Assembly: GCA_029565675.1 (NCBI GenBank) | Contig: JAKQNP010000051.1 | Coordinates: 62,001 to 126,000, forward strand | Length of the DNA: 64,000 bases | Source: a bacterium | GTDB taxonomy: Bacteria; Zhuqueibacterota; Zhuqueibacteria; Residuimicrobiales; Oceaniaggregativiventaceae | Reading direction: 5' to 3' | Shown here: positions 1 to 64,000 of the stretch, one piece after another | Layout: every line of letters starts with the position of its first letter | How positions within the stretch are numbered: position 1 is the first letter of the stretch | Notes under the pieces: model-generated | Database searches by the model: none | What the model saw: only the letters and a program-made list of their open reading frames with translations | Told to the model about the DNA's origin: nothing | Position numbers and translations under genes: made by a program

Positions 1-95
1 AGCGTGCATCGATGCCGCTCTTAAACGGGGAGTTAGGCTCAGGTCATCAAGATGGCTTTGATTCATAAGCAAAAGGCAATCCTTTTTTGTCGCAT

Positions 96-1448
96 CTATT
101 GGATATTCATCCCGGTGTTTTGGTTGTTGTACCTGAACTTGGGCCAATGCGCCCGGGTTTTGAGGCCCATGCTGGCAGTTTCAATGGCATAGAAATGGCC
201 AGTTAGATCATTTATAAACAGAGTACCCATTGAACTCAAAGCGGGAGAACTCCAGGTAATGCCGCTTTTGGATTCAACCATCCACATTATCGAGCCGTTT
301 TTGGGATCAAGCGCATAGACTCTGCCGAATTCATTGCCAAAGTACAGGGTACCATCCGAACCGATGGCCGGCGAAGAATAAATATCAAAGTGGCTTGATG
401 GGACGTTGCTCGGCAGATCAGACGGCTCGAAAGTCCATTTTAGCGAGCCATCGGGATTTAACGCGATGAAAATGGAAGAGGGGTTGCCGCTGTTTGTCCC
501 GAGATAGATCGTTCCGTCCTCATCGATGGCCGGCGATGACCGCATCGTGCACGAGTAGCCAAACGAATTCGTGTCGAATGACCACAGTATATCCCCGTTT
601 GCCGATACCGCATAGACCACGCCGGGATTGGTGGCAATAACGATGGCACCATCGGTGCCGATTGCCGGAGAAGCAAAAACATGATCGTTTACTCCGAGTT
701 CACGCGACCAGAGCGTGTGGCCGTCGGTCGGATCCAGGGCAGTCAACGGAATATTGTGATAGACAAAGTAAAGGATGTTGTCTTTTCCGATGACCGGCGT
801 GTTGCGGATATCTTCTACTGCCGGATTGAACCGCGCCCACTTGAGAGTGCCATCGGGATTGATCGCATAGAGTCCACCCGCGGCGGCATAGATTGTGCCA
901 TCAAGGGAAACAGCTGGAGCGGATTGACCGACATCGATCATTCCTCGCGGAGTTGGATTGATATCAAAGGTCCAGGCCAATTGACCGCTCTCCGTAAGCC
1001 GATACAAAATGTCGTGCCGACTTCCCTGTCCAGCAGAAAGATTGCGCTCCGATGCAACAAAGACAATCGATCCATCCGGGCAGATGGCAGGAGTTGAACG
1101 AACTTCTCGGCTTCCGAGCTGAAATTTCCACGATACTTTGCCGGTTGAAACCGCAACCGCATAGAGTGCATTTTTGCTGGATGGATTTGCTAAAATTCCG
1201 GATGATGTGCCGAAGTAAACCATCTTTTCGTCCAGGCTAAGCGCCGGAGAACCATAATAGCTCTCCTCTTCTGCCTTAAAAGTCCAGAGCAGGCGCTTAT
1301 CACTTTTTTCTTCAGGACCGTTGACTTTATCGCACGCAGCGGTCATGACGAAGAGAACACAACAGAAAAGGTTGCGAATTTGTTTTAAACGGGGCAGTTC
1401 GGTTATTAAAATTTGCGAGTTCGCCCTGGCTCGATGATGGGTCGCCAT
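96..1448 (-). CDS. PQQ-like beta-propeller lipoprotein
   Basis: About 450 residues. The N-terminus has a hydrophobic stretch ending in a lipobox (FVMTAAC), so the protein is probably a lipoprotein facing the periplasm. The rest is a series of propeller blades with the recurring pattern 'SSPAI..DGT.Y.G...G..YA...DG...W', seen about eight times, which is typical of PQQ-like/quinoprotein repeat proteins such as BamB-type scaffolds and extracellular repeat proteins. The end WPKFR.N..NTG is common in this group. I chose the ATG at 1448 because AGGAG lies 7 bases upstream; a longer reading from 1475 has no comparable site. No PQQ-dehydrogenase catalytic residues were identified, so a structural or binding role is more likely than an enzyme. 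It is transcribed away from the next gene. Confidence 0.8.
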   Translation of the reverse strand: MATHHRARANSQILITELPRLKQIRNLFCCVLFVMTAACDKVNGPEEKSDKRLLWTFKAEEESYYGSPALSLDEKMVYFGTSSGILANPSSKNALYAVAVSTGKVSWKFQLGSREVRSTPAICPDGSIVFVASERNLSAGQGSRHDILYRLTESGQLAWTFDINPTPRGMIDVGQSAPAVSLDGTIYAAAGGLYAINPDGTLKWARFNPAVEDIRNTPVIGKDNILYFVYHNIPLTALDPTDGHTLWSRELGVNDHVFASPAIGTDGAIVIATNPGVVYAVSANGDILWSFDTNSFGYSCTMRSSPAIDEDGTIYLGTNSGNPSSIFIALNPDGSLKWTFEPSDLPSNVPSSHFDIYSSPAIGSDGTLYFGNEFGRVYALDPKNGSIMWMVESKSGITWSSPALSSMGTLFINDLTGHFYAIETASMGLKTRAHWPKFRYNNQNTGMNIQ

Positions 1449-1794
1449 TGCTGCACTCCTGATTGCCACTTTCAATCACTATTCCGATAGGGTGGTGTCT
1501 CAACGAGGGACACCATTGAACTAAATATAGTTTTTGCCGCTTTTAAGTCAAGACATTAATGTTGTTTCTGCTCGAAAGATGCATCACAGTCGATTGACAG
1601 TTACTCAATTTCGATTTGCTTTTCGTGTCCTGATTGGCTATTTTGCGGCCAGACTGCTCACAACGCCTCAGCCTGCTTGGTTTAGTAGATCAGAACCGAT
1701 GGATGTTCAGCGCCCGAGACAGGTCCAAATCGTTCAGCCAGCGAAATCAGATGGCATTAACTCCTTTGACGGCTTTTAGAGAAGGCAAAAAAAC
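1449..1794. other. Divergent intergenic region with a short hairpin
   Basis: About 345 bases between divergently transcribed genes, so it should hold promoters for both. I see no convincing ORF. A perfect 7-bp inverted repeat, TGGTGTC/GACACCA with a 9-base loop, lies at 1493-1515, close upstream of the propeller gene. The same arm sequence occurs in the hairpin at 52311-52344. Confidence 0.4.
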
Positions 1795-2727
1795 ATGAGA
1801 AGACAGAGTCTCGTCGCCCCCGGTTGGTGGGACTATACAACCATTGATGATGCGCTGGTGGCTGATGCAGCCAGATTGAGCGCAAAAGACATCGAACAAC
1901 TCAGTCGACCTGGCTTCAAGGTCCTGATGTACGACACCATAGAGGAATTTTATCTGGCTGAAGCACTCGAGTACATCGAAGCATGGAAGCAATCCACGCC
2001 GGCGCATCCCTGTGGTATTTGCGGCCCTATCGGTCCAACCGAACAGCTCCCGCTGGTCGCGCGTCTCGTCAATTCTTTTGATCTCAATCTGGCAAAACTC
2101 GATGCGCATTTCTGGGGAATGGATGAATGGGTGATCGATGGGCAGGCAGTCGGTATCGATCATCCGCTCTCGTTTGCGCGCTGCGACCGTGAACTTTGCT
2201 TTGATCGCATTCGATCCGACCTCCGCATGCCGGAGAAGAATCTGCATTTCCCTTTTGGCGACCTGCAAGTCTACAGCAAGACCTTTGAGCGGTTTACCTG
2301 CAAAATCATGCAGGGAGGCCAGGGCGAGACCAAACATTGGGCTTTCAATGATCCGGTCAAAAGACAGGGGAAATATGTGGATCATCCGCCGGCGCCTGAA
2401 GAGTTCCGCCGACTCTCAACGCGCATTGTCGACCTCCATCCGATGACCATTATGCAAAATGCCCGCACTTCTGGCGGCGGCAATGTCGCTCTGGTGCCGA
2501 ATCAAGCGGCAACCGTCGGTCCGTGGGAAACCTGGAAAGCGGAAAAAGTCTCCATCTGGCACGCCGGTTGTCACGACAACGCCTTTGGAATGCGCCTCAG
2601 CGCTCTCATGATCGCCAAGCATCTGCCGGATTCTGCGGTGCCGATGAGTCTGCTCGCTGATCATCCCAATGTGCAGTTCAATTTCTTCCGTCCAGCGATC
2701 GGAACTTGTCAGGTGGAGATGCACTGA
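1795..2727 (+). CDS. Glucosamine-6-phosphate deaminase-like protein (NagB family)
   Basis: 310 residues, somewhat longer than classical NagB (about 266). The family core is visible: a FWGMDEW segment with the Asp-Glu pair at about 110-111 (compare F.MDEY in NagB), IDHPLSF following it as in HPQSY, and a C-terminal [19 protein letters not shown] region. Known NagB enzymes convert glucosamine-6-phosphate to fructose-6-phosphate and ammonia. The gene overlaps the start of the LmbE-like deacetylase by one base (TGATG), so the two are translationally coupled and probably act in one amino-sugar pathway. Some active-site segments differ from NagB, so another sugar-phosphate isomerase/deaminase activity is possible. 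The ATG at 1795 follows a weak GAAGG-like site. Confidence 0.75.
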
Positions 2728-3521
2728 TGCAGAAGGAAAATGGCGTGCTTGCGCTCGTCGCGCATCCCGATGATATCGAATTTATGATGGCCGGCACCCT
2801 GCTGATGCTGAAGCAAAAAGGCTGGGAGATCCATTACCTGACGATCGCCAATGGCAGCTGCGGCAGCGCTGTCGATGATGCGGCGACGATCGTTGCCAAA
2901 CGCCAGGCAGAATGCCGCGCCGCCTGCGCTCTTGTCGGCGCTCACTGGCAGCCGCCCATCTGCAATGACCTCGAGATTCTTTATGATTGGGATATTATCC
3001 GCCGGGTGGTGGGTGTCATACGCCAAATCAAACCCCGTATCGTTCTGACGCAATCACCCGACGACTATATGGAAGACCACATCAACACCTGCCGTATCGC
3101 TGTCACCGCCGCATTTTGTCGCGGTATGCTCAACGCGCAATGCGAACCGCCAACACCGCCCTTTCAGGATGACCTTACCATCTACCATGCCATGCCGCAT
3201 GGACTTTTGGACCCATTTCGCCGCAGGATCGAGCCAGAATTTTTTGTCAACATATCGCCAGTTATGCAGCAAAAGTGGGACATGCTCTCATGCCACAAAA
3301 GCCAAAAAGAATGGCTGGACATCAGCCAGGGCATGGACGCCTATCAGCAAGTCATGAAAGCTTTTGCGACTGACCTTGGAGAGCGATCAGGGAAATTCAA
3401 TTATGCCGAAGGTTGGCGACGGCGCTCCTGGCTTGGCTTTTCCGCCGCTGATAGCGATCCGCTGGCCGATGCGCTTGGGGGTGATGTCATTCGAAATCCT
3501 GTCTACTCTTTTTGTACCTGA
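2727..3521 (+). CDS. PIG-L/LmbE family deacetylase
   Basis: 264 residues from the ATG at 2727, which overlaps the upstream stop; AGGTGGAG at 2711-2718 is its ribosome site. A TTG eight codons earlier is unlikely. The N-terminus has VAHPDDIEF, the zinc-binding HPDD motif of N-acetylglucosaminyl-phosphatidylinositol/LmbE-type deacetylases, and a later EDHINTCR supplies the third histidine (H-x3-H-like). Members remove acetyl groups from GlcNAc-containing substrates. Pairing with a NagB-like enzyme suggests a two-step route: deacetylation of an N-acetylated amino sugar, then deamination/isomerisation. The cytoplasmic location is inferred from the lack of a signal peptide. The gene ends 10 bases before the converging KamA-type gene. 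Confidence 0.82.
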   Translation: MQKENGVLALVAHPDDIEFMMAGTLLMLKQKGWEIHYLTIANGSCGSAVDDAATIVAKRQAECRAACALVGAHWQPPICNDLEILYDWDIIRRVVGVIRQIKPRIVLTQSPDDYMEDHINTCRIAVTAAFCRGMLNAQCEPPTPPFQDDLTIYHAMPHGLLDPFRRRIEPEFFVNISPVMQQKWDMLSCHKSQKEWLDISQGMDAYQQVMKAFATDLGERSGKFNYAEGWRRRSWLGFSAADSDPLADALGGDVIRNPVYSFCT

Positions 3522-3531
3522 GGAAATTGCC

Positions 3532-4677
3532 CTACTTCCGATTCGGATTGTGCCGCAGCGGCTTTCCTTCCACCTTTTCGATGGGATCGTTGACATACAC
3601 TTTACCGAGACCGATCGGTGAGGTGATGATCCCGCCGCGCTTGTCTTCGCTGATTCCTTCTGAATAACCGAGGTCAACAGGCACTTTGCCTCTGCCGCCC
3701 TGACCGTCGACCACATAGACCGGGCGAAGAAAGCCGGTTGTCGCCCCACATAGATCTCGACAGATTTCTTTTCCTTTGTTAATCTCGGTTCGAAAATGAC
3801 CCGTGCCCTCGACAAAATCCGCGTAATACAAGTAATAGGGCTTGATGCCCATTCTGCCCAGACCGTGCACCAGGTCTCTCATGACATCGGTGTCATCGTT
3901 GACGCCCTTGAGCAGAACCGTTTGGTTGCCGATCGGAATGCCCAACTGCCGCAAAAGTTTTACCGCCTGATAGCTCTGTTCCGTGATCTCATTCGGATGA
4001 TTAAAATGGGTGTTGATAAAGAGCTGCGGATCTTTCAACGTCCGAGGAATATGCTTTTTTAGCACCTCGAGGAACTCCTGATCTTCGACGATCTTTTGCG
4101 GCCAGACGCAGGGGACTCGGGTGCCAATACGGATGAGGTCGAGATGTTTGATTTCCCGCAAAGCTCCCAGAATTTCATCCAGCCTTTTGTTGGCAATCAA
4201 CAGCGGGTCGCCGCCGGAGATCAATACATCGCGAATGTCCTCGTGTGAGGCGATGTATTCAATCCCGCGCATGATGTCCTCTTTGCTCGGCGTTTTCAGA
4301 TCGTCACCGACCTTTCGCTTTCGGGTGCAGAAACGGCAATACATGGCGCACTCGATGGACACAAACAGCAACACCCGGTCTGGATATCGATGGATGATGG
4401 TCCTGGGACCCCCAAGCGGAATGTCTCCTTCCTCATCCAACGGGTCTTCGGTAAGATCCATATAATGCTCAAGTTCTTCCACATCTGGAATGGCTTGTTT
4501 CCAGATCCCGTCGTTGACCTTTTCGATGAGGCTTAGATAATAGGTATTCACCCGCATCGGATATTTGGCGATGACTTGTTCCAGCCTGCGATCCACCCTT
4601 GCTTTCTGTCCGATCAGCCATTTTTCCAAATCGTCGAATGTCCTGATTCCGTTTTTTAAAATATCTCTGTATGCCAT
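3532..4677 (-). CDS. KamA-family radical SAM protein (aminomutase-like)
   Basis: 381 residues. The radical SAM cysteines are C110-x3-C114-x2-C117 (CAMYCRFC), followed by TRKRKVGD as in lysine 2,3-aminomutase. SGGDPL and the PLP-lysine segment GGRGKVP (K331) are also present. It lacks the C-terminal cysteine cluster that binds zinc in true lysine 2,3-aminomutase and that is present in the second copy at 16354-17685. It is therefore probably a different aminomutase (for example acting on glutamate, a modified residue or an unknown amino acid) rather than a redundant AblA. The start is the ATG at 4677 with AGGAGGG 6 bases upstream. It lies upstream of, and co-directional with, no obvious partner; the next gene on this strand is an M50 protease 80 bases away. 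Confidence 0.85.
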   Translation of the reverse strand: MAYRDILKNGIRTFDDLEKWLIGQKARVDRRLEQVIAKYPMRVNTYYLSLIEKVNDGIWKQAIPDVEELEHYMDLTEDPLDEEGDIPLGGPRTIIHRYPDRVLLFVSIECAMYCRFCTRKRKVGDDLKTPSKEDIMRGIEYIASHEDIRDVLISGGDPLLIANKRLDEILGALREIKHLDLIRIGTRVPCVWPQKIVEDQEFLEVLKKHIPRTLKDPQLFINTHFNHPNEITEQSYQAVKLLRQLGIPIGNQTVLLKGVNDDTDVMRDLVHGLGRMGIKPYYLYYADFVEGTGHFRTEINKGKEICRDLCGATTGFLRPVYVVDGQGGRGKVPVDLGYSEGISEDKRGGIITSPIGLGKVYVNDPIEKVEGKPLRHNPNRK

Positions 4678-4758
4678 CGCTTACCCTCCTGTGTCGATCT
4701 GATGAAAAAATGACGTTATGAACCGCAGATTTGTGCCGCTTGCGCGGCCAATTTTGTT

Positions 4759-5454
4759 TTAAAATTCCACTGCCGGATAGAGTATCCGCAACGCCAGACG
4801 CAAGAGCCTGTGAAACATTGGGGTTAAAAGATGCCAGGCGATCAGCAGCATGGCGATCCGGCCATAAATGGACCTGTGCAGGATCGATTGGATCCGGCGA
4901 CCGATTGCGGCTGGCAAAAGGAGCAAAACCGCACTGCTGCCGTCCAGCGGTGGCAGCGGTATGAGGTTGAGCGTCATCAACAGCAGATTCATGCTGAACA
5001 ACATACTCAACAGCGCGGCGGCGGCCTGCAATAGCCCGGTTCCTTGCCCGCTTGTGATCTGAAAAAAAGAGATGGCTGAGGGAATCGCAAACCACTGCAA
5101 CGCGATGCCCACTCGGATGAAAAGCGCGGTGATCAACAGCAGGCAAAAATTAGCAGCGGGCCCCGCCAATGCCATCCAGGCTGCTTTTCTCGGCTGGCGA
5201 TCTGCCCAGTAAGGATTGTACGGTGTGCTGGCATAGCCGAACGGCCACCCCATTAGGGTCAGCGAAATGAGAGGCAAGATGACCATTCCAAAGGGTTGTC
5301 GACGGATATGCGGCCAGGGGCTCAGCGACACCTGGCCGCCGTGATAAGCGGTCGCGTCACCCAGGCGCTTGGCCGACCAGGCATGTGCTGCTTCATGAAA
5401 GGTCATTGATATGAGAAAAACTGCATAAAAAAGCACAAGATCAACGAGAGCCAT
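4759..5454 (-). CDS. Site-2 protease-type membrane metallopeptidase (M50)
   Basis: 231 residues, strongly hydrophobic with about five to six membrane segments. The zinc motif HEAAH (H20, E21, H24) sits in the first membrane segment and the third ligand lies in NLIPLPPLDG (D171), the standard arrangement of small M50 rhomboid-like/SREBP-type intramembrane proteases without PDZ domains. AGPAANF near residue 98 is the conserved family turn. Such proteins cleave membrane-bound substrates, but the substrate here is unknown. The start overlaps the preceding small gene by 14 bases, so the two form one transcription unit. GGAGAG lies just upstream of the ATG. Confidence 0.85.
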   Translation of the reverse strand: MALVDLVLFYAVFLISMTFHEAAHAWSAKRLGDATAYHGGQVSLSPWPHIRRQPFGMVILPLISLTLMGWPFGYASTPYNPYWADRQPRKAAWMALAGPAANFCLLLITALFIRVGIALQWFAIPSAISFFQITSGQGTGLLQAAAALLSMLFSMNLLLMTLNLIPLPPLDGSSAVLLLLPAAIGRRIQSILHRSIYGRIAMLLIAWHLLTPMFHRLLRLALRILYPAVEF

Positions 5455-5677
5455 TTTCTCTCCGGTTCATGTCCTGCAGCAAGTCGAGAATCAATTGCCG
5501 GTATTTCTTTGGCGCCTCAACATGACCCCAACCCTTCTGGTTTTGAAAGATGCCGTCATAGGCGAAATCATGATAGCTGTGCAGACGAAAAGGAATCTGC
5601 CGTTCTTCGAGCATCGCCTTCAGCAGATTGGCCTGCACTTCGTCGTTTAAAATTGCAATTTTGACATATTCGGTCAT
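5441..5677 (-). CDS. Small DUF2007-like putative signal-transducing protein
   Basis: 78 residues. The pattern is EYVKIAILNDEVQANLLKAM then LEERQIPFRL, which matches the small DUF2007-like domain (often annotated 'putative signal transducing protein'), commonly a ferredoxin-like fold of 65-80 residues. The C-terminus has a V.AP..YRQLILDLL segment also typical of this domain. It has a GGAGAG ribosome site and overlaps the M50 protease gene by 14 bases, so co-expression is likely. Function is not known; the coupling to an intramembrane protease is the only contextual clue. Confidence 0.6.
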   Translation of the reverse strand: MTEYVKIAILNDEVQANLLKAMLEERQIPFRLHSYHDFAYDGIFQNQKGWGHVEAPKKYRQLILDLLQDMNRRENGSR

Positions 5678-5689
5678 TTTCTCTCCGAT

Positions 5690-6172
5690 CGTGTTCTGGT
5701 AGATGAAATCGGCCGTCGAGTTGGTTTAGCCAATCGGCGAATTGCGATGCAGAGGTTGACGGATAATCAGCCTGAATCGGATGTTCCAAAGAGAACACTG
5801 CAGCAAGACTTCCGGTGTAGTTGTGCTGGTGATGCGATTAGACCCACCGGATCGAGAATCTGTTTCTCATCTTGCCTCCTGCCATGATCTAACGGCAGCC
5901 TTTTATGCTCTGCTAGTCGATACCCACCTCGTCCCGCGAGATGCTTTGCACCGGCGTATAATTCACGCCGTCTGCACTTTTAAGGATACGAATTTCGTAA
6001 CCTCGCCGGCCACGCAGTGAATCACCCTCCCGCAAGCGCGCAGCGAGATAAATGTGCCGTATTGTGCAACAACCACCGATGGCGCGCCGGCCCACCATTC
6101 CGATTGATCACGGTCCGGTTTGAGAACGACGCGATAATGATCCAGACTGGCGAAAAGTCTTTCGAGGTTCAT
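5690..6172 (-). pseudogene. Frameshifted remnant of a propeller-glycosidase-like gene
   Basis: The ATG at 6172 overlaps the GH13 stop (ATGA) and starts a reading that runs to about 6030 (…APSVVVAQYGTFISLRA). The similarity then continues in another frame (RLREGDSLRGRRGYEIRIL, then KSADGVNYTPV.SISRDEVGID) down to a stop at 5913. Joined, these make about 86 residues resembling the first blade of five-bladed propeller glycosidases (GH43/GH32/GH130-like), by my recognition only. Beyond 5913 the sequence is broken by stops in all frames, although a strong AGGAGG with an ATG at about 5861 opens a 10-codon reading and coding-like stretches persist to about 5690. Either the gene has decayed, or there are several sequencing/assembly errors. 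Confidence is moderate that a frameshift is present and low for the family. Confidence 0.5.
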
Positions 6173-8103
6173 TTGTCTCTCTGCGGCTTTGAACGATCAG
6201 CTGAAATTCTTTCCCTTTGCCAGATTGCACCCCATTTTGCTTTGAGTTCCAGATGCAGCAAACCGTTTTTTTCGACCGCCTGGGAGCTCTCGTTCAGCAA
6301 ATCGGTCCATCTGCCGTCGGTTTCGACCGGCAGATCCAGGCTGTGCGGCAGGTCGCTGTTGTTGATCGCCACGATTGTGGTTTCTTCTGCAGTCGAGCGC
6401 GAAAAGATGAACAGATCTCGTTCGTCATCTGTCAACAGGGTGCGCCAGTCACCGATCTGAAGCGCTGGACAAAGGTTGCGAATGTGGATCATTTTTTGGT
6501 AATGCGACAGCAGGTCATTGTCCACTTCCACAGTGTCCGGTTTGCGTTTTGAGCCATTCGGATTGGCGGTCTCCGGCTCATAGTCCATATCTGACCAGAG
6601 CATGGGCTTGCGGCAATCGGGATCGTTGCCTCCCCACATGCCGGCTTCATCGCCGTAATAGACCATCGGCGCGCCCACCGCGGTCATTTGCAGAATCACG
6701 AATAGCTTTTGCAGCTGTTTTTCCCGAACGTTGGGTTTGCGAATCTGATAATTCGGATTTTCTGCTGCTTTGGAAAGGTTGAAATAGTCGCCCCAATCGC
6801 GGTAGTTGCCGATGCCGCGGTTGACAATATGCGAGGCCAGGCGATTGCTGTCATGGCTATCGAATAAATTGAGCGAAACATAAGCCACTCCATGCGGATA
6901 GGCGTTGCGCAGTTCGGCCAAAGCCGCATCAAATTGGCTGGCGCTGATCCGCAGCGGCGGCGGATTGAAAAAGAATTCTGCACAACTCATGGCGAAATTG
7001 TAGTTCATCTCGCCGTCGAATTCATCGCCCAGCAGGAAGGGTTTCACCTGTTCGACAGGCAATACCAACTCGGCGGTTAGATAAGCCTCGGGATTGATCG
7101 ATTTGACATGCCGCCGCCAGGCTTGCCAGAATTCATGCCGAATGCAAAATGCCACATCCAGACGCCAACCATCGATTCCGAATTCAACACCGCGGTTTTT
7201 CGGATTCATCCAGCGTTCGGCAGCGCTGAAAATGTAATTTCGCGGACCAGCGACAATGCCGTTGTGGTCCTGGCGCAATTCGGGCAGCGACCTGACACCC
7301 CACCAACCACGATAGGTAAAAACAGTGCCGGCTTCAGGGTCGTCCCAGGCGGTGACGGTGAACCAATCCCGGTAGCGTGATTGCTTTTGATTTATTTGCA
7401 GATCCCGAAAAGCAAAACTGTTGATCCCCATGTGGTTGAACACGCCGTCGAAGATGATGCGCATGCCGCGCCTGTGGGTCTCTTGGATCAGCTGCAGCGC
7501 CAACTCGTCGGCCTGAGTCCAGACCCAGGTTGCCGGATCGACGGGGTCCTCGGTCTGCATCAATCGGCGATCGCCCTCGGGATCAGGACCAAAATTGGGA
7601 TCGATGTGATGATAACAGGCGCCATCGTATTTGTGCAGCGACGGCGCCCAGAAAACCGGATTCAGATAGAGCGCGCCGATACCGAGATCCTGCAGATAAT
7701 CGAGTTTGTCGATGATTCCCTGCAGGTCGCCGCCATATCGACGCCGCAACATGTGCTTCCAAAGTTCACGGTCGCCGTTCTCCCGTTCGTAATCCTGCAG
7801 CGCATACCAGTCGCTGCCCCAGGGATGAATCCGCCAGGCGCGCGGCGGTTCGACCGGATCAGCACCGACCAGATCTGCAACAGTCGGATCGTTGCTGCGA
7901 TCGCCATTGCGAAACCGTTCAGGAAAAATCTGATACCAGACCACTTTTTTGGCCCAGTCTGGAACGAATTCGAGCTGCTTCTCTGTCATCTCTGCCATCC
8001 GGAGAGAAGATTCATTGTCGCGGCCGAGTTTGACCAATGCGGCGGTGATGATCAAGAGGAACAAGCCCGGGCCGATCAACCGACGCCATCGACTTGTCAG
8101 CAT
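6169..8103 (-). CDS. GH13 family glycosidase (cyclomaltodextrinase/neopullulanase-like)
   Basis: 644 residues. Residues 8-25 form a membrane anchor or signal sequence, so the enzyme is probably periplasmic or membrane-attached. The TIM-barrel signatures are all present: VVWYQIFPERF at the start of the barrel, FDGVFNH (about 218-224), GIDGWRLDVA with nucleophile D316, the acid/base E345 in TAELVLP, and FDSHDSNR with H417/D418. The order and the long insertion before region II fit neopullulanase/cyclomaltodextrinase-type alpha-glucan hydrolases. A C-terminal all-beta domain follows (about 540-640). The ATG at 8103 has AGAGGA 7 bases upstream. It ends in an ATGA overlap with the broken downstream gene. 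Substrate is expected to be alpha-1,4/1,6-glucans or maltodextrins. Confidence 0.88.
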   Translation of the reverse strand: MLTSRWRRLIGPGLFLLIITAALVKLGRDNESSLRMAEMTEKQLEFVPDWAKKVVWYQIFPERFRNGDRSNDPTVADLVGADPVEPPRAWRIHPWGSDWYALQDYERENGDRELWKHMLRRRYGGDLQGIIDKLDYLQDLGIGALYLNPVFWAPSLHKYDGACYHHIDPNFGPDPEGDRRLMQTEDPVDPATWVWTQADELALQLIQETHRRGMRIIFDGVFNHMGINSFAFRDLQINQKQSRYRDWFTVTAWDDPEAGTVFTYRGWWGVRSLPELRQDHNGIVAGPRNYIFSAAERWMNPKNRGVEFGIDGWRLDVAFCIRHEFWQAWRRHVKSINPEAYLTAELVLPVEQVKPFLLGDEFDGEMNYNFAMSCAEFFFNPPPLRISASQFDAALAELRNAYPHGVAYVSLNLFDSHDSNRLASHIVNRGIGNYRDWGDYFNLSKAAENPNYQIRKPNVREKQLQKLFVILQMTAVGAPMVYYGDEAGMWGGNDPDCRKPMLWSDMDYEPETANPNGSKRKPDTVEVDNDLLSHYQKMIHIRNLCPALQIGDWRTLLTDDERDLFIFSRSTAEETTIVAINNSDLPHSLDLPVETDGRWTDLLNESSQAVEKNGLLHLELKAKWGAIWQRERISADRSKPQRDK

Positions 8104-8134
8104 GGCTTATCCTCTGTGGTTAAGGGTTGTTCTT

Positions 8135-10168
8135 TTACCAAATTTTGGCGCGCTCACCGGTTTCACGATAGAGCGGCTTGCCGGGTTCAACGGCAAACGC
8201 CGCAAAAAATTCGGGCATATTGGTGAGCGGCCCGTTGACTCGAAAGTTGCCCGGCGAATGTACATCCTCTTTGACGCGGCGCATCAGCTCTTTGTCGCGG
8301 ATGTTCTGGCGCCACACCTGTGCATAGGCGAGAAAGAAACGCTGTTCCGGTGAAAAGCCGTCAATCGCCTGTGCCTCTGGTTTTCCCTTGCGAGAATTCT
8401 GATAGGCGGTGTAGGCGATGTTCAGGCCGCCGAGATCGGCGATATTTTCCCCCAGCGTCAATTCGCCATTGATATGCAAGGTATCGAATACGGCAAATCG
8501 ATTGAACTGATCGACCAGCACCTGGGTTCGTTCCTTAAAGCGCTTTGCATCTTCCTCGGTCCACCAGTCGTTCAGATTGCCGTTCATGTCGTATTGCCGT
8601 CCCTGATCGTCGAATCCGTGCGTCATCTCGTGGCCGATAACCACGCCGATGGCGCCGTAATTGACCGCATCGTCCGCCTCCATGTTGAAAAATGGGAATT
8701 GCAGAATTGCAGCCGGAAAAACCACTTCGTTCAGCACGGGGTGGTAATAGGCATTGACCGTTTGCGGGACCATTTCCCATTTTTCGCGATCGACCGGCTT
8801 GTCAATTTCAGCCAATTCCCTTCGCAGGTTGAATCGGCGGGCGCGCAGAACATTTTGCACAAAACTGTCGTCGCCTAATTCCAGAGTGCTGTAATCGATC
8901 CACTTGTCTGGATAACCGATCTTGACGTTCATGTGTTCGAGCTTTTCCTGCGCTTTCTGTTTGGTCTCTTCGCTCATCCAGTCCAACAACGCGATGCGTT
9001 GGCCGAGGGCGATTTTAAGGTTGGCGACCAATTCGAGCATTCTGCTTTTGGCTGCGGCCGGAAAATACTTTTCCACATAGAGTTGGCCCAAAGCTTCGCC
9101 CATGGCGCCATTAACGGCGCCCAGAACTCGCTTCCAGCGCGGTCTTTGCGCTTTGCGGCCCGATAAAACCGTGCCATAAAAATGAAAATCCTGATCGACA
9201 AACGCTTTGTTCAGATAGGCGGCGGTAGAGTTGACCAGGTTCCAGCGGCAATAGGTCTGCCAATCTGCCACCGGTATCGATTCGATCATCGCACTGATCT
9301 CTTTAAAGAACAGGGGCTGGCCGACGTTCAGGCTGTCGAGTTCACCAAACCCGCGCTTGGCGAGGTAGTCTGGCCAGGCAAAACTCGGCGATGCGGAAAC
9401 CAGTTCTTCAATTCGCATTTTGTTGTAGGTTTTTTGCGGGTCGCGCATCTCCAGACGGCTCATCGACGCTTTGGCAAGCCGTGTTTCGATTTGAAGCACG
9501 GTCTGGGCATAGGCGGCTGCTTGCTCCGGTGTGTCGCCCAGCAATTCAAACATTGCCTGCAGATGGGCTAGATACTCCCGCCGCAGTTCTTGCGAGCGAT
9601 CGTCGTTTTCGAGATAATAGTCGCGGTCCGGCATGCCCAGCCCACCCTGCGTCAGCTGGGCAATCACTTGATTGCTGTTTTTTTCGTCCTGGCCGGCCCA
9701 AAAATGAAAGAGCGACGAAATACCGCAATCGTGCATCCAGGCGATTTGTTCGCGAACCTGGTTAACGGTTTTTAAACTGTCGATGCGGCTAAACTCGGCG
9801 GCCAGCGGTGCCAAACCCTGTTCTTCGATTTGCACCGTGTCCATGCCCATGGTGTAAAAAAGGCCGATTTTTTGCCAATTGCCGCCTCTTTTGTCGGCTT
9901 TGCTGGCGGCTTCATCCAGCAGTGCTTTGATATCGTCGTTGTTGCGTTCGGCCAACTGCTCAAACGCACTGTATCGGCTAAAATCGTCCGGAACAGGATT
10001 TTGCGCCATCCAATTGCCGTTGGCATAGCGGAAAAAATCCACGCCCGGTTCGACGGTCAGGTCCATATTGGCGGGGTTGAGCGGCGGTTCGCCGTGCCTG
10101 GACTGCTTTTCACAACCGATTTGCAGCATCAGAGGGATGATCAGCAAAAGGGCAAACTCAGTTTTCAC
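8135..10168 (-). CDS. M13 (neprilysin/PepO) family metallopeptidase lipoprotein
   Basis: 677 residues from a GTG at 10168, chosen because GGAGAG lies 5 bases upstream and translation then begins directly with a lipoprotein signal (LLLIIPLMLQIGC). The zinc motif HEMTH is at about residue 513, followed by GENIADLGG giving the glutamate ligand, and the substrate-binding NAYYHP motif precedes it, all diagnostic of M13 endopeptidases. The mature length matches bacterial PepO (about 630-700). Such enzymes cleave oligopeptides; a periplasmic, lipid-anchored location is inferred. It lies 31 bases upstream of the GH13 gene on the same strand and may be co-transcribed with it. Confidence 0.93.
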   Translation of the reverse strand: MKTEFALLLIIPLMLQIGCEKQSRHGEPPLNPANMDLTVEPGVDFFRYANGNWMAQNPVPDDFSRYSAFEQLAERNNDDIKALLDEAASKADKRGGNWQKIGLFYTMGMDTVQIEEQGLAPLAAEFSRIDSLKTVNQVREQIAWMHDCGISSLFHFWAGQDEKNSNQVIAQLTQGGLGMPDRDYYLENDDRSQELRREYLAHLQAMFELLGDTPEQAAAYAQTVLQIETRLAKASMSRLEMRDPQKTYNKMRIEELVSASPSFAWPDYLAKRGFGELDSLNVGQPLFFKEISAMIESIPVADWQTYCRWNLVNSTAAYLNKAFVDQDFHFYGTVLSGRKAQRPRWKRVLGAVNGAMGEALGQLYVEKYFPAAAKSRMLELVANLKIALGQRIALLDWMSEETKQKAQEKLEHMNVKIGYPDKWIDYSTLELGDDSFVQNVLRARRFNLRRELAEIDKPVDREKWEMVPQTVNAYYHPVLNEVVFPAAILQFPFFNMEADDAVNYGAIGVVIGHEMTHGFDDQGRQYDMNGNLNDWWTEEDAKRFKERTQVLVDQFNRFAVFDTLHINGELTLGENIADLGGLNIAYTAYQNSRKGKPEAQAIDGFSPEQRFFLAYAQVWRQNIRDKELMRRVKEDVHSPGNFRVNGPLTNMPEFFAAFAVEPGKPLYRETGERAKIW

Positions 10169-10568
10169 TTTTTCTCTCCATTTTTCTGTTAAACCAAATT
10201 CGGTGCGTCTCTGCAGGGCGACCTTCAAATTGCGGCCAAATCCTTCGCTGTTGACAGCCCCTATCGCGGCGCGGGGACTCGATTCAAAAATTGTGCATTT
10301 TGTGCATAAAGATATTGAATACGCACAAATTATGCAACGGCTTTCCTAATCCATTGATGGCTGTTTTTTTTTCATCCGGCAAAACACAGCGCCATCTCTA
10401 CTTTTAGCTGCAACCGCAACAAAGGCAATTGTGCTTTGCAATGAGGAGTTGCGCAAATGGCACGGAAAACACTTTCATTTTCCACTAAAAAATGATATCT
10501 TGGCGAAATTTGAGTTGTTTGGTCGATGACGACCACTCGGGCGGGTTTCTCTATAAAGAGGCTTCATT
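10169..10568. other. Divergent promoter region between M13 and M19 peptidase genes
   Basis: About 400 bases without a gene, between outward-facing genes. It is AT-rich toward the M19 side. The sequence TTGTGCAT occurs twice in direct orientation (10291-10298 and 10300-10307), and a related inverted half (CGCACAA, then TTATGCAA) follows at 10322-10336. This could be an operator, but no regulator gene adjoins it. Confidence 0.4.
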
Positions 10569-11798
10569 TTGCACATCCAAAACAGGTTGGTTTGCGGGCA
10601 GCTGTCGGTGGGATGGATCTTGCTGATCGTCCTTGTACTGTTTTCTTGCACTCCCCGGATCACTCCCGATGACGTGCACCAGCGATTGTTGACCCTCGAT
10701 TCGCATGTCGATACGCCCTTGCTGATGATCATTGGAGCTGTCGATGCAGGAGAACGTGCCGATTCTGCCAGCCTCAGCAAGTTGGATTGGGTGCGCATGC
10801 GGGAAGGTGGTCTGGACGCCGTATTCTTCGCCGCCTTTGTTGGCCAAGGACCTCGTACGTCGGCCGGCTATAACAGAGCCACAAAACGCGTTGATGCTTT
10901 GCTCGATTGTATCGATTCAACCTTGGCTGCACATCCTGATCTGGCAGCGTTGGCTTTGATTGCTGACGATGCCGAAAGATTGGCGAACGAAGGCCTGGCG
11001 GCGGTCTATCTCGGGATTGAAAACGGCTATGCCATCGGTCGTGAGTTGAGCTTTCTGGACCGTTATTATAACCGCGGAGTGCGCTATATTACCCTCTGCC
11101 ACACCCTGAACAACGATATTTGTGATTCGTCAACGGATCCGAAAGGTCCGGAACACGGGGGGCTTTCGCTTCTGGGGAAAGAGGTGGTGCAGCGGATGAA
11201 CGACCTGGGCATGCTGGTCGACCTTTCGCATGCTTCGGATGCCACATTTTTTGATGTCTTGCCGATCAGCACAACACCTGTCATCGCCTCTCATTCCGGC
11301 GCCCGGGCAGTCTGCGACCACCCGCGCAATTTGAGCGACGAAATGCTGCAGGCCCTAGCCAACCATGGCGGAGTGGTGCAGGTTTGTCTGTTCAGCGGTT
11401 ATGTGAAAATCTTGTCGCCGAGTCCCCAGCGCGAAGCTGCGCTGCAAGAGTGGGAAGAGCGCTATTCGTCGAAGACCAACCTCAGCCCTGCCGTGCGCCG
11501 GCAAGCCGAAGAAGAACGGCGGGCGATCGATCGCCGCTATCTACCATCGCTGGCCACAGTGGCGGATCTGGTCGACCATATCGATCATATTGTCGCGGTC
11601 GCCGGAATCGACCATGTCGGTATCGGTTCTGATTTCGACGGAGGTGGCGGTTTACAGGATTGTCAGGATGTCGCGCAGATGCCCGCGATCACGCGCGAAT
11701 TGCTTCGCCGCGGCTACGCAGTCGATGAAGTGCAAAAAATCTGGAGCGGCAATTTCCTGCGCGTTATGCGCCAGGCGGAAAACAACAGAAGGGAATAA
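10569..11798 (+). CDS. M19 renal-dipeptidase family lipoprotein
   Basis: 409 residues from a TTG at 10569, supported by AAAGAGG 7 bases upstream and by an immediate lipoprotein signal (ILLIVLVLFSC, lipid Cys 27). The zinc motif H46-x-D48 is in LDSHVDTP, the bridging glutamate is in YLGIENGYAI, and histidines follow in DLSHASD and IASHSGAR; GIGSDFDGGGG is the family's C-terminal signature. M19 dipeptidases hydrolyse dipeptides, including D-amino-acid-containing ones. Together with the M13 lipoprotein transcribed in the opposite direction, it suggests a periplasmic peptide-degrading pair. It is followed 15 bases later by a CDP-alcohol phosphatidyltransferase, probably in the same operon. Confidence 0.92.
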   Translation: MHIQNRLVCGQLSVGWILLIVLVLFSCTPRITPDDVHQRLLTLDSHVDTPLLMIIGAVDAGERADSASLSKLDWVRMREGGLDAVFFAAFVGQGPRTSAGYNRATKRVDALLDCIDSTLAAHPDLAALALIADDAERLANEGLAAVYLGIENGYAIGRELSFLDRYYNRGVRYITLCHTLNNDICDSSTDPKGPEHGGLSLLGKEVVQRMNDLGMLVDLSHASDATFFDVLPISTTPVIASHSGARAVCDHPRNLSDEMLQALANHGGVVQVCLFSGYVKILSPSPQREAALQEWEERYSSKTNLSPAVRRQAEEERRAIDRRYLPSLATVADLVDHIDHIVAVAGIDHVGIGSDFDGGGGLQDCQDVAQMPAITRELLRRGYAVDEVQKIWSGNFLRVMRQAENNRRE

Positions 11799-11813
11799 CA
11801 AACAGGAAATGGT

Positions 11814-12437
11814 ATGATCGTAAAAGTGCGGGAGCTGGGCACTCTGCCGAATCTAATCAGTCTGAGCCGTTTGATAATGGTCATTCCGGCCGCTTATTTG
11901 ATCAAAATCAACACCGAAAGCGGAAACCGGCTGCTCCTTCTCCTGGCGGTCTTGATCATTCTATCTGATTTTATCGATGGATATCTCAGCCGCCGAATGG
12001 GCCTGGTCACTGATCTGGGAAAGCTGCTCGATCCGGTGGTTGACAAGGTTTGTATGTTTATCGGCCTGCTCAGCCTGATATTCTATCGCGGATTTCCTGC
12101 CTCGTTGGCGGTTTTTCTGGTCTACCGCGATCTGTTGATCATCATCATCGGTTTTATCATTATTCGCAAAAGTCAACAAGCCATAATGGCCAATTTTTGG
12201 GGCAAACTCAATACCCTGCTTGTCTCTTTGACGATGTTTTTATTCATGATCGGGGTGGATAACGGGGTTTTCAAGATCTGTCTGATCGGCAGCCATTTTA
12301 CAATTTTGGCATCAGGACTCTCTTATTATGCTTTTGCCGAGTCGGTTCTCTTTGAGCAGCGCAACTGCATCAATGGTTTCCGCATTACAATGTTTCTATT
12401 GACGATATCGGTTATTTTTCTTGCGCTGAGAATATGA
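11814..12437 (+). CDS. CDP-alcohol phosphatidyltransferase
   Basis: 207 residues with about six membrane helices. The complete family motif is present as D55-G-x2-S-R60-x8-G69-x3-D73-x3-D77, with Ser in place of the usual Ala before Arg. These aspartates bind the metal and CDP moiety when a phosphatidyl group is moved from CDP-diacylglycerol to an alcohol acceptor. Size and N-terminal 'LPNLISLSRL' resemble PgsA-type phosphatidylglycerophosphate synthases, but the acceptor cannot be fixed from sequence alone. AGGAAA precedes the ATG. The gene converges on the HesB-like gene, with stops only 6 bases apart. Confidence 0.88.
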   Translation: MIVKVRELGTLPNLISLSRLIMVIPAAYLIKINTESGNRLLLLLAVLIILSDFIDGYLSRRMGLVTDLGKLLDPVVDKVCMFIGLLSLIFYRGFPASLAVFLVYRDLLIIIIGFIIIRKSQQAIMANFWGKLNTLLVSLTMFLFMIGVDNGVFKICLIGSHFTILASGLSYYAFAESVLFEQRNCINGFRITMFLLTISVIFLALRI

Positions 12438-12443
12438 CGGTTT

Positions 12444-12746
12444 TCAGCAGCTGGCGCCTTCGAACAGGACGATAAACCGTTGGCCAAAAAGGGTATCGAT
12501 AAAATCGATGGTCATCGGTCCGTACAGCGCCGCAATTTTATCAATTACCGCATCCCAGACGATTTGACTGCCTTCGATATCCAGAGAACCGGCTTCATTT
12601 TCCAACTTGTCTTTGACCTGAACCAGGCCCATCTTGGGGCCTCCTCAACCATAACCGGAAATGATGATGCGAAAACGAGGCGCTTCGACGGCAGCCGCTG
12701 CGTGTTCTCTGAAACCTGCTTGTGCTTTAGGTGTGATGTGGATCAT
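12444..12746 (-). CDS. HesB/IscA-like protein with in-frame TGA (candidate selenoprotein)
   Basis: Read from the ATG at 12746 (AGGAG 7 bases upstream), the gene runs 33 codons, meets TGA at 12645-12647, and continues in frame for 66 codons to a stop at 12444-12446, giving 100 residues, the size of HesB/IscA domains. N-terminal MIHITPKAQAGF matches the family start. The TGA falls exactly at the conserved cysteine of the G-C-G-GP loop (ISGYG-TGA-GGPKMGL). The downstream half keeps family features (MTIDFIDT…RFIVLFEG) and ends GASC, a C-terminal Cys near the position of the IscA C-x-C. HesB-like selenoproteins are a known bacterial family, so Sec at position 34 is the best reading; a nonsense mutation is the alternative. 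A hairpin follows the TGA directly. IscA relatives carry Fe-S clusters or iron, and here the Sec would replace a cluster-ligand cysteine. No sel genes lie in the window. Confidence 0.82.
12619..12647 (-). promoter_or_regulatory. SECIS-like hairpin at the recoded TGA
   Basis: On the coding strand the TGA is followed two bases later by a perfect 6-bp stem AGGCCC/GGGCCU (12642-12637 with 12630-12625) closing a 6-base loop CAAGAU that contains a G. The UGA itself can pair with UCA at 12619-12621, placing the stop codon at the foot of the hairpin. This is the layout of bacterial SECIS elements, although the apical loop is rather close to the UGA. The G-C-rich codons of GGP also make some pairing possible by chance. 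Confidence 0.55.
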
Positions 12747-12913
12747 GTTCTTCTCCTGAACAGAAACCGGCTTGGTGGTCTACAAAACCAAATGTAGCAA
12801 AAGCCTTTATTTGAAACAAGGTTTCGCTTGCTTGCAAGCACATGAGCGCCGCATTTTGCCGTGTTCCTTTGGTGGTCTGCAAAGCCCAGGCGAACAACCA
12901 ACGGTACAAAACA

Positions 12914-13234
12914 ATGGATGGTTTTTTTGTCTATATACTCGAGTGTGCCGGCAATCGTTTCTATACAGGTTACAGCCGCGATGCGCGGCGGCGCTATCGC
13001 CAGCACTGCCGCGGCCAGGCACGCTGCCGCTTTACCGCTGCTTTTCCTCCGATACATCCCTCTGCTTGTTGGCGTGTGCCTGGCTCCCGCTCTCAGGCGA
13101 TGCGCCTCGAGCGTTGGCTTCAGGCGCAATCGCGCCTTCAAAAGGAAGAATTGATCCGCACGCCGGCAAAGCTGGCTCTGATTTTCCCTGAGCTGAATCT
13201 GCAAATCGAAGCAGTGGGGGAATGGTCGCGCTAG
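12914..13234 (+). CDS. GIY-YIG domain protein (YhbQ/UPF0213-like)
   Basis: 106 residues from the ATG at 12914; the frame is open further upstream but the domain starts here (DGFFVYILEC). The GIY-like VYI and YIG-like YTG triplets (YTGYSRD), the ARRRYRQH segment and the RLERWLQ glutamate region follow the order of small standalone GIY-YIG proteins of about 80-110 residues. Such proteins have a nuclease fold and are implicated in DNA metabolism, but most are uncharacterised. The pattern K/R-rich tail 'LQKEELIRTPAKLAL' is family-typical. No strong ribosome site is visible. It faces away from the HesB-like gene and converges on the URO-D-like gene with 3 bases between stops. Confidence 0.8.
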   Translation: MDGFFVYILECAGNRFYTGYSRDARRRYRQHCRGQARCRFTAAFPPIHPSACWRVPGSRSQAMRLERWLQAQSRLQKEELIRTPAKLALIFPELNLQIEAVGEWSR

Positions 13235-13237
13235 TCA

Positions 13238-14260
13238 TCAACCTTGGCTGCCGGTGGCTGCACGCGCCATGCTCAACACATTTTCTGCCGACACATTGGG
13301 CAGCAGGGCTTCGTGGCTCGGGCTGACGATGAGATGGGGTCCCAGGCAGGCGATCACTCTCTCGACATCTGCCGCAACTTCTTTTGGCGTCGCATTGACC
13401 AGCAGATTCTGGGTATCGATGCCGCCGAGGAAAGTGATGCGGCCGCCGAACGATTCCGCCAGTTTTTCTGCATTCATGTTCGCCGCCAGCGCCTGCAGCG
13501 GGTGCAGACAATCCACTCCCGCCGAAATCAGCCGGTCGATCACTTTGTAAATCGAGCCGCAGGAATGCAGAATGACCTGCAAGCCGTATGAGTGGGCCAG
13601 GTCCGTGAATCTTTGGAACCACGGCATGACAAATCGATCAAACAGCGCCGGGCTCATGATCAGGTCGAGCTGGGTGCCGAAATCATTGCCGAAGAAGAAA
13701 CCGTCGAGAAGGCCTGCTGTTCTTTCAAAGACCATGCGGTTGGCATCGTAGTAGAATTGACAGACGCGGTCGGTCGCTCCAAGCACCACTTCCGGACACT
13801 CGTACATCTTGACCAAATAGGCTTCCATGCCAAACAGATCCATCAGGTGGTGATAAAACGGGGTCCAGAAACCGCCGGCGCGGTAAAAGTCGCCGGCATG
13901 GTGCAGCGCAGCGATATAGTCGTCCAGATGGACATAGTCGACGCTCGGCCATTCGTATTCGTCCAGCTGGTCGACTGAGGTGCAATTGGCCAACGGTCCG
14001 GCCTGGCCATGGCTTTTTTTCTGCATGAATTCGTGAAATGGCATCTCGCCTCTGGGATGGCGATAAAAAGATGGAAATTGTTCCGGTCGAATCCAGCGAT
14101 AATCGTCGCCGAGCAGCCGGCGCAAGCTCTCTTCGTTGTCGGTGTGAAAATGGCGAAAATAGAGAGGAAACGTGTCCGGATGGGGATTGCCGAGCCAGAA
14201 TCCACAGCGGTCGGCGGGCTCACGAGCGATCAGAGCACGAATGCGTTCGCGACTGTTCAT
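13238..14260 (-). CDS. Uroporphyrinogen decarboxylase (URO-D/MtaA) family protein, copy 1
   Basis: 340 residues from the ATG at 14260 (GGAG 6 bases upstream); 59 extra upstream codons are open but non-family-like. The TIM-barrel URO-D/methyltransferase family is recognised from MNSRERIRALIAREPADRCG, FGNDFGTQLDLIMSPALF, then H232-S-C234-G followed by GVDCLHPLQ and ITFLGGIDTQNLL. The H-x-C pair matches the zinc-binding motif of MtaA/MtbA methylcobamide:thiol methyltransferases, but the distal cysteine is not found where expected (SPSHEALLPN instead). True heme-pathway HemE is unlikely because the arginine-rich N-terminal motif is absent. It is one of four relatives in this window, most lying near sugar genes. 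Substrate unknown. Confidence 0.82.
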   Translation of the reverse strand: MNSRERIRALIAREPADRCGFWLGNPHPDTFPLYFRHFHTDNEESLRRLLGDDYRWIRPEQFPSFYRHPRGEMPFHEFMQKKSHGQAGPLANCTSVDQLDEYEWPSVDYVHLDDYIAALHHAGDFYRAGGFWTPFYHHLMDLFGMEAYLVKMYECPEVVLGATDRVCQFYYDANRMVFERTAGLLDGFFFGNDFGTQLDLIMSPALFDRFVMPWFQRFTDLAHSYGLQVILHSCGSIYKVIDRLISAGVDCLHPLQALAANMNAEKLAESFGGRITFLGGIDTQNLLVNATPKEVAADVERVIACLGPHLIVSPSHEALLPNVSAENVLSMARAATGSQG

Positions 14261-14431
14261 TTTGTTCTCCACAGGATCTATCGATTGCGGCATCACACAG
14301 CGGATGCGATTAACGACAAAATAAGAAATACAGCGATCAAAACAAACCATTTTGCTTTTTAGCCGGGAAAATTTATATTGCCCATGTTCGATCAATCGGT
14401 TCGAATCCGGGTCAAACCTGGAGGAGGTGGC

Positions 14432-15901
14432 ATGCAAATCCCGGATCCTTTTACTTCAATTCGTCAAGAGATCGTCGGTATTGATCTCAAGTTCCGTACC
14501 CCTTGCGGAGAAAAAACGCTTCTCTACGCCGATTGGACTGCCTCCGGCCGCCTCTACCGCCCGATCGAGCAGCGTTTGAGCGAAACCATTGGCCCGTATG
14601 TCGGTAATACCCATTCCGAACTCAGCGTAACCGGCACCTGCATGACACGCGCCTATCACCATGCGCAGAACATCATCAAAAAACATGTCAATGCCGCTAA
14701 AGATGATGTGTTGATCCATACCGGATTCGGGATGACGGCGGCGGTCAACAAATTTCAGCGGTTGTTGGGGCTCAAAATACCCGAACAGTTTTGTTCGAAT
14801 TTCCATATCCCCGATCCTGTTCGTCCGCTGGTCTTGATCACCCACATGGAGCACCACAGCAACCAGACTTCCTGGCTGGAAACGATTGCCGAAGTGGTTG
14901 TGTTGCCGCCCGGCCCAAATGGCTTGGTCGATCTCGATCGATTGGAGGACCGGTTAAAAAAATACCGCGATCGGCCATTGAAATTCGGCGCATTTACCGC
15001 CTGTTCCAATGTCACCGGCATCCGCACCCCTGTCCACCAAATGGCGTCATTGATGCACCGATACGGCGGCTATTGCTTTGTCGATTATGCCGCTTGCGCA
15101 CCCTATGATTCCATCGATATGCATCCAGCCGACCCAATGGAAAAATTGGATGCCATCTATTTTTCACCGCATAAATTTCTTGGCGGACCCGGTTCTTCCG
15201 GGGTGCTGATTTTTGATTCACAACTTTACCGCAACCGCGTGCCCGACCAGCCCGGCGGCGGAACTGTGGAATGGACCAATCCCTGGGGAGAACACCGCTA
15301 TGTCGCCGACATCGAAGTGCGCGAAGACGGCGGCACCCCCGGTTTTCTCCAATCGATCCGCGCCGCCCTGGCCGTCCGACTCAAGGAGCAGATGGGAGTC
15401 GATGCCATACACCAGCGCGAAGCCGAATGGACCGCCCGGCTTTTCAGCGGTCTGCGCCGCACTTCCGGGCTGCATCTGCTGGCCGATTCTGTAGAAGAAC
15501 GGCTGGGGATCTTTTCATTTTTTCTCGATTCGGTTCATTACAGCCTGGCGGTCAAGTTGCTCAACGATCGCTTCGGCATACAGGTGCGTGGCGGTTGCTC
15601 ATGCGCCGGCACCTATGGCCACTATCTCTTGCATGTGGATCCCAATCGATCGAAGAAAATCACCGATAAAATCGATCACGGCGATCTCTCCGATAAGCCC
15701 GGTTGGGTCCGGCTTTCGGTTCATCCGACGACGACAGAAGAGGAGATCGACCGGCTGATCGATGCATTGCATCAAATCACCAAACACGGCGAAAAGTGGG
15801 AAAAAGAGTATGTCTATTCCCGGCGAACCAACGAATTCCATCACCATCGCGAAAGTGACTACCAAACTCCTGTAGAGAGCTGGTTCGATCTTTCGGAATG
15901 A
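14432..15901 (+). CDS. Class V aminotransferase-fold PLP enzyme (NifS/SufS-like)
   Basis: 489 residues from the ATG at 14432, with GAGGAGG immediately upstream. YADWTASGRLYRPIE and GNTHSELS form the N-terminal family signature; SPHKFLGGPGSSG carries the PLP lysine (K248); the C-terminal GGCSCAGTYG has cysteines 389 and 391 in the region where SufS/NifS enzymes carry the catalytic cysteine. It is longer than SufS (about 410). Family members remove sulfur or selenium from (seleno)cysteine or cleave related substrates. With a HesB-like selenoprotein 1.7 kb away, a role in S or Se supply is tempting, but this is inference from proximity only. It is transcribed divergently from the URO-D-like gene, with 171 bases between starts. 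Confidence 0.82.
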   Translation: MQIPDPFTSIRQEIVGIDLKFRTPCGEKTLLYADWTASGRLYRPIEQRLSETIGPYVGNTHSELSVTGTCMTRAYHHAQNIIKKHVNAAKDDVLIHTGFGMTAAVNKFQRLLGLKIPEQFCSNFHIPDPVRPLVLITHMEHHSNQTSWLETIAEVVVLPPGPNGLVDLDRLEDRLKKYRDRPLKFGAFTACSNVTGIRTPVHQMASLMHRYGGYCFVDYAACAPYDSIDMHPADPMEKLDAIYFSPHKFLGGPGSSGVLIFDSQLYRNRVPDQPGGGTVEWTNPWGEHRYVADIEVREDGGTPGFLQSIRAALAVRLKEQMGVDAIHQREAEWTARLFSGLRRTSGLHLLADSVEERLGIFSFFLDSVHYSLAVKLLNDRFGIQVRGGCSCAGTYGHYLLHVDPNRSKKITDKIDHGDLSDKPGWVRLSVHPTTTEEEIDRLIDALHQITKHGEKWEKEYVYSRRTNEFHHHRESDYQTPVESWFDLSE

Positions 15902-16353
15902 ATCGGCAGAATGCCAAAATAATAGAATTTTTTCTTGCAATTTAGGCTTAAAATACCTACATCATTGATAATAAAAGACATAAAGACCATGAAGCGATTC
16001 GAATGAACAATCGAGAAAGGAAAGTCGCCACCCTGTGAGTGGGGAGACGGCCGGGGCAAATTCCAAACAGCCCCGATCCGATATTATGCTGATTTTTTTG
16101 CCGGACAATTTCATCTCCATCTCTGTCACCCTCATCTACCCCTTTTTCTATTTCTGAATCCAGCTTCGGGATAGCGGCTGTGTTGCGCTCCGGGTTCCGA
16201 AGTTATGGCTTCGTTTCCTCTGATCAAATCCTTCTTCTTTTCAGCTCGTTTATTCAATATTTTTCGTTGCCTGGCATCGCATCCAGCCATTAGATCTTAT
16301 CGACCCCATCGTGTGGCAACCTTTTGCCCTTGTCGTCAAACAGGAGTTTTGCT
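15902..16353 (+). other. Intergenic leader upstream of the beta-lysine cassette
   Basis: About 450 bases with no convincing gene. It probably holds the promoter and 5' leader of the aminomutase operon. At 16024-16075 there are two adjacent potential hairpins: CCAC/GTGG (16028-16041, embraced by GTC/GAC) and a perfect 6-bp stem CGGGGC/GCCCCG at 16052-16075. A salt- or lysine-responsive leader would be logical, but I do not recognise a known riboswitch. Confidence 0.35.
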
Positions 16354-17685
16354 ATGCCCATTTTTAATCCTCGACAACAGGAAATCGCCCAAAAGTTGGA
16401 TCCACAAGCCGGCAAGGCGGAGTGGATGGACTGGCGTTGGCACATTCGCCATACTGTGCGCGATATCGACATGTTTGAAATGCTCCTCGGCATTCAATTC
16501 GGTGCGTCGGAACGGCGAAAATTGGCAGAGACGGTGGAAAAATTCCCCATGTCGATCACGCCTTATTATTTGTCATTGATCGACGAAACGGATTTCAGCC
16601 TCGATCCGGTATTCAAACAGTCTTTTCCCGGCGTGGACGAGCTGATGATCGATCCCCATGACCTGCGCGATCCGCTTGCCGAGGATCAGGACAGCCCGGT
16701 AGCGCAGATCACCCATCGCTATCCGGATCGCGTTCTTTTTCACGTCAGCAATATCTGTTCGATGTATTGCCGGCACTGCACACGCAAGCGCAAAGTAGGC
16801 GACATCGATTCGATCCCCAGCCGCAAAATCCTGAATGAGGGTTTGGAATACATTCGCAAGACACCGCAGGTGCGGGATGTGCTGCTCTCGGGTGGTGATC
16901 CACTGATGCTGTCGGATCGAACGCTGGATTGGCTTCTCGGTGAACTGCGCGCGATCGACCATGTCGAGATCATCCGGCTGGGTACGCGGATGCCGGTCGT
17001 GTTGCCCTATCGCATCACGCCGCAATTGACCGAGGTGCTGCAAAAATATCATCCCTTATACATCAACACCCATTTCAAACATCCGCGCGAACTGACTGCT
17101 TCCTCGCGACTGGCGCTGGCTCAATTGGCTGATGCGGGTCTACCCCTGGGCAATCAGAGCGTGCTGTTGGCCGGTGTCAACGATTGCCCCCGCATCATGA
17201 AAAAACTGGTGCACCAGTTGGTCAAGAACCGGGTGCGGCCCTACTATCTCTACCAGTGCGATCTGTCTGAAGGGCTGTCTCATTTTCGTACGCCGGTCGG
17301 CAAGGGTATCGAAATCATCGAGAATCTGATCGGGCATACGAGCGGGCTGGCCGTGCCAACCTACGTCATCGATGCGCCGGGTGGAGGGGGTAAAATCCCG
17401 GTAATGCCCAACTATCTGATCTCCTGGTCGACCCACAAGGTGGTTTTGCGCAATTATGAAGGTGTGATCACCACCTACAAGGAACCCGACTCTTATGAAC
17501 CAATCTTTTGCGATCGCAACTGCGAATCCTGTTCATTGCAGCTCAAACTGGACGACGCCGAGTCGGATCCACCACTGGGTATATCCGAGCTGTTGTCCGA
17601 TGAAAGCGAATTGATCACCCTGGTACCGGACAGCAATACCCGCCTGATCCGGAGAAACGGCAACGGTGACACGGACACAGACTGA
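16354..17685 (+). CDS. ablA: L-lysine 2,3-aminomutase
   Basis: 443 residues from the ATG at 16354 (AGGAG 8 bases upstream). Radical SAM cysteines are C135-x3-C139-x2-C142 (CSMYCRHC), followed by [11 protein letters not shown] lysine K347 lies in [10 protein letters not shown]; a C-terminal cysteine cluster (CDRNCESC) corresponds to the zinc site of lysine 2,3-aminomutase. The enzyme converts L-lysine to L-beta-lysine using SAM, PLP and a 4Fe-4S cluster. With the acetyltransferase two genes downstream this is the first step of N-epsilon-acetyl-beta-lysine synthesis, a compatible solute first known from methanogens and found in several bacteria. The transporter gene begins 11 bases after its stop, so the three genes form an operon. 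Confidence 0.92.
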
Positions 17686-17696
17686 TTGGAGCGCAT

Positions 17697-19130
17697 GTGG
17701 TTTTTGTCGATTATCTAATTTTCGCCGTCTATATGATTCTCGTCATTGGAGTGGGTTTTTATTTTTATCGCAAGAATGAAAATCGCGAGGACTATTATGT
17801 GGGCGGGCGGGAAATATCGGCCACGCATGTCGGCCTGTCGATAGTTGCCACCGATGTCGGTGGAGGATTTTCCATCGGATTGGGCGGACTGGGTTTTCTG
17901 ATGGGCGTGTCGGGCAGCTGGTTGTTGTTCAGCGGATTGGTGGGTGCCTGGATGGCAGCGGTTCTGATCATTCCCAAGATCAAACACAATGATCGAAAAC
18001 TCGGATTGCTGACCTATCCCGATTTTTTACGGACTCGCTATGGAAACGGTGTGGCCATGGCCGCGGCCGTGATTTCCGGAATCGGTTATCTCGGCTTTAC
18101 CGGCGGCCAGATCATGGCCGGTGCCAAATTGGCTGCAGCCACCCTTTTCGCGGATCTGGGCGGAACCGTCGATCCGCTGATGTTTTCGCTGGTGGTGATG
18201 ACTGCAGTGATTATCGGCTATACCGTGCTCGGCGGCATCAAGGCGGTGATCTATACCGACACCATTCAGTGGATCGTTTTGCTATGCGGTTTGCTCGTGG
18301 CGATTCCTTTCGCTCTATTCCACGTCGGCGGCTGGACAGCGATGCGTGAAGCTTTGCCCGCTCATTATTTTCGTCTGACGGCTTTGCGCCCGGTTCAGTT
18401 CATCAACTGGATGGTGACCATTGTTCCGATCTGGTTCATCGGCATGACTCTGTACCAGCGCGCCTATGCCTGTCGAACCGAAAAGGACGCCAAGCGTGCC
18501 TGCTTCATCGCCGGCTTGTTCGAATATCCGGTTCTCGCTTTTACCGGAGTCGTTCTGGGCATGATGGCGCGGGTTCTTTTTCCCGGCGCGGAAGCCGAGA
18601 TGGGCTTGCCCCTGTTGATTAAGCACAGTCTGCCACCCGTCATCACCGGCGTGGTGATTGCTGCTTATTTTTCGGCCATCATGTCGACTGCCGACAGTTG
18701 TCTCATCGCTTCGTCAAGCAATTTCGTCAACGACATCATTCACCGTCGGCTGTTGCCCGATGCCTCGATGAAACAGATCATGCGGCTGTCGCAGATCGCT
18801 ACCCTGGTGATCGGCGTTCTGACGTTTGTTATCGCCAGTTCGTTTCAAACCGTGCTGGAACTCATCCTGCACGCCTATTCGTTCATGGTCGCCGGGCTTT
18901 TTATCCCGACTCTGGGCGCATTTTTCTGGAAAAAGAGCGACTCTGTTGCCGCTCTCATCGCCATGATCGCCGGCGGCTCTTTGACGCTAGTGCTGATTTT
19001 TTCAGCACTTCCCAAGCCCTTTGGCCTCGATGCCAGTTTTTATGGAATCGTGACCTCGGCCTTGTTTTTTGTCCCGCTCTCCCTTTTGCGGGACGGGAAG
19101 GTGCAAAAAGAGGACAAGTCCTATGGATAA
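17697..19130 (+). CDS. Sodium:solute symporter (SSS family)
   Basis: 477 residues with about 13 predicted membrane segments. Start is GTG at 17697 (GGAG 5 bases upstream; the nearby ATG is out of frame). [20 protein letters not shown] followed by [16 protein letters not shown], then [12 protein letters not shown] and [17 protein letters not shown] with the sodium-site serines, are classical SSS/SSF features. Homologues carry sodium-coupled solutes such as proline, pantothenate or sugars. Its position between ablA and ablB, with the end overlapping ablB by 8 bases, suggests it moves lysine, beta-lysine or the finished osmolyte; the substrate is inferred, not seen. Such an insertion between ablA and ablB is not the minimal two-gene arrangement. 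Confidence 0.88.
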
Positions 19131-19956
19131 AATTGAAAAAATCGATCGCTCGCTTGTCCAGCACGGCAAGGAGAACGATCGCCTCTATCTGATCAAAATG
19201 GATCACACCGACTATCCCGAAATCATCACCAAAGTCGACGCTTTTTCCCAGGAAAAGAGCTATGGTAAAATCTTTGCCAAAGTGCCGACCTGGGCGGTGC
19301 AGGCGTTTCATCAGCACCGATTTATCAAAGAGGCGTTCATTCCTCGATTTTTTCGTGGCCATACCGGCACCTATTTCATGTCCAAGTATCTCAAAAAAAA
19401 GAGACGCCAGACTTCCGAGGATGAACGACAACAGATCGCCGAGATCCTTCGGATCGCCCGTGCCAAAATGCAAACCGATCCCGACTTGCCGACTGTGAAT
19501 TTTGTCTTTCGTGTGCTGGGTGAATATGATTGCGAGGCGCTGGCCGAATTGTATCAGCAGGTTTTTCCCAGCTACCCGTTTCCGATTTTCGATCCCGACT
19601 ATCTCATAGAAACCCTGCGTTCCCATGTCATCTATTTCGGCGCTTTTTTGGACGACAAGCTCATCGCCGCATCTTCGGCTGAAACCGATCCGGCATCCGC
19701 CAATGCCGAGATGACCGATTTTGCAACTTTGCCGGACTTTCGCGGCCACAAGCTGGCGTTGCACCTGCTGCAGCGCATGGAAGAAGAGATGCAGGCGCGC
19801 TCCTTCAAAACCCTTTATACGATTGCCCGTGCCCTATCCCCGTGGATGAATATCACCTTTGCCAAAAACGGCTACAATTTTGGCGGCACCTTGATCAACA
19901 ACACCCACATCGCCGGCAAGATCGAGAGTATGAATGTGTGGTACAAGAGGGTTTGA
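19123..19956 (+). CDS. ablB: Putative beta-lysine N-acetyltransferase
   Basis: 277 residues from the ATG at 19123, which overlaps the transporter stop by 8 bases; AGAGGA lies 9 bases upstream. The C-terminal half is a GNAT domain ([20 protein letters not shown], then [18 protein letters not shown] and [17 protein letters not shown] as acetyl-CoA-binding loop), and the end [20 protein letters not shown] is characteristic of AblB. It acetylates the epsilon amino group of beta-lysine to give N-epsilon-acetyl-beta-lysine, an osmoprotectant. The last 14 codons are contained in the first unit of a nine-copy tandem repeat running downstream; that unit differs from the others in having TGG where they have AGG. 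Confidence 0.9.
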
Positions 19957-20600
19957 GAGGGTGCCCCCGCGCTGCGGGGGGCACTTTTGCCGGCAAGATC
20001 GAGAGCATGAATGTGAGGTACAAGATGGTTTGAGGGGGTGCCCCCGCGCTGCGGGGGCATTTTTGCTGGCAAGATCGAGAGCATGAATGTGAGGTACAAG
20101 ATGGTTTGAGGGGGTGCCCCCGCGCTGCGGGGGCATTTTTTCCGGCAAGATCGAGAGCATGAATGTGAGGTACAAGAGGGTTTGAGAGGGTGCCCCCGCG
20201 CTGCGGGGGCATTTTTTCCGGCAAGATCGAGAGCATGAATGTGAGGTACAAGAGGGTTTGAGGGGGTGCCCCCGCGCTGCGGGGGCATTTTTTCCGGCAA
20301 GATCGAGAGCATGAATGTGAGGTACAAGAGGGTTTGAGAGGGTGCCCCCGCGCTGCGGGGGGCACTTTTTCCGGCAAGATCGAGAGCATGAATGTGAGGT
20401 ACAAGATGGTTTGAGGGGGTGCCCCCGCGCTGCGGGGGGCATTTTTGCCGGCAAAATCGAGAGCATGAATGTGAGGTACAAGAGGGTTTGAGAGGGTGCC
20501 CCCGCGCTGCGGGGGCATTTTTTCCGGCAAGATCGAGAGTATGAATGTGAGGTACAAGATGGTTTGAGAGGGTGCCCCCGCGCTGCGAGGGCATTTTTTC
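19915..20600 (+). repeat. Nine-copy 76/77-bp tandem array of the ablB 3' end plus terminator
   Basis: Units begin (at GGCAAG) at 19915, 19992, 20068, 20144, 20220, 20296, 20373, 20450 and 20526, so the period is 76 or 77 bases. Each unit contains the last codons of ablB ([11 protein letters not shown] and TGA), then a G+C-rich hairpin GTGCCCCCGC/GCGGGGG(G)CAC and a run of four to seven T. The first copy is the real gene end; the rest are diverged by a few point changes (AGGGTT or ATGGTT before the stop, one or two extra G). The array thus stacks nine copies of an intrinsic terminator. Long minus-strand readings through it are an artefact of repetition. Confidence 0.97.
19959..19991 (+). terminator. 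Intrinsic terminator of the abl operon (first of nine)
   Basis: Stem GTGCCCCCGC/GCGGGGGGCAC with loop GCT starts 5 bases after the ablB stop and is followed by TTTT. The same structure recurs in each of the eight downstream repeat units, several with a longer T run (six or seven), so the gene-proximal copy may be among the weaker ones. Confidence 0.85.
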
Positions 20601-20732
20601 TGTTTTCCGGGCTCTGCCTGGGAACCCCGTTTTCGAGGCTTTGCCTCGTATTCGCTGCCGCTGTTGCCCGCAGATTCTTGCGGCAGAGGATTCGGGCTGC
20701 ATTCCCAGCCGGAGGCTGGGAACGAGAGGTGT
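20601..20732. repeat. REP-like palindromic intergenic segment
   Basis: About 130 bases made of short palindromes: GGGCTCTGCCTGGGAACC, CGAGGC-TTT-GCCTCG (20634-20648), and TTCCCAGCC-GGA-GGCTGGGAA followed by CGAG (20702-20726). The combination 'GGCTGGGAACGAG' with 'gaggctttgcctc' resembles dispersed REP-like intergenic repeats seen in several bacterial phyla. It occupies the gap between the tandem array and the converging peptidase gene. Confidence 0.6.
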
Positions 20733-20762
20733 GAGAAGAAAGCCCCCGCGCGCCGCGGGGGG
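20733..20762 (-). terminator. Terminator hairpin of the minus-strand peptidase gene
   Basis: Perfect 8-bp stem CCCCCGCG/CGCGGGGG (20743-20761) with a 3-base loop, followed on the minus strand by CTTTCTTCTC. It begins about 11 bases after the stop of the gene at 20773-23004. Confidence 0.65.
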
Positions 20763-20772
20763 AACGACGCTT

Positions 20773-23004
20773 TCAGGGCGTGATCGAATCGTTCGGGCCC
20801 TGGATCAGCCGATTGCGGGTTTTCAGTGCTTCCAGCCGCACCGTTTCAGGTGCCAGAGAATCCTGTGACAGTTTTTCGCAAAAATCGATCAGCGGTTGAC
20901 GCGAAGCCGAGAGCGTGTACCAGCCCAGCGCTTCCAGGCAGGCGACGCGCAGCACTTCCGGTTCATTCGCAGCACCGGCGATCCGGATCAGAACCGGCGG
21001 CACACTTTGAAAGCGATAGTTGCGAAAGGTGCGCACTGCGCCGATGCGTTTCCGCACTTCAAGGGAATCGTTTTGCAGGCGGTTCAACAGGTCTTTGCTC
21101 AACCATTCTTGCGACCGTTCGGCTGAACGAACGAGTATGTCCTTCAGCCGATTTTTGGAAGCGATGTCCGGCATGGCATCGACTTCCGAGGCATAGAGCT
21201 CTGTGGCCTTTTGAATATCGATCTTTTCCATGGCAAATTTGCCGCGAAAGGAGACGCGCGCCGAGGGATCCATGAGCAGCTGCCGCACCAGCAGCGGCAG
21301 ATAATCCTCGCGTCCGACGTCGCCCATCCAGGCCACGCTGCAGCGGCGGATGAATTCACAGGGATCGCTGATCGCTGTCGGCAAGAGATCCATAAAAGCC
21401 GCATTGCGGTGATGCGCCAGGCGCCTGATTGCCTGGATGCGGACGATGAAAGCGGGATCGGATCGATAAATTTTTAACAGTTCGTCGGTAAACGCTTCGC
21501 CCTCGATGCGGTCGCACATAGTGACCGCCAGATTGCGCAATTCGGGTTCAGGGGAATCGAGCTGTGAACGCCAAAAATTGCTGTCAGAGAAATGATCCAG
21601 CCATCGGCGATTCCAGTCGTTATCATCGGGTGCGGTGAAATGAAAAGTCGGATCTCCGAAAAGATGAGATTCGAGATAGGATCGGGTTCGGTGCCAGAGA
21701 CCAATTCGGACACCGTAAGCGATCAAACCCATCAATTCGTTGGCCCAGACGTCCTGCGCCACATTGACCGAATTGCCGATCCCGACCAGCGTCCGGCCGT
21801 CGTTGAACAGATAGGAACCGGCGATATAGGGATCGCGGATAAACGCGCCATTGAAGCATTCGTCAAAGACGATCATCCGCGCGCCAGGGGCGATTTTTTC
21901 GATATCGGAAATATGGATATCGAGTTTCGCCTCGGCCAGTGAATCCGCCACTTGCACGGAATCTTCAAAAGAGCCGGCAAACCAGGAAAGCGGGATATCG
22001 TACTGCTGCATGTAATAGAGTTTCGCCTCAGCGATCGATTGTTTGCGGCGTTCAGCCGTGCGCAATTTGCTGCGCAAAAAGGCTTGGATGGATTCGACTC
22101 GTTGATCTATGGAGACAGCAGGAGCTTCACCTAAAAGGTATTGCCGATCTTCAGCACCATGTGCGTGAAAAATCGCCAGGTCCAGCTCCGGATCAGAAAG
22201 TTCGAGCAGGACGATCTCTTTCAACTCGTTGTCCATGGTGTGGTAGAGATTTTTTATCTTTGCCCCCAATCGGTACAAGCGGGGAAATTGTTCTCGCAGT
22301 GTGAGCAGTTCGCCCTCCCAGGCAGAAAGCGATTCCGAGTTGTAGCCGTGCCCGGCAAAGGTCAATGCATGATTGAGCGGATTTTGCTGTTTTTTTTCGG
22401 CAACCGCGCGCAGCAAAAAGTCTGCTATCATCTGGTATTTGCGTTCATCATCGACAGGCGGTTGAATGCGCGCCGAATAGATCTCTTTGCCGATGCGCTG
22501 CGGGCCGGCGGCATCGAGCGAATAGTAGAAAAGCAGGGGATAGGCTGAATCCTGTTTGATAAAGGTAAACTGCAAATCCCAGTCGTCGTAATAGCGGTCC
22601 GATGGCACTGAAGATTCAATCATCGGAAAACGCTTGGGATTGTCCTGATCCATCTTGAAAGCCGAGGTCAGATGTTGGGCGTCGCGGATCATGGGGATGG
22701 GGATATCACCTATCAGCACCACACCTTCAAGGGGAGGCTGTTTGTCTGCCAGGTCGAGAATGCTCTGGCGGACTTCCTCCGGTCGTTTCCATTCGCCGAT
22801 GACGATGTAAGCAGAAAGGCCGTCTGTTTCCACGGCATCTCGATAGCGATCCACCGCCTTGCCGATGCGGTTGTAGGTCTCGCTGTCAACAATTATGGCG
22901 AAAGCGGATGTGTGTTTTTTTGTCGGCGGTTTGACAGTCGGTGCCGCGACTGCTGCGCCAAGAGCCAGCAAGAGCAGCCCGGAAAACGCGGTGCGTTTTT
23001 TCAT
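20773..23004 (-). CDS. Secreted C25/clostripain-like peptidase-fold protein with HEAT repeats
   Basis: 743 residues with a Sec signal (LLLLALGAAVAA). Residues 30-460 look like a caspase-fold/gingipain-type domain: VVLIGDIPIP, then IFHAHGAED with candidate catalytic histidines H280 or H282, VFDECFNGAF with candidate cysteine C383, and FGDPTFHF, the family's closing motif. The His-Cys spacing of about 100 residues is longer than in gingipains and contains a helical insertion. Residues about 470-735 form HEAT-like helical repeats (for example FIRRCSVAWMGDV, VRIQAIRRLA, RVACLEALG). No T9SS tail is present. C25 members include gingipains and the T9SS sortase PorU, so a role in envelope proteolysis is reasonable; a non-catalytic role cannot be excluded. 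AGGAG lies 12 bases before the ATG. It is the last gene of a minus-strand run with a TonB system. Confidence 0.7.
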   Translation of the reverse strand: MKKRTAFSGLLLLALGAAVAAPTVKPPTKKHTSAFAIIVDSETYNRIGKAVDRYRDAVETDGLSAYIVIGEWKRPEEVRQSILDLADKQPPLEGVVLIGDIPIPMIRDAQHLTSAFKMDQDNPKRFPMIESSVPSDRYYDDWDLQFTFIKQDSAYPLLFYYSLDAAGPQRIGKEIYSARIQPPVDDERKYQMIADFLLRAVAEKKQQNPLNHALTFAGHGYNSESLSAWEGELLTLREQFPRLYRLGAKIKNLYHTMDNELKEIVLLELSDPELDLAIFHAHGAEDRQYLLGEAPAVSIDQRVESIQAFLRSKLRTAERRKQSIAEAKLYYMQQYDIPLSWFAGSFEDSVQVADSLAEAKLDIHISDIEKIAPGARMIVFDECFNGAFIRDPYIAGSYLFNDGRTLVGIGNSVNVAQDVWANELMGLIAYGVRIGLWHRTRSYLESHLFGDPTFHFTAPDDNDWNRRWLDHFSDSNFWRSQLDSPEPELRNLAVTMCDRIEGEAFTDELLKIYRSDPAFIVRIQAIRRLAHHRNAAFMDLLPTAISDPCEFIRRCSVAWMGDVGREDYLPLLVRQLLMDPSARVSFRGKFAMEKIDIQKATELYASEVDAMPDIASKNRLKDILVRSAERSQEWLSKDLLNRLQNDSLEVRKRIGAVRTFRNYRFQSVPPVLIRIAGAANEPEVLRVACLEALGWYTLSASRQPLIDFCEKLSQDSLAPETVRLEALKTRNRLIQGPNDSITP

Positions 23005-23083
23005 GGAATTTTGAATCTCCTGGATAATGAAAACGCCGGATGCCCTTTGGCAGCGACATCCAGCGTTTCGATTTAGATTTTGT

Positions 23084-25315
23084 TTATTTTACCAAAGTCA
23101 TTTTGCGCAGTTGTACTTGTTGTCCTGCCTGCAACCGATAGAAATAGATGCCGCTGGGCAAATCGTTTGCATCATAGGTTATGCTGTGCTTCCCCGCATT
23201 CATCGATTGATCCAACAGAGTTGCGGTCTGACGGCCCAGGGTGTCAAAAATCTGCAATTTGACGGGACAGTCGCTGGCAATCTCGAATTTGATCAGGGTC
23301 GATGCATTGAAGGGGTTGGGGTAATTTTGTTCGAGACTGAACCGCACCGGTTGTACGGCCGGTTTATCGGCCACTCCTGTGCCGGTGTCATTCAGGAGGA
23401 TTTGGCCGTCCATTGTGCCAAAAAGGATCTGTTTTGCGGGATTGATGGCAGCGGAAGTCAGGGAGGGTGCGCCATCAATCGTTTCACTTGTCATCTGCGT
23501 ACCATGAGCGCTTGTTTTGAGAACAACGCCTTTCGAAGTGCCGATATAGCCCAGATCGGGACCGGCAAAGGCGACGCAAGTGAAGCTCGAGTCGATGTCT
23601 GCAACACCGTGTTTAACATAGGACCACGAGTTGCCCTTATCGCCGGTCGTACAAATAAATTTTGCGCCGACGATGATCGCTTTGTCTTCATCGACAACGC
23701 AGACCGCATTGGCATCGGCTTTGAGCGATATATGGCTGGGAAAGTTATGTTTCAGGGTGTCGGTTGTCCAGGTCGAACCACCATCGGTGGTGCTGCGGAT
23801 CCAGCGATCCGGACCGGCTGCGAAACCGTGATCGGCGTCGAAGAAACCGATACCTCCGGAAAGATATCCCGGTCCCTTGGTCGAGTCCACCTGAGTCCAG
23901 TTTTCGCCGCCGTCAGTGGTTTTGTAGATGTGGTATTCGGCATAATCGTTCAGCGATACCCAGGCATATCCTGTCTCTGCATCGACAAAATCGATACCGC
24001 CGACTTTGTTGCGCGAGTTGAACGGTACTGGTTCGAAGACGGTTTGCCAGGTCTCACCGCCATCCTTTGTTTTGAGGATGTGGCGGTTTTCTTTGACCAG
24101 ATACCCCACTTTTTCACTGACGAAATCCGCTGCGCCCATGTCCCAGATACCGGCATGAGACGTGAAATTCCATTTTTTGCCGGTTCCATCGGTGCTGGTC
24201 AATACGTCGCTGTAACGTCCGACGGCAAAGCCGCGGTCTCCGGCGAATTGCAATGCTTGGATGGTGGACGGTACCTTGAGCGGTATCAGTTCCCACGAGC
24301 CGCCGCCGTCACTTGTGCGCAAGAAATGGTTGGCAGTGCCCAACGCCCACATATGTGCACCAACGCCGCTGATGGCCTGTAACCCGAAGTCAAATGGCAG
24401 GATCTCTGCAGTCCAGGATTCGCCGCCGTCGCTGGTTTTGCTGGTGAAGCATTTGCTGAAACCGTTGCTGCCGACGACAATGCCGCGCATGCTGTCGAAA
24501 AAGTAGGCGTCCTTGGCCCGGTCCATATTGTCAGCTGGATGTTGATCGACTCGTGCCCAGGTGCGGCCGCCGTCTGTGGATTTGTAAAAAGGCGTCGGGG
24601 TCGACCAGAAATCGTTGCCCTCGCCAGCGGCGATGACGTCGGTTTCACTCAGCCAGCGTACAGCCTTGAGATCGCGAAAGTTGACGTCCTTGATCGTATC
24701 CGAGGCCGCCCACGTTTCGCCGCCGTCGTGGGTGTAGCGCTGAGTATAGATCTTGTCGCCGACAATGGCTCCGACTTTGCCTTCTCCATAGAATTCGATG
24801 TCGTACCAGTTTTGGGTGGAGTTGTCGGCAAGCGAGTCTTTGATCGCCCATGTCTGGCCGCCATCGGTGGTTTTCATCACATAGTGAAATTTGGATTTAC
24901 CAGCGATGATATGACCCACATTTTTATCGACAAAGTAGAGACTGCGAAAATAGCTGAAGGTGATGTGGGGTGCGGCTTTAGCAAAGCTCACTTCGTTCCA
25001 GTTCTGACCGCCGTCAGTGGTCAGCAAAATGCTGCCCGCATTCGTTCCAACCCAGCCGGTTTGGGTGCCGACAAAAAAGACCTTCAATAGATTGCTCTTG
25101 ACAGTGGAATCTTGCTTTTTCCAGGTCTCACCGCCGTCCGCAGTGAAATAGATGGCACCAGTGTTGCCTACCACATAACCGTTGGTTTCGCTTACGAAAA
25201 AGATGTCGTTCAATGTTTCCGGGATAAGCGGTTCAGAAACAGAAGTCCATGTAGCAGCAAAGGCGATAGTGGTGCTCACAAATCCCAAAAGCACAAAAAG
25301 TAGCCATTTCCTCAT
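23084..25315 (-). CDS. T9SS-exported Ycf48/BNR-like propeller protein
   Basis: 743 residues with a signal peptide (LLFVLLGFVSTTIAFA). About twelve copies of the T.DGG.TW motif are spread over residues 50-640, typical of BNR/Ycf48-like photosynthesis-system-stability-type propellers and sialidase-like repeats. The C-terminus is a type A T9SS sorting domain: LEQNYPNPFNASTLIKFEI, then VKLQIFDTLGRQ, and the end SGIYFYRLQAG…KMTLVK. The protein should be exported through the outer membrane and anchored or released. Sialidase catalytic residues were not seen. AAGGAG lies 7 bases upstream of the ATG. It is the only gene in the window with a clear T9SS tail and stands between an outer-membrane barrel gene and a C25-like peptidase gene. 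Confidence 0.92.
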   Translation of the reverse strand: MRKWLLFVLLGFVSTTIAFAATWTSVSEPLIPETLNDIFFVSETNGYVVGNTGAIYFTADGGETWKKQDSTVKSNLLKVFFVGTQTGWVGTNAGSILLTTDGGQNWNEVSFAKAAPHITFSYFRSLYFVDKNVGHIIAGKSKFHYVMKTTDGGQTWAIKDSLADNSTQNWYDIEFYGEGKVGAIVGDKIYTQRYTHDGGETWAASDTIKDVNFRDLKAVRWLSETDVIAAGEGNDFWSTPTPFYKSTDGGRTWARVDQHPADNMDRAKDAYFFDSMRGIVVGSNGFSKCFTSKTSDGGESWTAEILPFDFGLQAISGVGAHMWALGTANHFLRTSDGGGSWELIPLKVPSTIQALQFAGDRGFAVGRYSDVLTSTDGTGKKWNFTSHAGIWDMGAADFVSEKVGYLVKENRHILKTKDGGETWQTVFEPVPFNSRNKVGGIDFVDAETGYAWVSLNDYAEYHIYKTTDGGENWTQVDSTKGPGYLSGGIGFFDADHGFAAGPDRWIRSTTDGGSTWTTDTLKHNFPSHISLKADANAVCVVDEDKAIIVGAKFICTTGDKGNSWSYVKHGVADIDSSFTCVAFAGPDLGYIGTSKGVVLKTSAHGTQMTSETIDGAPSLTSAAINPAKQILFGTMDGQILLNDTGTGVADKPAVQPVRFSLEQNYPNPFNASTLIKFEIASDCPVKLQIFDTLGRQTATLLDQSMNAGKHSITYDANDLPSGIYFYRLQAGQQVQLRKMTLVK

Positions 25316-25411
25316 ATCGAGCTCCTTTCTTTAAGATTGCACTGCTTGGTGAACACAAAAAGCGCACACCTTTTTTTTGATCTTGCCCCTGCTCAATCCC
25401 TCCGGCGTTGG

Positions 25412-26926
25412 TCATTGAATCGGCAGAGTGTAAATTAAATTGATATCGATATCGAGGCGGTCTTGCCCTCCAAAGGTTGTCGTGCCCATCGGTTCGGTAA
25501 CCATTGCTGTGGCCTGCAGCGCAATGGTTCCGCCGGATTTTGGGGTGATCTCAACCGTCAACTGCCCCCATTGCCGTGAAAAATCGCTGATCAGATAGAG
25601 CAAATCGGCAATGCGATAGTCGGTATAGATGTCGGATTCGCTGCCTGCGAAATAGAACGGATCGCTGTTGCGTCCGTTTTCATAACCCAGGCGAAATGCT
25701 GTGCAGAGTTCTGTTGTCCAGATTTGCTGCCAGCCGATCTGCAACAGCCAGCTATCGGTTTTGGTTTGCAGGGCAATGTCGCTGTAATAGTCCTGGATTT
25801 CCGGTTTGTGTCGAATCCACCCGCCCTCGAAAGAAAAGCGCGACAGCGCCGAGTGGGCATAGCGCCAGGCAAGGATCGATTCTGCGGTTTGCTCGCGATT
25901 TTTGTGCAGCCGCACGCGGTAGAGGGGGTGTCTGGCCCACAGCCGGCGTTCAGCCAGGGCCGTGTGCAGGCGCACGCCATGTTGATCGTTCAATTCCCAG
26001 CCGGCCTCCAACGATGCATGCCAGCGCTTGGCTTGCCAGTAGCCTTCCGGCAGAGGCGTAAGGACATTGTCCTTCACAGTCATTTTCTCCTGCCCCCAGC
26101 CGCCTTCTGCAACGATGACGGCGTTTTCAGCCTTTGACCAGGTGATGGAGGCACCGCTGGTGTAGCCTCGGTGTTCTGACAAGCGGGTTTCTGTTTTTTT
26201 GCGCAGAACTTGTGGATAATCAAAACCGCGAAATTTAAAGAGGATGGTTTCACGGTCCATCGACTCTTTATCTTCGCTATAGGTGATCTCTTCGCTGCGG
26301 TCGAAAAGCGATGATTGTAGGCCGAATTGCAGGCTGCGGGAAAAAAGCCAACCCAAACCCACACTTGCTTGTATTTCGCGGTGTTGGGAGCGGGGTTTGG
26401 GGGAGACTTTTTTCAACCCCTCGTCGACAAAATAGTCGATCTCGGTTCCAAGCAGGAATGCCCGTCCAATTCGCTGTGCATAGGCGGCATTCATGACAAT
26501 GCCGTCATAATGCGTGTCGCCGGATGTGCTGTCGCCGAGCAAAAACGGATTTCCGCTGGTGATGTCTTTGCTGGCAATCCAGTCCCAGCCTCCGCGAATC
26601 TCTTTTTGAAATCCGAAGGCACCGCTGAATACTTGTGTTTTGCTGAGGTGTTTTTTCCCCGACGCGCTTTGCTGCAAAATTCGCACTTGATCCGGCGTCA
26701 AAAAAGAGCGAAAAGCGCCTTCATTCTGGTAAAACTGCGACCGCAGAGTCAGGGCTTCTTGGCCTGGATCGAGCAGCAGAAATGCCGGATTATCGGCGCA
26801 GCGATAGGGATTGATTTCGGCGATCTCAGTGGTCATCAGCGACGCCGGATTCATGGGAACCTGCAGAATCTGGCCTGGCGCCGGCAACCATGCGGCCAAA
26901 CAGAGCAAAATCGCGATTTTTTTCAT
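25412..26926 (-). CDS. Outer-membrane beta-barrel protein (DUF6850-like)
   Basis: 504 residues from the ATG at 26926, chosen because a signal peptide (KKIAILLCLAAWLPAPGQ) starts there; a start at 26980 that overlaps the upstream stop by 4 bases is an alternative, and neither has a clear ribosome site. The body alternates polar and aromatic residues in strands ending in aromatic positions, as in a large beta-barrel. Order and context (TonB receptor, DUF4876 lipoprotein, then this) match loci in Bacteroidetes where this position is held by DUF6850-family barrels. The family assignment is by context and general similarity. Function is unknown; a channel or partner of the TonB receptor is plausible. 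Confidence 0.65.
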   Translation of the reverse strand: MKKIAILLCLAAWLPAPGQILQVPMNPASLMTTEIAEINPYRCADNPAFLLLDPGQEALTLRSQFYQNEGAFRSFLTPDQVRILQQSASGKKHLSKTQVFSGAFGFQKEIRGGWDWIASKDITSGNPFLLGDSTSGDTHYDGIVMNAAYAQRIGRAFLLGTEIDYFVDEGLKKVSPKPRSQHREIQASVGLGWLFSRSLQFGLQSSLFDRSEEITYSEDKESMDRETILFKFRGFDYPQVLRKKTETRLSEHRGYTSGASITWSKAENAVIVAEGGWGQEKMTVKDNVLTPLPEGYWQAKRWHASLEAGWELNDQHGVRLHTALAERRLWARHPLYRVRLHKNREQTAESILAWRYAHSALSRFSFEGGWIRHKPEIQDYYSDIALQTKTDSWLLQIGWQQIWTTELCTAFRLGYENGRNSDPFYFAGSESDIYTDYRIADLLYLISDFSRQWGQLTVEITPKSGGTIALQATAMVTEPMGTTTFGGQDRLDIDINLIYTLPIQ

Positions 26927-26976
26927 TTTTGATCGGCTATATTGTTTTTCGATTGGTTTGTTCCGCTGTTTTCCGC

Positions 26977-28161
26977 TCATTCGCTGTGGTGAAACTCTGG
27001 TGTTGGATGGTCGATGACACGAAAATCCAGAGATGAATTGTTGTCGTCTTTGAGCAAGAATCGATTGTTGACCTGCACCGCAATCCGTTCCATCGATTTT
27101 CCGGTATAGAACTCGATGCCGCCGGTTGATCCTGCATCGATTTGCGGATTCAGGGTTTTCTTATCCAGACGCGAAGGATCTTCCAGGTATTCCACTCCGT
27201 CGAGGATATGCGTATAGGGAATCAAAAGACGGCCATTGCGAAAACCGAGTGAATCGACTGAAATTTTGGCCAAAACCAATGCATCCTGTTCGCCGCCGAT
27301 CAGCCAATCGTATCCCGAATCCTGCAGAATCCGCTGCATATTGGGTACGGCCGGATTATCGATATCGGGAGCGTCGCGTTTGTAAAACTCAAAGCGCACT
27401 CCGGAAAGGTCGACGCTTTTGGGCGCATTGTTGCGGTGATCGATGCCGTCCGCGGCACAAACGGCAAAATGTCCGGGTTCAAGGGGATAATCTCTGCCTT
27501 TGCCGGGAAACATCCAAACATTCGACGAGTGAACATATTCGGGATCGTCAATAAAATTTTCGCCCGTATATGAGCTCGCATAAACAACCGCAATCAGCAA
27601 ACTGTCGAGATAGACCGTTTCGTTGCTCTGATTGAAAATCTCCACATATTTATCGTGGAAATAGAGCCCCGATCCCAGCGGGCCGCAACCGTAGATTTCG
27701 CTGATCACCAGCGGTGAACCGCCGGCAACTGCAAACAGCGGCACCTGTACCGCATCGACCTGATCCGCCCGCAGGTCGATCAATCCCTTGGTGGCATTGA
27801 TCAGCCTGATCTGGGCGGTTGCCTGCCCGGTTATCTGCTCCATTTCATCCGGTGTCATCTCTCGGCTGGCCGAAATCAGATAGGTATCGGAGATCAGTCC
27901 ATAAGCCACGACCAATCCGGTTGTGTCAGCTGTAAACCGATTTTCCTGCTGCAAACGGTTGGATTTGAGCAGAACCTGGGCCCCGCGCACACCGTCTGTC
28001 CCGTAGAGAGCCTGCATGTAACCGCTTTGATCCTGGAGATAGATCTTTAACGGCGTGTGCCGCTCGACGGCAACGGGCATTTCCTCCGGCTCCAGAAGAT
28101 CTGAACAGCCCAACCAGATGGTTGCGATGCACAATACAGCTGTGATGAACCAACGCATCAA
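26977..28161 (-). CDS. DUF4876 lipoprotein
   Basis: 394 residues with a lipoprotein signal (CIATIWLGCSDLLEPEE). An N-terminal region of about 100 residues looks like a carboxypeptidase-regulatory/Ig-like domain (QVLLKSNRL, TADTTGLVVAYGL). The rest matches DUF4876: PLVISEIYGCGP, HDKYVEIFNQSNETVYLDSL, GKGRDYPLEPGHFAVCAADG, a lamin-tail-like fold. Its ATG overlaps the TonB receptor stop by 4 bases and its own stop lies at the start of the barrel gene, so the three form a tight operon. DUF4876 proteins accompany TonB receptors in Bacteroidetes, presumably as surface-exposed substrate-binding partners; the ligand is unknown. Confidence 0.82.
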   Translation of the reverse strand: MMRWFITAVLCIATIWLGCSDLLEPEEMPVAVERHTPLKIYLQDQSGYMQALYGTDGVRGAQVLLKSNRLQQENRFTADTTGLVVAYGLISDTYLISASREMTPDEMEQITGQATAQIRLINATKGLIDLRADQVDAVQVPLFAVAGGSPLVISEIYGCGPLGSGLYFHDKYVEIFNQSNETVYLDSLLIAVVYASSYTGENFIDDPEYVHSSNVWMFPGKGRDYPLEPGHFAVCAADGIDHRNNAPKSVDLSGVRFEFYKRDAPDIDNPAVPNMQRILQDSGYDWLIGGEQDALVLAKISVDSLGFRNGRLLIPYTHILDGVEYLEDPSRLDKKTLNPQIDAGSTGGIEFYTGKSMERIAVQVNNRFLLKDDNNSSLDFRVIDHPTPEFHHSE

Positions 28162-30851
28162 AACACCTCATCGAGAAGAGTGCTGAATTCGACGCCATAA
28201 AAAATCGGCGAATTTCTGCGTTCGTAATAGACCGAAGTGGACGGCATGCTCTTGCGACGATAGAGCGGCCGGTGATTGAAAAGGTTGTTGACATAAAACG
28301 ACACTTCAGCACCGCGCCAGAGCGCTTTGCTCACCTTGAGGTTGACCAGCCACTTGTTAGGCCGGTCTTCATCGATCCATTCATAGTCCTGAATCGGGTC
28401 CCACAGACGGATATAGATCGGATCGGTTTTCGAATCCGGCGGAATGAGGATCGTGTTGCCGGCACCATCGAAATAGCCCACCGCCAAAGAATCGGCCTGG
28501 CCAAGGGGACCGTTGATCTCAATGACCTTTTGCTGCACGTGCAACGTCAACCAGATCCCCAGCGGTTTGGCCTGGATATCGAATCGATAATTGATCAACA
28601 GATCTTTATATTTTTTGCCGTTGCTGTGATACAAAGGGCGGACATCCAATCCGAGTTCCGGGCTGTAACGACGACTGCCGAAATAGAGATCATCCTGCGT
28701 TCCGCTTTCCTGATCATGATAGGCGGCATCCAGTTTGATCACAGTGTCGATCACCGGCAAGCGGCGAGTGGTCAGTGAAAATTCCACGCCGCGAATGTGG
28801 TGCCAGCGGTTGTTCAGGTAGCGGGTGTTGCTCTCCATGAGCGTGTCTTTGATCACCGCAGTTGAGAGATCCGGATAATTGGGGAATTCTCTTTTAAAGA
28901 GCAAAAAAGGAATCCCTTTCGAATCGAACATATCACTCGATTCGTTGCCAAAAGCGGTCAAAGAGAGCCCAAAGTTGCCGATCTGTTGGTCGAGGCTGAT
29001 TTCGTATTTTTTTTGTTTGTAGCCCTGCAGAGTCGGATTCGCCTGTGGAAGAATGGTTGTGGTGATCAAAGAGAAATTTTTTTCCGGCTGCAAGGGGTCA
29101 ACCACCGACACCGTGTCTACGATATCATAATAATTGTCCTCGGCAAAGATCATGCCCATCGGCGGCGATTTGGATGTCTGACCGAATCCGACCCGGATCT
29201 GGGTGGTCGGCAACAGGCTCATCGAAAAATTGATCCGCGGATTCAAGAAACTGCCATTGTGCGATTCTATAAAGGGCTTGGACGACCACAATCCAGCGAT
29301 ATTCATTCCGTGTGGGCGATAGGCTTCGTAACGCGCACCGATCTGCAGGGTAAAGGGCTTCCATAAACGACCAGTGATTTTGTCTTCAAGATAGAGATTG
29401 ACGATCGGGTAGACCGGTAATTCGTCATATCGGCGCAGACGGGGCGATGTGACTGATAGAGAAGGCGGGTAGAGCGGATCAACGACGATGCCTTCCCCGT
29501 TGTTGAGATCCATTCGCGCCGTCAATCCGCCACTCCACGTGTGGATGAATCGACCGCTCTCGATTCGATGTTGATATTGCAGGTCGTTATACAAGTTCCA
29601 GATGTTTCCTTTGATCCATTTTTCCCCCAGGTAACTGCCAAAAACGATGCGGCCTTCCTGTGTGCCTTCTGTGGTGCGGTCGGACATGACCAGATTGTCT
29701 CGCGACACCAGCTGTTGTTTAAAAGAATTTTGCCGTGTCCAGTTGGCCGAGGCAGTGGCTGATAATCGCCGCTGTGGCGAGAAATGGCGGCGATAGTTGG
29801 TGGTCCACTTGACGTTGATATCCCGGTTATACCAGGCTTCGCGCAGCGCGTATCCCGGTTTTTCCTTGCTTTCATCCAATGTGCGGGTAACGGTGACGCG
29901 GTTTTTAAGGTCAAACCGCTCATTGCTGCGCGACAGACCGACCTCTCCGGCGATACGGGTGTAGCCGTCGCCCTCCACGCGCACATCGTGCTCGGACATC
30001 GCCACATTCAGATTGCCGTTCACTATCCATGGTCCAATAGCTTTTCCGGCACTGATGTTGGTTTCATAGAGATGAGGATTGTATTTGAATTTTATCCGCA
30101 AGGCTTCTGCGGATTCCTTGGTGGTAACCACCATCACGCCATCTGTAAGATCGCCATACTGGGCTGAGGGAATTCCACGGATAATTCTTACCTCTTGAAC
30201 ATTTTCAGCCGGAATCGAACGCAAATCCAAGCCGCCATTGGCAGTTGAGTAACCGATACCAATCTGCATGTTGGCATTGTTGGTAATCGGCACACCATTC
30301 AGCACCAATTGCGCGCCGACACCATCTCCGCCGCGAATCGAGAGTTGTTCCGGCGTGTTGAGAGTCGGATTGCTGGTCTCCACTCCCGGTGTCAATTCCA
30401 TGACATCGTTTAGACTCGATGCCTGCATGTGCTCAATTTCGCCGGAATGAATGCGAGATTGGGTTTCCGGTGAGATGGGCAAAAGCTCTTCGTCCGCGAT
30501 TACCTGGATACCACCGATTTGCAAGGCCGTACTCGTCAGCACATACTTGCGCTCTATCGTCCGATCCGGAAGAATATTCAAACTGTCGACAGTGGATTTA
30601 TAACCGATGTAGCTGATCCGCACGTTGTACCTGCCGGGTGGCAACCGCAAAGCAAAGCGGCCGCTGTTATCCGTCACGCATCCCGTGTTCAGCTCTCGGA
30701 TTAAAATGTTCGTAAAGGGAAGGGGATCGGAATTTTCATCGACCACAGTGCCCTGAAAGACACCGCGCATCGGGCCGCCGGATCCGGGTGCTGCAAAGGC
30801 CGATAAAAGAAGGAACAACAATGATAAAAAATGGCGATTGCTTGTTTTCAT
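28158..30851 (-). CDS. TonB-dependent receptor (SusC-like with carboxypeptidase-like domain)
   Basis: 897 residues with a signal peptide (LSLLFLLLSAFAAPGSG). Residues about 28-110 are a carboxypeptidase-D regulatory-like domain (GTVVDENSDPLPFTNILI; YNVRISYIGYKS). Residues about 120-245 form the plug (SLNDVMELTPGVET, QLSIRGGDGVGAQLVLNGVP, VQEVRIIRGIPSAQYGDLTD). The rest is a 22-strand-type barrel ending VEFSTLLDEVF. It should import a TonB-dependent ligand across the outer membrane. It heads the operon with the DUF4876 lipoprotein and barrel. No SusD partner is present, so this is not a standard Sus pair; other ligands (metal complexes, peptides) are as likely as glycans. The ribosome site is weak. 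Confidence 0.92.
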   Translation of the reverse strand: MKTSNRHFLSLLFLLLSAFAAPGSGGPMRGVFQGTVVDENSDPLPFTNILIRELNTGCVTDNSGRFALRLPPGRYNVRISYIGYKSTVDSLNILPDRTIERKYVLTSTALQIGGIQVIADEELLPISPETQSRIHSGEIEHMQASSLNDVMELTPGVETSNPTLNTPEQLSIRGGDGVGAQLVLNGVPITNNANMQIGIGYSTANGGLDLRSIPAENVQEVRIIRGIPSAQYGDLTDGVMVVTTKESAEALRIKFKYNPHLYETNISAGKAIGPWIVNGNLNVAMSEHDVRVEGDGYTRIAGEVGLSRSNERFDLKNRVTVTRTLDESKEKPGYALREAWYNRDINVKWTTNYRRHFSPQRRLSATASANWTRQNSFKQQLVSRDNLVMSDRTTEGTQEGRIVFGSYLGEKWIKGNIWNLYNDLQYQHRIESGRFIHTWSGGLTARMDLNNGEGIVVDPLYPPSLSVTSPRLRRYDELPVYPIVNLYLEDKITGRLWKPFTLQIGARYEAYRPHGMNIAGLWSSKPFIESHNGSFLNPRINFSMSLLPTTQIRVGFGQTSKSPPMGMIFAEDNYYDIVDTVSVVDPLQPEKNFSLITTTILPQANPTLQGYKQKKYEISLDQQIGNFGLSLTAFGNESSDMFDSKGIPFLLFKREFPNYPDLSTAVIKDTLMESNTRYLNNRWHHIRGVEFSLTTRRLPVIDTVIKLDAAYHDQESGTQDDLYFGSRRYSPELGLDVRPLYHSNGKKYKDLLINYRFDIQAKPLGIWLTLHVQQKVIEINGPLGQADSLAVGYFDGAGNTILIPPDSKTDPIYIRLWDPIQDYEWIDEDRPNKWLVNLKVSKALWRGAEVSFYVNNLFNHRPLYRRKSMPSTSVYYERRNSPIFYGVEFSTLLDEVF

Positions 30852-31053
30852 TGGATAATCCCGATTGACGACGGATTCAAATGTTGGACTGAAGTGTGGG
30901 AGTTGTTGTAGTCAGCACCCAAAGCTGGAATGCTTGCTGATTTTGTATTAATTGGACAATTGGTCGATGATCGGCACATTCTAATAATAAAGAAAAAATA
31001 TAAAAGGAACAAGCAAAATATGTCAAGAGGGCGATAAAGATTTACAAAGTAAA

Positions 31054-31097
31054 CCTTGCCCTGGTGGTCGATCGATAGATTGACTACCTGGGCAAGG
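31054..31097 (-). terminator. Long hairpin downstream of the GH172-like gene
   Basis: Outer stem CCTTGCCC/GGGCAAGG (8 bp, perfect), a single mismatched base on each side, then an inner stem GGTGGTC/GACTACC with one G-U pair and a 12-base loop. On the minus strand it starts 32 bases after the stop at 31129 and is followed by TTTACTTTG. It is probably a terminator. It lies in the 277-base gap to the TonB receptor start, where I see no gene. Confidence 0.55.
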
Positions 31098-31128
31098 CGC
31101 CAGTTAAATGCAAGGTGCTGTTCGGGGG

Positions 31129-32283
31129 TTATTTCACTTCCAGTTCATCTTTTCCAGGCAGGCTTGGGAAGGTCGCATGCGGTTCTTTCTGATACCAGAA
31201 CGCCACTGAGGCGATATCATCCTGCAGCGGCAGATAGCGACTGCCGGAACGCCAGCCCAGCGCCTGGATGGTTACCTTGAGTTCCTTTTCAAAGCGGATC
31301 GGATCCAGGATGTGCCAGCGATAGAGCCCAAAGCGCTGTTGGCTGTTTTCCAAACCATCCGGCAAGATGACCTGCGGCATTCCGGCATACGGGGTGGAAT
31401 ACTCCTGATATTTGGGCGCGTAAGGGTTGTGAAAGCCATAAGAGCCACAAAAATAATCTTCCAGACCGGTCCCGCAGATGGTGGGAAAGTCGCGGTCGCC
31501 GTCCATGTAGAATTTGATTTCACCTTCACCCCACCAGCCGTTGTTGTTGACGCCCCAGGCGAGATAGGTGCCGACATAATGTCCCCAACCCTTAATTCCA
31601 TCGACAATGGTATAGACCTCCTTATAGGGCAGGGGATTGACTCGGCGGAACTGGGCATGCAGATAAGCCGCGTCGGCCGTCACTTCGGTCAGGGTATAAT
31701 TGATTTGATAGTAGAGGGTTATCGAACCTTCATCGAGATTTTCCAGGGTCATTCGGCACGATTTGCGAAACGGCATCACCCAATAGCAATTGAGCGCGCT
31801 GCCGGGATTGACACAGACCGCCAGTGAATTGATCTGCGCATACGATCCCCACCCGGCGGCAAAAAAATCGCCCAGGGGGGTCTCAATGGAAGGGGTTGTT
31901 TCGTCGTCCCAATAGACGCGCAGGATGAGGAATCGCCAGTGGCCTGTGGGTGTCATCCAGATCTGTTGAATCGCGCCAGGACCCTTGATGTCTGCAAGGG
32001 CAAAAGTCTGGCCGGCTGCGATTTGGACTGAGGGAGATATTTTCCATCCCTGCCCCAGATCGCGGGCGGCGCGGGCGCCGGTGCCTTCGGTCGCCATTCC
32101 AGCCTTGCCCTTTTCACCGGTAAAGTTCTCCGGACTGATCGAACGCGTCTGCGCATGCGAAAGCCGACAGAGGTTACCCAGATGGAGATACAAACCATCG
32201 AATGATGGTTCCTGAGACGAAGCGGTTTTTGGCCATGCATACAGCAGAAAGCTGAGAATGAGGCCAATAAGAATGCCTTTCAT
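31129..32283 (-). CDS. DUF2961/GH172 family secreted glycosidase-like protein
   Basis: 384 residues with a Sec signal (GLILSFLLYAWPKTASSQ). The DUF2961 signature is clear: GPGAIQQIWMTP, ILRVYWDDETTPSIETPLGDFF, NCYWVMPFRKSC, and GTGLEDYFCGSYGF with the conserved Glu-Asp. DUF2961 is now family GH172, whose studied members act on alpha-D-fructofuranosides (difructose anhydride synthase) or on alpha-D-arabinofuranosides. The linkage here cannot be chosen from sequence. GGAGG lies 6 bases before the ATG. It is followed on the same strand, upstream, by a URO-D-like gene 53 bases away, so the two are likely co-transcribed. Confidence 0.88.
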   Translation of the reverse strand: MKGILIGLILSFLLYAWPKTASSQEPSFDGLYLHLGNLCRLSHAQTRSISPENFTGEKGKAGMATEGTGARAARDLGQGWKISPSVQIAAGQTFALADIKGPGAIQQIWMTPTGHWRFLILRVYWDDETTPSIETPLGDFFAAGWGSYAQINSLAVCVNPGSALNCYWVMPFRKSCRMTLENLDEGSITLYYQINYTLTEVTADAAYLHAQFRRVNPLPYKEVYTIVDGIKGWGHYVGTYLAWGVNNNGWWGEGEIKFYMDGDRDFPTICGTGLEDYFCGSYGFHNPYAPKYQEYSTPYAGMPQVILPDGLENSQQRFGLYRWHILDPIRFEKELKVTIQALGWRSGSRYLPLQDDIASVAFWYQKEPHATFPSLPGKDELEVK

Positions 32284-32336
32284 AACGCCTCCGTTTTAAT
32301 CTCATTCGATTTCTTTTCGTTGGTTGTCCGAAAAGG

Positions 32337-33470
32337 TCAAAAATTTTCTGCGCACTCGATCAACAGGTTATAGTTGGCCAGGGTGTTGGCCGACAGCTCT
32401 CGGCCATAAGGGCAGGCTGACGGCATCAGAACGAAACCTTTGCCCGGACAACAAAGACCTTCTTGCAGGCTGCGCTGCACGGTTCGGTGAAATTCGATTT
32501 GGTCCTGATTTTCCAGATCGCTGATTTCGATGTTGCCGAACAACACCCAGCGGTCGCCATAACGACGGCGCACAGTCGACAACTCGATATCGCCTTGCGG
32601 CGGCGGTTCGATGGGGTCCAACGCATCGATCTGCAGCTCTTCGAGGTGGGGGAGTATGCCCTGCAGCCGGCCGTGGGCATGAATTCTGGCATAACCGCCG
32701 CTTCTCTGAATGGTCTCGATGATCCTGTGGTCGTAACGGCAGACAAAATCGTGAAAAAGGGCCGGCGGCAGATAGGGAGCACCGGCATATTCAGGTCCGT
32801 AGATGCGCCACAGCCTGCCGGGCAAAGCCAGACATGCCGCTTCGACCTGCCGATAGGTCGGTTCGGCAACTCTTTCGAGCAGGCGATGAAACAGCTGTGT
32901 CTCTTCGACCGCAAAAACGACATAGTCGGCAAAATCAAAAAGCTCAGCCGCCAAGCAGAGCGGATCGGGAGTGTCGAGCATGACGATCCCGCTATCGCCG
33001 AGCGTCTGTTCTGTGGTCAGAATCGGGCTTGTCTGGGCAACACACTCTGCTTCATCGGCCGGCAATTCGAGCCAGAGAAGCGCATCTGATCGGTTTTTCA
33101 ACAGCCTTTCGATGTGCCACAAGGTGTTCAAGTCGCGATCCTGCCGCGTCAATGCAGAAAGGCACCGCTTGCCGATGCAAATCTGACGCCTGCTCAGACG
33201 GTATGAATCGGTTTCCTGAACCGATAGAGTGGTCGCCTCTTCGATCGGATCAGGCGTTGAACGCACAAATGTTGGTGACCGCATGACAATGCGGTCGCTG
33301 CGGTTTTGTGTCAATTCGATCAACGGCAGCCAGGATGGATGGGTGAAGATATGATACGGATCTTTCGATTTCGGATCTTCATCCAAACCGTTGAGCTCAT
33401 AAAAACAGACCGGCGGACGGTCGACTGGTTTGCCAGCCAGGGTCGCCAAAAGCCTTTCTCTTCGCGTCAT
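32337..33470 (-). CDS. URO-D/MtaA family protein, copy 2
   Basis: 377 residues from the ATG at 33470 with GAGGAAAGG upstream. The N-terminus MTRRERLLATLAGKPVDRPP is the stereotyped opening of this family. The metal-site segment is ARIHAHGRLQ (H264-A-H266), with His in place of the Cys of MtaA, followed by IDALDPIEPPPQGDIEL and RWVLFGNIE. A late CPGKGFVLMPSACPYG may contribute a cysteine where MtaA has its third ligand. It lacks HemE-specific substrate residues. It lies between a GH172-like gene and an acyl-CoA synthetase gene on the same strand. Function unknown; family members transfer methyl groups or decarboxylate. Confidence 0.75.
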   Translation of the reverse strand: MTRRERLLATLAGKPVDRPPVCFYELNGLDEDPKSKDPYHIFTHPSWLPLIELTQNRSDRIVMRSPTFVRSTPDPIEEATTLSVQETDSYRLSRRQICIGKRCLSALTRQDRDLNTLWHIERLLKNRSDALLWLELPADEAECVAQTSPILTTEQTLGDSGIVMLDTPDPLCLAAELFDFADYVVFAVEETQLFHRLLERVAEPTYRQVEAACLALPGRLWRIYGPEYAGAPYLPPALFHDFVCRYDHRIIETIQRSGGYARIHAHGRLQGILPHLEELQIDALDPIEPPPQGDIELSTVRRRYGDRWVLFGNIEISDLENQDQIEFHRTVQRSLQEGLCCPGKGFVLMPSACPYGRELSANTLANYNLLIECAENF

Positions 33471-33545
33471 CCTTTCCTCATCATCTGTCGAGCAAGCACG
33501 GGACGGCAACCCAACACGCCATGCCGGATTTGACACTTGGCGAAG

Positions 33546-35240
33546 CTATTGGGTGTAGAGATAGCGCTTGATTTTTTGTGTCGGTGTCTTTTCGAACGGT
33601 TCTGGCTGCTCAATGATCCGCTGCAGGCGGGAAAACGACGAAACCCGGCTGTTCACCTCGTTGCGCAGATTCGCCAAAATGGTCTCGATTTCCTTGGCAA
33701 TCTGGGTGTTGCTGGTGTTGCGTTTACGGAACTCTTCATCGATTTTTTCATAATTCAAATGCACGCGGGCGATCAGCTGCCCGTGCTGTTCGTAAACCAG
33801 GGATTCCAGTACCCAATCGCTTTCATTGATGATCGATTCGATTCCCTCGGGGTAAATGTTTTCTCCGCTTGGCCCGAGGATCATGTTTTTCAATCGGCCT
33901 TTTATGTACAAGTAGTTGTCTTTGTCCAGACGACCGAGGTCGCCGGTTCTCAACCACCCATCTTCGCTCAGAATTTCGCGAGTGCGTTCAGGATCGTTGA
34001 AATAGCCTTGCATTACATTGTCGCCTTTGACCACGATTTCGCCCTCGCCGGTTATCGGGTGCTGATCACGGATTTGCAACTGTACACCGGGAATAGCCGG
34101 GCCTGTGGAGCGAAACCGGGTCAATGCAGGCCCGGTTCCGGCGATCAGCGGCGATGTCTCGGTCAAACCATAACCGATGGCATAGGGGAAATTGGCTTCG
34201 CGCAAAAACATCTCGACTTCCGGTGACAGGGCGGCGCCACCAACACCGAAGAATCGAATCTCGCCGCCAAAAGAGTGGATCAGCTTCTTCCCGGCAATGC
34301 GGTGCAGTTGCTTGCGGATCAGCGAGTTCTTGTAGAGTTTGCGCATCAGCGCTTTTGAGGTGAATTGCGGCAAAATCCGCATTTTGTAGATCTTTTCGAT
34401 GACCAGCGGCACGGTAAGCATCATGGTAGGTTTGATCTTTTGCATTGCCGGTAAAAGCACCCGTGCCGTCGGTGGTTTGTCAAGATAATAGATGCTCGCC
34501 CCTTGTCGAACCGGAATGATCAGTCCGAGTGTATTCTCATAGGTATGTGAAAGCGGTAAAATCGACAACAGCCGGTCTTCATGGTTAACCGGCACGATCT
34601 GCAGGGTCATCTCGGCGTCCGAAATGATGTTTTTATGCGTCAGCATGACGCCTTTGGAGTGGCCTGTTGTGCCTGAGGTGTAGATAATGGACACCAAATC
34701 ATTTTCGTCAATAGAAGCCGAATGCAAACCGGTGAGCCGCTTGGCCGCAACGCGCAATTTCGCCAGTTCTTTGCTCCCTTCACGCATCATCTCCGTCAAT
34801 CTTGCTTCCGATGTGCGCTTGGGGACGATCGAAAAATTATCGATCAGGATGATCAACTTCAGGTCAACCAAATCCATTTCTTCCAACTTGTTGTACAATT
34901 TTTCCGAAATAAAGATCGCCTTGCTTTGGCTGTGGCGCAGAATATGCTGAACTTCATTGGCATGAAATTCAGGCAGGATGGGCACGGCGACAGCCCCCAT
35001 CGTGGTCACCGCAAAAAAAGCGATGACCCAATTGACGCAGTTTTCGCTGAGTATGGCTACCCGGTCGCCATTATCGATGCCCTCTTTGCGCAAAAATTCG
35101 CTCATGTCTTCCACCTGCTTGCCGAATTCTGCATAGCTCAATATTTGGCCATCGATCATTCCCAAGGCAGGGCGGTTGGCATAAGTCTCCACGCTGTTTT
35201 GAAACATTGCCGTGAGCGTGCGATTGCTTCGGTTGTTCAT
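33546..35240 (-). CDS. Long-chain acyl-CoA synthetase-like AMP-binding enzyme
   Basis: 564 residues from the ATG at 35240 (AAGGAAAA 8 bases upstream; an earlier in-frame ATG at 35312 has no site). Motifs in order: the phosphate loop IIYTSGTTGHSKGV, PLSHTYENTLG, GYGLTETSPLIAG, and DGWLRTGDLGRLDKDNYLYI with the hinge and ILGPSGENIYPE. These define FadD/long-chain fatty acyl-CoA ligases, which activate fatty acids to acyl-AMP then acyl-CoA at the inner membrane. The C-terminal catalytic lysine region TPTQKIKRYLY is present. It starts a minus-strand unit that includes the URO-D-like and GH172-like genes, and it faces the GH78 gene divergently. Confidence 0.9.
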   Translation of the reverse strand: MNNRSNRTLTAMFQNSVETYANRPALGMIDGQILSYAEFGKQVEDMSEFLRKEGIDNGDRVAILSENCVNWVIAFFAVTTMGAVAVPILPEFHANEVQHILRHSQSKAIFISEKLYNKLEEMDLVDLKLIILIDNFSIVPKRTSEARLTEMMREGSKELAKLRVAAKRLTGLHSASIDENDLVSIIYTSGTTGHSKGVMLTHKNIISDAEMTLQIVPVNHEDRLLSILPLSHTYENTLGLIIPVRQGASIYYLDKPPTARVLLPAMQKIKPTMMLTVPLVIEKIYKMRILPQFTSKALMRKLYKNSLIRKQLHRIAGKKLIHSFGGEIRFFGVGGAALSPEVEMFLREANFPYAIGYGLTETSPLIAGTGPALTRFRSTGPAIPGVQLQIRDQHPITGEGEIVVKGDNVMQGYFNDPERTREILSEDGWLRTGDLGRLDKDNYLYIKGRLKNMILGPSGENIYPEGIESIINESDWVLESLVYEQHGQLIARVHLNYEKIDEEFRKRNTSNTQIAKEIETILANLRNEVNSRVSSFSRLQRIIEQPEPFEKTPTQKIKRYLYTQ

Positions 35241-35636
35241 AATGGTTTTCCTTTTGCTAAAAATACAGATCTTGAGTTTAATTTTGCGATTTCGACATTT
35301 TCTGTAAAGCAAGCCCTCTGTTCAGCGGTTGCTTTTGATACAGGCTGCTTTGCTCTCCTGTACCTGATAATCGTGCGAGTCGAATCTGAATAGCGTTCAG
35401 TATTCTTCTAATATAGACCTTTTGTTTTTAAAATTCAAGCAGAAGCGAAGCAGGTGACCGGAATTGCCGAAAAAAATTTTTCCTCTCAATAACAGCCAAA
35501 AGATCCTTGTCTTTGTCGGTCCACACCCCCGCTACAAGAAAAATTTGCTTTTATTTTGCGGCGGGAATTCCTATGTTGCACCGGTCTTGCCTGCTCACTC
35601 TACGCACTTTTCTCGCTCTATCTTGTGGAGTTTTTG
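35241..35636. other. Divergent intergenic region upstream of the glycosidase cluster
   Basis: About 395 bases between the acyl-CoA synthetase and GH78 genes, presumably with both promoters. AT-rich stretches lie at about 35405-35445 and 35475-35550. I see no gene, no clear palindromic operator and no terminator. An in-frame TTG at 35556 could extend the GH78 protein into this gap. Confidence 0.35.
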
Positions 35637-38600
35637 ATGCGCCCTCACTATTTGCGTTGTGCCTATCTGCAGAATCCTCTGGCTGTTCATGATTTGCAGC
35701 CTCGTTTGAGTTGGGAATTGCAGGCCGACGGCCGCAACCGACGACAATCTGCTTATCAAATCCGTGTCGCATCATCGCTGCAAAAACTCTTCGCTGGCGA
35801 TGCCGATCTGTGGGACAGCGGCCGCGTCGATGGCAATGCGACCAACCAGATCCGCTATGACGGGAAAAAGTTGCCGTCGCGTGCATTCGCCTATTGGCAG
35901 GTCAGGATCTGGGATGAAACAAAAACCATGTCGCAATGGAGCGAACCGGCCTGCTGGCGGATGGGCAATCTCCACTCTGAAGACTGGATTGCCAACTGGA
36001 TCGGCGCAGAACCCAAACCGCCGATCCGCCGACAAACCTATCTTACCGATCCACGTGATTGCAGCGCACGCGGCAACCCGCAAATTCCGCCCTCCCCGCT
36101 TTTGCGCCGGGAATTCCAAATTCAAAAACCGGTGAGCCGCGCTCTCTGCACGGCCACAGCCCTCGGCGTCTATGAACTGCATCTAAACGGCAAGAAAGTC
36201 GGCGATCGGCTGCTGGCACCTGAATGGACCGATTATCAGAAACGCGTGCAGGTGCAAACCTACGATATCACTGCCGATCTGCTCGAGGGCGATAATTGCC
36301 TTGGCGCCATTCTCGGCGATGGCTGGTATTTGGGCATTCTGGGATACTCACACCTGCCGTTGCCCGAACGGGGCAAGCATAACCACGCCTCAGAACGCCA
36401 ATTTTTATTGCAGATGGAGATCGAATATGCCGATGGAACAGCTGAACAAGTCATCAGCGATGCAGCCTGGCAGGTTTGTCGCGACAGCATGGTGCAGTCG
36501 GCTGATATCTATCTCGGTGCCACAGTCGATGCGCGCAAAGATTTGCCCGGCTGGGATTTGCCGGGATTTGAAACGCAGAATTGGGAGCGAGCCCATATTT
36601 TTACCGATCCAGGCATTCAGCGGGTGCCGCAGCGCAACGAGCCGATCCGCATTCTCCAACAACTCAAACCGATAAACTGCAGCCAGACCAAAAACGGCTC
36701 CTGGCTTTTCGATTTTGGTCAGAATATGGTCGGTTTTTGCTCCATGCGCATCGATGAGAGTGAGGGATCAATTGTCAAATTGGAACACGGCGAAATTCTC
36801 GATCCACAGGGCGAACTCTATACGGAAAATTTGCGCAACGCGGAACAAACCGATTATTTTATCGCCGACGGCAGAGGCGCGCGTTGGTTTCAGCCGTTTT
36901 TTACCTATCACGGTTTTCGTTATGTTCGCGTCAGCGGGTTGTCGCGCACACCCGGCCTGGATGATCTGCTCGGGCTGGTGACCGCCTCTGATTGCCCGGT
37001 TGCCGGTGATTTCGCTTGCTCGCATCGCGATCTCAATCAGCTCTGGAGCAACATCTGCTGGACCCAGCGCGGCAACATCCCCGGTGTGCCCACCGACTGC
37101 CCACAGCGCGACGAACGCCTGGGCTGGACCGGCGATGCACTGATTTTTTCGCAAACCGGCATGTCCATTCTCGACATGGCCGCCTTTTTCAGCAAGTGGA
37201 TGCAGGATCTGCGTGACACTCAACAGCCGGACGGCAAAATCGGCGATTTTGCCCCGTATTGCTCTCCAAGCCCCGACTGCTGGAACTCGCCGGGATGGGC
37301 CGACGCCGCGCTGCATATCCCGTGGCGCGTCTATCTCAATTATGGCGATCGCCAAATCCTCGAGGATCAATTTGCCGCAATGCAAAAATATATCGATAAT
37401 ATCCTGCAACACAATCCGAACCTCATCTGGACCCAGGTCTCCGGCAATAACTATGGCGATTGGCTGAACACTTCAACATTGATGACCGATGATCCGGCAC
37501 TGGCCAAAGCCAAGGTGCCGGACACGGTGTTTTCCACTGCCTATCTGGCTTATTGCACGCGGCTGCTTGCCGGGATCGCCGCTGTTTTGGGCAAGGCCGA
37601 ACTGGCAGAACACTATGCAAAACTTGCCGATGCGGTTCGCCAAGTTTTTCAGCAAGAGTTTGTAAGCCCTGAGGGGAGAGTTTTTGGCAACACACAGGCC
37701 GGGCTGGCGATGGCGCTGCAATTCGATTTGCTGCCTGAATCTCTTCGCCCGCTGAGCGCCGAACATCTGGCCAATGCAATCGTAGCAGCCGGCAATCGTC
37801 TGACCACCGGTTTCCATGCCACCATTATGGCCATGCAGCAGCTTTGCCGCACCGGTTATTGCGATCTTGCTTACCGGCTCATTGAAAGCCGCCGTTTTCC
37901 CTCCTGGATCTATTCCATCGACCAGGGTGCAACCACCATCTGGGAGCGCTGGGACGGCTATGTCGAAGGTCGTGGTTTTCAGTCCAACATCATGAACAGC
38001 TTCAGCCATTATGCTTTTGGCTCAATCGGCGAGTGGATGATGCAACACATCATCGGAATTCAGCTCGACCCGCAATCGCCTGGTTTTCGGCGATTCACGA
38101 TTCAAGCTGAACCCGGCAGTTCTCTGACCTGGGCCAAGGGCTCTTATCGCTCGATCAACGGTCCCATCCGTTCCGAATGGCACATCAAAGACCAGGAGTG
38201 GCACCAGAAAATCACTGTACCGGTCAATGCCGAAGCCCAGGTGGTCATCCCGGCAGCAGAGGGCGCGACGGTGCGCGAAGGCAGTCAGCCGGCTGATCGA
38301 GCAGATGGTGTGCGGCTTTTGCATCGCGACGATCGCAGCGCCACTTTCCTGGTGGCCTCCGGCGAGTATGAATTTCATGCCCCTATGCCCACAGGATCAG
38401 CAATACCCCGAGTCGCAACACCGGAGTTCCTGCCAGCCGATACCATCGCGTTCACAGGTGATGAGACGCAGGTGCGGATTTCCTGTGCCACTCCCGAAGC
38501 TCAAATCCGCTATACCCTGGACCATTCATCGCCCAACAGCGCTTCTTCTCTCTACCAGGAGCCTATTGCCCTGTCCGATTCCGCTGCCCTCAATGCGCGC

Positions 38601-39182
38601 GCCTTCCGCGCCGGCTGGCTGCCGAGCCTGATGGTTTCTGCTGAATACCGTTTCGTGCCTGCTGAAAAAACATCGCGCGTCCGACTGACCGCCGCTGACA
38701 TGATTGTTCATCGCGCTTTTCGCGCTCAGGTGGAGCTTGTCAATCCACCCAACCCACCCTATAATATCGGGGGCATCGCCGCGCTGGTGGACGGTCTGCA
38801 GGGTTGTATCAACCCAAGCGAGAATTGGCTGGGCTTTCTTGAACACGATTTTATCGCCACCTTGCACTTTAGTGAATCTCTTGCTGTTGACCGGATCTCT
38901 ATTCGTTTTCTGCAGAATATTGGCTACAACATGTGGTTGCCCAAAGCGGTGACTCTGCAAATCGCTGCAGCAGATCATTCCTTTCAAACTGTTGCCCGAA
39001 TTGAAACAGACGAGCAAAGCCATGAATTTTACAACTTGATTCGTGAGTATGCAGCGGAGGATCTCAAGGCCACAACCATGGCGGTGCGCATCATTGCGGA
39101 AAACATCGGATTCAATCCGCCCATTCATCCCACCGGCGATCTGCGGGCGTGGCTGATGGTCGATGAAATCATCGTTGAATGA
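35637..39182 (+). CDS. GH78 alpha-L-rhamnosidase with C-terminal CHB_HEX and discoidin-like domains
   Basis: 1181 residues from the ATG at 35637 (GGAG 6 bases upstream). A TTG at 35556 would add a hydrophobic, signal-like N-terminus (LCCTGLACSLYALFSLYL), so export is possible but undecided. An N-terminal Ig-like domain (LQNPLAVHDLQPRLSWEL, typical of GH78) is followed by the rhamnosidase N-domain and the (alpha/alpha)6 barrel with DCPQRDERLGWTGDA (general acid E493) and TIWERWDGY (base E770). After the GH78 C-domain, residues about 940-1000 form a chitobiase/hexosaminidase C-terminal-like domain (IRYTLDHSSPN) and about 1010-1181 a discoidin-like domain ending MVDEIIVE. The same tail closes the next two proteins. 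It should release terminal L-rhamnose. It is first of a three-gene glycosidase operon. Confidence 0.93.
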   Translation: MRPHYLRCAYLQNPLAVHDLQPRLSWELQADGRNRRQSAYQIRVASSLQKLFAGDADLWDSGRVDGNATNQIRYDGKKLPSRAFAYWQVRIWDETKTMSQWSEPACWRMGNLHSEDWIANWIGAEPKPPIRRQTYLTDPRDCSARGNPQIPPSPLLRREFQIQKPVSRALCTATALGVYELHLNGKKVGDRLLAPEWTDYQKRVQVQTYDITADLLEGDNCLGAILGDGWYLGILGYSHLPLPERGKHNHASERQFLLQMEIEYADGTAEQVISDAAWQVCRDSMVQSADIYLGATVDARKDLPGWDLPGFETQNWERAHIFTDPGIQRVPQRNEPIRILQQLKPINCSQTKNGSWLFDFGQNMVGFCSMRIDESEGSIVKLEHGEILDPQGELYTENLRNAEQTDYFIADGRGARWFQPFFTYHGFRYVRVSGLSRTPGLDDLLGLVTASDCPVAGDFACSHRDLNQLWSNICWTQRGNIPGVPTDCPQRDERLGWTGDALIFSQTGMSILDMAAFFSKWMQDLRDTQQPDGKIGDFAPYCSPSPDCWNSPGWADAALHIPWRVYLNYGDRQILEDQFAAMQKYIDNILQHNPNLIWTQVSGNNYGDWLNTSTLMTDDPALAKAKVPDTVFSTAYLAYCTRLLAGIAAVLGKAELAEHYAKLADAVRQVFQQEFVSPEGRVFGNTQAGLAMALQFDLLPESLRPLSAEHLANAIVAAGNRLTTGFHATIMAMQQLCRTGYCDLAYRLIESRRFPSWIYSIDQGATTIWERWDGYVEGRGFQSNIMNSFSHYAFGSIGEWMMQHIIGIQLDPQSPGFRRFTIQAEPGSSLTWAKGSYRSINGPIRSEWHIKDQEWHQKITVPVNAEAQVVIPAAEGATVREGSQPADRADGVRLLHRDDRSATFLVASGEYEFHAPMPTGSAIPRVATPEFLPADTIAFTGDETQVRISCATPEAQIRYTLDHSSPNSASSLYQEPIALSDSAALNARAFRAGWLPSLMVSAEYRFVPAEKTSRVRLTAADMIVHRAFRAQVELVNPPNPPYNIGGIAALVDGLQGCINPSENWLGFLEHDFIATLHFSESLAVDRISIRFLQNIGYNMWLPKAVTLQIAAADHSFQTVARIETDEQSHEFYNLIREYAAEDLKATTMAVRIIAENIGFNPPIHPTGDLRAWLMVDEIIVE

Positions 39183-39197
39183 GCGAGGACAACAATT

Positions 39198-41924
39198 ATG
39201 CTGTCTCTTACACGCGTTGCCGTTGTGGCAGCGGTTTTAATTACCTGCCTTTCGATCGGTTGCACGCTCCTGACATGCGTCGGCCGGGACCAAGAACCAT
39301 CCCCCGAACCATTGCTCTTGCCGCAGCCACGCCAGATGGTAAAGGGTGCCGGCGTCTTTACTCTGCTGCCGCAAACGCCGATTGCTCTGGCACCCGACAC
39401 GGAACCTGATGGTCGCTTCGCCCTCGAACAGCTAAATGATGAGATCGAACGCCTGTTTGGCTTTCGGCTTTCAATCGATTCCCTGTCTGCGCAGCCGGCG
39501 ATCTCCTTTGTCCGCCTGGCGCCTGATTGCTTGATCATTCCGGCTGCGGTTCCCGCAGCCGAGCGCCCGTTGTTCGTCTCCCAGGGCTATCGGTTGCAGA
39601 TCCGCTCCGACAACATCGAGTGCACAGCCGCGACTTCGACCGGTCTGTTTTACGCCGTGCAGACACTTAAGCAACTGCTGCGCGCCCACCACCAGGCATT
39701 GCCGGAGTTGGTGATCATCGACTGGCCCGGTCTGGCGTATCGCGGCTGGCAGGATGATATCAGTCGCGGCCCTATCCCGACTCTCGATTTTCTCAAGAGC
39801 GAAATCCGGCGTCTGGCCGAACTCAAACAAAATGTTTTTACACTTTACACCGAGCATGTTTTCAAACTCGATAAACATCCGTTGATTGCGCCGCCGGACG
39901 GCATCACCGCCGCTGAGATTGCCGAACTGGTCGATCACGCCCGCCACTATCACGTCGAGTTGATCGGCAATTTTCAATCCTTCGGTCATTTTGGCAAGAT
40001 TTTGCAGGTCCCCGAATACAGCCACCTGGGCGAAGGCGAAAGTCGGGGTGTCCTGTCACCTGCCAAACCCGAAAGTTATGCCTTTCTTGCCGATGTCTAC
40101 AGCGAAATCGCTCCAGCCTATGCCAGTCCGTTGTTCAACATCAACTGCGATGAAACCTGGGAGTTGGGTGTCGGGGCAAGCAAAGCGATGGTGGACAGCC
40201 TGGGACTGGGAGCAGTCTATGCTTTTCATATCAATCGTGTTGTCGAACTTTTGCGCCCTTACGGCAAAACCGCAATGATGTGGGGCGATATTGCCGTCAA
40301 CAATCCAGAAATTACCCGCAATCTGCCGCGCGATTTGATCGTGCTCTCCTGGGGGTATGATGCAAAACCGAGTTTTAAACACGCCATACAACCCTTTACC
40401 AGGCTCGGATTCGATTTTTGGGTCTGTCCCGGGGTCAGCTGCTGGGGAAGGATTTGGCCTGATTTTGGGATTGCCCGCATCAATATTCATAACTATATCC
40501 GCGATGGTTATCGCCATGGCGCCCAGGGAGTGCTCAATACAACCTGGGATGATTCCGGCGAAAATTTCTTTGCTTACCATTGGGTTCCCCTGGCCTGGGC
40601 AGCCGAATGCGCCTGGAATCCACCTGCTGCCAATGCCGGAGAGGAGGAACGCGAAAGACGCTGGAATGGATTTGCAGATGCCTGCGATCATTGGCTTTTC
40701 GCCGCTGCCGGGAAGCGGGTCACCCAAAAACTGCAGAAACTGAGCGAATTGGGCAGTTTCTCTTTGACCGCTGGGTTGGCTGATCATGTTTTTTGGCGCG
40801 ATCCACGCGATCTGGTGCGAAGTGCAAAACTCGGCGATACCATCGCTCAGGCAGAATCGCTGCGCTATGACTGCAACCATTTGCTCGCCACTCTCGATTC
40901 TCTGGCGCACGGCTCCTTGCTCAATGGTGCTGACCTCGATTTTGCTCGTTTTGCTGGCCGGCGTATTCGGTTTATCGCCCAACGAGACCGGCTTGCTGCA
41001 CAAACCGCTCTCATGGATGCGAATTTGGCCATCGATGAAGCGCGAAACCAGGCGAATGATTTGCGTCGCGAATGGCTGGCTTTGGCCGACACCGTGACCG
41101 TCCTGCGGCAAACCTATATCCCCCTCTGGCAGCAGGAAAATCGGCCTTGGTGGCTCGAGCAAAATCTGCAGAAATATGACGAGCTGATCGATCGCTTGCG
41201 CCGGTTCGATCTCGATCTGCGCTGCCAGGTTGGTCCGGCATCTCCAACCAGCGGCACTCGCTTGATTCTCAATCCGCTCTTCCCGGACACACCGATTTTC
41301 TATACTCTGGATGGCAGTGAACCCAATACTTTATCAATGCGTTATACCCAACCGGTCGATGTGAACGGCGAGGTGCATCTGCGAGCTATTGGAATTGATA
41401 CCGCCAACCACAGAACAGGGCGTGAAATCGAACAGACCCTGTTTGCCCATCTTGCCCTCGGCAGGCCGCCAGTACTGCGCAATCCGTTCGCGGCAAACCG
41501 ATCCGGCGGCGGTGCGGATGCCCTGGTCGATGGTTTTATCGCTTATGACGACCTTTTTTCGCCCTACTGGCAGGGTTTTGAAGGTAAAAACCTTGATGCG
41601 GTCATCGATCTGGGTTCCTTGCACCCGGTTGATCGCGTATCTATCCGGTTTTTCCAGCAGGCGATCTATCGGGTTTTCCTCCCCAAAACGGTTGAAGTCG
41701 CTCTTTCTCGGGATGGACGCAGGTTTGATCCGGCGCAGACTTTTGCCGTCGCCGAACCGGCAGCTGAACTCACACCGTTCAGCCGTGAATTTTGTGCGAC
41801 CTTTAGCCAGCAAATGGCGCGTTATGTGCGTGTGGTTGCTCGTCCGATCGACGCCTGCCCAGATTGGCATCCAAATCCGGGCGCTGCGGTATGGTTGTTT
41901 GCCGATGAGATCGTCGTTCAATAA
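39198..41924 (+). CDS. GH20 beta-N-acetylhexosaminidase-like lipoprotein
   Basis: 908 residues with a lipoprotein signal (AAVLITCLSIGC, lipid Cys 22). An N-terminal GH20b domain precedes the barrel, which opens with DWPGLAYRGWQDDISRG and carries the catalytic Asp-Glu pair D318-E319 in INCDETWELG. The DISRGP opening and the ELKQNVFTLYTEH segment are less like canonical chitobiases and closer to GH20 relatives of unclear specificity, so the exact hexosaminide is uncertain. Residues about 685-735 are a CHB_HEX_C-like domain (IFYTLDGSEPN) and 750-908 a discoidin-like domain ending FADEIVVQ, matching the tails of both neighbours. It starts 15 bases after the GH78 stop. Confidence 0.88.
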   Translation: MLSLTRVAVVAAVLITCLSIGCTLLTCVGRDQEPSPEPLLLPQPRQMVKGAGVFTLLPQTPIALAPDTEPDGRFALEQLNDEIERLFGFRLSIDSLSAQPAISFVRLAPDCLIIPAAVPAAERPLFVSQGYRLQIRSDNIECTAATSTGLFYAVQTLKQLLRAHHQALPELVIIDWPGLAYRGWQDDISRGPIPTLDFLKSEIRRLAELKQNVFTLYTEHVFKLDKHPLIAPPDGITAAEIAELVDHARHYHVELIGNFQSFGHFGKILQVPEYSHLGEGESRGVLSPAKPESYAFLADVYSEIAPAYASPLFNINCDETWELGVGASKAMVDSLGLGAVYAFHINRVVELLRPYGKTAMMWGDIAVNNPEITRNLPRDLIVLSWGYDAKPSFKHAIQPFTRLGFDFWVCPGVSCWGRIWPDFGIARINIHNYIRDGYRHGAQGVLNTTWDDSGENFFAYHWVPLAWAAECAWNPPAANAGEEERERRWNGFADACDHWLFAAAGKRVTQKLQKLSELGSFSLTAGLADHVFWRDPRDLVRSAKLGDTIAQAESLRYDCNHLLATLDSLAHGSLLNGADLDFARFAGRRIRFIAQRDRLAAQTALMDANLAIDEARNQANDLRREWLALADTVTVLRQTYIPLWQQENRPWWLEQNLQKYDELIDRLRRFDLDLRCQVGPASPTSGTRLILNPLFPDTPIFYTLDGSEPNTLSMRYTQPVDVNGEVHLRAIGIDTANHRTGREIEQTLFAHLALGRPPVLRNPFAANRSGGGADALVDGFIAYDDLFSPYWQGFEGKNLDAVIDLGSLHPVDRVSIRFFQQAIYRVFLPKTVEVALSRDGRRFDPAQTFAVAEPAAELTPFSREFCATFSQQMARYVRVVARPIDACPDWHPNPGAAVWLFADEIVVQ

Positions 41925-41936
41925 ACTGAGGTGATG

Positions 41937-44900
41937 ATGAACTGTGCAGAAATTTGGGCAATCATCGCAATCCTGGTTTTGACTGGTTGGATCGTTGCAA
42001 AACCTGTGCAAGCCGGGCAAAAGTCGGTCGAAGAATGGCCGGTGTTGAAAACTTATGATGCCGACCACCTCGACCGCATCGCGATGCCCATAGGCGGCAT
42101 CGGCACCGGCACCGTCTCGTTGGCCGGCAACGGCGGTTTGCGCGACTGGGAGATCATGAACAGGCCAGCCAAGGGATTTCTGGCCGGACCGGGCGGCAAC
42201 CAGGCCCCCTTTTTCGCCGTCAATATACTCGCTGCCGGCAAAAAATCGCAAACCCGGGGATTGATGGGTCCAATCCCGCTCTCTGAGTATGAAGGCATGG
42301 ACGGCCGCAATCCAGCCAATCACGGTATCCCGCGTTTTCGCAAATGCCGGTTTTCCAGTGCCTATCCCTTTGCACAAGTCGACCTGCAGGACGACGATCT
42401 GCCCATCCGCGTGCAACTCAAGGCATTCAATCCATTGATTCCGGCGGATGCGGAGTCCAGCGGCATCCCGATCGCTGTGCTTCGCTATGAGGTCCACAAT
42501 CAACTGGCTGAACCCCTGACCGTGTCGATTTGCGGAATCATGGAAAACTTTATCGGCGAAGACGGCTCCAGAACAGAACCCGATTGGCGCCATGTCCGTG
42601 TGCCGACCGGCAGCGACAACAACCGCAACATTTTTCGTCTGGGCCGATCGGCTCGCGGCCTGCTGCTCTCATCGCCGGGCGTCGATCCCGCGGATGAGGC
42701 TTGGGGAACCCTTGCCTTGACCACCGCCGAGCAATCTGGCGTTACCTACCTCACCGGTTTGCCGACCGGCATTTGGGGTGAAGATCTGCTCAAGCTGTGG
42801 GACGATTTTTCAGCTGACGGCTGCCTGCACGATCATCCGGGAGCAGAGGGGAACAGACCAATGGCTGCTTTGGCGGTGCAAAAGACGATCCCCGCCAATT
42901 CGAGTGCAGTTTTCAGCTTTTATTTGACCTGGCATTTCCCCAACCGCCGGGCCTGGGCACAAACCCGGGTCGGCAATCACTATGCCGAACAATACCGCGA
43001 TGCCTGGGATGTGGCTGAACGAACGGTGCCGCAACTGCCGGCTCTGGAGAAAAAGACGGTTCAGTGGGTGACCGCCTTTGTCAACTCAGATTTGCCGCCT
43101 GAGGTCAAAGAGGCTGCCCTTTTTAACCTCAGCACTTTGCGCACCCAGACCTGTTTTCGCACTGCCGATGGCCGTTTTTTTGCGTTTGAAGGGTGTTGCG
43201 ACCGCGTCGGCTGTTGCAGCGGCTCATGCACCCACGTGTGGAATTACGAACAGGCAACTCCGTTTCTTTTTGCTGAACTCGCCAAATCCATGCGCCGAAC
43301 CGAGTTTGCCCACGCCACGGACAACCAGGGATTGATGAGTTTTCGGGTGCAACTGCCGCTGAACAGGGCGCAAAGTTTCGGCCTGGCTGCCGCCGACGGT
43401 CAGATGGGCTGCATCGTCAAACTCTACCGCGAATGGCAGCACTCCGGCGACGAATCGCTGTTGCGCGATTTATGGCCGCATGCCCGCCGTGCCCTCTCCT
43501 TTGCCTGGATCGAGGGCGGCTGGGACGGGGATGTCGATGGCGTCATGGAAGGTTGTCAGCACAATACCATGGACGTGGAGTACTACGGCCCCAACCCACA
43601 AATGCAGCTCTGGTACCTGGCCGCTCTGCGCGCTGCTGCAGAAATGGCTCGGGCACTGGGCGATGATGAATTCAGTCTGCTCTGCCGCGCACTTTTTGCG
43701 CGCGGCAGCGAATGGACCGATCGCCATCTCTTCAACGGCGAGTACTATGTGCATTTGATCACTCCGCCGCCGGAGGGCCAGGAAATCGCTCCCGGCTTGC
43801 GCGTGGGTGCAGGCGCCAAGGATCCGCGCAACCCGGCCTATCAGCTCGGCGAAGGTTGCCTGGTCGATCAACTGGTCGGTCAATTCTCCGCCCATGTCTG
43901 CGGCCTGGGCTATCTGGTCGATCCGCAAAATATCAAAAAGACGCTGCAGAGCATTCTGACCTATAATTACCGGCCATCGATGCACAGCCACTTTAACAAC
44001 ATGCGTTCCTATGTCCTCGGTGAAGAGGCAGGCTTGCTGATGGCTGCCTATCCGCACTCGCGGCCCCAATTCCCGTTCTCCTATTTCAACGAAGTGATGA
44101 CCGGCTTTGAGTATACCGCTGCTGTTGGGATGTTGTATGAGGGATTGGTGGATGAAGGAGTGCAATGCATCCGCAACATCCGCGCGCGTTATGACGGCCG
44201 CAAACGCAGTCCGTTCGATGAGGCTGAGTGCGGCCATCACTATGCTCGTGCCATGGCCTCATGGGCCGCAGTCCCGGCTCTGAGCGGTTTTCACTATTCG
44301 GCGATCGACAAGTCGATCCGCTGGGCTCAATTCGACGGCACCCATTTTTGGTCTAATGGTTCCGCCTATGGCACCGTGCGTCAGTCGGGGGATTCCCGTG
44401 TTCGCACGCTGGAGATCGTCGCCTTTGGCGGTGAGGTTTCCTTGCTTTCGCTTGGCATCACCGGTTTTGGCCGCCAGACGTGGGAGTCCAGCCGCTCTGT
44501 CACCCCCGGTACAACCCTTGTCGCCAAGGTGACGGCAAATGATGCGACTGTCGGTATGCCGAGCCTGCCGGGGCGCGACCAGGAGATAGTGCCCGTTCTG
44601 CCCCGTCCTCAGATTGTGGTCGGCGATCTTTTAATTCGGCGGCAGGTTTTCAGCGATTCGCTGATTGTTTGTGTGCGCAGTGCGGATCCTGCAGCAGATA
44701 TCCATTACACCTTGAACGGCCAAGTTCCCACCAGCCGCGACGCACGGTACACCAAACCGCTGGTTTTGGATCGCTCGTGCGAGCTTAAAGCCATTGCGGT
44801 GCGCAAGGGTGCGATTTCGGTGGCCGTTGCGCAGGCGACCTTCTGCAAGCGTGTCGCCGTCCAGAAACTTTCGCTGCTGCACGCCCCTGCTGTGCCGCAG

Positions 44901-45323
44901 AGCGGCGCAGTTGAGAAACTCTTGTTTGATGGCGTCCGCGGCTCGAAAAATCATGCTGACGGCCAATGGGTCGGCTTTGCAGGTGTCGATTTTGTCGCGG
45001 ATATCGATCTCGGCATCGTTCAGACCATAAATCGCCTTGCGGTGGGTGCCTTGCACAAACCGGATGTTGGTATCTATTACCCGCGCCGTATCGATTTTTG
45101 GGCCTCGGATGACGGGGTGACCTACCGACCGGTCGCTGAACTCGACGAATCGATGATCAATCAACTGGCCTGCTGCGATAATGCGCAATTCGCCGTCGAG
45201 CCGCAAAGCCTGCGCTCGCGCTATCTGCGCATCCAGGCGAAAAACATCGGTTTTCATCCTGCCGCAACCGTCGGCGCCACCAGGTACACCTGGCTCTATA
45301 TCGACGAGTTGTTTATCGAATAA
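41937..45323 (+). CDS. GH116 beta-glucosidase/glucosylceramidase-like with C-terminal CHB_HEX and discoidin-like domains
   Basis: 1128 residues from the ATG at 41937, 5 bases after GAGG; GTG at 41931 and ATG at 41934 are in-frame alternatives. A signal peptide follows (IIAILVLTGWIVAKPVQAG). GH116 is recognised by MPIGGIGTGTVSLAGNGGLR in the N-domain, THVWNYEQ with the likely nucleophile E438, and EGCQHNTMDVEYYGPN with the likely acid/base D546. Members cleave beta-glucosides, beta-xylosides or N-acetylglucosaminides. Residues about 905-965 are CHB_HEX_C-like (IHYTLNGQVPTS) and 975-1128 discoidin-like, ending YIDELFIE. The start lies 12 bases after the GH20 stop, so the three enzymes are one operon. 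Confidence 0.9.
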   Translation: MNCAEIWAIIAILVLTGWIVAKPVQAGQKSVEEWPVLKTYDADHLDRIAMPIGGIGTGTVSLAGNGGLRDWEIMNRPAKGFLAGPGGNQAPFFAVNILAAGKKSQTRGLMGPIPLSEYEGMDGRNPANHGIPRFRKCRFSSAYPFAQVDLQDDDLPIRVQLKAFNPLIPADAESSGIPIAVLRYEVHNQLAEPLTVSICGIMENFIGEDGSRTEPDWRHVRVPTGSDNNRNIFRLGRSARGLLLSSPGVDPADEAWGTLALTTAEQSGVTYLTGLPTGIWGEDLLKLWDDFSADGCLHDHPGAEGNRPMAALAVQKTIPANSSAVFSFYLTWHFPNRRAWAQTRVGNHYAEQYRDAWDVAERTVPQLPALEKKTVQWVTAFVNSDLPPEVKEAALFNLSTLRTQTCFRTADGRFFAFEGCCDRVGCCSGSCTHVWNYEQATPFLFAELAKSMRRTEFAHATDNQGLMSFRVQLPLNRAQSFGLAAADGQMGCIVKLYREWQHSGDESLLRDLWPHARRALSFAWIEGGWDGDVDGVMEGCQHNTMDVEYYGPNPQMQLWYLAALRAAAEMARALGDDEFSLLCRALFARGSEWTDRHLFNGEYYVHLITPPPEGQEIAPGLRVGAGAKDPRNPAYQLGEGCLVDQLVGQFSAHVCGLGYLVDPQNIKKTLQSILTYNYRPSMHSHFNNMRSYVLGEEAGLLMAAYPHSRPQFPFSYFNEVMTGFEYTAAVGMLYEGLVDEGVQCIRNIRARYDGRKRSPFDEAECGHHYARAMASWAAVPALSGFHYSAIDKSIRWAQFDGTHFWSNGSAYGTVRQSGDSRVRTLEIVAFGGEVSLLSLGITGFGRQTWESSRSVTPGTTLVAKVTANDATVGMPSLPGRDQEIVPVLPRPQIVVGDLLIRRQVFSDSLIVCVRSADPAADIHYTLNGQVPTSRDARYTKPLVLDRSCELKAIAVRKGAISVAVAQATFCKRVAVQKLSLLHAPAVPQSGAVEKLLFDGVRGSKNHADGQWVGFAGVDFVADIDLGIVQTINRLAVGALHKPDVGIYYPRRIDFWASDDGVTYRPVAELDESMINQLACCDNAQFAVEPQSLRSRYLRIQAKNIGFHPAATVGATRYTWLYIDELFIE

Positions 45324-45387
45324 AGCAAGAACCGAAGGCTCTATCTCATCTCTGCATTAAAACAACATTTCCATTGAGGAGAATGCT

Positions 45388-46416
45388 ATGGCGCAAACAC
45401 CGCGCGAAGTCGTCTTGAAGTCGCTCACCTTTGCAAAACCGGAAAGGGTACCGCGCGATCTTTGGACTCTGCCCTGGGCGGAAAAAAGATTCCCGGATGC
45501 CGTCCAGTGGATACGCACCCACTATCCGTCGGATATTGTGCATTCGGTTTCCGTCTATTCGCCTTCACCGCGCCTCAAGGGCGATCCCTATGTGCTCGGT
45601 TTTTATACCGACGAGTGGGGCTGTACCTTCAAGAACATCCAGGAAGGCGTTATCGGCGAGGTGGAAACGCCTCAGCTGCAGGATGTCGCCGATTGGCCGA
45701 CTGTAAATCCGCCTTATGAATTGTTGCCGACCGATGAACAAAAGGAGATCGATCGGATCAACCGGTTTTGCGCCTTCACCGATTGTTTTGTGCTCGCCGA
45801 TTGTTGTCCACGTCCATGGGAGCGCTATCAGTTCATCCGTGGCACGGTCAACGCCATGATGGATGTGATGGCACCGGAGGAAGGAGCCTCCGATCTGCTG
45901 AACTTGATCCACGAATTCTATCTCAGCGAGCTCGAGTTCTGGATCAAGAGCGATGTAGACGGTATCATGTTCATGGATGACTGGGGAACGCAAAATCAAT
46001 TGCTCATCCCGCCGGCGATCTGGCGTCAGCTGTTCAAACCTCTGTATCGCGATTACTGTGAATTGGCGCACTCTTATGGTAAATTCGTTTTTATGCATTC
46101 GGATGGCCACATCAGCGCCATCCTGCCGGAATTGATCGAGATCGGCGTCGACGCGATCAATTCTCAACTGTTCTGCATGGATCTGGGTGAGATCGCCAGG
46201 ATCGCCAAGGGCAAGATCACATTTTGGGGGGAAATCGATCGCCAGCATGTTTTGCCTTCGGCTGACTTGCAAGTCGGCCGTGATGCGGTCAAGACTGTGG
46301 TTGACAAGCTGTATGACCCCACCGGCGGGGTGATCGCTCAATTTGAATTCGGCCCGGGTGCAAATCCCGAGATGGCTAAAATCATATTTCCCGAATGGCA
46401 GAGGCTGACAGTATGA
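45388..46416 (+). CDS. URO-D/MtaA family protein, copy 3
   Basis: 342 residues; GAGGAG lies 7 bases before the ATG. The family fold is evident from TPREVVLKSLTFAKPERVPRD, DVDGIMFMDDWGTQNQLLIP, FMHSDGHISAILPELIEIGV, then ITFWGEIDRQHVLP and EFGPGANPEMAKIIF. The metal segment is H237-S-D239, with Asp where MtaA has Cys. It lies 64 bases after the GH116 gene and overlaps the next URO-D-like gene by 4 bases (ATGA), so it is tied to both sugar hydrolases and the sugar porter. No corrinoid protein or methyltransferase partner is visible, so methyl transfer is unproven. A sugar-related lyase/decarboxylase activity is an alternative guess. Confidence 0.8.
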   Translation: MAQTPREVVLKSLTFAKPERVPRDLWTLPWAEKRFPDAVQWIRTHYPSDIVHSVSVYSPSPRLKGDPYVLGFYTDEWGCTFKNIQEGVIGEVETPQLQDVADWPTVNPPYELLPTDEQKEIDRINRFCAFTDCFVLADCCPRPWERYQFIRGTVNAMMDVMAPEEGASDLLNLIHEFYLSELEFWIKSDVDGIMFMDDWGTQNQLLIPPAIWRQLFKPLYRDYCELAHSYGKFVFMHSDGHISAILPELIEIGVDAINSQLFCMDLGEIARIAKGKITFWGEIDRQHVLPSADLQVGRDAVKTVVDKLYDPTGGVIAQFEFGPGANPEMAKIIFPEWQRLTV

Positions 46417-47540
46417 CAGACAGAAATTGGACACCCCGGGAACGGGTGTTGGCTATATTGAACAAAGAACAACCTGACAGAGTGCCATGGTTCGGCGACC
46501 TCGATTACTGGGCAACCGGCCTGCGCGTGCGCGGTGTGGTAGGCGCCGACTTTGTCCAGAGTCAAGCCTATGTGGATTGGCATCGCGACCTCAGGGTTGG
46601 CTTTTATTTACAGGGGACGTTTCCCTTTCGCGTCCAGTATGATGGCTCGATTGCTGTCAAGAAATGGCGCGAGGGGAATCTGCGCTATCGGCAGTTCGAT
46701 ACACCGTATGGACAGCTGCGCGATTGCTGGCAGTGGATAGAACAATCTTGTTCTGAAGCGCCGATCGAACACCTGATCAAGACCAGCGCCGATCTGGCGG
46801 TCATGACCTATATCATTCGCCACCAAAGCACTGAACCCGATTATGATGCTCTGGCCCGCCGTCGAAAACAGGTCGGTGAACAAGGGATTGTGCTTGGTTA
46901 TATGCCGCGTTCTCCTTTCATGGATCTGCTCGTCGAAGATTGCGGTATCGAAACCCTGACCCTTTTACAGCTGGATGCGCAGGAGCAGCTGGCAGAGTTG
47001 ATGGAGGTTAAAGAGTCTGCGCATGATCTTGCGTCTGCGATCACGGTCGACAGTCCGGCCGAAGCCCTGATGATTCCGGAAAACTTGTCTGCCGAAATGG
47101 TCGGGCCGCAAAATTTTGAAAAGTACCTTCGCCGCTATCAAACCCGTTGGGCGAAAAATATTGCCGCAGCTGGAAAATATTCTTTTGTTCATATGGATGG
47201 AACCTTGCGCGGTTTGCTGAAGCAAGAGTGTTCGGTGGGATTGACTGTTCTGGAAGCGCTGACACCGGAACCAGTCGGCGATGTGGCGATCGAGCAATGG
47301 GCCGACTATGCCGGCGAATCGCGCACCATCTTTTGGGGCGGGCTGCCCGGCGTCTATTTTACCCCCTTGATCGATGATGCCGAATTCGATCGCCAGGTGA
47401 TCGATGTTCTGGCGGTCATGTCGCAAGAACCGCGCTATGTCCTTGGCGTAGCCGATCAGGTGCCGCCTGATGCCTTGGAGGCGCGAGTTCGCCGGGTGGC
47501 TGACCTCGTCGATCGCTATGGAAGGTATTCTTCACGATAG
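46413..47540 (+). CDS. URO-D/MtaA family protein, copy 4
   Basis: 375 residues from the ATG at 46413, which overlaps the previous stop (ATGA). It begins TPRERVLAILNKEQPDRVPW, the same opening as the other copies, and has SFVHMDGTLRGLLKQ as the metal segment (H260-M-D262, again Asp for Cys), PEPVGDVAIEQWADYAGESR and IFWGGLPGVYFTPLID near the C-terminus. It is more diverged than copy 3 yet clearly paired with it, so the two may form a heterodimer or act in sequence. A sugar-porter gene begins 40 bases later. Specific activity is not known. Confidence 0.75.
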   Translation: MTDRNWTPRERVLAILNKEQPDRVPWFGDLDYWATGLRVRGVVGADFVQSQAYVDWHRDLRVGFYLQGTFPFRVQYDGSIAVKKWREGNLRYRQFDTPYGQLRDCWQWIEQSCSEAPIEHLIKTSADLAVMTYIIRHQSTEPDYDALARRRKQVGEQGIVLGYMPRSPFMDLLVEDCGIETLTLLQLDAQEQLAELMEVKESAHDLASAITVDSPAEALMIPENLSAEMVGPQNFEKYLRRYQTRWAKNIAAAGKYSFVHMDGTLRGLLKQECSVGLTVLEALTPEPVGDVAIEQWADYAGESRTIFWGGLPGVYFTPLIDDAEFDRQVIDVLAVMSQEPRYVLGVADQVPPDALEARVRRVADLVDRYGRYSSR

Positions 47541-47579
47541 GGAGACAGGAACAGATCCTCACTCAAGGAGAAAGATCGG

Positions 47580-49022
47580 ATGCGGGATTCGGAACTTTCA
47601 ACACTGCAGTCGCAGGGCAGTGTCGTTTATTTGACCGCGATTTCCCTGGTTGCTGCGCTAGGCGGCTTTTTATTCGGCTATGACACCGCAGTGATCTCGG
47701 GTACTGTCGGTTTTGTCAAAACGCAGTTCGCCCTCGATGCCCTGATGGAGGGGTGGTTCGTCGCCTCTGCTCTGGTCGGCTGTATCGCCGGCGTCTCGTT
47801 TGCCGGCGTGCTGAGCGACTGGAGCGGACGCAAAATCGCCTTATTGCTGTCGGCCGTGCTCTTTACGCTCTCGGCGGTCGGCTGCACCGTCGCACAATCG
47901 CAAAACATTCTGATTCTCTATCGGTTTATCGGCGGACTGGGGGTTGGAGTGGCTTCGATGCTTTCGCCGCTCTATATTTCCGAAGTCTCTGCCCCGCATT
48001 TGCGCGGTCGCCTGGTCGCGCTCTACCAATTCGCTATCACCATAGGCATTCTCTGTGCCTATTTCGCCGACGCCGCGTTGCTTAAACTGGCAACCCATTG
48101 GCAAGGACCGGAAGATGGATTCTGGTACTGGATCGTGCATCAGGAGGTCTGGCGAAGCATGTTCGGATCCGAAACGGTGCCGGCAGTGCTCTTTTTCCTG
48201 CTTCTGTTTTTGGTGCCCGAGAGTCCGCGCTGGCTCGCTGCGCATGGCAGCAAGGACAAAGCGCGCGCCGTTCTTGCCCGGGTTTCCGGCGATCGCAAAG
48301 CCGAACGCCAAATGGAGGAAATCGAGGTCACTCTCAAACTCGAAACCGATTCGCGAGCCGGCAAATCGGGATTTAGCCTCACCTTGCTCGAGCAGCTGTT
48401 CAGACCCGGCTTCCGCACCGCCATGCTGATCGGCATCGCGCTGGCGATTTTGTCGCAACTGACCGGAATCAATGCGATTATCTATTACGGACCGCGAATC
48501 TTTACTCTTGCCGGTCTCAACGTCGCGGATTCGCTCGACAGTCAGGTGATCATCGGCGTGGTCAACGTGTTGTTCACCCTGTTGGCGATCTGGAAAATCG
48601 ACACCTTCGGCCGCCGCGGCCTGTTGCTGACCGGCATCAGCGGGATGTTTTTCTTCCTCCTCGTCATTGGCCTATTTTTTCTCGTCGGTCTGACCCGCGG
48701 CCTCTGGCTGCTCATCCCCATGCTTCTTTACATCGCCTGTTTTGCTTTTTCTATCGGTCCGGTGATCTGGACCCTTTTATCCGAGATCTATCCTACAACC
48801 GTGCGCGGAACCGCCATGTCGGTCGCCACGTTTGCTTTATGGACCGGGACTTTCATTATCGGTCAGGGTGTTCCGTGGTTGCTGGAAAATCTGGGCGCTA
48901 CAGTGACCTTTTGGTTGTTCGCCTTGATGTGCGTGCCGGCTTTTCTCATCACCTTGAAAAAGGTGCCGGAAACCAAAGGCAAAACTCTGGAAGAGATTGA
49001 ACACCATTGGCTGCGTGGATGA
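47580..49022 (+). CDS. MFS sugar porter (XylE/AraE-like)
   Basis: 480 residues with 12 predicted membrane helices. Sugar-porter signatures are all present: GGFLFGYDTAVISG in helix 1, SDWSGRKIALLLSA after helix 2, RFIGGLGVGVASMLSPLYISE in helix 4, VPESPRWLA and QLTGINAIIYYGPRIF, and the final VPETKGKTLEEIE. The type imports monosaccharides by proton symport; XylE-like members take xylose, glucose, arabinose or galactose. The insertion after helix 6 near the VPESPRW motif resembles bacterial XylE. AAGGAG lies 9 bases upstream. Its position after three glycosidases and two URO-D-like genes suggests uptake of the released sugar. Confidence 0.92.
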   Translation: MRDSELSTLQSQGSVVYLTAISLVAALGGFLFGYDTAVISGTVGFVKTQFALDALMEGWFVASALVGCIAGVSFAGVLSDWSGRKIALLLSAVLFTLSAVGCTVAQSQNILILYRFIGGLGVGVASMLSPLYISEVSAPHLRGRLVALYQFAITIGILCAYFADAALLKLATHWQGPEDGFWYWIVHQEVWRSMFGSETVPAVLFFLLLFLVPESPRWLAAHGSKDKARAVLARVSGDRKAERQMEEIEVTLKLETDSRAGKSGFSLTLLEQLFRPGFRTAMLIGIALAILSQLTGINAIIYYGPRIFTLAGLNVADSLDSQVIIGVVNVLFTLLAIWKIDTFGRRGLLLTGISGMFFFLLVIGLFFLVGLTRGLWLLIPMLLYIACFAFSIGPVIWTLLSEIYPTTVRGTAMSVATFALWTGTFIIGQGVPWLLENLGATVTFWLFALMCVPAFLITLKKVPETKGKTLEEIEHHWLRG

Positions 49023-49113
49023 CGAATGAAGGCACAACCGTGTGCCGGGATGGGGTTTGCTTTGAGTGTGTCCGGTCGCTTTCTGAACGCCGGCACCGGC
49101 CGATTAGAATCAA

Positions 49114-49138
49114 AACACTCCGCGGTTGCCGGAGTGTT
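49114..49138 (+). terminator. Hairpin after the sugar-porter gene
   Basis: Perfect 9-bp stem AACACTCCG/CGGAGTGTT with a 7-base loop, about 90 bases after the sugar-porter stop and 58 bases before the next gene. It is not followed by a T run, so it may be a weak terminator or an mRNA-end stabiliser. Confidence 0.5.
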
Positions 49139-49196
49139 ATCGATCATATCATAAAAACGAGCTGAAAATGGCGCGTTTAACCTTGCGGGATGAAAA

Positions 49197-50672
49197 ATGA
49201 GTGTTTGTCGCACGATTGCTGCAACCAGCCGTAAAGCTTTGCAGGTCGTCGCAATTCTGTCGCTGGCCATGGCTGCCTTTCGCTGTGACCGCGAGCCGCA
49301 GACAAAAGATCGCGTCCTTGCCCGTATCGGATCGCGCACCATCACGGTCGATGAGTTTATCCGCCGGGCCGAACTTGCAGTCCGGCCGCCTTATTGCCGC
49401 GGCGACAACATGGTGCACAAGAAGATTGTGCTCAACTCTTTGATCGCGGAAAAGCTTTTTGCCCTGGAAACGGCGGATTCAGCCGCTGTTTGGCGCGAGG
49501 AGAGGTTTCAATTTTATCTCCAGGGCCGCAAGGAACAAGAAATGCGCCGTATTTTTTATGAAAATTTGCGCTCAAACGTTTTATTAAAAGAAAGCGAGAT
49601 TGCGAGCGCCTTTTCTCAGGCTGGCCGCATTGTCGAAGTGGACTGTTTGGTGTTGCCGCCGGATGTCGACATCCCGGCAGATTCAGCCGCGATTGCGCTC
49701 CATCTGAGCAGCCGAGATACCCTCGTGCGCCGCCGGATCAGCTGGTCTGATCCGCTATCGCTCCCCATGCACGATGCTCTCTTCCAGGATAGGCCAACGG
49801 CAGGCAGTCTTGTCGGTCCCATTTCCATCTCGGACGGTTCCCATCTGATCATGCGCGTCGCCGGCTGGCTTGACCAACCGGCATTGAGCGAACAGGAGGA
49901 GATCCGCCGTCGACAGGCGGTCAGAGAAAAACTGATCGAACGCAAGACTGCTGTTCTGTGGGAAAAAGAGGTCGCTGACTTGCTAAAAGACAAAACAATG
50001 CATCTTGACCGGCAGGGATTCGATCTGTTGGTGAAAATTCTGCAGCCGCTCTATTTCGACAAAACAGCAGAGCAGCCGGAAATTCTCGCCCAGCTGCAAA
50101 CCGACGATCAGATACCGGCACGACTCGGCTCACAAATGGCTGAATTTGCCGACCAAAAGGTGTACGATTTCGACGGCCGTGCGGTGAGCCTGGGTGAATT
50201 TGCCCGCAGCCTGCAGGTCCACCCGTTGGTCTTTCGCGAGAAAAAAATTCCTGTTTCGCAGTTTCCCCAACACTTGCGCTTGGCGCTCGCGGATCTGGTG
50301 CGCGACCAGCAGATCACTCGCGAGGCTTACCGCCGCGGCCTGGATCTCGATCCGCAAGTAAAGCGGGAAACACAACTCTGGCAGGATGCCCTGTTGGCGC
50401 AGTGGTCGCAGGAACGGTCGCTCGCACAAGCTGCATTCGACGGCCTGACCGCTGAACAAGTTGTCGAGTCGATTTTTACGCCCTATGTGGAGGAATTGCA
50501 GCGCAAATACAGCCGGCAAATCGAGATCGATGTGGATGCCTTTGATGCAATCGAACTGACCGGCATCGATCTGATTGCCCTGCAAAAGAACGTTCCCTTT
50601 GCCGTGGTGGTGCCGGCTTTTCCGCAATTGACGGTCGATGCAAATCTCGATTATGGAAGGCGAATGGAATAG
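49197..50672 (+). CDS. SurA/PpiC-like periplasmic lipoprotein (degenerate parvulin domain)
   Basis: 491 residues. The signal VVAILSLAMAAFRC ends in a cysteine suitable for lipid attachment. An N-terminal SurA-like helical region (IGSRTITVDEFIRRAELAV, then LIAEKLFALE) is followed by a shortened beta-domain around residues 140-225 (LVGPISISDGSHLIMRVAGW) in the position of a parvulin domain, but the usual H-I-L and FADLA…S motifs are missing. Long helices and a second DEFIRR-like segment (AVSLGEFARSLQVHP) follow. It is best read as a periplasmic chaperone related to SurA/PrsA that has lost isomerase residues. It starts upstream of the intact PpiC-like gene on the same strand. Confidence 0.65.
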   Translation: MSVCRTIAATSRKALQVVAILSLAMAAFRCDREPQTKDRVLARIGSRTITVDEFIRRAELAVRPPYCRGDNMVHKKIVLNSLIAEKLFALETADSAAVWREERFQFYLQGRKEQEMRRIFYENLRSNVLLKESEIASAFSQAGRIVEVDCLVLPPDVDIPADSAAIALHLSSRDTLVRRRISWSDPLSLPMHDALFQDRPTAGSLVGPISISDGSHLIMRVAGWLDQPALSEQEEIRRRQAVREKLIERKTAVLWEKEVADLLKDKTMHLDRQGFDLLVKILQPLYFDKTAEQPEILAQLQTDDQIPARLGSQMAEFADQKVYDFDGRAVSLGEFARSLQVHPLVFREKKIPVSQFPQHLRLALADLVRDQQITREAYRRGLDLDPQVKRETQLWQDALLAQWSQERSLAQAAFDGLTAEQVVESIFTPYVEELQRKYSRQIEIDVDAFDAIELTGIDLIALQKNVPFAVVVPAFPQLTVDANLDYGRRME

Positions 50673-50776
50673 AACGACAGCCTCTTGCACGGTATGACCG
50701 CGATAAAACAAGCCGACAGCAGGGGCATGGTTTGGTCTTTCAGCGACAGAATGCGGATTTTGGAGTTGCAGTCAAG

Positions 50777-50812
50777 CGATCGACGCGGGTGGTACACCAG
50801 ACCAGTCGATCG
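50777..50812 (+). other. Stem-loop between the two SurA/PpiC-like genes
   Basis: CGATCGAC (50777-50784) and GTCGATCG (50805-50812) are perfect 8-base arms around a 20-base spacer that can partly pair (GGTGGT with ACC…ACC). It lies 50 bases before the ribosome site of the PpiC-like gene. Terminator or leader structure; no T run follows. Confidence 0.4.
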
Positions 50813-50862
50813 ACACTTGGTCAAATAAATCGAAAAGTTGAAACAATTAAACAGGAATGCGA

Positions 50863-52284
50863 ATGATGATCATGAAAATAAAAATTCGAGCCGCGTTTCT
50901 GCTCGTCCTTCTGGTATTGACGCTGGCAGCCTGTAGCCGCAAAACGCCGGTGGCTGTGCGTGTCGGTGAACAACAGTTGACCATGGATGAACTGGCAACT
51001 CTCTTTCGCAACAGTCCGCACTATATCCGTGCGCATGAGTTCAGCGCCGAAAGATTGAATGAATTCGTCGAAAAAGAGGTAGTGGACGATCTGCTGTTTC
51101 AGCAGCAGGGTTACCGCCTGGGACTCGACCAGGACAGCCTGCTGCTCAAGCGGATCGATTATCTGACCCGCGATCTCTTGACGCGGGAAGATGGATTGCT
51201 GTATAAAACAATTCTGCCCGATAGTTTTGTGGTCAGCGAAAGCGAAATCGAACAAGCCTACCGGTTGCAAGGCGTGCACAGACAGCTGGCCCATATCCTG
51301 GTCCACCGCCGGGAGACAGCGGATTCTTTGATCGAGCGCCTCAAGGCCGGTGCCGATTTTGCCGATCTGGCCAGGCGATACTCTATGGACAGTCAGAGTG
51401 CTGACCGCGAGGGCGTGTTGTTGCGGCCGGTCGTCTGGGGCAATGTACAGGCGCCGGTCGACTCGATCATTTTCAGCAAGGCGGTCGGCGAAATCGTCGA
51501 TCCGATCCGTTCACCGGCCGGATATCATATCTTCAAAACCCTGCAGGAAAACGAACGGCCGCAACGACCGCTGCCACAGGAGCGCGAGCGCCTTCGCAAA
51601 GTCCTGCAAGACCGCAAGAAAAAGTTCTTTATGCAGTCCTATCTGCAAAAGCTTTACATGGAAAACCAGGTTGCCTACAACGATTCTTTGCTTCTCCGGC
51701 TTCTCGATCTCTATGAAGAACAGCCGGTTGTCCAGCGTTTGCTCCACCATGAAAGACTGACCCAAAGTGAGCGCGAACAAGTGATCGCCAGCAGCGTCGA
51801 TGACCGGATCATGCTAGATGAAATCGTCCAGTCTTATATCGCCCCGCCGCCTGGTATGCGCCAACCCTGGCACAACATCGAGGATGTTCGCGATTTCATC
51901 AACGGCCAACTCAGCACCAGGCTGCTCTACCGCCAGGCTGTCGAGATGGGCTTGGATCGGCACCAGGAAACGGTAGCCCGGATCGATGAGTACCGCAATC
52001 GCCTGGTGCAACAACAAGCCCGGGAAAAGTTGGTAATCAACCAACTTGTAATCGATCCGCAGGAGATCGAGGAGCATGTGCAGCAAGAGATCGCGCAAGG
52101 CCGTTTGACAGACGAAGAGGAAGCGCGCATGTTGCGGCGACGCAGCCTGCGGCGGCAAAAGGCCGAAGAATTGACGGACAAATTGCTTGCGCAATGGCGA
52201 GAGACAGAAAAAATTTCTGTCGATGACCGCGTTTTGCAAAGACTGGCTGAACAACTGACCGCAGAGAAAAAAAGACTGAACTGA
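50863..52284 (+). CDS. PpiC/SurA-type peptidylprolyl isomerase lipoprotein
   Basis: 473 residues from the ATG at 50863, 6 bases after AGGA; in-frame ATGs at 50857, 50866 and 50872 are alternatives. The lipobox is VLTLAAC. A SurA-like N-terminal domain (VGEQQLTMDELATLF) leads to one parvulin domain at about 140-235: RQLAHILVHRRETADSLIERLKAGADFADLARRYSMD, continuing to GEIVDPIRSPAGYHIFKTL, with the expected His, Phe and GYH residues. A long coiled, charged C-terminal part follows (RLVQQQAREKL…RRRSLRRQKAEEL). It should assist folding of outer-membrane or lipoproteins in the periplasm. The preceding gene encodes a related protein that lacks the isomerase motifs. Confidence 0.87.
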   Translation: MMIMKIKIRAAFLLVLLVLTLAACSRKTPVAVRVGEQQLTMDELATLFRNSPHYIRAHEFSAERLNEFVEKEVVDDLLFQQQGYRLGLDQDSLLLKRIDYLTRDLLTREDGLLYKTILPDSFVVSESEIEQAYRLQGVHRQLAHILVHRRETADSLIERLKAGADFADLARRYSMDSQSADREGVLLRPVVWGNVQAPVDSIIFSKAVGEIVDPIRSPAGYHIFKTLQENERPQRPLPQERERLRKVLQDRKKKFFMQSYLQKLYMENQVAYNDSLLLRLLDLYEEQPVVQRLLHHERLTQSEREQVIASSVDDRIMLDEIVQSYIAPPPGMRQPWHNIEDVRDFINGQLSTRLLYRQAVEMGLDRHQETVARIDEYRNRLVQQQAREKLVINQLVIDPQEIEEHVQQEIAQGRLTDEEEARMLRRRSLRRQKAEELTDKLLAQWRETEKISVDDRVLQRLAEQLTAEKKRLN

Positions 52285-52310
52285 ATCCTTAATTTTTAGG
52301 AACCCAAAAG

Positions 52311-52344
52311 CACTGGTGTCCGGTCGTTCGACCAGACACCAGTG
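52311..52344 (+). promoter_or_regulatory. Two-part perfect hairpin reaching the ABC transporter start
   Basis: CACTGGTGTC-c-GGTCG-tt-CGACC-a-GACACCAGTG: a 10-bp and a 5-bp stem separated by one mismatched pair, with a TT loop. It begins 26 bases after the PpiC-like stop and ends 9 bases before the ATG at 52354, covering an in-frame GTG at 52342. With no T run after it, and sitting over the translation start, it could block ribosome loading as well as end the upstream transcript. Confidence 0.55.
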
Positions 52345-52353
52345 ACCCAAATT

Positions 52354-53367
52354 ATGAAAAGCGAAAAAACAACACACACGCTCAACGGCGATCAAAATCC
52401 TCTTTTAGATGTGGTCAACCTGAGCAAAAGATTCGACGATGTGATTGCCGTTGATGGAATTGGTTTTTCTGTAAACAAGGGAGAACTATACGGGTTTCTC
52501 GGTCCAAACGGCGCCGGCAAAACCACCACCATCAGCATGCTCACCGGATTGGCTCGCCCTGATTCGGGAACGATCCGTATTGGCGGTCTCGACTGTACGA
52601 GAAATCCCAAAGCTGCCCAGCATCTCATCGGCGTCGTCCCGGATGAAAGCAATCTCTATCCCGAATTGACCGGCTATCAGAACCTTTGTTTCTGCGCCTC
52701 TCTCTACGGCGTTGCCAAGCAAGAGCGACAGCTGCGCGCCCGCAAACTGCTGGATAAATTCGGATTATCCGAGGCGGCGGAGCGGAAATTCTCCGGTTAT
52801 TCCAAAGGCATGAAACGCAAACTGACCATCGCGGCCGGCCTTATCCATCATCCCGCTGTTCTTTTTCTGGATGAACCGACGACCGGCATCGATGTTTCCA
52901 GCGCCCGCCAGATCAGACTGCTGATCGCGGAACTCCACCGCCGTGGGATCACCATCTTTTTGACCACTCACTATATCGAAGAAGCCGAACGGCTGTGCGA
53001 ACGGATTGCATTTATTGTCAATGGTCGGATAGTCAAGATCGATAGGCTGGACAACCTTTTACAGCCGGTACAGGGAATCAATGCCATGTCGGTTGCGGTC
53101 GCCGACATGCCGGACGACCTCTGCGCAAGACTTGCCGCTGCTTTTCCTCATCTTGTGTTCCAGACTGTGTCTGCCGAACAGATCCGGGTAGAGTCGGTCG
53201 AAGCGATTCGGGTAGGACCTCTGGTCAAGTTCATCGAAGAACAATCGGCTGAAGTTATCGAAGCCAGACGGATCAGACCCTCCCTGGAAGATGTCTTTGT
53301 CCGCATTACTGGCCTCGAGCTTGACCTGATGAAAAAAGAGAAAGAAAGAGGTGGAGGTCGCCCGTGA
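52354..53367 (+). CDS. ABC-2 type transporter ATP-binding protein
   Basis: 337 residues from the ATG at 52354; no ribosome site is visible because the start directly follows a strong hairpin, and a GTG at 52342 inside the hairpin is the alternative. Walker A is GPNGAGKTT, the signature loop is YSKGMKRKL, Walker B is VLFLDEPTTGID, and the switch histidine is in FLTTHYIEEAERL. The C-terminal extension (LEDVFVRITGLEL) is typical of DrrA/CcmA-like exporters that work with ABC-2 permeases. The permease gene overlaps it by 4 bases (GTGA). The pair probably exports a lipid, drug or polysaccharide precursor; the substrate cannot be told. Confidence 0.92.
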   Translation: MKSEKTTHTLNGDQNPLLDVVNLSKRFDDVIAVDGIGFSVNKGELYGFLGPNGAGKTTTISMLTGLARPDSGTIRIGGLDCTRNPKAAQHLIGVVPDESNLYPELTGYQNLCFCASLYGVAKQERQLRARKLLDKFGLSEAAERKFSGYSKGMKRKLTIAAGLIHHPAVLFLDEPTTGIDVSSARQIRLLIAELHRRGITIFLTTHYIEEAERLCERIAFIVNGRIVKIDRLDNLLQPVQGINAMSVAVADMPDDLCARLAAAFPHLVFQTVSAEQIRVESVEAIRVGPLVKFIEEQSAEVIEARRIRPSLEDVFVRITGLELDLMKKEKERGGGRP

Positions 53368-54101
53368 AACACTGGATCGCTTTTTGGAATATCATGCGCA
53401 AGGATATGCAGGCTTACTATCTCAAGCCGCCTAACATCAGTTGGGGATTGATTTTTCCTATTGCCTGGACCGGGATGTTCTTTATCCGATCAGGCAGTGG
53501 CCTGGACAGCATACTCACCCTGCTCCCGGGCGTGATCGCCATCTCGGTTTTGTTCGGCACCACTTCTCTGTTGTCGGTAACCGTGACTTTCGAGAAAAAG
53601 AACCGCTCCTTCGAGCGTTTGCTGCTCGCTCCCATCTCCTTGAAGCTGTTGATGCTGGCCAAGACGAGCGGTGCAATTCTCTTTGGCGTGGTCAACGCTT
53701 TTATCCCGATCATTTTGGCCCTGTTTCTGACCGATCTTTCGCAGGTGAACTGGGCGCTGGTGGTGCCGGCCATTTTCATGATCGCCGTCGCCTCGACTTT
53801 TTTGGGTTTGTTCATCGCCGTATCGGTTAGTGAAGTGTTCGAAGCACAGACCTTTTCCAACTTTTTTCGCTTTCCGATGATTTTTCTCTGCGGTTTGTTT
53901 TTTCCAATCAGCGCTTTACCGGTTTTCCTGCGACCGCTCTCTTATTTGTTTCCCTTGACCTATGGCACTGATGTTCTGCATGAAGCGATTCATGCACAAG
54001 GCGTACTCGCTCCCGGACTGAACCTGTTGATCATCGCCGGTTTTTGTGTTGTGCTTTTTTATGTCAGCGTCCGCAATGTGCAAAAAACATGGATAGTTTG
54101 A
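53364..54101 (+). CDS. ABC-2 type transporter permease
   Basis: 245 residues with six predicted membrane helices, starting at GTG 53364 within the ATPase stop and preceded by GGAGG. The order NIMRKDMQAYYLKPPN, VTFEKKNRSFERLLLAPIS and PMIFLCGLFFPISALPVFLRPLSYLFPLTYG fits the ABC-2 membrane component, including the conserved FFP.S.LP segment. It forms the membrane channel for the ATPase encoded immediately upstream. It lies 34 bases before the GH38 gene, which may be in the same transcript. Confidence 0.9.
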   Translation: MKHWIAFWNIMRKDMQAYYLKPPNISWGLIFPIAWTGMFFIRSGSGLDSILTLLPGVIAISVLFGTTSLLSVTVTFEKKNRSFERLLLAPISLKLLMLAKTSGAILFGVVNAFIPIILALFLTDLSQVNWALVVPAIFMIAVASTFLGLFIAVSVSEVFEAQTFSNFFRFPMIFLCGLFFPISALPVFLRPLSYLFPLTYGTDVLHEAIHAQGVLAPGLNLLIIAGFCVVLFYVSVRNVQKTWIV

Positions 54102-54135
54102 TATTTGTACCCTGAAAATGAAAGGAAGGGTTTCG

Positions 54136-57100
54136 ATGCTCGACAAGGAGCGCCGGGTTCTGGAAGCTCGGATCGATGTTTTTCTGCAGCATTTGCAGAC
54201 ACTTTTTTATCCGCAGACAGTCGAACTGTCAGCGACTTTCGGAGCCTGTGCAGAGGATATCGATTTTGCTGCGCGCTTGTCCGTCGTTCAACACCCGGTG
54301 AGCAAAGGGCAGGAGTGGGGCGAAAATTTCCAGACCGGCTGGTTTCATTTGGTCGGCGTTGTGCCGGCTGAGTGGCGGGGCAAGCCGGTTTATGGCCGGC
54401 TGAATATCGGTGGAGAAGGGTTGGTTTACTCAGCATCAGGCGAGCCTCTGGCATCGATCAGCATGCACTCGGTCTGGCAGCCGGGCTTCAAACGCGACCG
54501 TTTTTTGGTCATCGAATCGGCTCACGGGGGTGAAACCGTTGACCTGTGGATTGAAGCCACTGCCGCTCAACTTTTCGGGTTGCAGCTGCAGCGCGATCCA
54601 GCACTACAGAATCCGCAGCGTTTTGGCCATTATCGCCCGGCGATACAGGATCTCTCACTTGCCTTGTTCCGCGAGGATGTCTGGCGGTTGCACAACGATT
54701 GTCGCCTGCTCGACAGGCTCATGCGTTCTTTGTCGGACCGCAGTGTGCGCCGGGCGCGCATCCTGCAGGCGCTCATGCAATCGATCGATCGATTCAATGA
54801 AACTGACCAGGGCGTCGAATGCGCACGAAAAGCACTCCAACCCGAACTGCAAAAACTCGCTTCAGCCTCTGATCTGCATACCACTGCGGTCGGCCATGCT
54901 CATCTTGATACCGCCTGGCTGTGGCCGCTGGGCGAAACCGTGCGCAAATGCGGCCGCACGTTTCTGACGCAAGCGATGCTGTTGGAAAAATATCCCGATT
55001 ATGTTTTTGGCGCCTCTATGCCGCAGCATTACGTCTTTTGCCAACAGCGCTACCCTGCCGTCTATGAGCGGGTAAAAAAACTGGTGGCAAAAGGCCGCTG
55101 GGAACCGCAGGGCGGTATGTGGGTCGAAGCCGACTGCAACCTGATCGGCGGCGAATCCATGGTGCGGCAGATTCTGCATGGAAAAGGTTTTTTCCGCGAC
55201 GAATTTGGCATCGATGTGCGCCATCTCTGGCTGCCCGATGTCTTTGGCTACAGCGCCAATTTACCGCAAATCCTGAAAAAAAGCGGCATCACCACCATGG
55301 TCACCCAAAAGCTCTGCTGGAACCGCTTTAATCGGTTTCCGCACCACGCTTTTAACTGGCGCGGCATCGACGGCAGCGAGGTCGTTGTCCATTTTCCGCC
55401 TGAAGATACCTACAACAGCGAACTGTCGCCGGCGGCGTTGCGCTATGCGCAGGAGAATTTCGAAGAACGAGCTGTGCTCGATGAGTTTCTCACCCTGTTC
55501 GGCATCGGCGACGGCGGCGGCGGACCGACCGAGGAGATGATTGAAACCGGTCTCAAACTGCACGATCTCGAAGCCTGTCCACAAGTTCGCTTTGGCCCGG
55601 CGCAACCCTTCCTTGATCGTTTGGCAGAACACAAAGAAAAACTCAAGACCTGGACAGGTGAGCTCTATTTCGAGCTGCACCGCGGCACCCTGACCACTCA
55701 AGCATTCAACAAAAAGATGAATCGCAGGTTGGAGCTGCGGTTGCGCGAGCTGGAAGTTCTGTTCAGCGGTCTACCCCTTGCCGATTATCCGCAATCGGAT
55801 CTCGATCGATTGTGGAAATCTTTGCTGCTGCTCCAGTTTCACGATATACTGCCAGGCTCCAGCATAGGCCAGGTCTATGCGGACTGCCGCATAGCCTATG
55901 CTGGAATGGAAAAGCAGGCCGATCGGTTGCTGCAGCGCGCTGAAGCTGCCTGGGTCGAGCCGGCACAGGATTCGCTGGCGCTGGTCAATACTTTGTCCAC
56001 GCCCTATTGCCGGCCGCTTCTTTTGCCAGAAGAGTGGCGGGGATTCGCGGTTACCGATGAGGACGATAACTCGATTGCCGTGCAGGACAGCGAAACAGGC
56101 GCACTGGTGCAGATCGACATTCCAGCCCTGGCGATCAAAACGATTAAAAAAGGTGTTCGCCGGCTGCAGAAAAAAGAGACCAATGAAGGGCTGGTGCTGG
56201 AAAATGAGTTGATACGCTACGAATTCGGGTCGGACGGCACCATCTCCTCTGCCTACGACAAAGAAGCGGAATTCGAGGTGTTGAGAGGCCAAGGTGGCAA
56301 TGTCATTTCGCTTTATGAGGACAGGCCGACCGACTGGGATGCCTGGGAAATCGAACATTACTATGAAAACCAACTCCTCGAACAGGCGAAAACAGTGCAT
56401 CATTCGGCCGGATCTGCGGGACCGATCAGCCGCTCGCTCGGTTTCGAGTTCCGTATTGCCGGCTCTTTCATTCACCAGCAAATCGTTCTCAGCGCCAACA
56501 GCAAGCGCCTCGATTTTGTTACTCAGGTTGATTGGCAGGAGCGCCATAAAATGTTGCGTGTCGCTTTCGAAACCTGCCTGCATGCCGATCAGGCGGTCTA
56601 TGAAATCCAGTACGGCGCCATTGTTCGGCCGACCCATCGCAATACAAGCTGGGATGCGGCCAGGTTCGAAGTGGCAGGCCATCGCTGGGCTGATCTTTCC
56701 GAACGCGATTATGGCGTCGCTTTGCTCAACAACTGCAAGTATGGCCACAAAATCACCAGCAGCACCATCGATCTCAATCTTTTGCGCGCCACCACCAATC
56801 CCGATCCGGAGGCTGACCGCGGCAGCCACGAATTCATCTATAGCCTGTTGCCGCATATCGGGGATCTGGCCGATTCGGGAGTGGTTGCAGAAGCCGCACA
56901 GTTGAATCAACCGGTTGTGGTTTTTCGCGGCAGGGCGCGGCAATCCAATCTGTTGCCGGTTCGCCTGTTGGGCGATGGTGTGGTTCTCGAAGTGGCCAAG
57001 AAAGCCGAAAAAAACAATGATTTGATCCTGCGGTTCTATGAATGCCGCGGCCGGCGGGCGAAAGCAAAGCTGCTTGTGCAACAGGCCGATGTGCACCTGT

Positions 57101-57213
57101 TTACGACAACGTTGCTGGAAGAGGGCGAAAAGGCGGTCGAAATCATCGATGGCTGCGCTGCTCTCGAATTCACCCCCTTTGAGATCAAGACTTTCAGACT
57201 GCAGGCCATCTAA
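54136..57213 (+). CDS. GH38 alpha-mannosidase
   Basis: 1025 residues from the ATG at 54136, 5 bases after AAGGAAGGG; an ATG at 54118 lies in front of that site. The zinc motif is H254-A-H256-L-D258 (VGHAHLDTAWLWPL), and the nucleophile is D368 in WLPDVFGYSANLPQIL. The Ams1-like N-terminal beta-domain (GRLNIGGEGLVYSASGEPL), the helical middle domain and a long C-terminal beta-region (residues about 640-1025) have the layout of class II, Ams1/YbgG-type alpha-mannosidases. It lacks a signal peptide, so it probably acts in the cytoplasm on imported mannosides, unlike the exported GH20 and GH116 enzymes. A strong bidirectional terminator follows. Confidence 0.93.
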   Translation: MLDKERRVLEARIDVFLQHLQTLFYPQTVELSATFGACAEDIDFAARLSVVQHPVSKGQEWGENFQTGWFHLVGVVPAEWRGKPVYGRLNIGGEGLVYSASGEPLASISMHSVWQPGFKRDRFLVIESAHGGETVDLWIEATAAQLFGLQLQRDPALQNPQRFGHYRPAIQDLSLALFREDVWRLHNDCRLLDRLMRSLSDRSVRRARILQALMQSIDRFNETDQGVECARKALQPELQKLASASDLHTTAVGHAHLDTAWLWPLGETVRKCGRTFLTQAMLLEKYPDYVFGASMPQHYVFCQQRYPAVYERVKKLVAKGRWEPQGGMWVEADCNLIGGESMVRQILHGKGFFRDEFGIDVRHLWLPDVFGYSANLPQILKKSGITTMVTQKLCWNRFNRFPHHAFNWRGIDGSEVVVHFPPEDTYNSELSPAALRYAQENFEERAVLDEFLTLFGIGDGGGGPTEEMIETGLKLHDLEACPQVRFGPAQPFLDRLAEHKEKLKTWTGELYFELHRGTLTTQAFNKKMNRRLELRLRELEVLFSGLPLADYPQSDLDRLWKSLLLLQFHDILPGSSIGQVYADCRIAYAGMEKQADRLLQRAEAAWVEPAQDSLALVNTLSTPYCRPLLLPEEWRGFAVTDEDDNSIAVQDSETGALVQIDIPALAIKTIKKGVRRLQKKETNEGLVLENELIRYEFGSDGTISSAYDKEAEFEVLRGQGGNVISLYEDRPTDWDAWEIEHYYENQLLEQAKTVHHSAGSAGPISRSLGFEFRIAGSFIHQQIVLSANSKRLDFVTQVDWQERHKMLRVAFETCLHADQAVYEIQYGAIVRPTHRNTSWDAARFEVAGHRWADLSERDYGVALLNNCKYGHKITSSTIDLNLLRATTNPDPEADRGSHEFIYSLLPHIGDLADSGVVAEAAQLNQPVVVFRGRARQSNLLPVRLLGDGVVLEVAKKAEKNNDLILRFYECRGRRAKAKLLVQQADVHLFTTTLLEEGEKAVEIIDGCAALEFTPFEIKTFRLQAI

Positions 57214-57245
57214 CGTCGCAGCAAATACGGAAGCGGAGCGCAAAA

Positions 57246-57283
57246 AAAAATCCCGGGCGTCGGAATCGGCGGCCGGGATTTTT
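57246..57283. terminator. Bidirectional terminator between GH38 and KDG kinase genes
   Basis: Inverted repeat AAAAATCCCGG (57246-57256)/CCGGGATTTTT (57273-57283) with a 16-base spacer that can pair partly. It has a T run on both strands and lies between two converging genes. Confidence 0.9.
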
Positions 57284-57301
57284 GCTTTATCGCTAGAAGA
57301 C

Positions 57302-58402
57302 TCAGCGGTCGACGCGTGCACCGCCGCCGGCAACCATTTTTTCCACTTCTTTCAGGGTTGCCATTGAGGTGTCGCCCGGTGTGGTCATGGCCAGAGCGCC
57401 GTGGGCGGCGCCGTATTCCACTGCTTTCTGCGCATCATTGAAGGTGAGAAAACCATAGATCAACCCCGAGGCAAAGCTGTCTCCCCCGCCGACGCGGTCG
57501 AGTATCTCGAGGTTTTCGCGATGCGCGGCTTCATAGACTTTGCCGTCTGCCCAGCAGATGGCGCCCCAGTCGTTGATCGAGGCAGTCTTGACGGTGCGCA
57601 GGGTGGTGCCGACCGCCTTGAAATTGGGATAGACCTTGACTGCCCGTTCGATCATTTTTTTAAAACCGCCGATATTGAGCTCTGTCAGCTTTTGGTCGAC
57701 GCCCTCCACTTCGAATCCCAGACAGGCGGTGAAATCTTCTTCGTTGCCGATCATCACATCGACGTACGGCGCCAGGCGTTGGTTCACTTCCTGGGCTTTT
57801 TCCTTTCCGCCTATGCTTTTCCACAGCGACGGCCGGTAGTTGAGGTCATAAGAAACAATCGTGCCGTTCTTTTTGGCGGCGATCATCGCTTCTTCCACCA
57901 CCTGCGGGGTCGTTTCGGAGAGGGCGGCAAAGATACCGCCGGTGTGAAACCAGCGCGTTTTCAGGATGGAAAAGATGTCATCCCAGTCGATATCGCCTTT
58001 TTTGAGCTGTGAGGCGGCGGTCAGGCCGCGGTCGCTGACGCCGACGGCGCCGCGGATGCCGAAACCGCGCTCAGTAAAATTGAGGCCGTTGCGCACGGTG
58101 CGGCCGATACCGTCATAGGGAACCCAGCGGATCAGCGATGTGTCGACTCCGCCCTGCAGGATGAAATCTTCGATCAGACGGCCGATCGCATTGTCGGCAA
58201 ACGCGGTCACCACCGCGGTGCGCAGACCGAAACAGCGCCGCAGGCCGCGGGCGACATTGTACTCGCCACCGCCTTCCCAGACGCGGAATTCGCGTGCGGT
58301 GTGGATCCTGCCTTCGCCTGGATCAAGGCGAAGCATGATTTCGCCCAATGAAATTTGATCGTATCGGCATTCGTTTGCCGGTTTGAGATCGAGTCGTGCC
58401 AT
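57302..58402 (-). CDS. 2-keto-3-deoxygluconate kinase-like PfkB sugar kinase
   Basis: 366 residues from the ATG at 58402 (AGGAG 8 bases upstream). It is a PfkB-fold kinase: LGEIMLRLDP at the start, GGGEYNVARGLRR in the sugar-binding part, and DRVGGGDSFASGLIYG near residue 308 with the catalytic aspartate. The EIMLRLDPG opening and the adjacent KDPG aldolase gene support 2-dehydro-3-deoxygluconate as substrate (giving KDPG). The gene lies 88 bases after the aldolase stop on the same strand, so they form a KDG-to-pyruvate module fed by uronates, gluconate or oxidised sugars. No start before 58402 has a better ribosome site. Confidence 0.85.
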   Translation of the reverse strand: MARLDLKPANECRYDQISLGEIMLRLDPGEGRIHTAREFRVWEGGGEYNVARGLRRCFGLRTAVVTAFADNAIGRLIEDFILQGGVDTSLIRWVPYDGIGRTVRNGLNFTERGFGIRGAVGVSDRGLTAASQLKKGDIDWDDIFSILKTRWFHTGGIFAALSETTPQVVEEAMIAAKKNGTIVSYDLNYRPSLWKSIGGKEKAQEVNQRLAPYVDVMIGNEEDFTACLGFEVEGVDQKLTELNIGGFKKMIERAVKVYPNFKAVGTTLRTVKTASINDWGAICWADGKVYEAAHRENLEILDRVGGGDSFASGLIYGFLTFNDAQKAVEYGAAHGALAMTTPGDTSMATLKEVEKMVAGGGARVDR

Positions 58403-58490
58403 ATCACTTGCTCCTGTTGTGTTTGCATTGATCGATTGCCGTGCGGTTCGCTTGCCGCGGCCGAACCGGATGCTGAACAAAACGCGTTGT

Positions 58491-59114
58491 TCAGCGGGAT
58501 AACCCCACTGCCTCGCGGGTCAGACGGGTGACAGCGGCAAAATCATGCGCTGCGATCAAATCCGATTTGACCATCCAGCTGCCGCCGCATGCCCAGACCT
58601 TGGAAAAAGCGAGATAGTCGCGCAGATTTGCGGCTGAGATGCCGCCGGTCGGGATGAAACGCATGGCACCGTAAGGCGCACTGATCGCCTTCAGGGTCTT
58701 GAGTCCGCCGAACGCTTCGGCCGGAAAGAATTTGACCACTTGCAGCCCAAATCCCAACGCCTGCTCGATATCGGTCGGAGTGGCGATACCTGGAGTAATC
58801 GGGATGGTGTTTTCGAGGCAGTACGAGACCACTTTGGGATTAAATCCGGGCGATACGATGAACCTCGCACCACTGTCGACAGCGATGCGCACCTGCTCCA
58901 CGTTCAGCACCGTTCCGGCGCCGACCAGCATATCGCCGCGTTTGGCCAGTTTTTCGATGCTGGCGGCTGCCGCAGCAGTGCGAAAGGTGATCTCGGCAAC
59001 CGCCAGACCGCCGTCGACCAGCGCCTGGCCCAGCGCGTCCGCATTGGCTGCATCGTCGATGGCGACCACCGGAATGATCCGAAATTCGCGCAACTGTTCC
59101 AGAAGAGGATCCAT
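58491..59114 (-). CDS. eda: KDPG/KHG aldolase
   Basis: 207 residues, the normal size. Schiff-base lysine K128 lies in QVVKFFPAEAFGG, the catalytic glutamate E41 in VAEITFRT, and SPGFNP, ITPGIATPTD and FIPTGGI are the family phosphate and substrate loops. The enzyme splits 2-keto-3-deoxy-6-phosphogluconate to pyruvate and glyceraldehyde-3-phosphate and often also acts on 4-hydroxy-2-oxoglutarate. Its GGAG ribosome site is inside the last codons of the upstream FKBP gene, with the ATG four bases past that stop, so the two are translationally linked. It is followed by the KDG kinase, completing the lower Entner-Doudoroff step. Confidence 0.93.
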   Translation of the reverse strand: MDPLLEQLREFRIIPVVAIDDAANADALGQALVDGGLAVAEITFRTAAAAASIEKLAKRGDMLVGAGTVLNVEQVRIAVDSGARFIVSPGFNPKVVSYCLENTIPITPGIATPTDIEQALGFGLQVVKFFPAEAFGGLKTLKAISAPYGAMRFIPTGGISAANLRDYLAFSKVWACGGSWMVKSDLIAAHDFAAVTRLTREAVGLSR

Positions 59115-59117
59115 TTC

Positions 59118-59552
59118 TTACTCCTTGTTGATATCGATCAGGGTGATGTCAAAATTCAATGTCTTGCCCGCCATCGGATGGTTGCCGTCCAACTGGACGG
59201 CGCTGTCACTGATAGCGCGGACGACAAAGGTGTGGCGACGGCCGTCTTCGGCCTCGACTTGCAGCTTCAATCCGACCTGAGGTGTGATATCTGCGGGGAA
59301 TTGGGAGCGTTCGATATCAAAGATCAGGTCCTTGTTTTGTTCGCCATAGGCTTCTTGCGGCGGAATCCGAACCTGCACCTGTTCATCGATGCTCTTGCCG
59401 ATCACCGCTGTCTCGAATCCGGGGATCACCTGGTTTTGGCCGAGGGTAAATTCGAGGGGCTCGCGGCCTTCAGACGAATCGAAAACCTCGCCGTCGTCAA
59501 AGTAACCTTTGTAATGAACTTTGACAGTGTCGCCGGTTTGCGCATTTTGCAT
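59118..59552 (-). CDS. SlyD-like FKBP-type peptidylprolyl isomerase
   Basis: 144 residues from the ATG at 59552 (AGAGGA 6 bases upstream); a longer open frame upstream overlaps the channel gene and is not protein-like. The FKBP core has VKVHYKGYFDDGEVFDSSEG, LEFTLGQNQVIPGFE and the IF-domain insert from about residue 65 to 120 (RIPPQEAYGEQNKDLI, GRRHTFVVRAI), ending NHPMAGKTLNFDITL, the standard SlyD closing motif. It lacks the histidine-rich metal-binding tail of E. coli SlyD. It acts as a cytoplasmic folding helper and is co-transcribed with eda. Confidence 0.92.
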   Translation of the reverse strand: MQNAQTGDTVKVHYKGYFDDGEVFDSSEGREPLEFTLGQNQVIPGFETAVIGKSIDEQVQVRIPPQEAYGEQNKDLIFDIERSQFPADITPQVGLKLQVEAEDGRRHTFVVRAISDSAVQLDGNHPMAGKTLNFDITLIDINKE

Positions 59553-59632
59553 GTGATTTCCTCTGTTGGTTGTATGACTTGCCGGAAATGATGCGGGCCG
59601 ATATCCGAAAGTGACCCCTTGTTCGCGGGTGA

Positions 59633-60460
59633 CTATAGCCGGGTGCCGCAGTTTTTGCAGTATTTTGCGTCGGGATCGTGGCCTTCTTTGCTGCAGTGCG
59701 GACAGGCCTGAGTTGTAACTTCTTTTCTCGCGGCGATGGCGATCTCGGCGGTGATGATGCCGGTCGGCACCGCAATTATGGCATAACCGATCAGCATTAC
59801 CACTGAGGCCAGAATCTGGCCGAGCGTGCTGTGCGGCGAGATGTCGCCGTACCCGACCGTGGTCAGGGTGACGATTGCCCAATAGATGCTGCGCGGGATG
59901 CTGGTAAAACCGCTCTCCGGGCTCTCGACCACATACATCGCCGAACCCAAAGCCACCACCAACGTCAAAACCATAAACATGAAAACCGCAATTTTGCGCT
60001 GGCTTGCGCGCAGCGCATGCAGGAGCAACTGCGCTTCCTGCAGATACTTGACCAGTTTAAATACCCTGAAGATGCGCAGGATCCGCAGGATGCGGATGAC
60101 CAGAAGAAAATGCAGCCCCGGCAAAAAGGTGCTGAAATAGGTGGGCAAAATGGCAAACAAATCGATGACGCCAAAAAAACTGGTGGCATAGCTCAACGGT
60201 CGGCTTACGGACAGCAGGCGCAAGAGATACTCAATAGTAAAAAGAATGGTAAAAAACCATTCGATGATATAGAGGGCACCGCCAATTCGCACATGGACCG
60301 ACGCGATGCTGTCGAGCATCACCGTCGTGACACTGAACAGGATAAAAATGATCAGCATCACGTCGAAGAGTTTGCCTTCCCGGGTATCCGCCTCGAAGAT
60401 GATTTCGTGCATTCGGGAGCGGAACGGCCCTGGTTCGAGATGAACAATTCTTTTGTGCAT
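59633..60460 (-). CDS. Voltage-gated-type potassium channel with C-terminal zinc ribbon
   Basis: 275 residues from the ATG at 60460; the weak ribosome site leaves the start a little uncertain, but the longer open frame upstream is not channel-like. Six membrane helices: S1-S3 lie at about 31-110, S4 at 121-140 is arginine-rich at every third position (RILRILRIFRVFKLVKYL), and the pore has TLTTVGYGD (filter 201-206). S6 ends near 240. The tail holds four cysteines in a C-x2-C…C-x2-C zinc-ribbon (C253, C256, C268, C271; CPHCSKEG and CKNCG). No RCK/TrkA domain follows. It should pass potassium through the inner membrane. The zinc ribbon is an uncommon regulatory tail. Confidence 0.92.
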   Translation of the reverse strand: MHKRIVHLEPGPFRSRMHEIIFEADTREGKLFDVMLIIFILFSVTTVMLDSIASVHVRIGGALYIIEWFFTILFTIEYLLRLLSVSRPLSYATSFFGVIDLFAILPTYFSTFLPGLHFLLVIRILRILRIFRVFKLVKYLQEAQLLLHALRASQRKIAVFMFMVLTLVVALGSAMYVVESPESGFTSIPRSIYWAIVTLTTVGYGDISPHSTLGQILASVVMLIGYAIIAVPTGIITAEIAIAARKEVTTQACPHCSKEGHDPDAKYCKNCGTRL

Positions 60461-60674
60461 CGCTGTTTCGTTTATGAATGAAAAACGGATCTTTTGGCTT
60501 GGCAAAAGATACGGAACACGCCGCAAAAGTTCAACAGCAAAAATTGTGCTGCCGCCTGCCGCAATCGCCGACTGACGGAATGCAGCGGTGGTTCGGCGAT
60601 CATGTGGCAGGCGCTGCAAGAGCGGGTGCTTTACAGAGATATTGTCGGGCCTTCCGCGAGTATTGCGCTCCGGC

Positions 60675-61382
60675 TCAGTTGAGATCCATTTGGAGCAGCC
60701 TCTGTTTTCGCATTCCATCCTGCAGATGGCGAACAAATTGCCTGGCGGTTTTTTTGCTGTTTTTCTTGATCGTTTTGGCGATTGCCGCCGCGGTTTCTGC
60801 ATCGAGCTGAGCCAGACTTTCGGCGATGCGGTTTTGTATCGTGGCCGCAACCGCTGCGCGAAGGCGCTTGTCGAGCTTTTTATCTGACAGTTTTTCAGTC
60901 GGCGAGATCGAAAAAGTCGAATAGCCGCGCAAATTGAGGACCTGAGGCCACTCTTTGATATCGATCTCGATGCCCACGACGCCACCGGCAGGCAAGGTGG
61001 TATGCACGCTGCGCAGGAGCAGGGTGGCAAAATCGGTCAACATGGGATGATGGCCGACCACCATGACGCGCGAGACCTGGTTGTCCAGTTTTGCCAGCAT
61101 GTCGAACAGAATATCGGTGTTTTCCTGATCATAGAGCGCCGACTCGATGACCAGGGATTCCGTCGAACAGCCGAAACGCTCGGCGAACAAGGCCGCTGTA
61201 TGCAGAGCGCGCTGAGCGGAGCTGGTGATCAACAAGTCGGGAATTTGCTTGCTTTTGGCCAGTTTTTTCGCAACCCGTTCGATATCTTTGATGCCGGTTT
61301 TTGTCAACGGCCGATCGATGTCCTGCATATCGCTTTTCTCGGGCGCAGCTTCACCATGACGCACAAGACAGATGGTTTTCAA
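60675..61382 (-). CDS. SixA-like histidine phosphatase with extended C-terminus
   Basis: 235 residues from a TTG at 61382 with GGGGAAG upstream. CLVRHGEA carries the catalytic RHG, DRPLTKTGIKDIERVA is the SixA-like second block, LITSSAQRALHTAALFAE and VMVVGHHPML (second histidine) complete a SixA-type core of about 155 residues. SixA dephosphorylates phosphohistidine in two-component or PTS proteins. About 75 more residues follow that are lysine/arginine/alanine-rich and probably helical (KLDKRLRAAVAATIQNRI, KTIKKNSKKTARQFVRHL), absent from classical SixA (about 160 residues). The extension may bind nucleic acid, polyphosphate or a partner, but this is a guess from charge. Confidence 0.82.
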   Translation of the reverse strand: MKTICLVRHGEAAPEKSDMQDIDRPLTKTGIKDIERVAKKLAKSKQIPDLLITSSAQRALHTAALFAERFGCSTESLVIESALYDQENTDILFDMLAKLDNQVSRVMVVGHHPMLTDFATLLLRSVHTTLPAGGVVGIEIDIKEWPQVLNLRGYSTFSISPTEKLSDKKLDKRLRAAVAATIQNRIAESLAQLDAETAAAIAKTIKKNSKKTARQFVRHLQDGMRKQRLLQMDLN

Positions 61383-61406
61383 GGTCTTCCCCTTTGATTG
61401 AATTGG

Positions 61407-63812
61407 TTATTCTCGATTGATAAACCGGGCCATCGGTCTCTTGACCAGCTCGGTGATGACCAGATAGAGCAAGGCGAGCGACAGAATCAGCGCCAGATGC
61501 GCCGAAGATGGTCTGATGAACTCAAAAAAGTCAGCGGTCCAGGGTATCATCGGCAGCGCGAAAGTCAATACCAGAGCAGCAGCCGAGAGTCCAACGATGA
61601 GCGGTGCCGGCCAGCCGGCTTTTTCCACCGGCAGCATGGAACGAATCGACACCAGGAGCAGCAGTTCGGTGACCACGCTGGCGATGAACCAGTTGGTCTG
61701 CAGCACCTCGGGAGAAATGCGGTAGAAAAGCCCGAAATAGATAAAATCGAACACGGTGCTGACCAGGCCCAGGGTGACAAAGATGATATAAAGCGAACGA
61801 AAATCATAATGCTGTGGCCGCGCCACTTCCTGGTCTGAGACGCGGTCAAAGGCGATCGCCATCATCGGGAAATCCGAGAGCAGATTGAGCAGCAGCAACT
61901 GCTTGGGCAACATCGGCAAAAACGTGATAAAGAGCGAGCCGACCGCCACGGCGTAGAAATTGCCAAAGTTGGAGACCAGGGTGGCGCGGATGTACTTGAG
62001 TGTGTTGGCATGGGTTTCACGGCCGGCGCGGATGCCGTCGACGATGACCCGCAAATCGTTTTGCAGCAGCACAATATCGGCGGTTTCGCGGGCGACGTCG
62101 GCGGCCGACTGCACCACCATGGAGACATGTGCGGCTTTGAGCGCTGGCGCATCGTTGATGCCTTCGCCGAGAAATCCAACCGTAAACTGCTGTTTGAGCA
62201 GTTCAATCAGCTGCAGTTTTTGTTCCGGCGTGGTGCGCGCAAAAACCCGCACCTGACCGGCGCGTTTGTGCTGTTCCTGAACCGGCAAGGCCAGAAATGC
62301 CGAGGCTTCCATAACCTCGTTGCCCTTGCTGACCAAACCGGCTTCGCGGCCGACCGCCTCCGCCACCATAAGCGCATCACCGGTGATGATCGTGATCGCC
62401 ACGTTCAGGCGTTTGGCTGCTGCAATAGTCTCTGCCGTGGTTTCTTTGAGCCGGTCGACAAACGAGACCAGGCCGGCAAATCGAGCGCCACTGCCGTCGT
62501 CATAGCTGACTCCCAACACCCTATGACCACGGCGCTCTTCTTGTATTAACCAGTCTTTGATTTGATCGCGCTTGACCATCCCCTGGGAGAGAAAATATTC
62601 CGGACTGCCTCGGCGAATGTGCAGCTCTGAGCCGTCTTCGCGGCGCACCCGGGCGCCGTTGCTGCGCAGCGCCGGATCGAACGCCTCTTCTTCGAGGACC
62701 ACGAAGCGGTCCACTTCAGCGCGCTGTTCAGCCGACAGCGCCTCGTCGGCGGCGCGGTCGAACGGTTCCGGATTGTGCTGCCGCAGATCGTGAGCGGTTA
62801 ACCGCGCCAGGACCAGCGGGTGGTATTGTCCTCCCTCTATGAGAAAAGCGTTCTGATAGAACAACCGGTTCTCGGTTATCGTGCCGGTTTTGTCGGTGCA
62901 CAAGAGATTGACCGAGCCGAGATCCTGGACCGAAGACAGTCGCTTCACGATAACGTCTTGGCGGGCGAACTGCAATGCCCCACGGGAAAGGGAGAAGGTC
63001 AACACAAGAGGCAGCGCTTCCGGAATCACCGACACCGCCAGCGCGATGGCGAAAATCAGCAAGTGGGGGATGTCGGTATCCAGTCCATCGATCAGCAAAT
63101 TGGCCAGCACCATGAACAAAAGAGTGATGAGAGTGGTGCGCAGGATGAAATTGCTGATGCGATCGATGCCTTTGACCAGCTCGCTCTCGGCTTGCACGCC
63201 GGATGCGGTGGCGGCGATCGCGGCCAGGCGGGTTTTGGTGCCGGTGGCGATAACCTCAGCCAGCGCAGTGCCGTGAACAATGACGACACCCTGCAGCAAC
63301 CGGTGCTCATCGCCTGCCTTATTCAGGCTTTCGGATGCCTGTTTGGCCACCGGTATGCTCTCGCCGGTGAAGGTTGTTTCATCGACCAGCAAGTCGCGCG
63401 CCTGTATGACCACTGCGTCGGCCGGCACAATGTCACCCGGTTTGAGCTTGATGATGTCGCCGGGCACGATGTCGCTGGTGGAAATCTCCTGATCTTTGCC
63501 GTCGCGCCGCACTGCAATTGTGTTTACCAGATACGATTTGAGCTTGTCCGCTGCAGCATTGGACTTGTATTCCTGATAGACATTCAGTCCGGTGCCAAGA
63601 AAGACGAAAAACAGGATAAACCAGCCGTCGATCGGTTCGCCCAGGGCAAAGGTTACCGCTGCGGCGCCGATCAACAGCAGGTTAAAGATGCCGCGGAATT
63701 GGCGAAAAATCAACCTGAACAGGCGAAAACGGGCTTCAGGCAAGGCATTTGGACCGTAATGCGACAGCCTTTTTGCCGCTTCGATCGATGTCAGTCCAAC
63801 CCATTTGTCCAT
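61407..63812 (-). CDS. P-type cation-transporting ATPase
   Basis: 801 residues with AAAGG 8 bases before the ATG. Motifs in order: VPGDIIKLKPGDIVPADA (about 116-133), TGES (149-152), the ion-site PEALP in the fourth helix (264-268), the phosphorylated D307 in CTDKTGTITEN, TGDALMVAEAVG and GEGINDAPALKAAHVSMVV. The C-terminal membrane part has four to six helices. Length and a PEALP sequence, without heavy-metal CPx or the typical calcium-site residues, place it with PIII-like (PMA/MgtA-related) or uncharacterised HAD-IC ATPases, so proton, magnesium or another cation are candidates. The N-terminus is short with no metal-binding domain. It starts 12 bases after the truncated upstream gene. Confidence 0.9.
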   Translation of the reverse strand: MDKWVGLTSIEAAKRLSHYGPNALPEARFRLFRLIFRQFRGIFNLLLIGAAAVTFALGEPIDGWFILFFVFLGTGLNVYQEYKSNAAADKLKSYLVNTIAVRRDGKDQEISTSDIVPGDIIKLKPGDIVPADAVVIQARDLLVDETTFTGESIPVAKQASESLNKAGDEHRLLQGVVIVHGTALAEVIATGTKTRLAAIAATASGVQAESELVKGIDRISNFILRTTLITLLFMVLANLLIDGLDTDIPHLLIFAIALAVSVIPEALPLVLTFSLSRGALQFARQDVIVKRLSSVQDLGSVNLLCTDKTGTITENRLFYQNAFLIEGGQYHPLVLARLTAHDLRQHNPEPFDRAADEALSAEQRAEVDRFVVLEEEAFDPALRSNGARVRREDGSELHIRRGSPEYFLSQGMVKRDQIKDWLIQEERRGHRVLGVSYDDGSGARFAGLVSFVDRLKETTAETIAAAKRLNVAITIITGDALMVAEAVGREAGLVSKGNEVMEASAFLALPVQEQHKRAGQVRVFARTTPEQKLQLIELLKQQFTVGFLGEGINDAPALKAAHVSMVVQSAADVARETADIVLLQNDLRVIVDGIRAGRETHANTLKYIRATLVSNFGNFYAVAVGSLFITFLPMLPKQLLLLNLLSDFPMMAIAFDRVSDQEVARPQHYDFRSLYIIFVTLGLVSTVFDFIYFGLFYRISPEVLQTNWFIASVVTELLLLVSIRSMLPVEKAGWPAPLIVGLSAAALVLTFALPMIPWTADFFEFIRPSSAHLALILSLALLYLVITELVKRPMARFINRE

Positions 63813-63823
63813 ATTCTAACCTT

Positions 63824-64000
63824 TCACCTTCCCATACTTTTGGCTTTATCCAGAATCGCGGGGATTGCCTCCTGCATGATCTCTTGCACATCGCGATAAT
63901 TCCAGGTGCGCTCGCTGAATGTGCGGGTCTCGAGTCCGTGCAGGAACCGTTTTTCGAATTCGCGGAAATAGGCGCCATACAGGTGATAGCTGTCGGCGAT
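63824..64000 (-). CDS. C-terminal part of an unknown protein (cut by window edge)
   Basis: 58 codons run open from the window edge to a TGA at 63824. The sequence YHLYGAYFREFEKRFLHGLE, then NYRDVQEIMQEAIPAIL, is rich in charged and aromatic residues and probably helical. Stop and ATPase start are 12 bases apart, and the ATPase ribosome site is in between, so the two genes belong to one operon. I do not recognise the family. It could be a short protein or the end of a longer one. Confidence 0.6.
   Translation of the reverse strand: MADSYHLYGAYFREFEKRFLHGLETRTFSERTWNYRDVQEIMQEAIPAILDKAKSMGR

Follow-up and report, generated by a model that had tools for sequence, protein, structure and literature searches.

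A predicted HesB-like selenoprotein of a divergent clade, and its putative SECIS element, in a bacterium of the phylum Zhuqueibacterota

The locus and its neighbours

The window, by which we mean the whole stretch of 64,000 nucleotides that was analysed, carries on its minus strand a short hesB-like gene whose frame is interrupted by a single TGA. The ATG occupies positions 12746-12744 and is preceded by an AGGAG ribosome-binding site at 12757-12753; 33 codons then lead to a TGA at 12647-12645, and 66 further codons in the same frame lead to a TGA stop. The predicted protein reads MIHITPKAQAGFREHAAAAVEAPRFRIIISGYG-U-GGPKMGLVQV...FIVLFEGASC. Both the ribosome site and this arrangement of codons had been claimed in a preliminary description of the locus, and both were found as claimed; the strand, which had been left unstated, is the minus strand, and the plus-strand frame over 12444-12746 is not the hesB-like gene. 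The expectation that a gene finder would leave a fragment of 62 residues is also borne out, an ORF at 12444-12632 being present in the mechanical ORF list. The features discussed below are these:

12447..12746, minus strand: hesB-like gene, predicted selenoprotein of 100 residues with U34; nine conserved homologues in the phylum
12444-12446, minus strand: terminal stop codon (TGA) of the hesB-like gene
12645..12647, minus strand: in-frame TGA, putatively read as selenocysteine (U34) in the motif GYG-U-GGP; TGA in all ten phylum members
12615..12629, minus strand: proposed SECIS upper stem-loop, GGCCUG-GUU-CAGGUC, from covariation and a synonymous-codon control
12625..12642, minus strand: hairpin of the preliminary description, AGGCCC-CAAGAU-GGGCCU, stable in the sequence of this gene, without conservation
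12753..12757, minus strand: ribosome-binding site AGGAG, 5' of the ATG, recognised from its sequence
12447..12449, minus strand: codon of the conserved C-terminal Cys100, invariant in alignments
11814-12437: CDP-alcohol phosphatidyltransferase gene, downstream of the hesB-like gene and converging with it
upstream of the hesB-like gene, diverging from it: GIY-YIG protein gene
next beyond the GIY-YIG gene: URO-D-like gene
14378-15901: class V aminotransferase gene, beyond the URO-D-like gene

The hesB-like gene, with a converging gene on one side and a diverging gene on the other, seems to form a unit by itself. The class V aminotransferase is the NifS-like gene that the preliminary description had set beside it. 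Two genes lie between them, and no homologue was found within the 9-15 kb around the gene in each of nine relatives, so the proposed link was rejected. Part of the local order (dipeptidase, URO-D, GIY-YIG) is kept only in genome G045, of the same family. Further along the window, a lysine 2,3-aminomutase-like gene (16324-17685) and a GNAT-like acetyltransferase gene (19069-19956) lie near each other and, judged by eye, resemble the ablAB pair for N-epsilon-acetyl-beta-lysine. The stretch 19913-20600 holds nine tandem copies of 76 bp that are nearly identical; in each unit a short reading frame, similar to the 3' end of the acetyltransferase gene upstream, is followed by a terminator-like hairpin with a T run.

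Conservation of the TGA and the LVQ/LVE clade

An open frame on both sides of the TGA is by itself weak evidence, because, of the 2095 TGAs in the window, 127 follow at least 33 open codons and precede at least 66 more when shadow frames are counted. We accept the interrupted gene as real because the TGA is conserved at the same codon among relatives. The protein is encoded in 10 of the 82 genomes of the phylum that were searched, the window genome among them, and these ten range from the same family up to another class of the phylum. The nine relatives share 29-44% identity with the window protein; each of the ten members carries just one internal TGA, always at the same codon and within the motif [GS][YF]G-U-G[GA]P, and Cys is found there in none (0/10). 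Another codon or a frameshift at this point, which would have spoken against recoding, was seen in no relative in the phylum. A profile search of the same 82 genomes returned the same ten strong matches, each with one TGA; the other matches were weak, without a TGA, and mostly corresponded to ordinary A-type carriers found by PF01521.

Outside the phylum, a TGA-pattern scan of public genomes found at least about 100 further clear HesB-like relatives in other phyla; the matches listed comprise at least 114 stretches, taxon counts are lower bounds, and the scan, as it demanded a TGA, gauges the spread of the Sec form and is blind to Cys forms outside the phylum. Among the matches listed are members of the Bacillota, Thermodesulfobacteriota, Spirochaetota, Fibrobacterota, Chloroflexota, Myxococcota and other phyla. 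A Cys-based pattern, with a Cys codon at U34, found no relatives and no Cys form with that motif when genome contigs were scanned. Two records, L080 (Pseudomonas sp. ISL-84) and L089 (Chryseobacterium sp. ISL-80), hold HesB-like selenoprotein genes nested within the Bacillaceae and are probably mislabelled or contaminated. Neobacillus sp. PS3-12 has two TGA-containing hesB-like genes in one genome (L079, L092).

In a tree built on 99 columns, with long branches and with finer placement unsure, the window gene falls within one supported group (99/93) of 15 sequences, which we refer to as the LVQ/LVE clade: ten from this phylum, one from the Chloroflexota, one from candidate division KSB3 and three from the Fibrobacterota. 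A second clade, the common one, with 93 distinct sequences, is named for the LALDE motif that follows its Sec loop.

The stem-loop and the selenocysteine machinery

Which hairpin would direct the recoding? We number bases from the first base after the TGA, and take as a yardstick the published bSECIS rules (PMC13188914): a G in the first two loop positions, a spacing of 16-37 nt and a stem of 4-16 bp. The preliminary description had taken a 6-bp hairpin close to the TGA as the SECIS element. This hairpin does exist, pairing bases 3-8 with 15-20 in the minimum free energy fold of this one gene's sequence, but its loop, which begins with C-A at 8 nt past the UGA, breaks the bSECIS rules, and it is not conserved: across the 15 clade members 52 of 90 pairs are kept, against 58.0 +/- 3.3 expected from synonymous codons, and its covariation is near the shuffled level, being equalled in 40 of 500 shuffles. 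The next hairpin downstream has support on both counts. It pairs bases 16-21 with 25-30 around a GUU loop whose G lies 22 nt after the UGA, within the bSECIS limits on loop, G position and spacing (PMC13188914). Its five outer pairs are kept in 67 of 75 cases, against 53.4 +/- 3.1 expected from synonymous codons (reached in 0 of 2000 simulations), and in the ten phylum members alone in 45 of 50, against 38.6 +/- 2.4 (15 of 2000). Changes on both sides, that is compensatory changes, occur at three pairs, and the covariation score is equalled in none of 500 shuffles, made without correction for relatedness. On the strength of covariation, the excess over synonymous codons and agreement with the bSECIS rules, we prefer 12615-12629 as the SECIS element. 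That the protein is a true selenoprotein served by the hairpin at 12642-12625 is improbable; its part in the minimum free energy fold, computed for this one gene's sequence, is outweighed by the pairing and shuffle counts given above.

The thermodynamics of the stem-loop at 12615-12629 depend on how much of the message is free to fold. Segment 13-38 folds into this stem-loop alone, at -7.5 kcal/mol. In the intact 40-mer, forcing the stem-loop yields -8.6 kcal/mol, compared with -14.2 kcal/mol for the fold with the nearer hairpin; for the stem-loop to be favoured, the ribosome would have to melt the first ~12 nt. We envisage that a ribosome with the UGA in its A site would melt the first dozen bases and so free the second hairpin; SelB carrying Sec-tRNA-Sec could then bind GGCCUG-GUU-CAGGUC, the stem-loop that lies 16-30 nt downstream, so that the UGA would bring in Sec instead of termination. 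The Rfam model SECIS_1 has no match here, and the same model is matchless in all control genomes too; Rfam on the local region returned a chance snoRNA match only.

The LALDE clade places its stem differently. There bases 21-25 pair with 31-35, and 463 of 465 pairs are kept, against 286 expected; at positions 23-24/32-33 the compensation runs CT/AG in 84 sequences, TT/AA in 6, CC/GG in 1 and CT/GG in 2. In the LALDE loci (L032-L145) an Ala codon GCT and a downstream GAG are near-invariant across phyla, and where they change they change jointly, GTT with GAA and GCC with GGG, as clean SECIS covariation. The LVQ/LVE clade, on the other hand, mostly pairs 16-20 with 26-30. The LALDE-type stem is complete in 4 of its 15 members (L018, L019, L021, L044) and unsupported in the clade overall; in these four the nearer stem retains 3-4 of its 5 pairs. 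Both registers hold the loop G at an allowed distance. From the positions of the two stems we consider it more likely than not that, within one selenoprotein family, the distance from the UGA to the SECIS stem has changed by 5 nt, with L018, L019, L021 and L044 as intermediate-like forms.

The preliminary description had named selA, selB, selC and selD as the genes to look for, and all are present in the window genome. The tRNA-Sec scores 73.2 bits (Rfam cut-off 47) and is also called by ARAGORN, with anticodon tca; selB lies on the window's own contig, and selA and selD are present in the genome. One of two selD copies itself has an in-frame TGA (locus L031, bases 546-1569, G000:C9; TGA at base 576). 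Its product would read ...KCAG-U-ASKLAPTEL..., where U-ASK agrees with the UxxK motif of Sec-containing SelD, and a strong hairpin follows the TGA. The other selD homologue, without a stop, lies within an open frame of 737 residues (L030, bases 1387-3600, minus strand, G000:C56), and may represent SelD with a long extension or a fusion with a further domain. Across the phylum, selA accompanies the hesB-like gene in every one of its ten genomes and occurs in 63 of the 82 genomes altogether, a co-occurrence weakly consistent with the Sec reading. Under strict filters tRNA-Sec was detected in 7 of the 10 carrier genomes and not in 3, and it scores above the Rfam cut-off in 49 of the 82 phylum genomes. 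A 2022 paper on KSB1 reported selABD and reported selC as absent (PMC9012183); the selC was probably missed by annotation there.

With the Sec machinery in place and the TGA kept by the phylum relatives, the selenoprotein interpretation of the preliminary description is upheld. Judged from sequence, the hesB-like gene almost certainly encodes a selenoprotein, one that belongs to the known HesB-like group (UxGP), with Sec as the residue that would be inserted at codon 34. Readthrough of the UGA with an ordinary amino acid, or the purposeful making of a 33-residue and a full-length product without Sec, would be compatible with the sequence alone; we hold it to be very improbable in a genome that has the complete Sec machinery and, in selD, another selenoprotein gene, together with a covarying stem-loop that fits the bSECIS rules. 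A sequencing or assembly error, or a pseudogene with a true inactivating stop, might be entertained for a short protein in a fragmented draft of 64 contigs, but is excluded in practice by the TGA at the same codon in ten phylum genomes and, in the TGA-requiring scan, at least about 100 other relatives, by open conserved sequence past the TGA, and by the lack of any Cys or frameshifted form in the phylum.

Fold, ligands and place in the family

The preliminary description had matched both halves of the protein to the HesB/IscA domain. Structure prediction supports the fold, but family models recover it poorly: a Pfam search gave no HesB match and no PF01521 match, and the NCBIfam HesB/IscA models match weakly, far under their cut-offs (TIGR01911, 16.9 bits against 66.35; NF038090, IscA_HesB_Se, 23.2 bits against 85). 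Two TGA relatives from the LALDE clade, of Geobacter and Bacillus type, likewise stay under the NCBIfam cut-offs when C is written for U. The AlphaFold2 model has a pLDDT of 89.4 and resembles SufA (Z 10.7, 2.5 A over 90 residues), IscA (Z 10.0) and DsrR (Z 9.3), so that a HesB/IscA fold is supported by prediction. Profile matches include HI1723 and AQ_1857. In the profile alignment U34 coincides with the first conserved Cys, which bears out the earlier placement of the TGA at the family's conserved Cys; Cys100 falls opposite the first C-terminal Cys of HI1723.

Canonical A-type carriers have three Cys ligands. The window protein shares with IscA, SufA and ErpA (PF01521) the predicted fold, the position of the first ligand Cys (at U34) and a C-terminal Cys; it differs in having Sec for that first Cys and, in place of C-x-C, one C-terminal Cys, as well as in the missing PF01521 match. 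Instead of C ... C-x-C it offers U34 and Cys100 only, the protein ending at Cys100, and the third ligand is absent in most members. U34 would substitute for the first ligand Cys of the A-type Fe-S carriers and pair with Cys100, which is its likely partner. DsrR of Allochromatium vinosum (2k4z), which matches in fold, is a sulfur-oxidation protein.

Taken as a whole, our explanation is that this is very probably a HesB/IscA-fold selenoprotein in which Sec, inserted by means of the 12615-12629 stem-loop, replaces the first ligand Cys at U34. As to biochemical function, it is about an even chance that the U34/Cys100 pair acts as in a selenium-using relative of the A-type carriers, binding iron or an Fe-S cluster or performing selenol/thiol redox chemistry; both roles fit, and we slightly prefer that of a metal or Fe-S ligand. 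A simple swap for canonical A-type carriers was considered and rejected: a PF01521 protein is missing from 8 of the 10 genomes with the hesB-like gene, yet the two occur together in G038 and G045, and many genomes are without either.

Descriptions of HesB-like selenoproteins go back to the mid-2000s (PMC1794560), and a count published in 2016 found them in 86 organisms (PMC5029168); the preliminary description likewise called the family established. Their UxGP motif (PMC13188914) appears in the window as U34-G-G-P. A 2024 study called the function of HesB-like selenoproteins unclear; it dealt with a Methanococcus member, whose mutant still fixed nitrogen (PMC11097638). With the known members (TIGR01911, NF038090) the window protein shares a HesB/IscA-type domain, the TGA at the conserved Cys in G-U-GGP, the C-terminal Cys, a downstream stem-loop and genomic Sec machinery. 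It differs in carrying LVQ/LVE, not LALDE, after the Sec loop, in a C-terminal half that is longer and has WD and YG motifs, in a SECIS stem 5 nt closer to the UGA, and in NCBIfam scores under cut-off. What is new here is modest, namely a divergent LVQ/LVE clade, mainly of this KSB1-related phylum, with its SECIS element 5 nt nearer the UGA; neither the clade nor the shifted element was found in the literature searched, which was limited in extent.

What do these observations mean for the family? They add to the HesB-like selenoproteins a divergent and easily overlooked clade from an uncultured phylum that has been little studied, where standard gene calling leaves a 62-residue fragment in the window genome and Pfam and NCBIfam cut-offs overlook the protein. 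If the shift of register is true, the two clades would preserve a natural record of register change in a coding-region recoding signal. The two SECIS registers also offer a test of the spacing tolerance of SelB. Since the hesB-like selenoprotein is the sole HesB/IscA-type protein found in the window genome, it may provide a clean case for the role of selenium at an Fe-S or iron ligand site.
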